A stretch of 46,224 nucleotides of DNA from the NCBI GenBank assembly GCA_902761735.1, contig CACWLL010000014.1:1-46224 (forward strand), written 5' to 3'. Made by a program: the position numbers and the translations under genes. The DNA is from an uncultured bacterium (GTDB taxonomy: Bacteria > Cyanobacteriota > Vampirovibrionia > Gastranaerophilales > Gastranaerophilaceae). Positions 1 to 46,224 of this stretch are shown one piece after another; position 1 is the first letter of the stretch; every line of letters starts with the position of its first letter. The notes under the pieces are model-generated. The model saw only the letters and a program-made list of their open reading frames with translations. It did not search any database and had not been told where the DNA came from.

Positions 1-420
1 CTGAAATCCTGTATCCTCATCATATATTATTTTTTCTATGGTATAAATTCTGTTATTATCTGCTGTTGTTTTTATTTTATCTAAAGACTCCAGTTTGTTC
101 GGTTTTTTTGAATTAAGGATACTTGTTATCGGGGTGCGTAAGATAAACGTAAAATCTTTAGAAGAAATATCTATTTTATTTTTATCCCCACCATTCTGAC
201 TGCTTATTTCATCAATATAATAAAATTTAAAAATTTCTTTTGATATAGAAGATGATTGCAAATTCTTCTCTTTCATAAATAATGTTGCTAAATTTACTAG
301 TTGTGCATAAGTATCATCTTTAGGTAATTCAACACAACTATCATCATTATTTTTGTTTAATACTGTATTTTTATCTGATACTATCTTTTTAAAGTTTAAA
401 ATATTTTCATCTTGCTCCAT
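1..420 (-). CDS. Hypothetical protein, 3' part beyond the window
   Basis: An open frame runs from an ATG at 420 through 140 codons to the window edge without a stop, so only the N-terminal part is visible. The start is supported by AGAAAGGA about 8 nt upstream. The visible protein is hydrophilic and rich in Lys, Asn, Asp and Ser, with no signal peptide, membrane segment or motif I recognise. It lies downstream of the Kelch-type gene on the same strand and a weak hairpin separates them, so it may be a separate unit. It could be a phage gene or a host accessory gene; I cannot assign a function. Confidence 0.6.
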   Translation of the reverse strand, partial: MEQDENILNFKKIVSDKNTVLNKNNDDSCVELPKDDTYAQLVNLATLFMKEKNLQSSSISKEIFKFYYIDEISSQNGGDKNKIDISSKDFTFILRTPITSILNSKKPNKLESLDKIKTTADNNRIYTIEKIIYDEDTGFQ

Positions 421-460
421 AAATTTATCCTTTCTTAATTTCTAATCACAACAAAATAAC

Positions 461-478
461 GAGTAAGATTTATTACTC
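461..478 (-). terminator. Weak hairpin after the Kelch-type gene
   Basis: The arms GAGTAA and TTACTC form a 6-bp stem with a 6-nt loop, followed on the minus strand by the T-rich stretch GTTATTTTGTTG. It sits just past the stop of the Kelch-type gene. The stem is short and AT-rich, so its strength as a terminator is uncertain. Confidence 0.3.
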
Positions 479-510
479 ATTTAAAAATAAATAGCACAAA
501 TTAATGATGT

Positions 511-1859
511 TTATGGTAAATATTTTTTCTTTATATGTAATACATATAAAGTTGGGTAATTATGGAAGCCTGCATAAGAAAAAACAAGTAACTTTTCCTT
601 ATCAAGATATCTTATCTCATCAGGAAATGACCACAAGGGGTAACGTCCCACCTTGCACAATTTATTATTTTGTGGATTAAATAAATATAAAGTTCTGTCA
701 TCAATTGAAAATGGATTACCTCTAAGAGGATCTGAATTATCGATTGTGTAAGGAGAAACTGCATATAACCGCTGACCATTTCTTAACCCACCAGCCCAAA
801 GAAATATCAATTGCTTTCTTGATTTAGGTATTGGGATTTCATTGTTTCTCTTTGTTGCATTTTTTTCATATCCATACGGAACAACTCTAAATTTATTTGT
901 TTCAGGATTAAATATTTCTGCGTAATCCTGATTAGGATAATATGCGATTACTTCACCATTCGGTAATAATTCTATATTACTTGTTCCGCCAAAATATTCG
1001 GATATCTCTATAGGTTTAAGCTCAAGCAATGGTGGCGGTATATCCTTTTGAATTAGTTTCTTTTCTTCTTTATAAGTTACAACTTTACCACTTTTCCCTT
1101 GGTTTATTGATGCTCGTACAGTCCTATATTCGGGTATTTTTGCTCGCTCTATCGCTGAAATTCTTTCAGCTATCATTTTTTGATAATGGTCATATTCTAT
1201 ATAATGTCCGTTTGCTTGTTTTACATATTTTTTCACTTTCTTTTCAATTTTTGTTGGCTTACCCACTACTGTATATTTATCTGTTTTAGGGTCATATATC
1301 TCTGCATAAAGTGCATCTGACATCCTTACTTGTGTAAACCCTGTAGGCAAATATGTGTCAACAAACTTTCTATCTAATGTTTTCCCTCCATAGATAAACA
1401 ATCTGCCATCTTTTAATTTTACTAACCCAAAATCTCGTCTGGGATAATTCATTCGGGCAGCTCGTACCCATTTATCTGTTTTTGGGTCATATATTTCAGC
1501 ATATTCACTATTGTTAATTTTATAAGAATCTTCTAAATTATTGAAAGATCTACTCAATATCGTACCTGTAATAAAGACTCGTCCGTCATTTAATTTAATA
1601 ATTGCCCCCCGAGATGAATATCTTTAGGTTGAGAGACATTTTCTAGTATATTTATTTTCGGGTTAAAAATATTAAAATATTTTAAATCATATATAACAAT
1701 ACGATTATCATCCAATGTAAGTATATTTAAATTTGAAATATTAAACAAGAATGATAACGTACCGATTTTCTTAAACTTACCAATGCTTTCTGCATTTACG
1801 GGGGATACAAAAAGTACAAAAAACAATACGACTAATACCCAATTTATAAACTTATTCAT
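511..1859 (-). pseudogene. Secreted Kelch-repeat-like protein split by a frameshift
   Basis: Two minus-strand frames join into one gene. The first (1859 to 1590) starts with a signal peptide (hydrophobic core at residues 7-19, then PVNAES) and a first repeat. The second reads through 1557 and ends at 511, with repeats of the form YAEIYDPKTDKW followed by LKDGRLFIYGG, typical of Kelch blades. At the run of six C (plus strand 1605-1610), adding one base turns the premature end into HLGGAIIKLNDGRVFITG, a good blade that continues into the second frame. The restored protein would be about 449 residues. A charged, possibly helical insert sits between repeats, at about residues 95-180 of the downstream frame. 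It could be a true pseudogene, a phase-variable gene or an assembly error at a homopolymer. A surface or binding role is only a guess from the fold. Confidence 0.7.
1605..1610. repeat. Six-base homopolymer at the Kelch frameshift point
   Basis: A run of six C on the plus strand (six G in the coding strand) lies exactly where the two Kelch frames meet. A one-base gain, or a two-base loss, would fuse them. Homopolymers of this length are known slippage sites and also common sequencing-error sites. Confidence 0.6.
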
Positions 1860-1909
1860 GCAAATATTTTAATACTAAATTAAAAATACTACAATATTTT
1901 ATACAAAAT

Positions 1910-1957
1910 AAAAACATCGGGGACACCAAAAATCATGTCCCCGCCCGAATAATCGGG
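1910..1957 (-). terminator. Terminator of the phage-type operon
   Basis: A perfect 8-bp GC-rich stem (CGGGGACA at 1918-1925 and TGTCCCCG at 1936-1943, 10-nt loop) is followed on the minus strand by GATGTTTTTATTTT. A second small hairpin, CCCGA/TCGGG, lies at 1944-1957. Together they sit about 25-70 nt past the stop of the large terminase gene and before the Kelch-type gene, so they probably end the phage operon and mark its left limit. Confidence 0.7.
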
Positions 1958-1980
1958 AATAAGTACACCATCGTAAAAAT

Positions 1981-3264
1981 TTAACGATTAAATGTTGTTA
2001 AGTGTTTAAAAATTGCATATCGTAATGCATCCATACAATCATCATTAAGTTTTAAAGGTAAATCTGCATTATTTGAACCCATAAATTTTAATTGCTCGGT
2101 TTCAGACGGATAACGATAGGTAAGAAACTCATTTAACGTTGCTGTACATGTTTCACAAACCAACAATTTATCGTAATTTATCAATCCTCTTACAAGAGAA
2201 ACACTATCCTCAATACGCGGTTTATCCTCGTAAATTACGAGATTAGTCGCCTTTCTCAGCTTGTCATTTTGCTCCGGCCTTGCATTATCGCAATTCGCAA
2301 AACTAAAATAGCGTCCATATTCTTGTTGTTTTTGATTTATCCATTTTATAACATTATCAGCTTCAATTTTTTGAGAATATAATTCATCAAGTAAATAGTA
2401 TTTTCCAAATCTATCTACACCCATCAACAAACAAGCAGTCGGATGATTCCACCCCCAATCAATTCCTAAAAAATATTCAACAATATTGTTCGTTTTAACT
2501 TTATCAATAATCTGATTATGTGAAATTACGTGTTTAGATGTATTAAACGTATCATAGACCAACCCTTCCGCAACAATCCATAATCCGTCAATTTTACGTG
2601 CTTTAAAAGCTCCGCTGTACAATTTTTCCTGATTTTCTATAAATGTTTTTGATAAATTAGCATTGTCAGACATTTTAAAATGCCAATATTCAAAAACCTT
2701 TCTAACCTCCGGATTGTTTTCAAGATACGGTTTAATTTTTTCTTGATACAACCAATGATTTGCACTCTCCGGATTACTATCCGCAAAAGCTCTTGCATTT
2801 GCAGGAGTCAAACGGCTTAATGCCATATTATAAAAACTATAATGATGCTGTGGCAATTCATTGGCATACCAAAAATCCCACGTCCCGCCTTGAATAGAAG
2901 CGACACTATCCGAATCCCCACCGCCAACAACCAAACAAGGATATTTCTTTCCCCAAAGTGAAATCTCCATTTCACCGCTTGAGGTGTTATACTTTAAATT
3001 TCCGCCCAAATAATTTTCAATATATGGCTTTAATTCTATTAAAACATTATTTCTTACGGTGCTTTTGGAATAACCTGAAAAGACTTTTAGATACTCGTTT
3101 CCTATTGAATCAAAAATCTGGGGGATTTTTTGGACTATATTTAAAGTTTTTCCGCTTCTGACAGCGCCATCAAGCAATGTTAAAAGAGGAAAGGACATAG
3201 GATCCTTTGCCAAAAATTGCTTTGATTTTTTGCTATATTTACTATTTTCCCATTTTACAGGCAT
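1981..3264 (-). CDS. terL: Phage terminase large subunit
   Basis: The packaging motor ATPase and nuclease that loads phage DNA into proheads. Visible features of this 427-residue protein: Walker A GAVRSGKT at residues 33-40, a Walker B-like FWYANELP near 131-138 with the catalytic Glu, and an RNase H-like nuclease whose first acidic residue lies in LGIDWGW (about 266-272). A conserved late acid lies in DDCMDALRYA near the C terminus. Length and motif order are complete for the family. The ATG at 3264 has AGAGGAA upstream, and the gene follows the baseplate gene by 11 nt, so it is in the same operon. It is the last gene before a strong hairpin. Its place after a baseplate gene rather than next to the small subunit is unusual. 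Confidence 0.9.
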   Translation of the reverse strand: MPVKWENSKYSKKSKQFLAKDPMSFPLLTLLDGAVRSGKTLNIVQKIPQIFDSIGNEYLKVFSGYSKSTVRNNVLIELKPYIENYLGGNLKYNTSSGEMEISLWGKKYPCLVVGGGDSDSVASIQGGTWDFWYANELPQHHYSFYNMALSRLTPANARAFADSNPESANHWLYQEKIKPYLENNPEVRKVFEYWHFKMSDNANLSKTFIENQEKLYSGAFKARKIDGLWIVAEGLVYDTFNTSKHVISHNQIIDKVKTNNIVEYFLGIDWGWNHPTACLLMGVDRFGKYYLLDELYSQKIEADNVIKWINQKQQEYGRYFSFANCDNARPEQNDKLRKATNLVIYEDKPRIEDSVSLVRGLINYDKLLVCETCTATLNEFLTYRYPSETEQLKFMGSNNADLPLKLNDDCMDALRYAIFKHLTTFNR

Positions 3265-3275
3265 TAATGATTCCT

Positions 3276-4442
3276 CTATTCATCAATAAGCTCAATATTT
3301 TCAAAACTAAACACAGGAATTTCATATTTTGAAAAATTCAAGATTTCAGAATACTCAAATCCATTTCCTACTCGTTTTATACCAATACTTACAACGGCAT
3401 CAACCCCATTAACTTCTTGTATTGGCACTATAAATATTGAAGAGCCGACAGTTGACATCAAACCAAATATATTTGTATCAAAAAAATCTACCAATCGTTC
3501 TTTTACGGAATTAAATACGGCATTTTGATAAGTATTCGGCTTTCTTTTAATCACGGCTTTAATTTGAATCGGCACATTTATTGCTTTGTAATAAGTTACC
3601 GGAATGTCTTGTCCTTCAGAGGAGGAAACAGTAACCGTTGTATTGCCTGATAATTTAATACCAACCGGAATAGCCGCAAAAATTGCATTCGCAAAAATTT
3701 CATCAGATACACTCGGTTTTGCAACTATTTCAATTGCCCCTGCGGGGATGTTCTCATCACTATTTGCATCATAAATTGCAAGGTGTGAAATATCCTCAAC
3801 ATAAGCTGATAACGTTTTTATAACAGAATTTTTTGTTCCTCTCTTTATTATATTTTTCAAGTCAAGAAAACGTTTTCTAAATTCATCATCCGATTCGACA
3901 GAGCGACCAAGATTAACGTTAACGGGCTCCCCAGCAATATTAAAAATTAAATCTTGCGGACTTTCCAAAATTTTTAAACTTGAGACCGGCGGTACATTAA
4001 TATTATCGCTTATAACAGATTCAAAAGCCACATCTTGAATTAAAAGTTCATCAAAAATTATATCTTCTGAATTTACGAACAAATTTGCTTCCTTTAAATC
4101 AGAAATAACAAGACTACCAGCTTGAATTGAACAGGACGACTCCGTCTGAATCCGAAGGGTAAACGTAGAAGGAGCTGCTTCCCTACGGAACAATCCAGTT
4201 CTTCTGTATAATGCATCCAAATATTTGCCATCAGCCGTCATTGGGTCATATTGTTTAATTAAATATGCAAATTCGGAATCTATTAAATATTGCATTATTG
4301 AAATAGAAACAATGATGTTATCAATTACCCCCTCGGGTCTTACTGTAAAATCACTGCCTAAAATATCTTTTAAATATCCTATGTTATCGTTAATCTTATC
4401 CTGTAGCAAATCTAAGGATAAACCGGTTTTAGTAATATCCAC
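3276..4442 (-). CDS. Baseplate J-like protein
   Basis: A structural wedge protein of contractile tail baseplates (P2 gpJ / T4 gp6 family) that would sit at the tail tip. The 388-residue length is usual. The N-terminal part (DGKYLDALYRRTGLFRREA near residues 70-90) and the central GRSVESDDEFRKRF stretch match the family signature closely. The start is GTG at 4442 with AAGGAG seven bases upstream. It implies that the element derives from a phage with a contractile tail, or from a tail-like particle. No sheath, tube or tape-measure genes are in view. Confidence 0.85.
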   Translation of the reverse strand: MDITKTGLSLDLLQDKINDNIGYLKDILGSDFTVRPEGVIDNIIVSISIMQYLIDSEFAYLIKQYDPMTADGKYLDALYRRTGLFRREAAPSTFTLRIQTESSCSIQAGSLVISDLKEANLFVNSEDIIFDELLIQDVAFESVISDNINVPPVSSLKILESPQDLIFNIAGEPVNVNLGRSVESDDEFRKRFLDLKNIIKRGTKNSVIKTLSAYVEDISHLAIYDANSDENIPAGAIEIVAKPSVSDEIFANAIFAAIPVGIKLSGNTTVTVSSSEGQDIPVTYYKAINVPIQIKAVIKRKPNTYQNAVFNSVKERLVDFFDTNIFGLMSTVGSSIFIVPIQEVNGVDAVVSIGIKRVGNGFEYSEILNFSKYEIPVFSFENIELIDE

Positions 4443-4458
4443 AAATAATCTCCTTTAT

Positions 4459-5370
4459 TTAAATAAAAGTACCTGCATTATAGGGTTTTGTCAGCATTTT
4501 TTCTATTAATGTAACAGGTGTAGGATTTAAAATTATATTATTCCCCGAGTTAACATTATAAAGACCCGAGTAATAATTAAACCTGAGTTTCACAAACAAT
4601 TTAAACATATATACATTTGAAACATTGGGATTTAATGATTCAATAATACAATTTTGATAAATATTTTTTCCTAACCTTACTGTTATTCTTAGTTTGTTTA
4701 ACATACACTCGCATAAGCGCTGTATATATGAATCTATATCCGAGAACTGTCCTGATGAATTATTTATGCATACTTCTAAATTCATAGTAACCGGAGCCAT
4801 ATCAGAAACCCAATTCACTAACTCGTCAGGACTCGAAATTTTATGCAATGCAATGCTGTCTTGGTACAAAAATCCGCAATTCTCTACTACATCAATAGGC
4901 AGCTCATCGCCATACCGGGAAGCCATATCTGCACCTAAAGACTTATTGGCAAAAGCTAAAGCATCCGAAAATTCTTGCAAAAAATTTTGTGCGGAAACGC
5001 ATAAGTTACCACTTTTAATATCGGCAATTAAAGCATTCATATCGGAATAGCCAAATTTTAAGAGTTTATTAGACAAAACTAATGAAAAGCCCGAAAAAAA
5101 CAAATTCAACAACGTTGAACTTCTTACAGGTTTTCCTGATAAAATATTTGACAAAACAGAAAAAGAATATTTCATATTTTTAGTGCTGTTACAGCATGAA
5201 AGGAAATTTTGGGCAAAATTGACAGAATTAAAATTTGATAAATTTAAATTGTTTGAATTTATAATTCGTAAAATATTTGCACTTAATAAACTTTTTGCAA
5301 CACTATTAAACAAAGATTTTTTATGCTTTTTAGGTTTTGGCAAATAAAAAGCAGACACACTTTGTGACAT
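4459..5370 (-). CDS. Unknown protein in the phage structural operon
   Basis: A 303-residue protein with no recognised domain. It is Asn/Ser/Leu-rich and mostly helical-looking in the first half, with three cysteines near residues 59-66 and a more beta-like C-terminal quarter (INNSSGQFSDIDSYIQRL onward) that may be tail-protein-like. The ATG at 5370 has an AGGAG Shine-Dalgarno. It lies between the GNAT-domain protein and the baseplate J gene, 16 nt before the latter, so a virion or baseplate role is likely from position only. I cannot assign a named function. Confidence 0.75.
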   Translation of the reverse strand: MSQSVSAFYLPKPKKHKKSLFNSVAKSLLSANILRIINSNNLNLSNFNSVNFAQNFLSCCNSTKNMKYSFSVLSNILSGKPVRSSTLLNLFFSGFSLVLSNKLLKFGYSDMNALIADIKSGNLCVSAQNFLQEFSDALAFANKSLGADMASRYGDELPIDVVENCGFLYQDSIALHKISSPDELVNWVSDMAPVTMNLEVCINNSSGQFSDIDSYIQRLCECMLNKLRITVRLGKNIYQNCIIESLNPNVSNVYMFKLFVKLRFNYYSGLYNVNSGNNIILNPTPVTLIEKMLTKPYNAGTFI

Positions 5371-5395
5371 AATTATATCTCCTATATTATTAAAT

Positions 5396-6934
5396 TTATT
5401 TTAAATCGGAGTCAAAAACCCCGAGAGACAAAGCTGCCAAGCGAACGATATCGGCAATTTCTCCCTGCACATCTTCTCTTGTACAATATTGCGACATAAA
5501 ATCCATATTCCTTAACGGACAAGTTGACGGAAAATCTGAAATATCATCTTTTATTTCAGATTTTTTATTTTTTTCAAAATCGTCTTGTGTTTCTACGGGA
5601 GCTTCAACATTTTCATCAATAGACATAGCCGCAGGAACAGCCGAAGACTTTATTAATTCATCAGGATTGTTCCACTGCTGCATATAGACAACATCCGGTT
5701 CTCCGTTATTATATTCGTAATAATATTCCTTGTCCCAATCTTCAGGCATATAATCATCATTCCACTTTGAATGTCCTATACGCCTAAAGCCATGTTTTGT
5801 GTAAAATCCATATAAGTATGTATCAAATGCGTCTAACTTCTTACCGCCAACAGACATCGCTGCAACAATTAAAGAATGCCCCGTTCCGGAGGGTAAACCC
5901 GGTTTTACAAATACAGAAACAATATCACCATCAGGTTTTAACGCAAATCCGTAATTATTTTCAGGTGATAAAAATAATCGCATTTTTGAATATTCTTCTT
6001 CTGAATATAAATGAACTTGAGCACTACGATTTTTATCTAATTCTTTGACTTTTTTCAAAGAATTATAAAAAAGTTCAGCATCTGAAGAAGATACTTCGTT
6101 TAGTTTTATATTCTTTAAACCTGCTAAAGAAAAGATTTCTTCTAGTTCAGGATTGACTAACCAAACAGAGCCTCTTCGTATAAAAGCCCTCTGTCCATTG
6201 CGTCCTGAATTGTATGTACTGAGGGATCTGATAAGACTTCCTCTACCAGCTTCTTTCGCTCCATAAAGTGCCGAGCGGCTCGATCTGCTTTGTCCCAATC
6301 CGCCTTCTGCTTCTTGAACCAAGTTACTATTTTTTTGATAAGCATTTGAGATGTCCTCCACTAAATATTTTAACATATTATTAATATTTTGTAAATATCT
6401 ATCAATTGGATTGTTAAAAGATTTTACTTCTTTTGATAAAAACAATAATCCTTTATTTACAAATTCAACAACATTTTTCCACATTTCACTTTGGAGAAGT
6501 TTCTCATATCCTCTCAGGGATAAATCCTCTATGAATTTTCCAAATCTTGTTTCCCGTAAAAATTTTCCTATAAATGGAATTGCTCCGATTGTTTCTCCGA
6601 AAAGAAACCCCTTTTTTATATCATTTAAACTTTCTTCATATGACTTATCGTGATTAATTGCATTTCCCAGTTCAAATGTTGCTCCACCAATACCGGTTCC
6701 AACAAATGGGATATTTAAAGCGGGATTAAAGCGGAATGCCTCAATTCCGCCTCCGGTCATAGCTCTGGCTGCTGCCAACAGATGTTCTTTAGCCATTTCA
6801 TAGTTGATTTTCACAAATTCTTCTTGTTTTCTTATTTTCAGTTCATTTAGCAATTCATTTTTGGTTATATTACCACCAGAATATTTTTTTAATAATTCAT
6901 CGTATGATAACGACATAAATTCATTTTTACGCAT
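5396..6934 (-). CDS. Phage protein with predicted C-terminal GNAT-like domain
   Basis: A 512-residue protein. Residues 1-60 are a charged helical segment. Residues 60-130 are hydrophobic and Gly-rich (NIPFVGTGIGGATF, GETIGAIPFIGKFL), which could insert in a membrane. Residues 205-258 form a Ser/Arg/Gly-rich stretch of low complexity. Residues 300-420 look like an acetyltransferase fold: a strand with ALKPDGDIVSVFVKPG, then an SGTGHSL loop, then LYGFYTKHGFRRIGH, the usual C-terminal GNAT signature. The tail (440-512) is acidic with two cysteines. The ATG at 6934 has AAAGGATG upstream. Between the small terminase gene and the baseplate genes, it could be a virion-carried effector or a polyvalent head protein. 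The fold call is from pattern recognition. The low-complexity part coincides with an alternative-frame ORF at 6157-6345. Confidence 0.65.
   Translation of the reverse strand: MRKNEFMSLSYDELLKKYSGGNITKNELLNELKIRKQEEFVKINYEMAKEHLLAAARAMTGGGIEAFRFNPALNIPFVGTGIGGATFELGNAINHDKSYEESLNDIKKGFLFGETIGAIPFIGKFLRETRFGKFIEDLSLRGYEKLLQSEMWKNVVEFVNKGLLFLSKEVKSFNNPIDRYLQNINNMLKYLVEDISNAYQKNSNLVQEAEGGLGQSRSSRSALYGAKEAGRGSLIRSLSTYNSGRNGQRAFIRRGSVWLVNPELEEIFSLAGLKNIKLNEVSSSDAELFYNSLKKVKELDKNRSAQVHLYSEEEYSKMRLFLSPENNYGFALKPDGDIVSVFVKPGLPSGTGHSLIVAAMSVGGKKLDAFDTYLYGFYTKHGFRRIGHSKWNDDYMPEDWDKEYYYEYNNGEPDVVYMQQWNNPDELIKSSAVPAAMSIDENVEAPVETQDDFEKNKKSEIKDDISDFPSTCPLRNMDFMSQYCTREDVQGEIADIVRLAALSLGVFDSDLK
6157..6345 (-). 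CDS. Candidate overprinted small protein inside the 512-aa gene
   Basis: A 62-codon ORF on the same strand, in a different frame from its host gene. It has GGAGG nine bases before its ATG. The product is amphipathic and charged, and looks more like a normal soluble protein than the overlapping host-frame segment, which is Ser/Arg/Gly-rich. It begins with MLIKKIVTWFKKQK and ends in DRGLLYEEALFG. By my count 69 of 140 bases in 6181-6320 are G or C, far above the flanks. It could be a real overlapping gene, a foreign insert, or the remains of two compensating frameshifts. No homologue is recognised. Confidence 0.35.
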   Translation of the reverse strand: MLIKKIVTWFKKQKADWDKADRAARHFMERKKLVEEVLSDPSVHTIQDAMDRGLLYEEALFG

Positions 6935-6967
6935 ATTAACATCCTTTGTTTTTTGCTTTCGGAAAGG

Positions 6968-7396
6968 TTATGATTCGGCTAAATTTTTCATTGCTTGTAA
7001 ATACGCAGAACGAATCGCTTCATAATTTTCCGTTTGTGCCTCTTGTTTATCATTCATATCAGTAATATTTTTTGCAACAAATATTGTATATGTCGGATTA
7101 TAAAATCCTCGCATAGCCAAGTCATTAAGCATATCTTTTTGGAGGGCACGGCACTGACTACATGCTAAATTAAACTCTTTATACTGCTTTTCCCATTCCT
7201 CTATAACATCTACGGTAACACCAATTTTTACGGCAAATCTTTCAAACGTTGGTAATTGATTTGGTTTTTCAACGGTTTTAATCTTTTCCCCATTTTTGTC
7301 GACAGTTACTTCATTCTTTTCCACAGTATGAGGAATACTAAAAAACTCCACCATTTTCTTACAAAACTCTTTTTTATATTTAATAACATTTTTCAT
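6968..7396 (-). CDS. terS: Phage terminase small subunit, P22 gp3-like
   Basis: The DNA-recognition partner of the large terminase. The 142-residue protein contains PTFERFAVKIGVTVDVIEEW, an HTH-like segment, then ALQKDMLNDLAMRGFYNPTY and FVAKNITDMNDKQE. This is the characteristic pattern of the DNA-packaging protein gp3 family. The ATG at 7396 has an AGGTAA site, and the gene starts 11 nt after the peptidase stop, so it is in the same operon. It is separated from the large subunit by three genes (about 3.7 kb), whereas the two are usually adjacent. Confidence 0.85.
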   Translation of the reverse strand: MKNVIKYKKEFCKKMVEFFSIPHTVEKNEVTVDKNGEKIKTVEKPNQLPTFERFAVKIGVTVDVIEEWEKQYKEFNLACSQCRALQKDMLNDLAMRGFYNPTYTIFVAKNITDMNDKQEAQTENYEAIRSAYLQAMKNLAES

Positions 7397-7407
7397 AAAT
7401 TACCTGT

Positions 7408-8082
7408 TTATAAATTTAATAAATTATATCTGTTTTCGAATAGCAAATTGTTCTCTGATATTGAAAATGAGGATTGCAATGATTGCCAATTTTTTGGATT
7501 TAGTCTTTTTATAAGACCGGAACGGATATTATCAGTTAATAAACACTTATTGATACATAATTTTCTATAGATATCAGGATTATATACTCCTTGCCGCTGC
7601 AAATAAGCCTTAGAAAACGTTGTTAGCCCTATATGAGTATAATCAAAACCAAACTCAGCCTCTCCTATTAAAGTTTTATCAATAATGTTTTGCGCCAAAC
7701 GCTGAGATGAGCCGCTTACTACAAAATCTAACGCTAATCCTTCTAAATGTAAACTTGTTTTCGAAGGTTTATTTTTTAATTTTCCGGAAGCGTACATACG
7801 GACTAAATTATTTTGTTCATCCGCAGTACGCCAACCGGAGGTTATCCAAAAAGGAGTTCTTATGATATCTCTATAAACCTGAAGCACGGAAGTTACATAA
7901 TATAAATTTCTCAATATATCTATATTAGGCATTGTTATCCGCCTGCGAGAAAGGCACAAAACCTCATTCCACTTAAAATTATTTGTGCAATATATATTAT
8001 CCGGTAAAATCAGACTTTTATCGGATAATGATTTTAAGTAAGATTCAACCTTAACAGGAGTCCAAAACTCTTTTTCCGTCAT
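7408..8082 (-). CDS. M15-family peptidase (phage endolysin or tail-lysin type)
   Basis: Predicted zinc D,D-carboxypeptidase that cuts peptidoglycan cross-links. The central part carries the M15 signature: FWITSGWRTADEQN, then SLHLEGLALDFV (His and Asp zinc ligands), then FGFDYTHIGLT (third His ligand region). The 224 residues include an N-terminal 55-residue segment and a C-terminal extension of about 60 residues with no recognised domain. There is no signal peptide, so release would need a holin or virion delivery. GAGGAG precedes the ATG at 8082. It comes 22 nt after the CxxC protein gene, early in the phage operon. A tail-associated lysin is as plausible as a lysis endolysin. Confidence 0.8.
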   Translation of the reverse strand: MTEKEFWTPVKVESYLKSLSDKSLILPDNIYCTNNFKWNEVLCLSRRRITMPNIDILRNLYYVTSVLQVYRDIIRTPFWITSGWRTADEQNNLVRMYASGKLKNKPSKTSLHLEGLALDFVVSGSSQRLAQNIIDKTLIGEAEFGFDYTHIGLTTFSKAYLQRQGVYNPDIYRKLCINKCLLTDNIRSGLIKRLNPKNWQSLQSSFSISENNLLFENRYNLLNL

Positions 8083-8104
8083 ATTATCTCCTCTCGACTC
8101 AAAT

Positions 8105-8488
8105 TTATATATACGATACTTTTGTTTTAATTTCGCCTAAAATTTCCGCATCACCATTAAAATTTTTACGAAGCTGCAAATATATCGGATTACCGTTTTC
8201 GTCTTTTCTTGCGGTTGCCTTAAAATCTCCGTAATGATAATTCTGGTTTGTTTTTATTCCATGCTTTAAGTCTTTTAGTCTTTGTGAAAATTTTTCGAAA
8301 GCACTTTCTGCTTCTTTTCCCGAAAGAATTTTATCTCTGACTACATCTTTTATAATTCTGTAATCACGAAATTTGTAAACTCCGCAATTCGGACAAATGC
8401 CAAATTCAAGCCTTCTGTAAAAATCCGCTGTATTTGATACAACATAATGGAAACCGCCTTGAAAAAGGCGGTTACAACAAATTAACAT
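8105..8488 (-). CDS. Small CxxC protein, first gene of the phage operon
   Basis: A 127-residue protein of unknown function. It has CPNCG at residues 32-36 and a CC pair at 4-5, which together could bind one metal ion. The rest is helical and charged, ending in a basic beta-like segment (YLQLRKNFNGD). The ATG at 8488 is supported by an excellent GGGAGGA site 4 nt upstream, although the frame stays open upstream for about 20 more codons (to a TAG) with another CxxC in it and no start codon I trust. A 9-bp perfect hairpin covers codons 6-12. As the first gene after the candidate late promoter it may be regulatory or structural. Confidence 0.65.
   Translation of the reverse strand: MLICCNRLFQGGFHYVVSNTADFYRRLEFGICPNCGVYKFRDYRIIKDVVRDKILSGKEAESAFEKFSQRLKDLKHGIKTNQNYHYGDFKATARKDENGNPIYLQLRKNFNGDAEILGEIKTKVSYI
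8452..8473. other. Perfect 9-bp hairpin in an early coding region
   Basis: Arms AACCGCCTT (8452-8460) and AAGGCGGTT (8465-8473) enclose a 4-nt loop that reads GAAA on the plus strand. It lies within codons 6-12 of the CxxC protein gene on the minus strand, close to its ribosome-binding site. In RNA it would be stable and could limit translation or bind a protein. It could also be chance from two adjacent codon runs. Confidence 0.5.
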
Positions 8489-8785
8489 AAATCCTCCCTT
8501 CCCGTATTGTAGAATTTCAGGAATGGAAGCTGCACAGGTCTTACACCAAACCTACCGTTCTACCGGGCTATATTCATTATAAAGCCATACTGTGGGTTTT
8601 GAGACACTTTTTTATACAAGCATTACAAAACTTCATGTTATGATTTGTAAAGAAAAGCCAAAAGACAAGCCCCTTCCGTCTTTAAAAGATAAATATTTTA
8701 ATTCAAAATTCGGATATTTTTTATTTCCATGTTAAAATAAAACAAGCCTAAGTGGCATAATTAAAGGAATTAAGGATATTGGGTT
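8489..8785. promoter_or_regulatory. Divergent intergenic region with candidate phage-operon promoter
   Basis: About 300 bp between the leftward phage operon and the rightward small membrane-protein gene. On the minus strand a perfect TATAAT (plus 8576-8581) lies 87 bp before the CxxC gene. At 17-bp spacing the -35 is only TCTCAA, which suggests an activated or repressed promoter. The stretch 8535-8570 is GC-richer than its surroundings. No tRNA, att-like repeat or further gene could be made out. Confidence 0.45.
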
Positions 8786-9091
8786 ATGAGAAATTTGCAG
8801 CTACTTTTTTCGGATATTAAAGGATTTTTAAGTGATGAATTGGGGAGATTATTTGTCTGTTTTATCATACTTAACCTGTGTTTAGGGCTTTGGATACATC
8901 ACGATATAAAAACACTTGAAAAAAATAATATTGAGCGTTACAAAAGTATAGAATCTGAAATTAATAAGGTAAACAAAAAAGTAGATTACAGATACTTTAA
9001 TACGACTCGCTCTCTTGAAGAAATAAACAGCGTAAATATAGACACAAAAAGCGGAGAACTAAAACATTCTCAGTCGCCAAACAACAGATAA
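8786..9091 (+). CDS. Small single-span membrane protein
   Basis: A 101-residue protein with one hydrophobic span (about residues 22-39, LFVCFIILNLCLGLWI), followed by a charged helix with heptad-like spacing (residues 45-70) and a polar tail. This is the pattern of a short membrane-anchored coiled coil. AAGGATATTGGG lies just upstream of the ATG. Its end overlaps the convergent repressor gene by 22 bp. Its place in the control region of the phage element suggests a lysis accessory or superinfection-type role, but nothing in the sequence proves it. Confidence 0.6.
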   Translation: MRNLQLLFSDIKGFLSDELGRLFVCFIILNLCLGLWIHHDIKTLEKNNIERYKSIESEINKVNKKVDYRYFNTTRSLEEINSVNIDTKSGELKHSQSPNNR

Positions 9092-9540
9092 TCAATCGAA
9101 ACATTAAAGTTTTGCTTAATATTTGTTAAATCTTCAATAGTAGGCTCTTTTTTCCCCACAACAAGGGAAACATAGTTTCGCTCCGAAATATCAAGGAGTT
9201 TCGCCATTTCTCTATCCAAAAAATTATGTTTACTTTGTAACTCAGACAACCTTTTTCCAAATGACAAAACATCTTGCTTATACTGCGGAATAAATCTGCG
9301 CTCTCCTGTGTTTTCATCGGGAGCCGCAAACATCCTTCCTTCGCCTGTAAACAACCAATATACATTTACATTAAAAATAAGAACCAGAGCCTCAATAAGT
9401 TTTGCAGACGGTTTTTGCTCACCGGTTTCATACCTTAAATATGTAGGCTGAGGAATATTAAGTTTCTTTGCAAACGAATAACCACTCATCCCGCAAGCGT
9501 TTCTAACCTCTATTAATCTTTTTTTAAAATTATTATTCAT
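9070..9540 (-). CDS. Repressor-like regulator with two XRE helix-turn-helix domains
   Basis: A 156-residue protein with two HTH_3/XRE units. Residues 5-65 (FKKRLIEVRNACGMSGYSFAKK, then IPQPTYLRYETGEQKPS) form a classic Cro/C1-type domain ending in VYWLFTGEG. Residues 92-156 (FGKRLSELQSKHNF, then ISERNYVSLVVGKKEPT) form a second, ending in IDYLLFGD. There is no LexA-type peptidase domain, so induction would not be by self-cleavage. No clear Shine-Dalgarno precedes the ATG at 9540. A large inverted repeat lies 10-60 bp upstream and is the likely operator. It probably controls the phage element and itself. Confidence 0.8.
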   Translation of the reverse strand: MNNNFKKRLIEVRNACGMSGYSFAKKLNIPQPTYLRYETGEQKPSAKLIEALVLIFNVNVYWLFTGEGRMFAAPDENTGERRFIPQYKQDVLSFGKRLSELQSKHNFLDREMAKLLDISERNYVSLVVGKKEPTIEDLTNIKQNFNVSIDYLLFGD

Positions 9541-9549
9541 ATTCGTATT

Positions 9550-9601
9550 GCTTTTATATTCGTTTTCGTATATATTTAAATATAAATGCGGATATAAAAG
9601 C
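9550..9601. promoter_or_regulatory. Operator-like inverted repeat upstream of the repressor
   Basis: Arms GCTTTTATATTCG (9550-9562) and CGGATATAAAAGC (9589-9601) are inverted copies with one mismatch, about 39 bp apart centre to centre. Between them TATATTTAAATATA (9571-9584) is itself a perfect palindrome. Extra TTCGTAT-like copies lie at 9542-9547 and 9565-9571. The layout fits a dimeric HTH repressor binding two sites around the divergent promoters of its own gene and the rightward genes. Confidence 0.55.
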
Positions 9602-9614
9602 GAAAATACCCTCT

Positions 9615-9644
9615 TTATAAATTGTAGACTAAGTTATAAATTGT
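9615..9644. repeat. Direct repeat TTATAAATTGT, two copies 19 bp apart
   Basis: Copies at 9615-9625 and 9634-9644 are identical over 11 bp. They lie between the inverted repeat and the rightward LuxR-type gene. They may be binding sites for one of the HTH proteins nearby, or part of overlapping promoters, since each contains TATAAA. Confidence 0.45.
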
Positions 9645-9719
9645 GGCAACTTTTTAATCATTACAAATAAATATTTTTGCTTTTACGAAATCACACTTAA
9701 TATTGGAAGAGGATTTACA

Positions 9720-9929
9720 ATGAAAAAAATTGAATTTAGCGATCGTGAGAAAGATGTACTCCGATTAAAAATAGCCGGTTTTGCAGACAAGGCTATCGCC
9801 CAAAAGTTGAAAATACAATTTGGGACAGTAAGAAAATATCTTGACCGAGCAAAACTAAAATGCAATTGCAGAACAAATTTACAATTGGCATTACACTTAA
9901 AAAGCAAAAAAAGATTGTTAGCGAGGTAA
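9720..9929 (+). CDS. Minimal LuxR/GerE-type HTH protein
   Basis: A 69-residue protein that is almost only a LuxR-type DNA-binding domain: FSDREKDVLRLKIAGFADKAIAQKL followed by FGTVRKYLDRAKLKC, then a basic tail. There is no receiver or sensor domain. GAAGAGG lies 9-10 nt before the ATG. It sits 2 nt before the next HTH gene, so the two are cotranscribed. It could be a GerE-like activator, for example of the phage late operon, whose -35 box is poor, or a host regulator. Confidence 0.75.
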   Translation: MKKIEFSDREKDVLRLKIAGFADKAIAQKLKIQFGTVRKYLDRAKLKCNCRTNLQLALHLKSKKRLLAR

Positions 9930-9931
9930 CA

Positions 9932-10195
9932 ATGGGGAAATCAAAGTTTATTAATGTAAAAAACCTTGCAAAATTACTAAAAGTTAACCCTAAAACGTTA
10001 AAATGTTGGCTTTGCAATTATAATCTAAATAAATACAAAGAAGAAGTCTGCCTGAAGGCAAATCAAAAAGAATACTACTACAGGATAACAAAGGAATCAA
10101 TGAGATGCCTAAAAAAATATATTTCGCAAAAGGGAATAACCTACGAAGAAAGATTTTTAAAGGCAGAAAAAAGAATTGAAAATAATACGGTTTAA
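9932..10195 (+). CDS. Small MerR/excisionase-like HTH protein
   Basis: An 87-residue basic protein. Residues 6-28 (FINVKNLAKLLKVNPKTLKCWL) form a helix-turn-helix of the HTH_17/MerR-like kind, followed by a wing-like YYYRITKESMRCLKKYI. I chose the ATG at 9932, two bases after the stop of the LuxR-type gene, because GCGAGG precedes it; an upstream in-frame ATG at 9860 lies inside that gene. Its stop codon touches the stop codon of flgC with no gap. It may be an excisionase-type or control protein of the phage element, though no integrase is visible. Confidence 0.65.
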   Translation: MGKSKFINVKNLAKLLKVNPKTLKCWLCNYNLNKYKEEVCLKANQKEYYYRITKESMRCLKKYISQKGITYEERFLKAEKRIENNTV

Positions 10196-10642
10196 CTATG
10201 ATCTACCAATATCAATAGCTTTTTGAGCCATAGATTTACTTATATTTACAAGAGCAAGATTTGCTTCATATGCTCTTTGAGCAAGAATTGCATCTGCAAT
10301 TTCAACAGAAGGATTGACATTAGATGCTCTTATATAACCCTCGGCATCAGCATCAGGATGACCCGGTTTATAAATTTTATCCCCCAAAGTAGGATCTTCA
10401 ACACTTCCGTTAAAAACGACTCCACCTTGTAAATAAGGCAGAGTGCCAACGCCGAAAACATCCTCTTTCATTTCATTCATTAAACCATGAAAGGATATGT
10501 CCTCCGTTGCATTCAAAACCGGAATTTTTCTGACATAATTTGGAGTATCAACATTTGCAATATTTTTTGTATGCACATCAAGTCTGTAACTATGTGCTCT
10601 TAACGCATTACCACCGATATTCATTGATTCTAAGATTGTCAT
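10196..10642 (-). CDS. flgC: Flagellar basal-body rod protein FlgC
   Basis: A proximal rod component of the flagellar basal body in the periplasm. The 148 residues match FlgC length. The N-terminal rod motif (MNIGGNALRAHSYRLDVHTKNIANVDTPNY) and the C-terminal ILAQRAYEANLALVNISKSMAQKAIDIGR are both characteristic. It follows flgB by 20 nt with AAGGT before the ATG. In most flagellated bacteria fliE comes next, but here the gene ends flush against a convergent HTH gene. Confidence 0.9.
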   Translation of the reverse strand: MTILESMNIGGNALRAHSYRLDVHTKNIANVDTPNYVRKIPVLNATEDISFHGLMNEMKEDVFGVGTLPYLQGGVVFNGSVEDPTLGDKIYKPGHPDADAEGYIRASNVNPSVEIADAILAQRAYEANLALVNISKSMAQKAIDIGRS

Positions 10643-10662
10643 AATTAATACCTTATTTAACC

Positions 10663-11010
10663 TTACTTACCTACATTTATAACAGTTTTCATTTCTGTAA
10701 TTATATTTGTCATTCTTCTTGCCGCTACATTATACAAAAGGGCATTATTTTGAATTTCTAAAAGTTCTTTATCCGGTCTGATTTGCTCATTAAAATGTTC
10801 TTCCATAATTGCAGATGGCCCGAGTTTTGCAGACAATTTAGTTTCCAACGGGCTATTCATAGAACTCAAATAGTCACTAAAATTAATATCTTTTCGCACA
10901 TATCCGGGAGTATGAATGTTTGCCAAGTTATCCCCTAAAGCAACTTGCCTTTGAGATACCAAATCCAACATTAAACCGACTTTACCCATACTGTCAATAG
11001 GAGAATACAT
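10663..11010 (-). CDS. flgB: Flagellar basal-body rod protein FlgB
   Basis: A rod subunit placed next to FlgC in the basal body. It has 115 residues, slightly short for the family. The N-terminal LMLDLVSQRQVALGDNLANIHTPGYVRKD and the C-terminal NALLYNVAARRMTNIITEMKTVI give the standard paired helices, and the middle is a short spacer. A strong GGGAGG site precedes the ATG at 11010. It is in an operon with flgC (20 nt) and the FlgF/FlgG-type gene upstream (15 nt). Confidence 0.88.
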   Translation of the reverse strand: MYSPIDSMGKVGLMLDLVSQRQVALGDNLANIHTPGYVRKDINFSDYLSSMNSPLETKLSAKLGPSAIMEEHFNEQIRPDKELLEIQNNALLYNVAARRMTNIITEMKTVINVGK

Positions 11011-11025
11011 ATTCTAACCGCCTCC

Positions 11026-11739
11026 CTATTCTCTTATGTTGATTGATTTATTATACATATCATCAACAACTTTCATCATTTTTGTACTTGCAAGCATTGA
11101 AGCATTAAGTCTGAGCATATCTGTCACCGAGCCAAAAACACTTACATTAGAATTTTCCAACTGATTTTGTAAAAAGCGCTCATGGTTTTTAACCAGTTTT
11201 GGTTCTCCTGACAAATCTGTCGGACTCATTTTATTCATATCACACTGATCTAGGCCTTCCGGATTTGCAAAAACTACAAGAGGGATTGTGCCTATTTTCT
11301 TACCTTTGCTATCGCCTTTTTCATAGGTAAAAACTTCGCCGTTCTTTTTAATTTCAAATCGATATGAATTTGACGGTATTTTTATACCGTTTCCGACAAT
11401 CCAATCATCTGCGGTAACCAAATAACCGTCCTTGCCCTGTTTAAATGCACCATCTCTTGTATATGCAACCTGTCCTCTTTCATTAAAAACAGGTATATAC
11501 CCTTGTCCATCAATGGCAAGATCATAAGGATTACTTGTTATTTGAGTAGACCCTTGTTGATAATCTGTTCTGACAGCACCTGTCAAATATCCGTCAGGAC
11601 TGAGTAACTGTTCAAACCTTATGTTCTTATAACCTTTAGTGTTCAAATTTGCAAGATTATTAGCAACATAGCCTAAACGCTCCCACTGATTAAGAGCATT
11701 TGAGGTACTTTTTCTTATTATTCCCTGTAAATTTTTCAT
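11026..11739 (-). CDS. Flagellar rod/hook-basal body protein, FlgF/FlgG family
   Basis: A 237-residue rod protein. The N-terminal helix with VANNLANLNTKGYK and FEQLL is diagnostic. The middle has PYDLAIDGQGYIPVFNERGQVAYTRDGAFKQGKDGYLV, the family core, and the C terminus has LENSNVSVFGSVTDMLRLNASMLA. The length is closer to FlgF (about 245) than FlgG (about 260), so I do not choose between them. AGGGAGG precedes the ATG. It is the second gene of the rod operon and probably forms the distal rod with its upstream paralogue. Confidence 0.85.
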   Translation of the reverse strand: MKNLQGIIRKSTSNALNQWERLGYVANNLANLNTKGYKNIRFEQLLSPDGYLTGAVRTDYQQGSTQITSNPYDLAIDGQGYIPVFNERGQVAYTRDGAFKQGKDGYLVTADDWIVGNGIKIPSNSYRFEIKKNGEVFTYEKGDSKGKKIGTIPLVVFANPEGLDQCDMNKMSPTDLSGEPKLVKNHERFLQNQLENSNVSVFGSVTDMLRLNASMLASTKMMKVVDDMYNKSINIRE

Positions 11740-11753
11740 ACTATGCTACCTCC

Positions 11754-12452
11754 CTATGTTGCTGAACCTAACTGATTTATTACCTTTTGCAAATTTTGAT
11801 TTTGGATAAGAAACATTTGCCTGTTGGCTTCAAAATTCCTTATAACCGGCATCATCTCCATAAATTCGTTTGCCATGGAAACATTAGAGAACTCACAATA
11901 ACCTTGTTTAATAATCGGATCCTCTATAAGAAAACCATGAGAATCAACGACACCAACTGTTGCAACACGTTCAAGTTTTCTCGTTTTATCATTGAATACA
12001 CTAATTGTTCCGTCGTCTTTTATTTTTATTTTCTTTAAATCGTCAGGTACAATATGCAATTTTATAGGAACACCCCCGTTCGAAAGGACCTTGTCATCCT
12101 CTAGGGTCAACAGATTTCCATCTTTATCTATTTTAAATCTTCCATCTCTTGTAAGTTTTACTCCGTTTTTAGTTTCTATTTGAAAATAACCCTTATTAGC
12201 AAGAGCCAAATCTAACGGGTTTTTTGTTAACGAAATTCTACCGACTTTGTCATCAACTGAAGAAGAAATACCATGCACGCCAAGGTACTCCGTAAAAGAA
12301 GATACTACTGCCTCTTTCCTTTGGTAGCCAACCTTATCGAAACCTACAATATTATCATTGTGGATATCAATAAGCCGAGTCTGAACCTGCATTGCATATA
12401 AAGGAATTCTCATCCCATCTTGTTGATATTCAATACCGCCGTTTAATCTCAT
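11754..12452 (-). CDS. Flagellar rod protein paralogue, FlgF/FlgG family
   Basis: A 232-residue protein and the first gene of the rod operon. The core NPLDLALANKGYFQIETKNGVKLTRDGRFKIDKDGNLL is unmistakably FlgF/FlgG. The C-terminal FSNVSMANEFMEMMPVIRNFEANRQMF matches the FlgG-type end. The N-terminal segment (HNDNIVGFDKVGYQRKE) departs from the usual NNIAN.NT.GYK, so it is a divergent copy. A GAGGT site precedes the ATG, and a sigma-28-like promoter lies 28-54 bp upstream. Confidence 0.82.
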   Translation of the reverse strand: MRLNGGIEYQQDGMRIPLYAMQVQTRLIDIHNDNIVGFDKVGYQRKEAVVSSFTEYLGVHGISSSVDDKVGRISLTKNPLDLALANKGYFQIETKNGVKLTRDGRFKIDKDGNLLTLEDDKVLSNGGVPIKLHIVPDDLKKIKIKDDGTISVFNDKTRKLERVATVGVVDSHGFLIEDPIIKQGYCEFSNVSMANEFMEMMPVIRNFEANRQMFLIQNQNLQKVINQLGSAT

Positions 12453-12479
12453 AAAACTACCTCTACTTACTCATATATT

Positions 12480-12506
12480 TTATCGGATAAATGCCATGAC
12501 AGTTAA
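12480..12506 (-). promoter_or_regulatory. Candidate sigma-28 (FliA-type) promoter of the rod operon
   Basis: On the minus strand TTAA, a 15-bp spacer and TCCGATAA match the FliA consensus TAAA-N15-GCCGATAA at all but one base in each half. It lies 28 bp upstream of the first rod gene. Rod genes are usually an earlier class than FliA targets, so this would be an unusual control arrangement if real. Confidence 0.5.
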
Positions 12507-12593
12507 GTCTTTTGAGCAAAAATCATACATATATACGAGATTAATACTGTAATTAATGATAAATAATTAAAAGTCAACAAAACTTTGATTAAT

Positions 12594-13268
12594 CTATATT
12601 TTTTTATATATTTGCATTGATACAACCCCGAAAATAAAATTTTTACATTTTTTCAACTCAAAATTTGCTTTTTTAAATTCTTCAATAAGCTCTTTCGGAA
12701 CGGGGAATTGGCTTTTTGAGTGAATTAAGTATTCATAAGATTCGGCATTTTTACGAAACAACTTAATCAATAAAAGAACAATAAGGTCGAAAATTTTTGA
12801 GAAACAATTTTTATTACCAAAATCAATATGTAAAATTTCGCCGTCAGGTTTAAGAATTCTGTGCATTTCAGCAATAACTTTATCTCTGTTCTCAACATTC
12901 CTTAAGCCAAAGCAAATCGTAATCTTATCAACCCTTGAAGTTTCCTGAGGAACATCCGATATATCAGCTTGAATAAATTTTAACGAAGGATATTTATGCC
13001 TTGCTATATTTAGCATTTCTGATGAAAAATCTACCCCGATAATATTATTAGATTTCACATACTTCAAAAGATAACCGCATATATCTCCGGTACCACAGCA
13101 TAAATCTACAACTATTTCATTATAATTAGGATTAAATTCCTCAATAGCAAATTTTTTGACTATCCTATGTAATCCCAAAGAGATAATGTCATTATTCCTA
13201 TCATATACGTTAGCAATTTCATTAAACATATTTGAAATTTTATTTGGAGATTTTGAAACTTCTTTCAT
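12594..13268 (-). CDS. ubiE: UbiE/MenG-type quinone C-methyltransferase
   Basis: SAM-dependent methyltransferase that adds the ring methyl in menaquinone, phylloquinone or ubiquinone synthesis. The 224 residues carry the family motifs: FNEIANVYDRNNDIISLGLH at the N terminus, VVDLCCGTGD for SAM binding, the ICFGLRNVENRD block, MHRILKPDG, and a C-terminal YEYLIHSKSQFPVPKEL. The substrate cannot be read from the sequence; demethylmenaquinone is the likelier one in an anaerobe. AGGTAAC precedes the ATG. It reads as a single gene, divergent from DUF4127. Confidence 0.88.
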   Translation of the reverse strand: MKEVSKSPNKISNMFNEIANVYDRNNDIISLGLHRIVKKFAIEEFNPNYNEIVVDLCCGTGDICGYLLKYVKSNNIIGVDFSSEMLNIARHKYPSLKFIQADISDVPQETSRVDKITICFGLRNVENRDKVIAEMHRILKPDGEILHIDFGNKNCFSKIFDLIVLLLIKLFRKNAESYEYLIHSKSQFPVPKELIEEFKKANFELKKCKNFIFGVVSMQIYKKI

Positions 13269-13282
13269 AAAATGTTACCTGT

Positions 13283-13311
13283 TTGGCTTTATTTAAATAT
13301 TATCATATAAT
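13283..13311 (+). promoter_or_regulatory. Promoter of the DUF4127 gene, probably leaderless
   Basis: TTGGCT, a 17-bp spacer and a perfect TATAAT end 6 bp before the ATG at 13318. Transcription would begin at or next to the start codon, and no Shine-Dalgarno is present. Confidence 0.6.
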
Positions 13312-13317
13312 TAATTT

Positions 13318-14667
13318 ATGAAAATTGTATTCTTACCGATAGATAATCGACCGGTTTGCTATCAAATGCCCAAAATGATTTCCGAAATTGATACGAGCAT
13401 TGATTTAATTATACCGGACATAAATATGCTTGGCGGACTAAAAAAAAGTGCTGACACAGAAGCCTTGATGGAATGGCTTGATAATAATTGCAAAATGGCA
13501 GATGCAATAATACTTTCCCTTGATACAATTACCTGGGGAGGGCTGATACCATCAAGACGCTCAAACAAAACTCTTAAAGAAATATCCTTTCATATCAACA
13601 AATTAAAAAACATATTAAAAAATACCGAAGCAAAAATTTATGCTTTTTCTTCAATTATGAGAATTTCTAATAACAACGTTAACGAAGAAGAAAAAGAATA
13701 CTGGGGCTTATATGGAGAAAAAATATTCAAATATTCATACGATATACATAAATACGGACACGCCGAAACAGAAGTCCCTGCTGAAATTATAAAAGATTAT
13801 TTAGAAACCAGAAATCGAAATTTTGAGCTCAATAAAACATATCTGAACTGGCAAAAAGAAGGTATTTTTGACACTCTGATATTTTCCAAAGATGATTGTG
13901 CCGAATACGGACTAAATATAAAAGAGGCACAAGAGCTTGAAGCTTTAGGCGGCTACACAAAAACAGGAGCCGACGAGATTCCGCTAACGCTGCTTGCAAG
14001 GGCTTTAAACAACATTAATATTACGGTATTTCCTGAGTTTTCTGAACCTGATTGCAAAAATCTTATTTCAAATTATGAAGACATTTCTATTGAAAAATCT
14101 GTTACAGGGCAATTAGAGTTGGCACAATGTAATATTACTAAAGAAAATTCACTCTCTGACATAATTCTATATGTAAATAACTTTAAGCACCATCAGGGGG
14201 AAATCGTAATGAAGCGTGCTACCGATGAATATTCGGGAATGTGGACAGAACCCCAAAAGCCGTATATTATTGCGGATGTTAGGAATGCAAACGGGGCAGA
14301 TAACAAGTTTATTGAGAATTTGTTTAAAACCGGAATGAGTAAAAAGTTTTATGGGTATGCGGGTTGGAATACATCTGCCAATACACTTGGCAGTATAATA
14401 TGTGCAATGAAATTCATACTTCACGCAAAACAACAAGGGTGCTTCAATGCTAACGCATTTAAAAAATTTATTATTCTCAGACTGCTTGATGATTGGGCTT
14501 ATCAATCCAATGTTAGACAAGAATTAAGTTGCCCTGATATAAAATTACTGACGGAAAAGATGAAAGATTACGAAAAGAAAATAAAAGATGTTCAGGGATT
14601 TGCCTTTCATGCCGAATATTATTTCCCATGGGACAGACTATTTGAGGTGGGAATTGAGCTTAATTGA
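13318..14667 (+). CDS. DUF4127 family protein
   Basis: A 449-residue protein of a family without established function. The N terminus FLPIDNRPVCYQMP, the segment SLDTITWGGLIPSR and the late YGYAGWNTSANTLG block are the family hallmarks. It appears cytoplasmic, with no signal peptide. The family is often described as several hundred residues of alternating strands and helices, which is compatible with an enzyme. The 3' end overlaps mntP by 14 bp, so the two are likely cotranslated. The ATG is chosen because it directly follows a strong -10 box; there is no ribosome-binding site. Confidence 0.85.
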   Translation: MKIVFLPIDNRPVCYQMPKMISEIDTSIDLIIPDINMLGGLKKSADTEALMEWLDNNCKMADAIILSLDTITWGGLIPSRRSNKTLKEISFHINKLKNILKNTEAKIYAFSSIMRISNNNVNEEEKEYWGLYGEKIFKYSYDIHKYGHAETEVPAEIIKDYLETRNRNFELNKTYLNWQKEGIFDTLIFSKDDCAEYGLNIKEAQELEALGGYTKTGADEIPLTLLARALNNINITVFPEFSEPDCKNLISNYEDISIEKSVTGQLELAQCNITKENSLSDIILYVNNFKHHQGEIVMKRATDEYSGMWTEPQKPYIIADVRNANGADNKFIENLFKTGMSKKFYGYAGWNTSANTLGSIICAMKFILHAKQQGCFNANAFKKFIILRLLDDWAYQSNVRQELSCPDIKLLTEKMKDYEKKIKDVQGFAFHAEYYFPWDRLFEVGIELN

Positions 14668-15190
14668 TATAATATTACTGGGCTTGGCACTAGGTATGGA
14701 TTGCCTTATTACATCATTTTCTCAAGGTTTGATAACATATAAGAACCGGACAAAAAATTCCGTTATATTAGCTCTTACAATGGGATTTTTTCAAGGGCTC
14801 ATGCCTTTATTCGGGTACTTTATAACTTCAGGAATATTTAATTACATTGAACAATATTCAAAATGGATAGTGTTTAGTATTTTCCTTATTCTTGGAATTA
14901 AATTTATATATGAAGCAACACAACCCAAAGAAAATAAAACCGCTTGTGATATTAGTTTCAAATGCCTTATGGCGATGGGTATCGCAACCAGTATTGATGC
15001 ACTTGCAGCAGGCGTAAGCTTAAAACTTACAAACGTAAACATAATATCCGCTGTAATTATTATTGGCATAGCATCTTTTATAATGTCTTTAGTCGGCTTT
15101 TGGAGCGGAAACAGAATTAAAAATATCCCTCACTTAGAACTGCTGGGAGGAATAATCTTAATTTGGCTTGCAATAAAAGCTATCTTCTAA
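14654..15190 (+). CDS. mntP: MntP-like manganese efflux pump
   Basis: Putative Mn(II) exporter in the inner membrane. Six hydrophobic spans are visible across 178 residues, with the two family repeats marked by LGLALGMDCLITSFSQG and GIATSIDALAAGVSL (conserved Asp residues in the membrane). I place the start at the TTG at 14654, three bases after GAGGTGGG, because it gives the usual MSL-type N terminus and length; an ATG at 14588 would add residues read from the other frame of DUF4127. It overlaps DUF4127 by 14 bp and ends 4 bp inside the convergent MurF-like gene. Confidence 0.85.
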   Translation: MSLIDIILLGLALGMDCLITSFSQGLITYKNRTKNSVILALTMGFFQGLMPLFGYFITSGIFNYIEQYSKWIVFSIFLILGIKFIYEATQPKENKTACDISFKCLMAMGIATSIDALAAGVSLKLTNVNIISAVIIIGIASFIMSLVGFWSGNRIKNIPHLELLGGIILIWLAIKAIF

Positions 15191-16587
15191 TCTTGCGGCT
15201 TAATTTCATAGCTTTTTAATTTAGCAACAAGTTTATATAATTCTCCTGAATGAGAGGATTTAAGAAAGACATAATCTTCATCCGATAAATTTTCAAAAAA
15301 ATCTTTCTGCAAAGAATTAATATCCGTATAATACTTTGTATCATATATATCCTTTATCTCATCATACAAATACTTTATATCTTTACCACAAAGCAAAACT
15401 TTAGCAGGAGAAACTTTATCAATACTCTTTGACATCTCTCTGTGATAGCGCTCGGTTTCTTCGCCGCATTCAGCCATATCTCCCAAAACCAATACCGTAT
15501 TCTTTTCATTATATTTTTCACCAAAAGCAGTAATCGCAGCAGCCATAGATAATGGATTTGCGTTATATGCTTCATCTGTAACATGAATAGTTTTGTTCTC
15601 AGGAATAACCGATAAAAATTCTTCGCCACGACCTTCCAATGTTTTGAAATTCTTCAGAACATCAAGAGCAAGAGCAATATCAAACTTTTCTTCATTAACG
15701 ACAGCTAAAGCTGCAGCCATATCCAACAGTATGTGTCGTCCGACAGGTTCATTATTACATAACGAATATTCTTTACCGTATATATTAAATTTTACCGAAA
15801 TACCGTCAAGCATTATGCGAATATCGGCAGCTTCACTTTCACCAAACGTGATAATTTTTAAACCTCTATATTCGGCAGCATTTTTTGCTGTATCAAAGAA
15901 CTCCATACCCTCATATATTATAGCCGCCCCATCTTCATTTGTTTTGGAAAATATTTTACTTTTTTCCTCAGCAATATCTTTTAGCTGCATACCGCCCGTA
16001 AGATGAACGGGTGCTACATTAGTTAAAATAGCATAATCAGGTTTTACAAGAGCAGCGTTTCTGCTCATTCCTCCGCCAAGAGATGTTTCAACAACCCAAT
16101 AATCATCGTCAATGCCAAATCTTGTCATATTCCATGCAATACCCCAAGAGGTATTTGCTTTACTTTTTATATTAGAATTTACTTTGCATTTGGTAGAAAA
16201 TATATCCACCAGCATTTGAGTCGTTGTGGATTTGCCCGAACTCCCTGTTACCCCAACGACTTTTCCGGTGAAAAATTTTCTTATGTAACGTGACATATTT
16301 ATAATTGCATCACCGTTTTTGCCTTTCAACTCTACAATAGGTTTATTGTATTTAAAATATGGGGCTGAGTTAGTCGTCAAGATTGCAGAGCAATCCTCAA
16401 GAAGCTTTAAATTCTTTTCTACCGACAGACCTCTTGTTTCTCCTTCATTTCTGGCAAGTACCATATTTTTCGGCAAATAATTATCCTGCCATATAACAAG
16501 CCCGTTTGAACTCCAATTTTCAGGGAAATTGTATGTATTAGCAGTCTGTAATGCCTCTTTTAGATTTTTTTCATTCCAAAAATTCAT
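15187..16587 (-). CDS. murF: MurF-like Mur ligase with an unusual N-terminal domain
   Basis: Predicted UDP-MurNAc-tripeptide:D-Ala-D-Ala ligase, the last cytoplasmic peptide-addition step of peptidoglycan. The ATP loop VTGSSGKSTT lies at residues 113-122, and the MurF-specific blocks DEAYNANPLSMAAA (338-351) and LGDMAECG (368-375) are present. The first 105 residues do not show the usual substrate-binding motif (DSR...GDLFVA...DGH) that MurE here does have; instead they begin SSNGLVIWQDNYLPKNMVLARNEGE. It may be a divergent MurF or a related amide ligase. It is 18 nt after nagA in the ftsI-murE-nagA operon, with no clear Shine-Dalgarno. Confidence 0.72.
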   Translation of the reverse strand: MNFWNEKNLKEALQTANTYNFPENWSSNGLVIWQDNYLPKNMVLARNEGETRGLSVEKNLKLLEDCSAILTTNSAPYFKYNKPIVELKGKNGDAIINMSRYIRKFFTGKVVGVTGSSGKSTTTQMLVDIFSTKCKVNSNIKSKANTSWGIAWNMTRFGIDDDYWVVETSLGGGMSRNAALVKPDYAILTNVAPVHLTGGMQLKDIAEEKSKIFSKTNEDGAAIIYEGMEFFDTAKNAAEYRGLKIITFGESEAADIRIMLDGISVKFNIYGKEYSLCNNEPVGRHILLDMAAALAVVNEEKFDIALALDVLKNFKTLEGRGEEFLSVIPENKTIHVTDEAYNANPLSMAAAITAFGEKYNEKNTVLVLGDMAECGEETERYHREMSKSIDKVSPAKVLLCGKDIKYLYDEIKDIYDTKYYTDINSLQKDFFENLSDEDYVFLKSSHSGELYKLVAKLKSYEIKPQD

Positions 16588-16605
16588 AAATAAAGTCTAC
16601 CATAC

Positions 16606-17514
16606 TTAATTGTTTATATCAACAGAAACTATATCCATATCATCAGACCACTCAATTTTACCGAAAGGCGATAGATTATGATATTTATACGGATTCATAA
16701 TATAATTTTTATTAAACAAATCAAGCAAATATAACCTCTTAATAATATCCGGCAACAGCTGTGTACTGCCTGCAAGAGTTCCATTAGCCGAAGTAGCTCT
16801 ATTCCCATCATAAAAGACCTTCTCGTCTGCAAAAACAAATTCCTTAATATTGCTCTTTGAACAAGGTAAGCTGTCACTTACTAAAATAATTTTACTCTCC
16901 GGTTTTGACTTAAACAATAACCGCAATGCCTCTACGCTAACATGAACGCCATCCGCAATTATTTCAGTATACAAATTATCATCAACAAGAGCACTTAGCG
17001 CAGTAGAAGAACCTCGATGAGAAATCCCCGACATTGCATTATATGTGTGAGTTACTCCGCAGCATCCCGTAAGATTACCGCCAACACAGTGCCCCGCTTG
17101 AATTTTTATATTTTTACCCGTAAGATATTCTATTAATCCTTCATCCAATTCCGGAGCCAAAGTAACTATCTTTATAAAATCATCTTCAACCAACTTGTAA
17201 TTTTCAGGAGTTAAAGAAAGTAAATGCTCTGAATTATGAATACCTTTTTTTTCTTTGTTAATAAAAATCCCTTCAAGATGTATACCCAAAATTTTTGCCA
17301 TATCAGGAGTCTGCATCCCGGCGGCTTTTTTAATATTTGAAATAGCTTTTTTAGTATTTTCAATACTATCCGTTACAAGCGTCGGAAAAATCCCGCCAAT
17401 ACCAAATTTTAAAATTTCTTTTGAAAGATATAAAATATCATCAGTATCGGCTTTATTAAAATCTATACCAAAGCACCCATGAAAATGCTGTTCAATCAAT
17501 AGCGGTGTAATCAT
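16606..17514 (-). CDS. nagA: N-acetylglucosamine-6-phosphate deacetylase, short form
   Basis: Amidohydrolase that deacetylates GlcNAc-6-P in amino-sugar and wall recycling. Metal and active-site motifs are visible: HFHG at residues 10-13, GIHLEGIFI, AGHCVGG, THTYNAMSG, EIIADGVHV and VSDSLP with the catalytic Asp. At 302 residues it is about 80 shorter than the usual enzyme and starts directly at the TIM-barrel HxHG strand, so the small beta-sandwich domain is missing at both ends. It sits between murE and the MurF-like gene, 15 nt after murE, which suggests wall-sugar recycling. Confidence 0.8.
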   Translation of the reverse strand: MITPLLIEQHFHGCFGIDFNKADTDDILYLSKEILKFGIGGIFPTLVTDSIENTKKAISNIKKAAGMQTPDMAKILGIHLEGIFINKEKKGIHNSEHLLSLTPENYKLVEDDFIKIVTLAPELDEGLIEYLTGKNIKIQAGHCVGGNLTGCCGVTHTYNAMSGISHRGSSTALSALVDDNLYTEIIADGVHVSVEALRLLFKSKPESKIILVSDSLPCSKSNIKEFVFADEKVFYDGNRATSANGTLAGSTQLLPDIIKRLYLLDLFNKNYIMNPYKYHNLSPFGKIEWSDDMDIVSVDINN

Positions 17515-17529
17515 GCAATTAACCCCATA

Positions 17530-19011
17530 TTAAATTACGCTACCTTCAAAGACTTTCCTTGCTTCTTCTCTGTCATCAAAGTGGATTGTCTTGTCTTTTA
17601 ATATTTGATAATCTTCATGCCCTTTGCCTGCAATCACAACAACATCATTGTTATCTGCAAGAGTTTTTAATAATGCAATAGCCTGTCCTCTATCCGGCTC
17701 AACAGTTACTTTATCAGGGTTTACCGACTTCAGACCTGCAATAATATCTGTTATAATTTGTTGAGGGTCTTCGCTTCTTGGATTATCACTTGTAATCACT
17801 ATTTTATCTGCTATTTTTTCTGCAATAGCACCCATCTTAGGGCGTTTTGTTGCATCTCTATCCCCACCGCAACCAAATAAACAAATCAATTTACCTTCTT
17901 TTGGCGTAATTTCTCTTGCAGATTTTAACACATTTTCTAACCCGTCAGGAGTATGTGCATAATCTACAATTACAAGAGGTTTCTTAGCGACTACTTCAAA
18001 TCGTCCTGCAACACCCTTTACATTTTCTAATGCTTTCAATGCAATTTTTAAATCAATACCCATTGCAAGAGCACCTGTAATAGCGGCCAGTACATTATAT
18101 ACGCTGAACATCCCGTTCATATGTAAATTGACCGGATACTCACAATCTTTTGTTACTAACCTAAATTCGGCACCGTTCAAGGAGAAATTTATATCTTTTG
18201 CCATAACATCAGCAGAATTTTTTACACCGTATGTATAGGTTCTTACACCTTCGGGAACAACCGACAAAAACCTATCACCATACTCATCATCCTTATTAAT
18301 TACGGCATAGGCACCATCCTGCAAGCCTTTGAATAACAACGCTTTTGCCTCAAAATAATTATCCATGGTGATGTGATAATCTAAATGATCCTGAGTAAGA
18401 TTTGTAAGAATTGCCCCATCGAAACAACATCCCCCTACACGATTTTGTTCAAGGGCATGTGAACTTACTTCCATAACAACATTATCGATTTTTTCGACAT
18501 CTTTTATCATTCTTAATGTTGCTTGCAATTCCGGAGCTTGAGGAGTAGTGTGTTTAGCATCTCTATACTCACCATTCGAGGATAATTTATAACCTAAAGT
18601 TCCGATTAAGGCACACTTTTGATTATTTTGTTCAAATATTTTCTGTATTAAGTGCGTAACAGTAGTCTTACCGTTTGTCCCTGTTATACCGATAAGATTT
18701 ATTCCACGTGACGGACTTGAATAAAAACGGTCTGCTATATCAGCTATTCTATGCCTTGTAGACTTTACAACAACCTGAGGAATTTTTTTATCAATGCCAT
18801 CAACTTGATGCTCCGTAAATAATGCCGCTGCCCCATTATTAATTGCATCCTGTGCATATTTATGCCCATCAGTGTACTCGCCTGTTAAACAAACAAAAAT
18901 ATCACCCTTTTTTGTTGTCTTTGAATTATACGAAATTCCGGAAATTTCTACGTTTTTAAAATTTATTAAATCTTTATAACCTAAATGTTCAATGAGCTCA
19001 TCAAGTTTCAT
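17530..19011 (-). CDS. murE: UDP-MurNAc-L-Ala-D-Glu:meso-diaminopimelate ligase MurE
   Basis: Adds the third residue of the peptidoglycan stem in the cytoplasm. All three Mur-ligase domains are present in 493 residues: the substrate-binding N terminus with SYNSKTTKKGDIFV and DGH, the ATP loop GTNGKTT at 111-117, HTTPQAPELQ, the Lys of EAKALLF (223), and the C-terminal DNPR at 409-412, which specifies meso-diaminopimelate rather than lysine. GGAGATATA precedes the ATG at 19011. It follows ftsI by 18 nt, as in many wall clusters. Confidence 0.95.
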   Translation of the reverse strand: MKLDELIEHLGYKDLINFKNVEISGISYNSKTTKKGDIFVCLTGEYTDGHKYAQDAINNGAAALFTEHQVDGIDKKIPQVVVKSTRHRIADIADRFYSSPSRGINLIGITGTNGKTTVTHLIQKIFEQNNQKCALIGTLGYKLSSNGEYRDAKHTTPQAPELQATLRMIKDVEKIDNVVMEVSSHALEQNRVGGCCFDGAILTNLTQDHLDYHITMDNYFEAKALLFKGLQDGAYAVINKDDEYGDRFLSVVPEGVRTYTYGVKNSADVMAKDINFSLNGAEFRLVTKDCEYPVNLHMNGMFSVYNVLAAITGALAMGIDLKIALKALENVKGVAGRFEVVAKKPLVIVDYAHTPDGLENVLKSAREITPKEGKLICLFGCGGDRDATKRPKMGAIAEKIADKIVITSDNPRSEDPQQIITDIIAGLKSVNPDKVTVEPDRGQAIALLKTLADNNDVVVIAGKGHEDYQILKDKTIHFDDREEARKVFEGSVI

Positions 19012-19029
19012 TATATCTCCTTATACAAT

Positions 19030-20796
19030 CTAATTATTACCTTTGTTTTTTACCGAAGCCGCAGTATTCTTATCCGGCTTTAAATCCAATATTCTTGCAA
19101 TTTGAGTTGTCACTTCATGAAACACCGGACCTGCAACAGTGTTTCCCCAAATTGCTCCGACCTTTGCACTGTCGATCATAACATAAACCAACACTTGAGG
19201 ATTTGAAGCAGGCAGATATCCGATAGTTGAAGTATAAGCATACGGGGTATACCCTGAACCATTCTCCTTTGGTTTGCGAGATGTACCGGTTTTTGCCGCA
19301 ACATTATATTTATCCATTTTAATTACAGAACGCCCGTTGTTTACACTTTTTGCGAGTAATCGCGTAACGGAATGCGCCGTTTCCGGACTGACAACTTGAA
19401 CTCTTTTTATTTTTAATTCTTCTTCTTCGGGAGAATATTTAATAACATGCGGAGTAACTCTGACACCATCATTAGCAAGTGCTGATACAGCAGAAATCAT
19501 CTGCATTGCCGTAACAGAAGTTCCGTAGCCATAAGACATTGTAGCATGTATTCCCTTATCCCATATATTCCAATAAGGAAGAAGCCCTGAAGACTCTCCA
19601 GGTAAGTCTATTCCTGTTTTCGAGCCAAAGCCGAATTTCTTCAATTCTCCATAAAACTCTTTTGGGGACATTGTTCTTGCGACATTAATTGAACCTATAT
19701 TACTTGAATGTTCAAATAAATACTCTAAAGATATATGCCCCGGATACGGTCTTATATCGTAGTCATAATTTTTAATTTCCCAATTACCGATTTTTGTTTT
19801 TCCTGTATCTAATACTGTAGAATTTTCATTTATCTTGCCTAAATCCATGGCACTTGAAACAGTAATTGTTTTAAAGGTAGACCCCGGAGGGAATACATCC
19901 GTCAAAGTCCAATTTTTTATTTGCAGAGGCGTTGCCTTTTTATAATTATTAGGGTCATAGGTCGGATATACCGCATAAGCTAATATTTCTCCGTTACGCG
20001 GATTCATAACAATAACCGTACCCCTAAGAGCTTGTTTTTCAACAACCATCTTTTCCAACTCTTTTTCACAGACATGTTGAATAGCTGCATCAATAGTAAG
20101 GGAAACATCTTTACCTTTCGGATTTTGAGCAGTCGCAACAGGGTCTGTTGAAAGGTCATATATAATTTTACCTTTCTGTGTTTTTTGGTATTTTACGGAA
20201 TTTTCGACGTGCTCAAGTTTATCTTTTGCCGCATATTCAATACCGTTTGATATCCCCGCATCAAAATTATAATATCCTAATATATGTGCTGCCATTGTTC
20301 CCTGCGGGTATACTCTTGTATTTTTTTTATCCAGGCTTATTGCCCTTAAATGCAACAGGGCAATCTTTTTAGCAGTATTTCTATCAACATCTTTTTTTAC
20401 AGCAATAATCCTATCCTGACTGTTTAATTTTTTCAACAGGTCAGCCTTTGAAATATTTAATATAGGGGAAAGAGCTGTTGCTATGGCTTCAGGGGACGAA
20501 CCTTCGTCATCATAATCCGCACGTCTTGCAAAAACATTATAAAACACATCATCAGTAGCCAACTTTATACCGTTTCTGTCAAAAATATCACCCCTTACGG
20601 CAAAATTTTGGCTTGCTCTCTGATTTTTTGCTCTCACTTTATATTTTTTTATGTCAATTACTTGAATAAAAAACAGGTAAATTATTAAGACAGCTGCGAA
20701 AATAATAAAAATGCCGTATAAAAAAGCAATTACCCAGTCAAACCTTTTATTCCGTTTGTTTGCTAATCTTGAACGTTTATTTTCTCGTTCTTCCAC
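19030..20796 (-). CDS. ftsI: Class B penicillin-binding protein, FtsI/PBP3 type
   Basis: Septal peptidoglycan transpeptidase with a single N-terminal membrane span (about residues 23-46). The dimerisation domain includes RGDIFDRNG at 68-76. The transpeptidase triads are intact: STFK with Ser306, SSN at 364-366, and KTG at 502-504. The 588-residue length is normal. The start is GTG at 20796 behind GAGGGGATAAA. It heads the operon with murE, nagA and the MurF-like gene. No mraZ, mraW or ftsL is present, so the division and wall cluster is broken up in this genome. Confidence 0.92.
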   Translation of the reverse strand: MEERENKRSRLANKRNKRFDWVIAFLYGIFIIFAAVLIIYLFFIQVIDIKKYKVRAKNQRASQNFAVRGDIFDRNGIKLATDDVFYNVFARRADYDDEGSSPEAIATALSPILNISKADLLKKLNSQDRIIAVKKDVDRNTAKKIALLHLRAISLDKKNTRVYPQGTMAAHILGYYNFDAGISNGIEYAAKDKLEHVENSVKYQKTQKGKIIYDLSTDPVATAQNPKGKDVSLTIDAAIQHVCEKELEKMVVEKQALRGTVIVMNPRNGEILAYAVYPTYDPNNYKKATPLQIKNWTLTDVFPPGSTFKTITVSSAMDLGKINENSTVLDTGKTKIGNWEIKNYDYDIRPYPGHISLEYLFEHSSNIGSINVARTMSPKEFYGELKKFGFGSKTGIDLPGESSGLLPYWNIWDKGIHATMSYGYGTSVTAMQMISAVSALANDGVRVTPHVIKYSPEEEELKIKRVQVVSPETAHSVTRLLAKSVNNGRSVIKMDKYNVAAKTGTSRKPKENGSGYTPYAYTSTIGYLPASNPQVLVYVMIDSAKVGAIWGNTVAGPVFHEVTTQIARILDLKPDKNTAASVKNKGNN

Positions 20797-20878
20797 CTTA
20801 ATTTATCCCCTCTCTATAAAATTCTACCATAATTATGTAATACAGACTTGAAATATTAACGAATGTTTACTAATTTTA

Positions 20879-20887
20879 TGCTATTAT
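20879..20887 (+). promoter_or_regulatory. Extended -10 element before the amidase gene
   Basis: TGCTATTAT (an extended -10), partly overlapped by TATATT at 20887-20892, lies 4-9 bp before the ATG at 20897. The -35 is unclear and there is no Shine-Dalgarno, again suggesting a leaderless or near-leaderless mRNA. Confidence 0.4.
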
Positions 20888-20896
20888 ATATTAGTT

Positions 20897-22282
20897 ATGT
20901 TTTATAGGGTTTTAATTTTAATTGTTGCAATTATACTAATATTTTCCGTGGAACAAAAAAGTTTCTCACTGGATATCGTATATCCTAAAAAAAATAACGT
21001 AACGATTAATTCAAAGTCCACTTTTTTTATAGGCTCGGCAGATAAAGATAAACCGCTAATCATAAATAATGAAAAGGTAGCGGTACATCCTTCGGGCGGC
21101 TTTGCCAAAACAGTAAAACTTACTCCCGGCGAAAACACCTTCATTATAAAATCAGGCGACAAAACTTTAGTTTATAAAATTATAAGACCGAAAGGAACTC
21201 ACCCAAGCAAAATCAGACAAAATAAATTTATAGTATATCCGGAAAGAAAATCTGCAATTGTAAACAATCAAAATAGTCCTCTGCGTTCAACGCCCATTGA
21301 TGAGGGAATAAACAGGATTTCGCATTTACAAAAAGATATTCCGCTTATACTTGACGGAGAACAAGGCAATTTTTACAGGGTATATCTCGGTGATGACACT
21401 TACGGTTGGATACTGAAATCACAGGTAAAAATTATACCCGAAAACATTAAACCGGTAGAAATTAAAAAGTACGAAATTTTCGATGACGGGGAATTTTATG
21501 TTATAAATATCGAACTTTCAGGGAAAACTCCTTGGGAAATAGACGCCTCAAACCCAATAAAAATAAAACTATACAATACTCAAACCCCTGACAATATGTT
21601 CACCATTAATTTTGACAGACAAAAGTATTTCGGGAAAAAAAATTTAATCGGATACAATGCAAACTTTGACGGGAATAATTTAATTGTAAAACTTAGGAAA
21701 CCTTTAAAAATTGACAAAAAAAAGCCCCTAAAACAAGTAAAAATAACAATTGATGCTGGACATGGCGGACACGAATACGGAGCAATCGGTTGCTTGGGAG
21801 ATAAAGAAAAAGACGTTATGCTGCAATACGCCAAGGTTCTGAAAGACGAATTACAATCCCGAGGAGCAGATGTCACGATGACAAGAGAAGATGATTCCTA
21901 TATAGGGCTACAAGACAGAGTTGACTTTACAAACAAATATGACTCTTCTATATTCATCAGCCTACACGGGAATGCTCTTCCGGATGCACTTGACCCCATA
22001 AGCAACAATGGAACGGAAATATATTATTACTATCCTCAAGCACGACCTATTGCCGGTTTTATTATGGCATCTATGGTAGGAGAACTTGGAGCCAAAAACC
22101 ACGGAATTATACAACGAAGTTTTGCTGTCGTTAGAAACACCAACGCCCTTGCAATACTCTTAGAAATAGGATACCTGATAAATCCTGAAGATAACTCTAA
22201 AATTATAGATTCCGCTTATCGTGAAAAAACAATTAAAGCCATAGCTAACGGTATTGAAAATTATATAAACTCCCAAAGATAA
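20897..22282 (+). CDS. N-acetylmuramoyl-L-alanine amidase, Amidase_3 type
   Basis: Exported zinc amidase that cleaves the peptide from MurNAc, likely in daughter-cell separation or wall turnover. Residues 1-24 form a signal or anchor. Residues 25-100 are a beta-rich domain, 120-178 look like an SH3b-type wall-binding unit (SPLRSTP to YGWILKSQV), and 185-270 resemble an AMIN-like beta domain. The catalytic domain (280-461) has DAGHGG with His289, Glu304 in KEKD, SLHGN with His357 and LLEIGYL with Glu423. The protein is divergent from ftsI and ends next to the recJ stop. Confidence 0.88.
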   Translation: MFYRVLILIVAIILIFSVEQKSFSLDIVYPKKNNVTINSKSTFFIGSADKDKPLIINNEKVAVHPSGGFAKTVKLTPGENTFIIKSGDKTLVYKIIRPKGTHPSKIRQNKFIVYPERKSAIVNNQNSPLRSTPIDEGINRISHLQKDIPLILDGEQGNFYRVYLGDDTYGWILKSQVKIIPENIKPVEIKKYEIFDDGEFYVINIELSGKTPWEIDASNPIKIKLYNTQTPDNMFTINFDRQKYFGKKNLIGYNANFDGNNLIVKLRKPLKIDKKKPLKQVKITIDAGHGGHEYGAIGCLGDKEKDVMLQYAKVLKDELQSRGADVTMTREDDSYIGLQDRVDFTNKYDSSIFISLHGNALPDALDPISNNGTEIYYYYPQARPIAGFIMASMVGELGAKNHGIIQRSFAVVRNTNALAILLEIGYLINPEDNSKIIDSAYREKTIKAIANGIENYINSQR

Positions 22283-24649
22283 CTATATTTCGCATAACCG
22301 TGCAAGAGCGGACACATCATCCTCCAATAATGACCTTTGAAACAATTCACATTCCTCAGAAACGGATAAAAATTCTTCAAACTTAGGGTTTTGTATAACT
22401 GAAAGGGCATTCTCCGCTTTAAAATTCTGAATGGAATACTCTGCATCGCTGCGATTTACAATATCAAAAATATTAGAATCCGACATTACCTCAAACAAAC
22501 ACTTAACGGCTGTTACCGATTTACCCAAAAAACCTGCACAACGTGATAAATCGACAATCCCATTATTGTTATTTACGGAGTATTTCAACATTCCGGTAAT
22601 CAGTTTTAAAAGTTCTTTATTATCGTATGACTTAATATCATAATTCATAAAATGTACAGCTTTAGGATTTGTTGACCTAATTATATTTTCAAAAGTTTCT
22701 CTATCGGCAGGATAATCAAAAAACATTATTGCATCACATTTAGTCAAAGAACTATCAGAAAAAATATTATCAAAAATTGTTTTATATTGCGAAAGAATAT
22801 CCTTTGTCCGCTTGCTTAGAGCATATATCTTTATATTTTGCTTAGCGGTTTTAATATAATCATTTACCTGTTGCAAAATACCGCTTTTTTTACGGTGGTC
22901 ATATATCTTAATTGCGGGTTCTATCTCTATTACTTCTTCTTTTAATTCCGGAGAATGAATATCATCAATAATTAGTTGAACATCAGTAAATCCGTTAAAG
23001 GTATTCAATCGAGGGTGAAAGGCTAAATCGAGTTTTGCTCCGGAATTTATTGAAATATCCCCTTCCTGCCACCTTATACAGGTAAATTCCTTACTACCAT
23101 TTTCAACGATTAATTTTATATGTTTTTCCCCCTCGCCCAAAAACATTTTCTTTTTCAAAACACAATCACACATTGAAAATATCGGAGATGGATTAGATGC
23201 GCCAAAAGGTTCCATAACGGATAAATCTTTGACCAAATCCACGGATATATCCTCTGGATTAATTTCTAAATCAATATTTATAAAAGGTTTTAGCTCTTTC
23301 CCATTAACAATTTCTTTTATAACGCGGTTTAATTGCTCTTTAACCATTTTAAACGGAGTTTTATCCGGATTAAAAGACAAACCTGCAGCAAGAGAATGAC
23401 CGCCATAACCGTCAAGAAGCTCACCTATTGCGCTTATTGTTTCATACAAATGGACACCCTCGATACTTCTTGCAGAACATTTTATTTGTTTCGTTTCTTC
23501 GGAATAAGTCATTAAAAATGTCGGCTTATAATACTTTTCAACAAGTTTTGATGCTACTATACCAATTATTCCAACTTGCCACTCGGGGTTAAAAAGAATT
23601 ATTGCAGGATTTCTGTTTCCTTCCTTTTGAACCATATCATCCGCTTGCTCAAATATATTCTGACATAGAGTTTGTCTGACTTTGTTCAGTTCGTTTAATG
23701 TTTGAATTGCCATTTCAATTTCTTGATGATTATCGGACATCAAAACTTTTAACGCAGATTCAACTGTTTCTAACCTGCCGGAAGCATTAATTCTTGGGGC
23801 AAGACCAAATGCAATTGTTTCTGATGAAATGCCCTTTTCTAATGAATATCCTGCAGATTCAAGAAGCCTTTTCAAGCCGTAATGCTTACCCCTTGAAATC
23901 AAATCCAAACCTTTAGTAACAAAATACCGATTTTCCCCAATCAAAGGAACGACATCCGCAACCGTACCAACAGCAACAAACGGCAATATCTCGGGGATAA
24001 AATCAGCCTTATCAAAGCGGATTAATAAAGCCTGAGCCAATTTGAAGGCAACTCCTACACCCGCAAGAGAAGAAAGAGATAATATTTGTTTCGCCGTTAA
24101 AGATTCATCTAACGAATTTTGAGCCTTTGGATTGATAATGCCAAAAGCCTCCGGTAAGATATCTGGAGCCTCATGGTGGTCGGTAATTATAACGTCTATA
24201 CCAAAGCTATTAATGAATTTTATCTCATCAACATTGCTTATACCGCAATCAACTGAAATAATAAGCTTTGGTTTAAAATCACGCATAACACCGACTAATG
24301 CCTTGCTATTAAATCCATGACCGTCAGATTCTCTGTCCGGAATAAAATAATAAACCTGTGCCCCAAGATTAGAGAGTGTTTTATATAACAATGAAGTTGA
24401 TGTAACTCCGTCAGCATCAAAATCTCCATAAATTACAATTTTTTGCTGCTTATCAATAGCCTCAGCAATTCTTAAAACGCATTTTTGCATATCAACAAAA
24501 GCATCAGGAGATGTCAGTTTCATTTCCAACGGATGGGTAAATTCAAAAATTTCTTCTTCGGAATATACCCCCCTTGAAGATAGCAAACGCTTAATTAAAG
24601 ATTTCTCGCTGCCGTCGGTCGACTTATATATCCATTCCTTTATAGCCAT
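22283..24649 (-). CDS. recJ: Single-strand 5'-3' exonuclease RecJ
   Basis: DNA repair nuclease of the DHH family. The motifs are present in order: YGDFDADGVTS (motif I), SVDCG, ITDHHE (the DHH motif), GVGVAFKLAQ, APRINASGR and the DHHA1 block with GYGGHSLAAGLSF. At 788 residues it exceeds the usual 560-580; an extra C-terminal domain of about 200 residues (from KIYDHRKKSGILQ) is like the extensions seen in cyanobacterial and Firmicutes RecJ. GAGGGGATATAG precedes the ATG. Its stop abuts the convergent amidase gene with no spacer. Confidence 0.93.
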   Translation of the reverse strand: MAIKEWIYKSTDGSEKSLIKRLLSSRGVYSEEEIFEFTHPLEMKLTSPDAFVDMQKCVLRIAEAIDKQQKIVIYGDFDADGVTSTSLLYKTLSNLGAQVYYFIPDRESDGHGFNSKALVGVMRDFKPKLIISVDCGISNVDEIKFINSFGIDVIITDHHEAPDILPEAFGIINPKAQNSLDESLTAKQILSLSSLAGVGVAFKLAQALLIRFDKADFIPEILPFVAVGTVADVVPLIGENRYFVTKGLDLISRGKHYGLKRLLESAGYSLEKGISSETIAFGLAPRINASGRLETVESALKVLMSDNHQEIEMAIQTLNELNKVRQTLCQNIFEQADDMVQKEGNRNPAIILFNPEWQVGIIGIVASKLVEKYYKPTFLMTYSEETKQIKCSARSIEGVHLYETISAIGELLDGYGGHSLAAGLSFNPDKTPFKMVKEQLNRVIKEIVNGKELKPFINIDLEINPEDISVDLVKDLSVMEPFGASNPSPIFSMCDCVLKKKMFLGEGEKHIKLIVENGSKEFTCIRWQEGDISINSGAKLDLAFHPRLNTFNGFTDVQLIIDDIHSPELKEEVIEIEPAIKIYDHRKKSGILQQVNDYIKTAKQNIKIYALSKRTKDILSQYKTIFDNIFSDSSLTKCDAIMFFDYPADRETFENIIRSTNPKAVHFMNYDIKSYDNKELLKLITGMLKYSVNNNNGIVDLSRCAGFLGKSVTAVKCLFEVMSDSNIFDIVNRSDAEYSIQNFKAENALSVIQNPKFEEFLSVSEECELFQRSLLEDDVSALARLCEI

Positions 24650-24742
24650 CTATATCCCCTCGCATAAAAATTATACCATATCGAATCTAAGATTGTAAAA
24701 ATATTAACATTTGCAATTTAAATAAATTTATCCTATTTACCG

Positions 24743-24772
24743 TTGATTTTTTTTTAAGTGTCATTATATATT
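24743..24772 (+). promoter_or_regulatory. Promoter of the DnaJ-like gene, probably leaderless
   Basis: TTGATT, an 18-bp spacer and TATATT end 5 bp before the ATG at 24778. No Shine-Dalgarno is present. Confidence 0.5.
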
Positions 24773-24777
24773 CTTGT

Positions 24778-25941
24778 ATGGCGATAAAAAGTAGAAAAAA
24801 TTATTACAGTATTCTTGGAGTTACCCCTGACAGCGACAGCTCGGAGGTTAAATATTCTTACAGACATCTGGCAAGAATTTATCATCCTGACGTAAATAAA
24901 GAACCTGAGAGTGCGGAAAAATTTAAAGATATTCTTGAAGCGTACGAAACTTTATCCGATGAAATTAAACGCAAACAGTACGACATGCTCAACGGTTTTT
25001 ACAAAACACCTAAAACTGATTTTTCTCAGAAAAAAAATAATGAAAACTCAGCTACAAATTCATCCGGTACAAAAAACAAAAAACAATACAAAGAAGAACA
25101 AAGTACTTCAAACAATCAAGATAAACATGATGAAAAAAATAATACAAAATCATCTTCTAACATAGAAAACAACGGTAACACCAATGATTTTGAAAATAAA
25201 AAAAGTTATTATTCTAAAAAGCAAAATTATACAAATGACGGATTCCAAAAAAAATATTTTAGAGATTGTGTAAGCTCAATACTTGACGAAATCACAAAAA
25301 ATCACAAAGAGAGTAAATCAACTCGGTCACCAAAAGACGGAGATGATATCTCAACTGTAATTTCAGTAACAATGACAGAAGCAATAAACGGTACCGAAAG
25401 AATTTTAAATGTAATGCATAAAGAGTTATGTCCACATTGCGAAGGACGCCGATTCATTAATGGCTCGAAATGTCCAAAATGCGGAGGAAGCGGAGTATTT
25501 GAACTCAATAGAAAGATTACCGTTAAAATTCCGGCAAGGGTAAAAAACGGTGCAAAGTTAAGGTTAGTCGGCGAGGGAAATCCGGGATTTTTTGGCGGCA
25601 AAAACGGTAATCTTTACATAACTCTCCATGTTGAAGATGACGAGAATATAAGAATTGAGGGAGATAATATTCTCTATAAACTTTCCATATCTCCGTTTGA
25701 GGCTGTACTTGGAGGACAAATAGAAATCCCGACTTCCTCAGAGAAAATTTGTCTGACAATACCGGCTATGACAAAATCAGGGCAACAATTCAGGATATCA
25801 AAAAAAGGCTTAAAGACAAACGGAAAATTTGGTGATATGATAGTAACTGTCGAAATCCAAATTCCTGAGAATTTATCGACAGAAGAAAAAGTTTTATACG
25901 GAAAACTTAAAAAACTATCACGAAATAATATCAGAGCATAG
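24778..25941 (+). CDS. DnaJ-type cochaperone with a half zinc finger
   Basis: J-domain protein that would stimulate DnaK. Residues 8-70 form the J domain with HPD at 36-38. The usual Gly/Phe linker is replaced by a long Asn/Lys/Ser/Gln-rich stretch (80-160). The zinc region keeps only two CxxC units (CPHCEG at 218-223 and CPKCGGSG at 232-239), enough for one zinc instead of two. The C-terminal substrate-binding domains (240-375) are normal, with GGKNGNLYI. It is thus between DnaJ and CbpA in architecture, and probably not the main DnaJ. It ends 3 nt before queE, forming an operon. Confidence 0.85.
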   Translation: MAIKSRKNYYSILGVTPDSDSSEVKYSYRHLARIYHPDVNKEPESAEKFKDILEAYETLSDEIKRKQYDMLNGFYKTPKTDFSQKKNNENSATNSSGTKNKKQYKEEQSTSNNQDKHDEKNNTKSSSNIENNGNTNDFENKKSYYSKKQNYTNDGFQKKYFRDCVSSILDEITKNHKESKSTRSPKDGDDISTVISVTMTEAINGTERILNVMHKELCPHCEGRRFINGSKCPKCGGSGVFELNRKITVKIPARVKNGAKLRLVGEGNPGFFGGKNGNLYITLHVEDDENIRIEGDNILYKLSISPFEAVLGGQIEIPTSSEKICLTIPAMTKSGQQFRISKKGLKTNGKFGDMIVTVEIQIPENLSTEEKVLYGKLKKLSRNNIRA

Positions 25942-25944
25942 AAA

Positions 25945-26619
25945 ATGAAATACGCTAACATAAGAGAAATATTTTTATCAATACAGGGGGAAGGTCCTTA
26001 CGTCGGACAGCAGCAGTTATTTGTGAGATTTTGCGGGTGCAATTTGAATTGCCAATTCTGTGATACCGATTTTGAAACATCAAAATCAAAACAATATACA
26101 CCTGAGAATTTGCTGCAAGAATTAAATAATTACGGTAAAAATTTGATAATATCATTGACAGGCGGAGAGCCATTGGTTTCTGTTGAATTTTTAAAGGAAT
26201 TTTTACCGCTTGCAAAAAACCAAGGGCATAAAATATATCTCGAAACTAATGGTACACTACCTAAACAATTAAAAGAAATTATTGAATATACAGATATTAT
26301 TTCTGCCGATATTAAACTATACAGTGCAACAGGTGAACGGATTGAGAACGGGATTATAGACAGCTTTTTTACTGTTGCAGCTTTAAAAGAAGTTTTTGCA
26401 AAGGTTGTCTTTGACGAGAATATAACAGAAGAAGAAATCAATAAAATTATAAACATCGGGAAAACACATAATTTACTTATAATTTTACAACCTAAAATGG
26501 TAGGAGAAAAGTTTGGGGTCCCTGTTGATTTTTGTGAAAAAATCTTGAACAGACTTCTTAAAGAATATTCTGAAGTACGTCTTATTCCTCAAGTACATAA
26601 ATTTTTAAAGATTAGATAA
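25945..26619 (+). CDS. queE: 7-carboxy-7-deazaguanine synthase QueE
   Basis: Radical SAM enzyme making the 7-deazaguanine core of queuosine (preQ0 branch). The N terminus has IQGEGPYVGQQQLFVRF, then the cluster motif C-x3-C-x2-C with Cys32, Cys36 and Cys39, followed by DTDFE and later LTGGEP. The 224-residue length is normal. The other queuosine genes (queC, queD, folE) are not in the window. It follows the DnaJ-like gene by 3 nt and may be translationally coupled to it. Confidence 0.92.
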   Translation: MKYANIREIFLSIQGEGPYVGQQQLFVRFCGCNLNCQFCDTDFETSKSKQYTPENLLQELNNYGKNLIISLTGGEPLVSVEFLKEFLPLAKNQGHKIYLETNGTLPKQLKEIIEYTDIISADIKLYSATGERIENGIIDSFFTVAALKEVFAKVVFDENITEEEINKIINIGKTHNLLIILQPKMVGEKFGVPVDFCEKILNRLLKEYSEVRLIPQVHKFLKIR

Positions 26620-26671
26620 TTGCCAATAAACTGCCTTTATAGTAGGATAAAAATATAAAGAGGATGTAAAA

Positions 26672-27238
26672 ATGGCAATAAAAAACATATTAAAATACGG
26701 TACCACCTCCTTAAGAGAACCGTCTAAAGAAGTACATAAAGTATCAAAAAAGATTTCTGATTTGGTACAAGATTTATTGGAAACAATGTATGCAAAAAAC
26801 GGAGTAGGTTTAGCCGCACCCCAAATCGGAATTAATTACAGAGTATTTGTTCTTGATGTTTCATCAAACGATGAACCTCTTAACCCTATGGTATTTATCA
26901 ATCCTAAAATTATAAAAAAATCCGGAGCTATTATCAGTAATGAAGGTTGTTTAAGTTTTCCCGAAGCTTATACGGATGTCCGCAGATACAAAAACATTAC
27001 GGTAAAAGCTCTTGACAGAAACGGCAGACCTTTTGTATTGGAAGCTAATGGGGGAACCCTTCTTACAAGATGCATTCAGCACGAATTTGACCATCTTAAC
27101 GGAATTCTGTTTATTGACCACTGCATAAACAGATTTGAAGCAGATGCTCAGCTTGAGAAGTTTAACCTGCCGCCGGTAGAAGTTGATAAACTCATTGAAG
27201 AACCTGAATTAGAGAAAGAATTGACAAATAATGATTAA
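26672..27238 (+). CDS. def: Peptide deformylase
   Basis: Removes the formyl group from nascent proteins using a metal ion. The three signature motifs are present in 188 residues: GVGLAAPQIG, NEGCLSFP (metal Cys) and QHEFDHLNG (metal His pair and catalytic Glu). AGAGGATG precedes the ATG. The last 8 bp overlap fmt, the usual functional pair. Confidence 0.96.
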   Translation: MAIKNILKYGTTSLREPSKEVHKVSKKISDLVQDLLETMYAKNGVGLAAPQIGINYRVFVLDVSSNDEPLNPMVFINPKIIKKSGAIISNEGCLSFPEAYTDVRRYKNITVKALDRNGRPFVLEANGGTLLTRCIQHEFDHLNGILFIDHCINRFEADAQLEKFNLPPVEVDKLIEEPELEKELTNND

Positions 27239-28145
27239 AATTATTTTTTTCGGAACACCGGATATCGGATTGAAATCATTGGAATATTTATATAATTCTG
27301 ATAAAATAGAAGTCCTTGCAGTTGTGACACAGCCGGACAAGCCTGCGGGAAGAGGTCATAAAATTATGATGTCCCCGATAAAGATTTTCGCACTTTCTCA
27401 CAATTTACCTGTATTTCAGCCCAAGTCTATAAGGAAAGAACCTGAAATACAAGAAGAATTAAAAAGGCTTGAACCTGATTTTTTCGTAACTTTTGCATTT
27501 GGACAAATTTTATCACAAGAAGTTTTAGATATTCCTAAGTATGAAACAATAAATTTACACGCTTCTTTATTGCCCAAATATAGAGGGGCAAACCCTATAC
27601 AAAGAGCAATAATCAACGGAGAAAGCGAAACCGGCATATGTACAATGATAACAGAACTCGGTTTAGATTGCGGAGATATTTGTAAAAAAATTGTTATTCC
27701 GATATCTGAAACAATGAACTGCGAAGAACTTTATAACGAAATCAGTGAGAAATCTCCAAAAATTATTGAACAAACGCTAATTGAATTGGTAAATAAAACA
27801 CTTAAGCCTACCCCTCAAACGGAAGAAAATGTATGTATGGCAAATAAACTGCAAAAAGAAGAAACTTTAATAGATTTTTCAAAATCTGCCGGAGAAATTC
27901 ACAACTTGGTCAGAGGTATCTATAAATCCCCTTCAGCATACTTTATACATAACGACAAAATTGTAAAAGTGCTGGAGACCAAAGTTTGCGAAGGTAGCGG
28001 GAATTGCGGAGATTTTATTGAAGTAACAAAAGAAGGTATAAAAGTTGCGTGCGGAAAAAATTGTATTATGCTTATAAAGGTTAAACCGGAAGGCAAAGGA
28101 GAAATGTTTGCAAGAGATTGGTATAACGGGTTAAAGAACAAATAA
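27231..28145 (+). CDS. fmt: Methionyl-tRNA formyltransferase
   Basis: Formylates the initiator Met-tRNA. The N-terminal FFGTPDIGLKSLEYL and VTQPDKPAGRGHK are typical; the catalytic block is INLHASLLPKYRGANPIQRAI, followed by ELGLDCGDI. The C-terminal domain is complete (304 residues in total). The start overlaps the end of def by 8 bp, so translation is coupled. Confidence 0.96.
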   Translation: MIKIIFFGTPDIGLKSLEYLYNSDKIEVLAVVTQPDKPAGRGHKIMMSPIKIFALSHNLPVFQPKSIRKEPEIQEELKRLEPDFFVTFAFGQILSQEVLDIPKYETINLHASLLPKYRGANPIQRAIINGESETGICTMITELGLDCGDICKKIVIPISETMNCEELYNEISEKSPKIIEQTLIELVNKTLKPTPQTEENVCMANKLQKEETLIDFSKSAGEIHNLVRGIYKSPSAYFIHNDKIVKVLETKVCEGSGNCGDFIEVTKEGIKVACGKNCIMLIKVKPEGKGEMFARDWYNGLKNK

Positions 28146-28157
28146 TCGGAGTGTATT

Positions 28158-28508
28158 ATGATAACAAAAGGTATACGCGGAGCTACAACAGTTAATCAAA
28201 ATACGGCAGATGAGATTAAATCTGCTACAATTGAAATGTTTTCTATGCTTATTAAAGAAAATAACCTTGATGAAAACTATGTTTCACATGTAATCTTTAC
28301 TATGACAAAAGACTTAAATGCCGCATATCCCGCAAAATTCGTACGCAAAGACTTAGGTTGGAATAAAACGGCATTCATCTGCGAGCAGGAATTAGATATT
28401 GAGGATTCTCTTGAAAAATGTATAAGAGTGCTCATAGTCTATAATTGCGAAAAAGATTTTGAACCCCAATTTGTATATCTTCATAACGCAAAAGACTTAA
28501 GAAAATAA
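28158..28508 (+). CDS. aroH: Chorismate mutase, AroH class
   Basis: Turns chorismate into prephenate for phenylalanine and tyrosine synthesis. The 116-residue protein matches the trimeric Bacillus AroH type: GIRGATTVNQNTADEI, IFTMTKDLNAAYPAKFVRKDLGW with the active-site Arg, and a late CIRVLIVYNC. GGAGTG precedes the ATG. It follows fmt by 12 nt. Confidence 0.92.
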   Translation: MITKGIRGATTVNQNTADEIKSATIEMFSMLIKENNLDENYVSHVIFTMTKDLNAAYPAKFVRKDLGWNKTAFICEQELDIEDSLEKCIRVLIVYNCEKDFEPQFVYLHNAKDLRK

Positions 28509-28520
28509 CAAAAAATTTAC

Positions 28521-29786
28521 TTATACCGGAGGGAGAGTTCCTTTTACGTCTGCGACCTCGGCAGATGCTAAATCGAAAGCATCATGCAATGCCTTAACCG
28601 CTTTTTGAGCGTCTTCACCGTCAACAAGACAACTAATCTTTATTTCACTGGTAGAAATCATCTTGATATTTACACCCAATCTTGCTAATGTATCAAACAT
28701 CGCAGAAGCAATACCCGGTCTATCAATCATCCCTGCGCCGACAATAGAAACCTTTGCGATGTTGTTATCCACTTGGATTTCTCCGCATTGCAATTCATCC
28801 TTTAGAGAATTTAAAGTTTCAACAGTTTTGTCCGCATCAGCAGAATCAACCGTAAATGCAATATCATTTGTATGAGAAATTTTTCTTGCATAAGACTGAA
28901 TAATCATATCAACAGAAATGTTTTGCTTCGCCAGCTTTGTAAAAATTGTTGCAGCAATACCTGGTCTATCCGGAACTTCACAAATAACAATTCTTGTCTG
29001 AGATGTATCCGCCGCGACTCCTGTAACCGGTCTATCTATTTCCATATTATCTACTCCAAGTATTAAGGTACCTAAATTATCTGTTTTAAAACTACTTCTT
29101 ACCCGTAACGGGACATTATTTAATTTTGCAGTTTCAACACTGCGAGGATGAAGTACGTTTGCCCCGGCATGAGCAAGCTCAAGCATTTCTTCATACGAAA
29201 CTTTGTTCAATCTTGAAGCATTCGGAACAACTCTTGGATCTGTTGTATAAACGCCTTCAACATCCGTATAAATATCACATCGTTCAGCATTTAAAGCTGC
29301 AGCCAAAGCAACGGCAGAGGTATCAGACCCGCCACGCCCGAGTGTTGTAATCTCGCCACCTTCGGTAACACCTTGGAAACCTGCAACAACTACGACTTTA
29401 CCCTCATTTAAATTCTTTTTTATCTTTTCGGTTTCAATCTTAACGATACGAGCTTTAGTATGAACATTTTCTGTCAATATACCAATCTGCATTGCATTAA
29501 AGCTTATAGCATCATAACCTTCCGATTGGATTGCCATAGCAAGAAGGGCAATAGAAACGCCTTCGCCGGTTGACAGGAGCATATCCATTTCTCGGCCTGA
29601 TGGAACTTTTGAAATATCTTTCGCCATATTTACAAGATAATCGGTAGTATGCCCCATAGCAGATACAACGACAACAACATCATTACCGTTATTTTTTTCT
29701 TTTATAACGGTCTTAGCAACATTTTTAATTTTTTCTGTATCGGCAACCGAAGTACCGCCGAACTTTTGAACAATTATTCTTTTCAA
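28521..29786 (-). CDS. lysC: Aspartate kinase with two ACT domains
   Basis: First enzyme of the lysine, threonine and methionine pathway. The kinase domain begins KFGGTSVADTEKIK and contains FQGVTEGGEITTLGRGGSDTSAVALAA. Two ACT domains follow (about residues 265-330 and 345-415), so feedback control by lysine or threonine is likely. The 421 residues are normal. The start is a TTG at 29786 behind CAGGTAG, the only plausible one. No lysine riboswitch is visible upstream; the TPR gene ends 5 nt before it on the same strand. Confidence 0.93.
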   Translation of the reverse strand: MKRIIVQKFGGTSVADTEKIKNVAKTVIKEKNNGNDVVVVVSAMGHTTDYLVNMAKDISKVPSGREMDMLLSTGEGVSIALLAMAIQSEGYDAISFNAMQIGILTENVHTKARIVKIETEKIKKNLNEGKVVVVAGFQGVTEGGEITTLGRGGSDTSAVALAAALNAERCDIYTDVEGVYTTDPRVVPNASRLNKVSYEEMLELAHAGANVLHPRSVETAKLNNVPLRVRSSFKTDNLGTLILGVDNMEIDRPVTGVAADTSQTRIVICEVPDRPGIAATIFTKLAKQNISVDMIIQSYARKISHTNDIAFTVDSADADKTVETLNSLKDELQCGEIQVDNNIAKVSIVGAGMIDRPGIASAMFDTLARLGVNIKMISTSEIKISCLVDGEDAQKAVKALHDAFDLASAEVADVKGTLPPV

Positions 29787-29791
29787 TTTTA

Positions 29792-31285
29792 CTACCTGTT
29801 GTTTAGCAAATCTTCCAAGTCTGATTTTTCTTGAGCATATCTGAAACTATCCGGGGCTATTTTCAATATCTTATCAGCTATCCCAAGAGTTTCCTTTACA
29901 TTATATTCCGACCAATTATCTTTGACAAGTATGTAACCAATATGAAACAATAAATTTAACACATCTGAATTATTCTCATCATACTTAAGAGCTCTATTCA
30001 ATTTCCTTTTAGCAGATTCATAATCCTCATTTTTTACAAGAAAATCCGCATAATTTAAATACATACTGATATTATCCCCAGCACTCAACATGGCAGTTTC
30101 ATAATATTCTTTTGCTTTCGGAATATCCCCCATACAATCATAACATTGCGCCAAAAGAAAATTTAACCCGTTATCAAAAAACATTAAATCTGTCACACCT
30201 TTAAACATATTTACAGCCAACGCATAATCACCTTTTCTCATAGCTATCAATCCTGTTGCCTTTGAATATACATAATTATCCTCTTTCAGATTACGGACAT
30301 TTTGCATCAAATGTTCAGCTTCTTCAAGATTTCCTAAATACGCATTGGTAAGAGCCAGACCTGCACATACCTCTTCTTCGCCCGGGGCAATGCTCCTTGC
30401 TTTTTCAAATTGAATCTTTGCATTTTCATAATCACCGAAGATTTGCAAAGTCACCGCCCAATCAAAAAACAAATGCGGGAATGATAAACCTTTTGCAATA
30501 GCCTTTTCATATGTTTCAAGACTCTCTTTTTTCTGCCCTTTTATGGCATACAATTTACCTAATAGTAAATATACCGGCAACATTTTATCGTTAAAAGATA
30601 AAGCTTTATTGGCGTAGAAAATAGCGCTATCATAATCTTTTTTTACATATTTTAAATTTGCATATTCATAAGTATTTGTTTCGTTCGGGCTCACATTTGC
30701 AAGGAAATTCAATTTAGCATCAGCATCATTATATTTTCCCAGCCTGACTTCCATAATTGCAGCCAATAATAATGCCATAAAATTATAACGATTTAACTTA
30801 ACAGCTTCCATAAATTTTTCATGAGCTTCAGGATATCGTTTCAATCTCATAAATGCCATACCCCATCCGGCGTATACATCTGTATTTGACGGATTAACTT
30901 TATTGGCATTTTCAAAAGACTCTAATGCCTCCTCAAATTGGCTGCAATTTATTAAAGCAAAACCCAACAAACGCCAGATATCTTTATCTGCATTATTAAT
31001 ATTTGCGGATTTTTTGTAAGAAATAACAGCCTCTGAAGGTCTGCCAGTCCTTTCACAAACCATTCCGAGATATTTATACACAAGGGCATCTTCTTGAGGA
31101 AGTTCCATTGCTTCCTCAAGGATTCTTTCCGCTTGTTCAAAATCTTGATTTGCAATACATTTTTTGGCTCTGTTGACATATGCCAATGACGGTAATGCCT
31201 GAACAACCGAATCTTTTTCATAATCATCAAGTTGCTTACTTAAATGCAATATTTTTTGTATTACAGCTCTTATCCAATCAAACAA
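29792..31285 (-). CDS. Tetratricopeptide-repeat protein
   Basis: A protein of about 497 residues built of at least ten TPR units, for example AYVNRAKKCIANQDFEQAERIL, DIWRLLGFALINCSQFEEALESF and DVYAGWGMAFMRLKRYPEAHEKF. There is no signal peptide, though a short hydrophobic N-terminal helix (FDWIRAVIQKILHL) could tether it. I place the start at the TTG at 31285, seven bases after GGGAGG; the frame stays open upstream but only inside the kdsC-like gene. It overlaps that gene by 16 bp, so translation is coupled. Such proteins scaffold complexes; the partner here is unknown. Confidence 0.85.
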   Translation of the reverse strand: MFDWIRAVIQKILHLSKQLDDYEKDSVVQALPSLAYVNRAKKCIANQDFEQAERILEEAMELPQEDALVYKYLGMVCERTGRPSEAVISYKKSANINNADKDIWRLLGFALINCSQFEEALESFENANKVNPSNTDVYAGWGMAFMRLKRYPEAHEKFMEAVKLNRYNFMALLLAAIMEVRLGKYNDADAKLNFLANVSPNETNTYEYANLKYVKKDYDSAIFYANKALSFNDKMLPVYLLLGKLYAIKGQKKESLETYEKAIAKGLSFPHLFFDWAVTLQIFGDYENAKIQFEKARSIAPGEEEVCAGLALTNAYLGNLEEAEHLMQNVRNLKEDNYVYSKATGLIAMRKGDYALAVNMFKGVTDLMFFDNGLNFLLAQCYDCMGDIPKAKEYYETAMLSAGDNISMYLNYADFLVKNEDYESAKRKLNRALKYDENNSDVLNLLFHIGYILVKDNWSEYNVKETLGIADKILKIAPDSFRYAQEKSDLEDLLNNR

Positions 31286-31746
31286 TCTGCCACCTCCCTG
31301 AATGCGCCTTGCCCGCAATCAGTTTCCGTAACCTGAATACCCGGAATACTCTTTATTTTTTTTACGGCATTTGGCACCGTTATTTTATATTTCGCATACT
31401 CCAAGCATTCCATATCATTTATATCATCCCCCATATACAAATAATCTTCTTCTGTCAATGAGTATTTCTCTATTATATCTTTCAAAACTTCAATTTTTGT
31501 ATGAATTTTTGTATGCACCTCTTTAATTTGAAATTTCTTTGATAATAAATCTATAGCCGGATTTTTTTCACCAGATATAATCGCAATTTCAATCCCGTTT
31601 GTATGCAAATTATAGAAGCCTATAACATCTTTAAAATTAAGCCTTCTTGTCATGGAATAATCATCATTTATATAAACAAAATTGTCGGTAACAATACCAT
31701 CAAAATCCGTAATAACCCACTTTATCGATTTCGGTAAATTTAACAT
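31270..31746 (-). CDS. kdsC: KdsC-like HAD phosphatase
   Basis: Predicted 3-deoxy-manno-octulosonate-8-phosphate phosphatase or a close relative acting on a sialic-acid-type sugar phosphate. The 158-residue, cap-less HAD protein has DFDGIVTDN (nucleophile and acid Asp), IAIISGEKNPA (motif II Ser), and YMGDDINDMECL (motif IV). It fits KdsC length. If correct it implies Kdo-containing lipopolysaccharide, consistent with a Gram-negative envelope. It is followed by the overlapping TPR gene. Confidence 0.82.
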   Translation of the reverse strand: MLNLPKSIKWVITDFDGIVTDNFVYINDDYSMTRRLNFKDVIGFYNLHTNGIEIAIISGEKNPAIDLLSKKFQIKEVHTKIHTKIEVLKDIIEKYSLTEEDYLYMGDDINDMECLEYAKYKITVPNAVKKIKSIPGIQVTETDCGQGAFREVADCLIG

Positions 31747-31771
31747 TTGTTTATACAGCTTCCTTAATATA

Positions 31772-31800
31772 TTAACAACATTATCCCTGTTTGGTATAAT
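31772..31800 (+). promoter_or_regulatory. Promoter of the sensor kinase gene
   Basis: TTAACA, a 17-bp spacer and TATAAT, with TGG before the -10 (extended -10). It lies 20 bp upstream of the GTG at 31821, between the divergent kdsC-like and kinase genes. Confidence 0.6.
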
Positions 31801-31820
31801 TATATCATAAAATGTAAAAG

Positions 31821-33116
31821 GTGGGATTAATTAAATCATATATGTTGTGGTATCTTATTAATTTTGGAATAATATTGGTATTTATAGCGTTGTTTTTGAT
31901 AACACGCCAAATGAACAAACGTTGGTCAAAAATCAATGATTATTTAGGAACCGTTACAAATACGGTAAATTCTATACGTTATGGGGATTTAACAACAAAA
32001 ATCGGTAAACTTGAACATCCGACATACCAAAACGTTACGGACAGTATTAACCGAATGGTAGAAACTCTTAACGACAGAGAAAAAATGATTGTTGAATACC
32101 AAAGTGAGCTTATGCGTCAAAACAAACTATTAGAAGCGGTAATAAACTCTCTATCCGACGGTATTTTGATTATTAACGACCAAAATATAATACTGAGAGC
32201 TACCCCAAAAGTTACGGATTGGTTTGGAGTAAAAGGAACAAATGTCGTAGGGAAAAATATAGACGAGTTTTTAGAAGTTTGTGACGGGAATATTAATCTG
32301 AACCGAATGATAGCAAAAGACATCTATATTAAACATACACCCACAAAAAACTTTACAATGAGTGCCATAAAATTAGTCATAGACAACAACAAAAAACGAT
32401 ACGTTCTTATAATAAAAGATGTTACAAATGAACGAGAGATTGAAACACTTAAAGATGATTTTGTGGCGACGCTTACTCACGACTTAAAAGTTCCGATTAT
32501 TGCAGAATCTAACATATTAGCATTTTTATTAGAAGGTAAATTCGGAGAAATTAACGAAAGACAACAAGTTGCTCTTAAAAACATGCAAATCTCAAACAAG
32601 GAATTGCTGAATCTTGTTCAAATAGTTCTGGAAACATATAAAATACGGGATGGCGGTATAAAGTTAAGACGTGAAAACATTCTGTTAAACGGCTTTATTG
32701 AAAGAATACTTGCTGACACTGAGCCTGTACTGCAAGATGCCGGACTTCACGTAAAATTTGAAAAAGGTAGGAACATTAAAGTTACTGCCGATGCCATGCA
32801 ATTAGAACGTGTAATAAAAAATCTGATAAATAATGCAATTTATCATAGCAATTCCAAAAAAGACATTGATATAAAAATTGGCGAAATTCCTAATTTTATA
32901 ACAATATCCGTGATAGACTACGGGCAAGGAATACCTAAAAACGAACAAGGACTAATCTTTAATAAGTATTATTCCGCAGCTAAGAAATTCCGTAAAATAG
33001 GAACAGGTTTGGGTTTATATCTTTCTCATCAAATTATACTGGCTCATGGAGGAGAAATTACCGTTGAAAGCGAAGAAAATGTTCGTACGGAGTTTTGTAT
33101 AAAACTTCCTCTGTAA
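31821..33116 (+). CDS. Membrane sensor histidine kinase
   Basis: A 431-residue kinase with one N-terminal membrane span (about residues 9-28), a HAMP-like helix pair (35-90), a PAS domain (105-200), the H box LTHDLKVP with His220, the N box LINNAIYHSN, the G1 box DYGQGIPKNE and the G2 box GTGLGLYLSH. With a single span and no periplasmic loop it most likely senses an intracellular or membrane signal through PAS. The start is GTG at 31821 or ATG at 31842; no well-spaced Shine-Dalgarno decides it. No response regulator is adjacent, so it is an orphan here. Confidence 0.88.
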   Translation: MGLIKSYMLWYLINFGIILVFIALFLITRQMNKRWSKINDYLGTVTNTVNSIRYGDLTTKIGKLEHPTYQNVTDSINRMVETLNDREKMIVEYQSELMRQNKLLEAVINSLSDGILIINDQNIILRATPKVTDWFGVKGTNVVGKNIDEFLEVCDGNINLNRMIAKDIYIKHTPTKNFTMSAIKLVIDNNKKRYVLIIKDVTNEREIETLKDDFVATLTHDLKVPIIAESNILAFLLEGKFGEINERQQVALKNMQISNKELLNLVQIVLETYKIRDGGIKLRRENILLNGFIERILADTEPVLQDAGLHVKFEKGRNIKVTADAMQLERVIKNLINNAIYHSNSKKDIDIKIGEIPNFITISVIDYGQGIPKNEQGLIFNKYYSAAKKFRKIGTGLGLYLSHQIILAHGGEITVESEENVRTEFCIKLPL

Positions 33117-33126
33117 TAATATGAGG

Positions 33127-34623
33127 CTATAAAATCATTTTCCCGCCATGTCCGCTCTGAGGGTTAAACCCTACGGCAGGTCTTGTGTTATTTGTTTTAT
33201 ATAAATTTTCATTTACTTTTTGAATTAAATATTTATCGGTATTACACAAAACAGCAAAATCTTCTGCCGTAATATCTCTTCTTCCGTCACGCCTTGCAAT
33301 ATCAGCAGCATTAAGAACAAGTGATTCAATTGTTCTGTTTGAATACCCTTTTGTAAGTGCAACAACCTTCTTCATTTCTTCCTGATTAGAAGCGAGAGAA
33401 GCTCCTTTATATAGAGCGTTCAGTTTAAGATACAATACCTTATATCTCGTATCATCATCTGCTAAACCGATATACGCTGTTTCATTCAATCTGCTCTGAA
33501 TAGCTTTATCAATCATATCAATTTTGTTAGTAGAGCCGATAACTATAACATTACGCCCGAGAACATCATCCAAACACTGTAAAAGCGTTGATACGACTTT
33601 GTTATCTTCGGATGAACCTGATGTTAACTTTCTTTCTGATGTTAAAGTTTCCATTTCATCAAGCATTAAGAATACCGGTTTCCCGGTTTCATCTGCCATT
33701 TTTAGTGCATAATCAAAAGACGCCTGTACGTTATTTGAAGATTGGTTTACAAATTTTGAGCCAACTTTTGATACTTTCATTTTTAACAAAGGTAATCCTG
33801 TTTCTTGAGCAACAGCTTCCATAAAGAAAGTTTTTCCGCATCCCGGAGGTCCGTAGAATATATATCCGCGAGGGATTCTTTTTCCGTATTCTAATTCATC
33901 AAGTTTTGCAAGCTCGGGATTTAAAACAGGTTCAATAACCTTATCTCGGAAACTTGCTTTCAAATCGTCCATTCCGCCAACACTTACAAATCCTCGCGGA
34001 GAATATTTATTAGGCTTAAATTCCTCTAATCCTTCAGGAAGTTCCGGCTTTTTTATTTTTTTATCTGTTTTTGCTTGTGGTTTATTAACTTTTTCCGATT
34101 GTTGAGACTTATCCTTTTTCTCAGGTTCAAAATTTTTAATTGCATCCAACACTGCAGTATCTACATCTTTAGAACCATGTTTTTTGCCTTTTTTTGCCAA
34201 CTTTTCAGTTTTAATAGCATCCTCCAAAAGTTGGTCAATTTCAGCTGAATCATCCATGATTAAAATCAGTTGATTTAGCCAATAATTAGGATCTAATGCT
34301 CTTCTTTTAGCAGCTTCAGCCTTATACCCTTTTAATTCTTTTTCTCTGTAATGCAACTCAGGAAATCTGTTATTTATCTGGTTTGCTGTAATATTTTTTA
34401 CACCTATAAGCAAAGCATCATATTTGTCAACAAGATTTTGATTATTTTCGGCTTCGGCTTTTCTCAATTTATCTTCGGTTTCCATGCAATAAGTATTAAG
34501 AGCAAGCAAAGTATTTGCCAGTTCTTTATTGCCTTTTGCATGTCTTAACTTATTGTTTACCTTTTCGTTTAGTTCCTTATTATAACCGAAATACGGACTA
34601 TTAGCTATGCTGTGTATTCTCAT
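33127..34623 (-). CDS. AAA+ ATPase with group-specific N-terminal domain
   Basis: A 498-residue protein. Residues 1-15 carry an ISxxxxFGY-like motif (SPYFGY). Residues 15-200 are helical and charged, with a Lys/Gln-rich linker (165-195). The AAA module follows: GGMDDLKASF, Walker A GPPGCGKT (258-265), Walker B VFLMLDEME (317-325) and sensor 1 GSTN. The second region of homology has QSRLNETAYIG, only partly like the usual R-x-GR-x-D arginine-finger block. The C-terminal lid domain is present. It resembles the katanin/spastin/FtsH-type AAA branch without a protease domain. The substrate is unknown. GGGGAAAAT precedes the ATG. Confidence 0.85.
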   Translation of the reverse strand: MRIHSIANSPYFGYNKELNEKVNNKLRHAKGNKELANTLLALNTYCMETEDKLRKAEAENNQNLVDKYDALLIGVKNITANQINNRFPELHYREKELKGYKAEAAKRRALDPNYWLNQLILIMDDSAEIDQLLEDAIKTEKLAKKGKKHGSKDVDTAVLDAIKNFEPEKKDKSQQSEKVNKPQAKTDKKIKKPELPEGLEEFKPNKYSPRGFVSVGGMDDLKASFRDKVIEPVLNPELAKLDELEYGKRIPRGYIFYGPPGCGKTFFMEAVAQETGLPLLKMKVSKVGSKFVNQSSNNVQASFDYALKMADETGKPVFLMLDEMETLTSERKLTSGSSEDNKVVSTLLQCLDDVLGRNVIVIGSTNKIDMIDKAIQSRLNETAYIGLADDDTRYKVLYLKLNALYKGASLASNQEEMKKVVALTKGYSNRTIESLVLNAADIARRDGRRDITAEDFAVLCNTDKYLIQKVNENLYKTNNTRPAVGFNPQSGHGGKMIL

Positions 34624-34728
34624 ATTTTCCCCTTAGATAGATGTATAATATAATAAAGATATCTTAAATACTATATTTGTAATAAAAATTTTACAAAAAT
34701 ACATCTAAAGCTTTCAAGAACAACCAAC

Positions 34729-35937
34729 TTAGCTGCCGAATTTTCTTCTCTTCAGTTCTGCAAGCTCATCCTGATACGGAGATAAATCACGAATTTTCTC
34801 TATCACATTCGGAACAACAGAAAGAACATAATCAATATCTTTATCCGTTGTGTATTTGCTTAAAGAAAAACGAATGCTGCCATGAATAGCCGTAAATGGT
34901 ACATTCATTGCTCTTAAAACATGACTCGGTTCAAGAGAACCCGATGTACATGCAGAACCTGAACTTGCACAAATACCTAAATCACTCAGATGCAACAGAA
35001 TTAATTCACCCTCAACATATTCAAAACCAATATTTGTAGTATTAGGGACTCTGTTTGCGACTCCTGTATTTAATCTCGCATTAAACACTGATTTTAAAAT
35101 TCCGTCTTCAAGCTTATCTCTCAGTCGTTTAACTTCTGTCATTTCATATTGCAAATTATCTGATGCGCGTTCGCAAGCAGTACCCAAGCCGACAATATAC
35201 GGAACATTTTCCGTACCTGCACGTTTCCCGCGTTCCTGATGCCCCCCGATTATTAATGGGGATAATATCGTTTTTGAATTAACATACAAAGCTCCGACAC
35301 CCTTTGGCGCGTGGAATTTATGACCGGAAACCGCCAACATATCAACGCCGCATGCCTGAACATCAATTGGGATTTTCCCCGCAGCTTGAACAGCATCTAC
35401 AAAAAATTTAGTATGTTGGTTTTTGCTTTTAATTATTTCTGAAATTTTTTGTATAGGATTAATAACTCCGGTTTCATTGTTCGCATACATAACGGATACC
35501 AAAGCAGTATCATCATTTATAGCGGAAGCAAGTTGCTCCAAGTCCAATTCACCGTTTGAATTTACATTAATATAATCAGTTTTATAGCCCTGTTTTTCCA
35601 AATATTTATATACATTTAACACCGCAGGATGTTCAACTTTTGTAGTAATTATATGACGTTTGGACTTGTCCATATCCAAAACCCCACGAATCGCCATATT
35701 ATCACCCTCTGAACCGCACGAAGTAAATATAATTTCTTTTTCATTATTGGCGTTAAAAAATTCTTTAACCTTCACCCTGGCTTCTTTTACCGCATTTGAA
35801 GATTTTTTTGCAAAATCATACATACTTGAAGGATTTGCATATTCTTCCTTTAGATATGGCAACATCGATTCAAAAACTTTTTCGTCAACTTTAGATGTAG
35901 CATTATTATCTAAATATATTAAATTATTTGCCATCAT
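34729..35937 (-). CDS. nifS: Cysteine desulfurase NifS/IscS
   Basis: PLP enzyme that takes sulfur from cysteine for iron-sulfur clusters. The 402 residues contain YLDNNATSKVD at the N terminus, ANNETG, VSGHKFHAPKG with the PLP Lys, and the mobile-loop ASSGSACTSGSLEPSHVL with the active-site Cys. It overlaps the 3' end of nifU by 14 bp, so the pair is cotranslated. NifS rather than IscS is chosen because the partner is a NifU-type scaffold. Confidence 0.93.
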   Translation of the reverse strand: MMANNLIYLDNNATSKVDEKVFESMLPYLKEEYANPSSMYDFAKKSSNAVKEARVKVKEFFNANNEKEIIFTSCGSEGDNMAIRGVLDMDKSKRHIITTKVEHPAVLNVYKYLEKQGYKTDYINVNSNGELDLEQLASAINDDTALVSVMYANNETGVINPIQKISEIIKSKNQHTKFFVDAVQAAGKIPIDVQACGVDMLAVSGHKFHAPKGVGALYVNSKTILSPLIIGGHQERGKRAGTENVPYIVGLGTACERASDNLQYEMTEVKRLRDKLEDGILKSVFNARLNTGVANRVPNTTNIGFEYVEGELILLHLSDLGICASSGSACTSGSLEPSHVLRAMNVPFTAIHGSIRFSLSKYTTDKDIDYVLSVVPNVIEKIRDLSPYQDELAELKRRKFGS

Positions 35938-36793
35938 AATTTACCTCTACAACTTCAATATTTTCATCAACAGCTTCTCGCAAACTTGATTCAACAAAAG
36001 CCTTTAATGTCAAAGTTGAATTTCTGCAGCCTGAGCAACGTCCTCTCAACCTTACATACACTTTATCACCTTCAATGTCTACTAATGTAATATCCCCACC
36101 ATCTTTTTGCAGCTCGGGAGAAATTCTATTTTCAACTATACTGTTAATCTTTAAAATTTTCTGAGCAGGAGAAAGAACAACTTTATTTTCGTCATTTTCT
36201 TTCTTTTCCTTGTTATAATAAGTATCTATAATATCTTGAATAGCGTTCTTACATTTACCGCAAGCGCCCCCTGCTTTTGTATAATTTGTAACTTCTTCAA
36301 CAGTTTTTAAACCGTTTTGCTTAATTGCTTCCCAAATAAGATTTTCTGTGACACCAAAGCAAGTACAAACGATTTTCTCATCAACAGGCTTGCCGTTAAT
36401 TTCATCCAACGCATCATTCAAATCATCTTTATCAACATAACCTTTTAAGGCATCTTCTAAAGCCTCATAGCCCATTACAGAGCAGTGCATTTTTTCGGGT
36501 GGCAACCCGCCCAACTCATCGGCAATATCTTTATTTGTAATTTTTCGCACTTCATCAACGGATTTACCTATAATCATTTCAGTTAAAATACTTGAACTTG
36601 CAACAGCGGAGCCGCATCCAAAAGTTTGGAATTTAGCATCCGTAACAATACCATCTTTAATTTTTAAATATATCTTTAGCTGGTCACCGCAAGTCAAAGA
36701 ACCGGCGTTACCAACAGCATCAGCATCGTCAATTTTCCCTACATTACGAGGGTTTCTATAATGATCCATTACTTTTTCGGAATAATCCCACAT
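35924..36793 (-). CDS. nifU: Three-domain iron-sulfur scaffold NifU
   Basis: Cluster-assembly scaffold with all three NifU domains in 289 residues. These are an IscU-like N-terminal domain with Cys35, Cys60 and Cys104; a central [2Fe-2S] BFD-like domain with Cys143, Cys145, Cys178 and Cys181; and a C-terminal NifU domain with CSGC (253-256). Such full-length NifU proteins occur in diazotrophs and also in anaerobes where it serves general cluster assembly. No nitrogenase gene is present. AAGGAAAA precedes the ATG. It is followed by the overlapping nifS. Confidence 0.94.
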   Translation of the reverse strand: MWDYSEKVMDHYRNPRNVGKIDDADAVGNAGSLTCGDQLKIYLKIKDGIVTDAKFQTFGCGSAVASSSILTEMIIGKSVDEVRKITNKDIADELGGLPPEKMHCSVMGYEALEDALKGYVDKDDLNDALDEINGKPVDEKIVCTCFGVTENLIWEAIKQNGLKTVEEVTNYTKAGGACGKCKNAIQDIIDTYYNKEKKENDENKVVLSPAQKILKINSIVENRISPELQKDGGDITLVDIEGDKVYVRLRGRCSGCRNSTLTLKAFVESSLREAVDENIEVVEVNYDGK

Positions 36794-36902
36794 AATTTTT
36801 TCCTTATTTTACTGTTTACGCTAAAAGTATTCTACATCAAAAATGCAAAAATCGCTCACTAGTTAATTATTTTATAATATTTTAAAATTTAAAATCTGCT
36901 CA

Positions 36903-36911
36903 TGGTATAAT
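36903..36911 (+). promoter_or_regulatory. Extended -10 promoter of the secreted GxSxG gene
   Basis: TGGTATAAT at 36903-36911 is a perfect extended -10; TTTAAA 19 bp upstream is a weak -35. A 25-nt leader with GAGGTCA follows before the ATG at 36943. Confidence 0.55.
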
Positions 36912-36942
36912 ATCCATTGTAGTAAACCTTGAGGTCAGTTTT

Positions 36943-38133
36943 ATGAAAAAGATATTTGTGCTGCTTTTTACTCTCTTAATTGGTATAAATTCTGCTAATG
37001 CCGCAGGCAATTTAAGTTTCGTATATATAAACGGGTCAAATAATAATGATAAAAAAATGCACGATTGGTATTTTAAAGGAGTTGAAAAATTACATCCGGT
37101 TATGCGCAAGAAATTTTTGAAAAATCGTGCAATAAAAAAATACTATCACGGAATCGGGAATCTGAATATAAAAGAAGAACCCGTCATTTTCTTTTGGGGA
37201 TATAACAGTAAACAAGACTTGGCATATGTAAAAAAACAGCTTGAAATATCAAAAATGGTAAGCTCCTCAGGCGCATATTTGGTAAGAAGTTTGATTACTC
37301 AGTATATGCACGACGCAATTTGGGTTCAAAAACCTCATAATATGATTCCGATTCTTGACGAACTTAATGAAAAGATTAAAGCAGAAGCAAACTCCGGAAA
37401 CGAAGTCATTTTATATGGATACTCGGCAGGGACATTTGTAACATACGAATATATGTTTAACAAACTAAGATACCTGAATTTGGAAAAACTTTTCAGTAAA
37501 TTGGACATGGACGAAGATTTCATGAATTTTATAAAAGCAAATCCGCAAAATGATACATGTATATCAGCAATGTCATCTGAATACGGCGGGATAGGAACAG
37601 TTTCTCCTGCCGGGCATATAATTCTTAACGGAAACAAGAAGCAATTAAAAGAAAATTATTTAAAGCTCAATAAAATGACGGAAAAAGCTTGTGCCCCTGA
37701 TGGCAAAATCCGAGGAATAGTCAACTTTGCAAGTCCGCTTCCTCTTTTTTATTCGGATATTAGCGACGAGAACTACGCTCCAAACTACTACAACCGTATC
37801 ATGATTAAATATATTCTTGAAAATGGGATATTCATGATTACGGTAAACTTTAAAGAAGATCCGCTCGGTTTCCCAACAAGCAATAATCTGACTATCAAAG
37901 ATATCGCTAATCGATTAGATCTCACAATTGAAAATCCATCCGGAGTAATATATGACAACTCCGGAGTATGGAGTAAAAGAATGTTCCCGTTTGCACACAC
38001 CTCATATTGGACTGCTCGCAGAGCTTTTTCTAATGCTGTTGTAAAAAGCTTTGTAAACGGTTATAAGTTCCAATACGATGAAAAATTTCAGAAAAAAATG
38101 TTAAAGAAAGACAGTAAAAAATTAGAATTATAA
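36943..38133 (+). CDS. Secreted protein with GYSAG nucleophile-elbow motif
   Basis: A 396-residue protein with a clear signal peptide (residues 1-20, ending NANAA-type). Residues 155-165 (VILYGYSAGTF) match the nucleophile elbow of alpha/beta hydrolases, Ser161 being the candidate nucleophile. A beta-strand like VIFFWGYNSKQD precedes it and a possible catalytic His lies in PFAHTSYW near residue 350. I do not recognise a subfamily. It could be a lipase, esterase or a non-catalytic relative. GAGGTCA lies 7 nt before the ATG. The gene is alone, between nifU and a shared terminator. Confidence 0.7.
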   Translation: MKKIFVLLFTLLIGINSANAAGNLSFVYINGSNNNDKKMHDWYFKGVEKLHPVMRKKFLKNRAIKKYYHGIGNLNIKEEPVIFFWGYNSKQDLAYVKKQLEISKMVSSSGAYLVRSLITQYMHDAIWVQKPHNMIPILDELNEKIKAEANSGNEVILYGYSAGTFVTYEYMFNKLRYLNLEKLFSKLDMDEDFMNFIKANPQNDTCISAMSSEYGGIGTVSPAGHIILNGNKKQLKENYLKLNKMTEKACAPDGKIRGIVNFASPLPLFYSDISDENYAPNYYNRIMIKYILENGIFMITVNFKEDPLGFPTSNNLTIKDIANRLDLTIENPSGVIYDNSGVWSKRMFPFAHTSYWTARRAFSNAVVKSFVNGYKFQYDEKFQKKMLKKDSKKLEL

Positions 38134-38138
38134 AATAA

Positions 38139-38160
38139 AGACCGATGAATTCATCGGTCT
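38139..38160. terminator. Two-way terminator between convergent genes
   Basis: AGACCGATG, AATT and CATCGGTCT form a perfect 22-bp palindrome, a 9-bp stem with a 4-nt loop. CTTTCC follows on the plus strand and TTTATTTTATAA on the minus strand. It lies between the ends of the secreted-protein gene and the membrane-protein gene and can serve both. Confidence 0.75.
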
Positions 38161-38199
38161 CTTTCCCTACTACTATACCTTAATACCAATTTTTTATAA

Positions 38200-38925
38200 T
38201 TAAGCTTCATCACTCAATTTCTTATATTCATTTTGGAAATCCCTTGCAACTTTTGAGCGATTATTAATTGACGCAAAAAACGCTGAAAGAACCGTTATAT
38301 GAGGAGCATATTCCGTAAGTGTTTTGGCAGTGGTTTTTAACCACTCAGGAGATTTCTTCGTAACATCCGCTGCAAACTTTTGAAATCTTGCAGGAACATT
38401 AACATTATTCAAATGTCCTGAAACGTTTGATATACCCTTATCTATACGAGATATCCATTTTGGACTTAATTTACTAAAGCCGGCAGCTAATGCCATAGGT
38501 ACAGCTGTTGTAACAGCTAAAAATGCCGCAATATTACCTATCATAGATAACATAGGATTATTTTGGTTAAATTTTCTTACATTTTCGCTTTTTCTCTCCG
38601 CAAAATTATTAAGAGCTCCGCCAATAGCAGCCGTACCAAGCAAGAACGCCCACCATGCGCCGCTCTTTACAGCATTTGCAACTTTTGCCGCATTTCCTGT
38701 TACCTCTTTAGTCAAAAACGTTGAATTCTTACCTGTTAAAATACCCGCAGAAGCAGCTGCAATCAAAGGAACTGACCAATAAGCTCTGTCAATGGCTTTT
38801 GCTCGTTTTCTTCCTTTTGTTACTGCAGTGTTAAGCGCTTGTGCTCTAATTTCCATTTCTTCTTCAGGAGAACGCATTTCACATCCCGAAGTGAAGTTTT
38901 GAGCTGATATAGCTGATACTTGCAT
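38200..38925 (-). CDS. Membrane protein with N-terminal ISxxNFxxG motif
   Basis: A 241-residue protein with no known domain. After an N-terminal SAISAQNFTSG motif come a charged helix (20-50) and four hydrophobic segments: about 52-66 (VPLIAAASAGILTG), 92-108 (WWAFLLGTAAIGGALN), 127-150 (MLSMIGNIAAFLAVTTAVPMAL) and a weaker one near 210. The ATG at 38925 is chosen because AGGTG precedes it by 6-7 nt; an in-frame GTG lies 9 bp upstream. It shares its N-terminal motif style with the AAA+ and J-domain proteins in this window. Function unknown. Confidence 0.72.
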   Translation of the reverse strand: MQVSAISAQNFTSGCEMRSPEEEMEIRAQALNTAVTKGRKRAKAIDRAYWSVPLIAAASAGILTGKNSTFLTKEVTGNAAKVANAVKSGAWWAFLLGTAAIGGALNNFAERKSENVRKFNQNNPMLSMIGNIAAFLAVTTAVPMALAAGFSKLSPKWISRIDKGISNVSGHLNNVNVPARFQKFAADVTKKSPEWLKTTAKTLTEYAPHITVLSAFFASINNRSKVARDFQNEYKKLSDEA

Positions 38926-39017
38926 ATAATACACCTACACTTTCATAAAATAATTATATTATATTAAAGAGAGAAAGTAAAATTTTTTGCTATTTTTTTA
39001 TACCTTTGTCATAATTA

Positions 39018-39046
39018 TTTACAATAAAAAATATTTTTTATATTAT
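39018..39046 (+). promoter_or_regulatory. Promoter of mtaB, probably leaderless
   Basis: TTTACA, a 17-bp spacer and TATTAT end 6 bp before the ATG at 39053. There is no Shine-Dalgarno, so the transcript would begin at the start codon. Confidence 0.6.
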
Positions 39047-39052
39047 GAAAAA

Positions 39053-40348
39053 ATGAAGCGATTTTTAATACATACAATGGGTTGCAAATCAAATCAATTT
39101 GAAAGTGCAATAATAAAAGAAAATTTAGAGCAGAACGGACTTATAGAAAGCAAAAATGCTGAAAATGCAGATTATTATATTCTTAATTCCTGTTCCGTAA
39201 CGCATAAAAGTGACAACGAAGCCCTATATTTACTCAGGAGTTTGAAACATAAAAATCCAAATATTATAAATATAATAACAGGTTGTTTTGCACAAATCGA
39301 AAAAGACAAACTTTTAAATGAAGATTATATAGATTTAGTTGTAGGTAATGATGAAAAGTTAAAAATATATGATGCAATAAAGAAGTTTGAAACAGCGCAA
39401 GAAAAATATTTTATGTCAGATATAATGCTGCAAAAAACTTTTAATTATACCCGTTTAATTGACACAACAAAAACTCGAGCGAGTTTAAAAATTCAAGACG
39501 GCTGCGACAACAGATGCTCATATTGTATTATTCCTTATGCAAGAGGCAATAGCAGAAGCGCAAAACCCGATTTTATAATTGATGAAATCAATTCTCTTGT
39601 TACAAAAGGATTTAATGAGGTTGTATTTACCGGAATACATATAGGACTATGGGGCAAAGAATTTGGGCTAAATTTGCTTGATTTGTTAAAAGAGGTAGAA
39701 GAAAAAACAAATCTTACAAGATATCGATTAGGTTCGCTTTATCCAAATGAAATTAACGACGAGATGCTTGATTTCTTAGTCCAATCAAAAAAATTTTGTC
39801 CGCATTTTCATTTATCATTACAGTCTGCATGCAATAAGACACTGAAAGCAATGAACCGGCAATATCTTGTAGAAGATTATTTGGCATTAATTGATAAAAT
39901 TAATAATAAATTTCATTTGCCTTTTATTGGAAGTGATATTATAACCGGTTTTGCCGGCGAAACGGATGAGGATTTTGAAATAACAAAAGAAAATCTTGAA
40001 AAATCCGGACTGTCTCAAATTCACACTTTTCCATATTCCATAAGGCAAGGAACAACCGGTGCAGAAATGAACAATCAAGTTGATGAAAAGATTAAAGATG
40101 CACGTGCCACTGTTATAAAAAACATTTCAAATATTAAATATAAGGAATTTATTTCCAAAAATATCGGAGAAAAAACCGAATTATTAATTGAAAAACACCC
40201 TGATAAAAATACCGGATTTATAAAGGGTGTAACGAAAAATTATTTAACAGTAATTTTGGATAAAAAAGATTTAAGCCTTACAAATACAATTCAAACCGCA
40301 AAAATTATTGATTATCGGAATGGAAAAATATACGGAGAAATTTTGTAA
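39053..40348 (+). CDS. mtaB: tRNA t6A37 methylthiotransferase MtaB
   Basis: Radical SAM enzyme that makes ms2t6A at tRNA position 37. The N-terminal domain carries three cluster cysteines (TMGCKSNQFES, NSCSVT, TGCFAQ). The radical SAM motif is DGCDNRCSYCIIPYARG, and the TGIHIGLWG block is typical of MtaB rather than MiaB or RimO. A TRAM-like end is present. I start at the ATG at 39053, giving 431 residues, because the family begins a few residues before the first Cys motif and a good promoter ends 6 bp upstream; a longer frame from 38987 would include that promoter. Confidence 0.9.
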   Translation: MKRFLIHTMGCKSNQFESAIIKENLEQNGLIESKNAENADYYILNSCSVTHKSDNEALYLLRSLKHKNPNIINIITGCFAQIEKDKLLNEDYIDLVVGNDEKLKIYDAIKKFETAQEKYFMSDIMLQKTFNYTRLIDTTKTRASLKIQDGCDNRCSYCIIPYARGNSRSAKPDFIIDEINSLVTKGFNEVVFTGIHIGLWGKEFGLNLLDLLKEVEEKTNLTRYRLGSLYPNEINDEMLDFLVQSKKFCPHFHLSLQSACNKTLKAMNRQYLVEDYLALIDKINNKFHLPFIGSDIITGFAGETDEDFEITKENLEKSGLSQIHTFPYSIRQGTTGAEMNNQVDEKIKDARATVIKNISNIKYKEFISKNIGEKTELLIEKHPDKNTGFIKGVTKNYLTVILDKKDLSLTNTIQTAKIIDYRNGKIYGEIL

Positions 40349-40409
40349 ACAACAAATTTTGAACAGTTTATTGTAATATAAGTATGGAATTAAAACGTAA
40401 GAGGGAAGA

Positions 40410-41396
40410 ATGATAGAATTTTTAGCAAATTCACACTGGTTAGCACCGCAAATGAATTTTTTAGAGTTTATACAAAACATTAGGACACCACATCTTGAAA
40501 TTTTAAACAAATTTTTCTTATCAGTTACGGTACTGGGGGAAGTTTGGCTGCCATCGCTAATTTGTGCGATATGGTACTGGTGTGTTGATTCAAAAAAGGG
40601 AGTTTACTTATTCTCACTATTTGGGATGAATGCACTTGTTTCTCATTTATTAAAACTTACAGCGTGTGTATATCGACCATGGATATATGATGATAGAATT
40701 ACTCCTGTTGACATAGCAATGGAAAGAGCTAAAAGTTACTCTATGCCAAGCGGGCACTCCGCAACGGCATCCTCTGTCATTGGGGGACTTGCGTTCTTAT
40801 ACAGAAAAAATCCGTTTATTTTAATCTTACTTGTAATTATAGTACTAATGGTTGGATTTTCTCGCCTTTGGTTAGGTGTTCATACACCTCAAGATGTAAT
40901 TGCCGGACTCACAATAGGGCTTATATTAATTCTTATTTTTAACAAAATTATAGAATGGGCAGAAAGCAACAAGACAAGATATTTATACTTAGCATTGTTT
41001 GTAAACCTGTTTGCCGTTGCTGCTTTAATATATGTATTAAAATTCAACACTTATCCAATGGATTATATCAATGGGAAACTATTAGTAAACCCGCATCATG
41101 CACTTAAGACTTCAATTACATTTGATTTTTACGCATTGGGACTACTTAACGGAGTATTTCTTTGCAGAAAAATTTTACCGTTTGAAACTTACAATACGGA
41201 TTTAAAAACAAGATTTATAAGGGGGGTTATCGGAGGTGCTATATTATTTCTAATATTAAATTATCCTGTTCAGTGGGTATTTGATGAAATCTTTTCATTC
41301 AAAACAGGTTTAATTATTCAATTCCTTAGCGGATTTTTCATTACAGCTATTTATCCGCTATTATTTACTTATTCAGAAAAGCTACTCCGTAAGTAA
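40410..41396 (+). CDS. PAP2-family membrane phosphatase
   Basis: A 328-residue integral membrane protein with seven or more spans. The acid phosphatase signature is complete: KLTACVYRPW (motif 1), YSMPSGHSATASS (motif 2, His), and SRLWLGVHTPQDVIAG (motif 3, His and Asp). It may act on undecaprenyl pyrophosphate or another lipid phosphate. The C-terminal 130 residues are extra membrane helices not needed for catalysis. AGAGGGAAGA lies before the ATG at 40410. Confidence 0.88.
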   Translation: MIEFLANSHWLAPQMNFLEFIQNIRTPHLEILNKFFLSVTVLGEVWLPSLICAIWYWCVDSKKGVYLFSLFGMNALVSHLLKLTACVYRPWIYDDRITPVDIAMERAKSYSMPSGHSATASSVIGGLAFLYRKNPFILILLVIIVLMVGFSRLWLGVHTPQDVIAGLTIGLILILIFNKIIEWAESNKTRYLYLALFVNLFAVAALIYVLKFNTYPMDYINGKLLVNPHHALKTSITFDFYALGLLNGVFLCRKILPFETYNTDLKTRFIRGVIGGAILFLILNYPVQWVFDEIFSFKTGLIIQFLSGFFITAIYPLLFTYSEKLLRK

Positions 41397-41424
41397 CAAA
41401 ATTGTTTATATTACAAAACAAAAC

Positions 41425-41895
41425 CTATACAATATCAATTTTAGACGTAGAATTATTTTTCAAATATTTTTCAAATATTTCTACGGCATCACCAACCAAA
41501 TCAACACAAGGACGCTTCTTATAATACGTTTCCGTACGTTCACTCGGGTTAGGAGATGTAGAATACTCAATTCCTTGCAATAATTCTCTACAGATAATAC
41601 TCCCGTTTTTCTCCTTAAAATATTGAGCCAGCTCTTGTATCCTTTTATAATGCGCACCTTTTTCACTTGCAGAATCAGATGACGACGCAAATGCCAACCC
41701 TGCAGCCATAAACATACCGCTTACCGTGCCGCAAACTTCTCTCATTCTGCCCATTCCTCCGCCAAAAGATGATGCGATTTTCATTGCTGTACCGAAATCC
41801 AAGCCTAACTCTTCACAGAACACTCCTAATACCGCCTGTGAACAATTATACCCCTGCTTAAATAATTCTTTTGCTTTTTCTGATTTTTCGCTCAT
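41425..41895 (-). CDS. C-GCAxxG-C-C family protein
   Basis: A 156-residue small protein of a redox-type family. Conserved cysteines are visible in QGYNCSQAVLGVF, REVCGTVSG (the GCAxxG position is CGTVSG here), IICREL and RPCVDLVGDAV. The Gly-rich FGGGMGRM block is typical. The family is common in anaerobes and is thought to bind a metal or redox cofactor; its function is not established. No obvious operon partner. Confidence 0.85.
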   Translation of the reverse strand: MSEKSEKAKELFKQGYNCSQAVLGVFCEELGLDFGTAMKIASSFGGGMGRMREVCGTVSGMFMAAGLAFASSSDSASEKGAHYKRIQELAQYFKEKNGSIICRELLQGIEYSTSPNPSERTETYYKKRPCVDLVGDAVEIFEKYLKNNSTSKIDIV

Positions 41896-42003
41896 TTCCT
41901 ATCCTTATTTTTAAGTACAATAAACATTATAACAATATTAACACCAAACTTGCAATAGCAATTTATTAGGAATAAGATAAGATTTGAATGAGGATTTTGA
42001 ATA

Positions 42004-42693
42004 ATGACTAAGGGAATATTTATAACAGCGACAGGAACAGATATCGGAAAGACCTTTGTGTCAGCGCTGTTAGTAAAAAAGTTAAGAGATAACGGATATA
42101 ATTGCGGCTATTATAAACCTGTGCTAAGCGGTGCAGAGCTTAAATCAGGGAAACTAATCCCCGGTGATTGTTCTTATGTAAAAGATATTGCAGGTCTGGG
42201 CGGAGAGCCGACAGATTATCTATCCTATATGTTTGAGCCTGCACTATCACCTCATCTTGCTTCTAAAATAGAAAATAAGCATATAAAATTGGAAAAAATA
42301 CAAAAAGATTTTAAAGAAATAAAAAACAAATTTGACTACATTGTAGTTGAAGGTGCCGGCGGAATTGTTTGCCCGATGAACCTTGATTCAAATAAACCGT
42401 TATTGATTGAAGATATAATCAAAGGATTAAATTTAGATATAATTATTATTGCTCCGGCAGAATTAGGGTCTATAAATTCGACTGTCATGACTGTTGAATA
42501 TGCCAAAAATCACGGGATTAATACAAAAGGCATAATCTTGAATAACTTTCTGCCCGATGACAGAATGCAACAGGATAACAAAATCCAAATAGAAAAGCTT
42601 ACAAATATTCCGGTCATTGCAACCGTACAAAACGGCGAAAAAGATTTAGAGATTAACATAAACCTTTTAACCGAAAAATTTAAGGAGATATAA
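42004..42693 (+). CDS. bioD: Dethiobiotin synthetase
   Basis: ATP-dependent ring closure in biotin synthesis. The 229 residues show the P-loop ITATGTDIGKTFVSALL, GYYKPVLSG, and VVEGAGGIVCPM. GAGGATT precedes the ATG. It is followed one base later by bioA. No BirA operator could be recognised upstream. Confidence 0.94.
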   Translation: MTKGIFITATGTDIGKTFVSALLVKKLRDNGYNCGYYKPVLSGAELKSGKLIPGDCSYVKDIAGLGGEPTDYLSYMFEPALSPHLASKIENKHIKLEKIQKDFKEIKNKFDYIVVEGAGGIVCPMNLDSNKPLLIEDIIKGLNLDIIIIAPAELGSINSTVMTVEYAKNHGINTKGIILNNFLPDDRMQQDNKIQIEKLTNIPVIATVQNGEKDLEININLLTEKFKEI

Positions 42694-42694
42694 A

Positions 42695-44044
42695 ATGGCA
42701 ACTTGGAGTGAACGAGATTTAGAATATATATGGCATCCATGCTCTCAGATGAAAGACTACGAAGAACTTCCTCCAATAGTAATTGAAAAAGGAGAAGGGG
42801 TTTACCTCTATGATGTAAACGGCAACAAATATATGGACGTTATAAGTTCATGGTGGTGCAATCTTTTAGGGCACTGCAATCCAAAAATAAACGAAGCCAT
42901 AAAAAAACAGGTTGATGAACTTGAACACGTTATTTTTGCAAATTTTTCAAACAAAAGAGCAATAGAATTATGTGAAAAATTAATGACGGTATTACCTAAA
43001 GGTTTATGCAAATTCAATTTTTCCGATAACGGTTCATCTTCAATTGAATCATCGATGAAAATGAGTTTCCAATATCATCAACAAGTCGGAAATACTCAAA
43101 AGACAAGATTTATGGCACTAACAGATGCCTACCACGGAGAAACAATTGGAGCACTATCAGTAGGGGATTGCGACTTGTATACAAAAATATATAAACCTCT
43201 ATTGATGGATATAATAAGAGTACAAGGTCCTAATTGTTACAGATGCCCATACGGAAAATGCAGGGATAATTGTTTATGTGAATGCTTTGAAAAGGCAGAA
43301 AAAACTTTTGAACAATACGGCGCTGAAACGTGTGCGATACTTGTAGAACCGTTGTTACAAGGTTCTGCAGGCATGAAAATTTACCCTGCATTATATTTAA
43401 AAAAACTACGGGCAATATGCGATAAATATAAAGTTCATATTATAGCTGACGAAATTGCGACAGGATACGGGCGGACCGGCAAATTCTTTGCATTTAATCA
43501 TGCGGAAGTTTCACCTGATATTATGTGTTTATCAAAAGGGCTAACAGGAGGTTATATGCCTATGTCAATAGCCGTAACTACACAGGAAATATATGATGCC
43601 TTTTATGCAGACTATAACTCCGGGAAAGCCTTTATGCATTCGCACACATATAGCGGTAATCCTCTGGCTTGTTCTGCCGCAAACGCAGTTTTAGACATTA
43701 TGGCTGACGGTTCAGTTTTAAAAACAGCAAACGACAACGCTATCTATTTTAACAATCTGTTAAAAGAAAAATTTGCACAGCAAAAATACGTTGGAGAAAT
43801 TCGTCATATTGGTTTAATTAATGCAATTGAACTAGTTAAAAACCCTAAAACTAAAGAACCGTTTGACTCTAAGCTAAGAACAGGATATCAGATATACAAA
43901 AAAGCTCTTAAAAAAGGGGTAATCCTTCGTCCTCTTGGAGATGTCATTTATTTTAATCCGCCTCTAATTATAGATAGAGAACAGCTTAATTATGCGACAA
44001 ATGTTGCTTATGAATGCATTAATGAAGTTTTAAATGATTATTAA
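42695..44044 (+). CDS. bioA: Adenosylmethionine-8-amino-7-oxononanoate aminotransferase
   Basis: PLP transaminase making 7,8-diaminopelargonate for biotin. The 449 residues begin WHPCSQMKDYE, with SSWWCNLLGHCNP, DAYHGETIGALSVG, IADEIATGYGRTG and the PLP Lys in LSKGLTGGYMPMS. The combination is specific for BioA. A Cys-rich insert (CYRCPYGKCRDNCLCEC, about residues 179-195) is notable and occurs in some anaerobe BioA proteins; it could bind a metal. It is cotranscribed with bioD. Confidence 0.94.
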   Translation: MATWSERDLEYIWHPCSQMKDYEELPPIVIEKGEGVYLYDVNGNKYMDVISSWWCNLLGHCNPKINEAIKKQVDELEHVIFANFSNKRAIELCEKLMTVLPKGLCKFNFSDNGSSSIESSMKMSFQYHQQVGNTQKTRFMALTDAYHGETIGALSVGDCDLYTKIYKPLLMDIIRVQGPNCYRCPYGKCRDNCLCECFEKAEKTFEQYGAETCAILVEPLLQGSAGMKIYPALYLKKLRAICDKYKVHIIADEIATGYGRTGKFFAFNHAEVSPDIMCLSKGLTGGYMPMSIAVTTQEIYDAFYADYNSGKAFMHSHTYSGNPLACSAANAVLDIMADGSVLKTANDNAIYFNNLLKEKFAQQKYVGEIRHIGLINAIELVKNPKTKEPFDSKLRTGYQIYKKALKKGVILRPLGDVIYFNPPLIIDREQLNYATNVAYECINEVLNDY

Positions 44045-44136
44045 TATAACTTTTATTAAGTTATCCCTGCAAAAAGAGCAAAAATTTTCATTTTGATTTT
44101 TTATAATAATATAGGGAAAAACATAGGAAAATTTTA

Positions 44137-45441
44137 ATGACATCAAACATAAATTTTAGGGGCGATTTATTACAAAAAGCAGCTAATAAAAATATTGCAG
44201 ACAACAATATACAGAATAATACTACCCCTCAACCAAAAGTTGAACAATTACCTCAAGATAAACCAGATGAATTTGTGTCATCAAAAACTTCTGAGCAAAA
44301 AAATAATTCAATGCTTTACAAAATTTTAGGGGGGTTAGCGGTAATTGGAACAGTTATCGGAAGTATCCTATATCTGAGAAAAGGTAAACCTCAAAAGAAC
44401 TTAAAGCCAGAAACTGAACAGACTATGAGGCTTTTGGAAGGCAAAAAAAACAGCAATGAAAGTCAAAAAATATCCGCTACGGCAGAAGAACTTTTGAAAC
44501 GCTTCAGTGCAAAAAATTATGAGGAAGTATTAAAAGAAATTAATGATGTTCCTGAATTAAAAAATGCACTTACAAATGTATCTGTGAAAACAAATATTCC
44601 CAGAGAAGAATTAGTTGAAAAATTTAATAAAGGAGATTATGAGACAATTTCAAGCGTGCTGCAAGAAACGAGTAAAGCTCTTTATCCGTTTTTGCGTACG
44701 GGCACCAAAAATGCCGATAAAAATTGGGATATTATGATTGATTATGCAGGGAAATTAAATACAGTCATAAAAAATGAAACCCAATTAGAAACTATAAATA
44801 ATTTTAGAGCATTGGCTATTGCGCAAAAAATCAGATTTAGCAAAAATAATAAAGCCGTAGCAGAAGCCTACCACGAGCTTTTACAAAAAGAATTAAAGAA
44901 TATTTTATACAAAAACAACCCACCAAAAAGTGAACAAATCATAAAAGATTTAGCGGATAATCTTAGCTTCAATTCAAAAGCAAATTCATTATTTACCGAT
45001 GAACATAAAGAAATTATATACAACGCCCTGAAAGAATTAAAAGAATCAAAGAAAAATCTTTATTCAAAGGACGATTTAACCGAATTGGATGCATTATTCT
45101 ATGACGTACGTGAAAGATTAAATATTAGAACATTTGAAGATGTATACGAAGATATGAAGCGCAGATTTAGCCAAAGTTTTGCAGAAGAATCCACGACAAG
45201 TTCCGGAAAAGGTTCATCCGGAGCCGGAGCATCATATTTTTCAAAAGACGAAGCTATTGCAACATTAAACAGATACTCTGAGGTAAAAATTGATTCAAAT
45301 TCATCTTCAGATGAAATTAAAAAGATTTATAGAAAAATCATTATAAAATACCACCCAGACAGAGCTCCGCAAGACAAAGTACAAGAATATACCACAATAT
45401 GCCAAAAAGTGACAGAGGCATATGACAATTTGAAAGCTTAA
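44137..45441 (+). CDS. Membrane-anchored protein with C-terminal J domain
   Basis: A 434-residue protein with reversed DnaJ layout. Residues 1-10 contain a NINFRGD motif. A single span lies at about 60-80 (MLYKILGGLAVIGTVIGSILYL). A long helical region follows (90-350), then a Ser/Gly-rich linker (353-372), and a J domain at 377-434 with HPD at 406-408. The intact HPD suggests it recruits DnaK to a membrane-bound client. No zinc finger or substrate-binding domain is present. AGGAAAATTTTA precedes the ATG. It is probably specific to this bacterial group. Confidence 0.78.
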   Translation: MTSNINFRGDLLQKAANKNIADNNIQNNTTPQPKVEQLPQDKPDEFVSSKTSEQKNNSMLYKILGGLAVIGTVIGSILYLRKGKPQKNLKPETEQTMRLLEGKKNSNESQKISATAEELLKRFSAKNYEEVLKEINDVPELKNALTNVSVKTNIPREELVEKFNKGDYETISSVLQETSKALYPFLRTGTKNADKNWDIMIDYAGKLNTVIKNETQLETINNFRALAIAQKIRFSKNNKAVAEAYHELLQKELKNILYKNNPPKSEQIIKDLADNLSFNSKANSLFTDEHKEIIYNALKELKESKKNLYSKDDLTELDALFYDVRERLNIRTFEDVYEDMKRRFSQSFAEESTTSSGKGSSGAGASYFSKDEAIATLNRYSEVKIDSNSSSDEIKKIYRKIIIKYHPDRAPQDKVQEYTTICQKVTEAYDNLKA

Positions 45442-45587
45442 ACTTTTCTTACAGGATAAATGTAATTATTACACTTTTAAAAGATTGTTCTCTCCCGACT
45501 GGCGATTTTCGATAAAAAAAGAAGAAAGTCTGTCCAATTGCATTTAACTACAACTCTATGCTATTTGCAATACAGTTTAGCTCTTAA

Positions 45588-45683
45588 TTAGTTTTCTGTT
45601 GTTAATTCTTCCCAAATGCTGGGCACTACAATTAAAGCAGTGTATACAATGAAACCAAACAAGATTAAGTTAATAGCTTCCAT
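45588..45683 (-). CDS. 31-residue single-span membrane peptide
   Basis: A short ORF of 31 codons with an ideal AGGAGG Shine-Dalgarno 6 nt before its ATG. It encodes one hydrophobic helix (residues 4-22, starting INLILFGFIVYTAL) with a short acidic C-terminal tail (EELTTEN). It has its own upstream T/A-rich promoter-like region. Its shape is that of small membrane-complex subunits or regulatory micropeptides, but I recognise no named family. The clean translation signals are the main reason to believe it. Confidence 0.6.
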   Translation of the reverse strand: MEAINLILFGFIVYTALIVVPSIWEELTTEN

Positions 45684-45787
45684 GATAAACCTCCTAAAGT
45701 TTTTCATGTTATATATCAGACCATTACACATATATTATAACATATATTAATAGAAAATGTAACCCCCTATAATAATTAATTTTTATG

Positions 45788-45793
45788 TATAAT
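45788..45793 (+). promoter_or_regulatory. -10 box before the zinc-ribbon gene
   Basis: A perfect TATAAT ends 6 bp before the ATG at 45800. The -35 is weak. This argues that the upstream in-frame ATG at 45785 is not the start, since it lies before the -10 box. Confidence 0.5.
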
Positions 45794-45799
45794 AGAGAA

Positions 45800-46144
45800 A
45801 TGGAAACTATACTTAAGAAAAAACTAAGAATACTGCTTGATAATCTTTGCTGCGCACATTGCAAAAACAGCTTTGATGAAGACTCTGTTACTCTGCTGCA
45901 AAAAGAAAAAGGTTTATTTGTAATTAATCTGATATGCAAAAAGTGCGGGAAAGATTTTGGGATTGCTTTTATTGGAACGCAATCAACTATAAGTAAATCA
46001 ACCCCTCTGGAGATACAAGACGGTCCCGAGCCAATTAATTATAATGATGTAATCGATGCTCACCGATTTATAAAAGATTTGGACGAGCATTGGAAAGAAC
46101 GCATTAAAGAAATAGATATTAACCCTATGCCTGATAAATTTTAA
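45800..46144 (+). CDS. Zinc-ribbon protein of unknown function
   Basis: A 114-residue protein with two CxxC knuckles (CAHC near residue 18, and CKKC near 46) that form a typical four-Cys zinc ribbon, followed by a small beta segment and a C-terminal helix (DVIDAHRFIKDLDEHW). I place the start at 45800 because the -10 box overlaps any earlier start. It overlaps the convergent partial gene by 20 bp. It could bind nucleic acid or a protein partner; the family is not recognised. Confidence 0.7.
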   Translation: METILKKKLRILLDNLCCAHCKNSFDEDSVTLLQKEKGLFVINLICKKCGKDFGIAFIGTQSTISKSTPLEIQDGPEPINYNDVIDAHRFIKDLDEHWKERIKEIDINPMPDKF

Positions 46145-46224
46145 GAGTACGTTCCATATTTTTTGTTATAACAGATTTTACTGATTCGTATTCTGTTTGC
46201 AATGCGTTATGTTCGGTATCAAGA
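46125..46224 (-). CDS. C-terminal end of a gene running in from the right
   Basis: A minus-strand frame enters from the window edge and stops at 46125. The visible last 33 residues are helical (DTEHNALQTEYESVKSV, then ITKNMERTLKIYQA). The pattern of polar and hydrophobic residues suggests a coiled-coil or rod-like C terminus. The rest is outside the window, so no function is given. Confidence 0.5.
   Translation of the reverse strand, partial: LDTEHNALQTEYESVKSVITKNMERTLKIYQA

Follow-up and report, generated by a model that had tools for sequence, protein, structure and literature searches.

A conserved gene for a 31-residue, predicted single-helix membrane protein in Gastranaerophilales-type bacteria

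Introduction

The locus considered here raises the question of whether an ORF of 31 codons is a genuine gene and, if so, what kind of membrane protein its product might serve. The window, that is, the whole stretch of DNA analysed, has a length of 46,224 bp and represents one contig (CACWLL010000014.1) of a genome with a size of 2.0 Mb (GCA_902761735.1). A first-pass annotation, made from the sequence, took the ORF for a genuine short gene whose product belongs to, or regulates, a membrane complex and proposed a comparison with the small subunits of cyanobacterial membrane complexes, should the host be a non-photosynthetic relative of cyanobacteria. To our knowledge, gut cyanobacterial relatives have been little studied experimentally.

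Results and Discussion

Gene, start signal, and local layout

The ORF extends from 45683 to 45588 on the minus strand and encodes MEAINLILFGFIVYTALIVVPSIWEELTTEN followed by a stop codon (Table 1). The ATG occupies positions 45683-45681, the stop codon ends at 45588, and the product has 31 aa. The strand was not stated in the first-pass annotation; a plus-strand reading of 45588-45683 was ruled out by stops. The AGGAGG motif noticed earlier is confirmed, with a spacer of six bases (TTTATC) before the ATG. The ORF is the only AGGAGG-led membrane-type ORF of 24-60 aa in the window, while 60 windows simulated by a Markov model with matching dinucleotide content contained a mean of 0.017 and a maximum of 1 such ORF.

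Table 1. Features of the peptide locus in the window.
Feature	Position	Strand	Basis
CDS, 31-aa single-helix membrane protein (predicted), stop codon included	45588..45683	(-)	Translation, family conservation, purifying selection, frame control
Shine-Dalgarno AGGAGG	45690..45695	(-)	Sequence; GGAG within 16 bases of the start in 75/75 homologues examined
Promoter-like site (GTTACA, 18 bp, TATAAT, TG before the second hexamer)	45734..45763	(-)	10/12 matches
J-domain protein, convergent downstream neighbour	44137..45441	(+)	Pfam DnaJ, E 3.1e-10
Divergent neighbour, 114 aa, two CxxC pairs (zinc-ribbon-like), C-terminal DDVIDAHxFI-type helix	45800..46144	(+)	ORF 45785-46144

The gene lies in a gap of 343 bp between the end of the J-domain gene (45441) and the next ORF (45785). 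The description of this region as otherwise empty holds for the gap itself, whereas the ORF at 45785 turned out to be a conserved divergent neighbour. The J-domain gene adjoins the peptide gene in only the window and genome G007 among 34 neighbourhoods and is not generally conserved there; its 434-aa product carries the J-domain at the C-terminus, seems by eye to have one membrane helix at the N-terminus, and shows a sub-cut-off similarity to DUF3887. Elsewhere in the window, a putative redox protein of the C-GCAxxG-C-C family is encoded at 41425-41895 (-) beside bioD and bioA.

The peptide gene is probably transcribed on its own. The number of promoter-like sites around it was not above that in shuffles. 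By eye, a TATAAT-like element recurs upstream of the peptide in many of 33 genera; the upstream motif search returned this general element alone, and the copy upstream of the window peptide is the 16th-ranking match within the window. The top window match to the element (16 bits), at 26223 (+), is located inside the ORF 25945-26619.

Coding reality and selection

The selection analysis was restricted to 31-aa proteins that match M[ED]x[IF][NS]L (the core form); the 94 sequences of this kind reduce to 76 different DNA versions encoding 13 proteins. Over the 76 DNA versions, the mean pS was 0.571, the mean pN 0.037, and the mean pN/pS 0.065; owing to this restriction, the values describe the core form and understate the divergence of the family. 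Variable sites at codon positions 1, 2, and 3 numbered 14, 8, and 28 of 31, respectively, and the annotated frame was the only one free of stops in all 76 versions. The window copy differed from four same-genus copies (L002, L003, L005, and L006) with a pS of 0.50-0.60 and a pN of zero, and from six other copies with a pN of 0.02-0.14. In an ungapped comparison of 11 same-genus loci, nucleotide identity was 0.86 within the ORF, 0.62 in the preceding 46 bases, and 0.30 just downstream.

Apart from the short length, nothing favours a chance ORF or a non-coding regulatory element at this position. Such a reading is refuted by the coding-like pattern of substitutions over codon positions, and both the frame control and the random-sequence control are contrary to it, so that its probability is practically nil. 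Frame conservation, whose absence in close relatives the first-pass annotation had named as refuting, was found across the 76 DNA versions and 13 proteins and, together with purifying selection and family-wide profile matches, bears out the genuine short gene. The tiny gene is real and is kept almost unchanged by selection in the core group.

Distribution

A first search of 57 genomes gave matches in 37 at E<=10, some of them by chance: those in G036, G042, and G053 were judged so by eye from the translations, and the match in G019 was replaced by a copy beside the zinc-ribbon gene of that genome. A 20-row profile (A2) was then searched against 382 genomes of the class at E<=0.1, and 273 genomes matched. 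In the host family (f1), which probably corresponds to Gastranaerophilaceae, the peptide was found in 266 of 276 genomes, with G392 reaching no better than E 0.09, and mostly with one match per genome (these two counts, and those of 193 and 73 f1 genomes given below, were tallied by hand from the result tables). Two genomes of the sister family f7 matched at E about 6e-13, and in a third (G047) the copy next to the zinc-ribbon neighbour gene is more diverged. At the phylum level, 167 of 386 genomes matched at E<=0.01, namely 165 of f1 and 2 of f7, with no match outside these families at this threshold. Weak profile matches outside f1 and f7 occurred in G070, G071, G077, G116, and G134; the four inspected were taken as chance, none having a divergent zinc-ribbon gene, and the match in G070 overlaps an ORF read as metG.

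From the homologues of the divergent neighbour gene, 80 of 274 relatives were kept as named records, mostly of Candidatus Gastranaerophilales, the others being generic or mislabelled. The host is thus a Gastranaerophilales-type ("Melainabacteria") bacterium, and the earlier supposition of a non-photosynthetic cyanobacterial relative proved correct. This non-photosynthetic group is the one treated in PMC3787301, where gut Melainabacteria are reported to be obligate fermenters that lack photosystems, b6f, and cytochromes but have a complex I in their genomes.

The gene persists in genera where the neighbours differ. Nevertheless, it can be lost or moved, because three of the four peptide-less genomes of genus g42 keep the usual neighbour gene without the peptide: the place is taken by a different sequence in G361 and by another gene in G360, and no start is present in G384. 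The occurrence in nearly all f1 genomes and the near absence of amino-acid change in the core clade point to a function that cells with small genomes rarely give up.

Protein anatomy

The peptide has one hydrophobic stretch, with a best 19-residue Kyte-Doolittle mean of 2.3, followed by the acidic tail EELTTEN. AlphaFold predicted one helix over residues 2-30 with a mean pLDDT of 94.2; the model was built from nine near-identical alignment rows and therefore says little beyond the helix. The membrane helix and acidic tail of the first-pass annotation are both recovered. As a short ORF under selection (pN/pS and frame control) with one predicted transmembrane helix (hydropathy and AlphaFold), the peptide belongs with the small single-pass membrane proteins of about 50 aa or less.

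Conservation along the helix was examined in a hand-picked table of 44 proteins spread over genera, with the register set on Tyr and Pro. Tyr14 and Pro21 are invariant in all 44, as the register imposes; the same invariance was seen in a 20-row MAFFT alignment built without this rule. Position 25 is Glu or Asp in 43 of the 44 proteins, position 10 is Gly or Ala in 42, and Leu6 is retained in 40. Positions 6, 10, 14, 17, 21, and 25 share one helix face. Conserved positions recur with a periodicity near 95-100 degrees per residue, the pattern expected if a single face of the helix is buried; the permutation p of 0.01 at 100 degrees is generous because the sequences are related.

No Lys or Arg precedes the helix in the 44 proteins, and 48 occur in the 15 residues after Pro21, distributed over 32 proteins; from this, the C-terminus is likely to be inside. 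Acidic residues show the same trend, with 87 after the helix and 39 before it, so the topology is read from Lys and Arg alone. The peptide would accordingly insert as one helix with the N-terminus outside and the C-terminus in the cytoplasm. A His is found within the last four residues in 21 of the 44 proteins.

Database matches and known small proteins

The window peptide has no match in Pfam or NCBIfam, and among the open-licence papers listed by literature searches, no title or abstract opening dealt with its gene. Several weak matches were not taken as relations of the peptide or its relatives: PHROGs without an assigned function (best E 0.0069); scattered matches to YldA, Fun_ATP-synt_8, Papilloma_E5, PycTM, and FeoB_associated (0.0064-0.16); and MtrF and others (0.015-0.09). 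The family is thus one not named by Pfam or NCBIfam. It may belong to the conserved small-protein families that microbiome catalogues list without names; PMC11364881 cites a study that found 4539 conserved families in the human microbiome, 30% of them predicted to be membrane or secreted.

Being short and hydrophobic, with one helix and a strong ribosome-binding site, the peptide resembles membrane-active peptides such as type I toxins or holins. Such a role is nonetheless very unlikely. The gene is nearly family-wide and slowly evolving; besides the lack of a Pfam or NCBIfam match for the window peptide, its relatives have only weak, scattered matches, the best to Papilloma_E5 (E 0.0064) and one to a PycTM effector (0.065), and the sole Rfam match at the locus falls well short of the gathering score.

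Three known small proteins were compared with the peptide. MgtS of E. coli, a membrane protein, has the same length (31 aa), the comparison being one of size. CydX, the small subunit of cytochrome bd oxidase, is of similar size and likewise has one helix with a Gly in it and a Glu/Asp about 15 residues later. However, the CydX motif YxxWxxGx15E/D (PMC4325964) does not fit the peptide, in which no conserved Tyr or Trp precedes Gly10 and the invariant Tyr follows it (44-protein table). The operon with cydAB is also lacking: the flanking J-domain and zinc-ribbon genes are both on the other strand, and cydAB was not found among the neighbouring genes scanned. AcrZ (49 aa), which modulates the efflux pump AcrB in E. 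coli, resembles the peptide in being a separately encoded single helix with a proline in it, which in AcrZ matters for binding (PMC7267776). No sequence relation between the two was found, and the proline of the peptide is invariant and, on the predicted topology, near the cytoplasmic end. According to the same source, the P16A substitution abolished the two-hybrid interaction of AcrZ with AcrB, while glycine and most shifted prolines were tolerated; an invariant proline is therefore not the requirement of AcrZ itself.

Comparison with cyanobacterial complexes

The phylogenetic position of the host and a similar size and layout would suit a peptide derived from, or related to, one of the small subunits of a cyanobacterial complex (NDH-1, photosystem, or b6f). 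The link is not supported. NuoH/NdhA (PF00146) was not found in the host genome or 12 congeners, whereas 11 of 14 control genomes matched, which rules out NuoH as a partner and, for this genome, NDH-1 as the setting. NuoH is present in 8 of 34 f1 genomes, in all three f7 genomes, and in the majority of genomes from families that do not have the peptide; because it is scattered in f1 and common in peptide-less families, the two do not track each other. The peptide profile matched no PDB chain at E<=10, and no photosystem or b6f small-subunit family was among the weak Pfam (20 members) or NCBIfam matches. With the confinement of the peptide to f1 and f7 in the phylum search, a cyanobacterial subunit is largely refuted and highly improbable.

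The divergent zinc-ribbon neighbour

The start of the divergent neighbour at 45800 was preferred over 45785 because most homologues begin near the former. The protein has no Pfam or NCBIfam family above the cut-off. Its matches are PHROG 1305 'DNA binding protein' (E 9e-5), scattered weak ones to zinc-ribbon models, and a slight similarity to Trm112 that turned up repeatedly (NCBIfam E 0.013; PDB chain 6zxw_H E 0.09). The predicted model has a mean pLDDT of 76; its best Foldseek E was 0.17, and the best VIA-align result was again the Trm112 chain 6zxw_H, with a Z of 3.8 and an rmsd of 3.0 over 52 aligned residues.

Linkage was tabulated, with positions transcribed by hand, for 145 genomes in which both genes were listed, two of them of f7 and the others a part of the 193 f1 genomes with the zinc-ribbon gene; the adjacency limits were 600 and 700 bp. 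The zinc-ribbon gene (about 110 residues) is divergent from and adjacent to the peptide gene in 135, at distances of 78-277 bp except for one of 663 bp, which passes the second limit only. The two genes are apart in G002, G160, G213, and four genomes of genus g9; three further non-adjacent cases (G081, G118, and G284) stand at contig starts and may be cut. Among the named loci, 75 of 80 have the peptide beside the zinc-ribbon gene, and the other five have <=165 bp of contig upstream.

The neighbour reaches further than the peptide. It was found in 266 of 382 class genomes, including families without the peptide, and in 13 phylum genomes among 194 searched outside the class. Within f1, it is present in 193 genomes; by subtraction, 73 of the 276 f1 genomes have the peptide and no detectable zinc-ribbon gene, although very diverged copies are possible. 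The peptide therefore does not require this neighbour, and in such genomes, where examined, it lies near rpsP, rpsM, coaX, and other genes (named from sequence). The zinc-ribbon gene is likewise absent from all ten peptide-less f1 genomes. This co-loss counts for less as evidence of a link because five of six tested genomes without both genes also lack a nearby bioA; in the sixth (G001), bioA is present and no peptide was found on a stretch ending about 1.1 kb past it. Segments that were lost or left out of the assemblies may account for much of the joint absence.

These data bear on the proposal that the zinc-ribbon protein has the peptide as its membrane partner, with one promoter region shared by the two genes and the peptide anchoring the protein or signalling to it. 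The frequent divergent adjacency, its recurrence in f7, and the absence of the neighbour from peptide-less f1 genomes speak for it. Against it stand the f1 genomes that keep the peptide alone, with other contexts in those examined, the occurrence of the neighbour in families without the peptide, the 10 of 145 genomes lacking adjacency (three possibly cut), and the confounding by bioA. A dedicated partnership thus seems unlikely, and the zinc-ribbon gene, though the strongest individual candidate for a functional link, is not a required one.

Proposed function

The best reading is still that the peptide is part of, or regulates, a membrane protein, close to the first-pass proposal of a membrane complex, and the conserved face and invariant proline fit docking. 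The peptide is probably, if narrowly so, a lineage-specific small membrane protein with its own transcript and an N-out/C-in helix, acting as an accessory subunit or modulator that docks through the conserved proline face. The docking face would consist of Leu6, Phe9/Gly10, Tyr14, Leu17, Pro21, and Glu25, the invariant proline might set a bend, as AcrZ lies in a groove of AcrB, and the partner would be a larger integral membrane protein common to nearly all family members.

The near-universal presence in f1, the low pN/pS of the core form, the invariant Tyr14 and Pro21, the periodic conservation, the Lys/Arg pattern, and the persistence where neighbours differ all argue for docking, with AcrZ P16A as a precedent (PMC7267776). 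Several observations weigh on the other side. No partner gene accompanies the peptide in all genera, the conserved face could also serve self-association, and three g42 genomes have the usual neighbour without the peptide beside it. The generous p value for periodicity, the reading of topology from Lys and Arg with acidic residues following the same trend, and the tolerance of AcrZ itself for glycine in place of proline (same source) also temper the docking reading. More tentatively, the common ancestor of f1 and f7 could have gained the peptide as an extra subunit of some ancient and nearly universal machine of the membrane (the translocon, ATP synthase, an efflux pump, or a membrane protease), and the peptide would since have become near-indispensable in f1.

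The length of the peptide is not uniform over the family. Some genera have a C-terminal extension ending in NSYGK-like letters. In L198, L201, L206, and L212 (genera g21 and g44), the extension is conserved (EEFKxxYFxHLxxxxxNSYGK-like) and brings the protein to roughly 50 aa in all.
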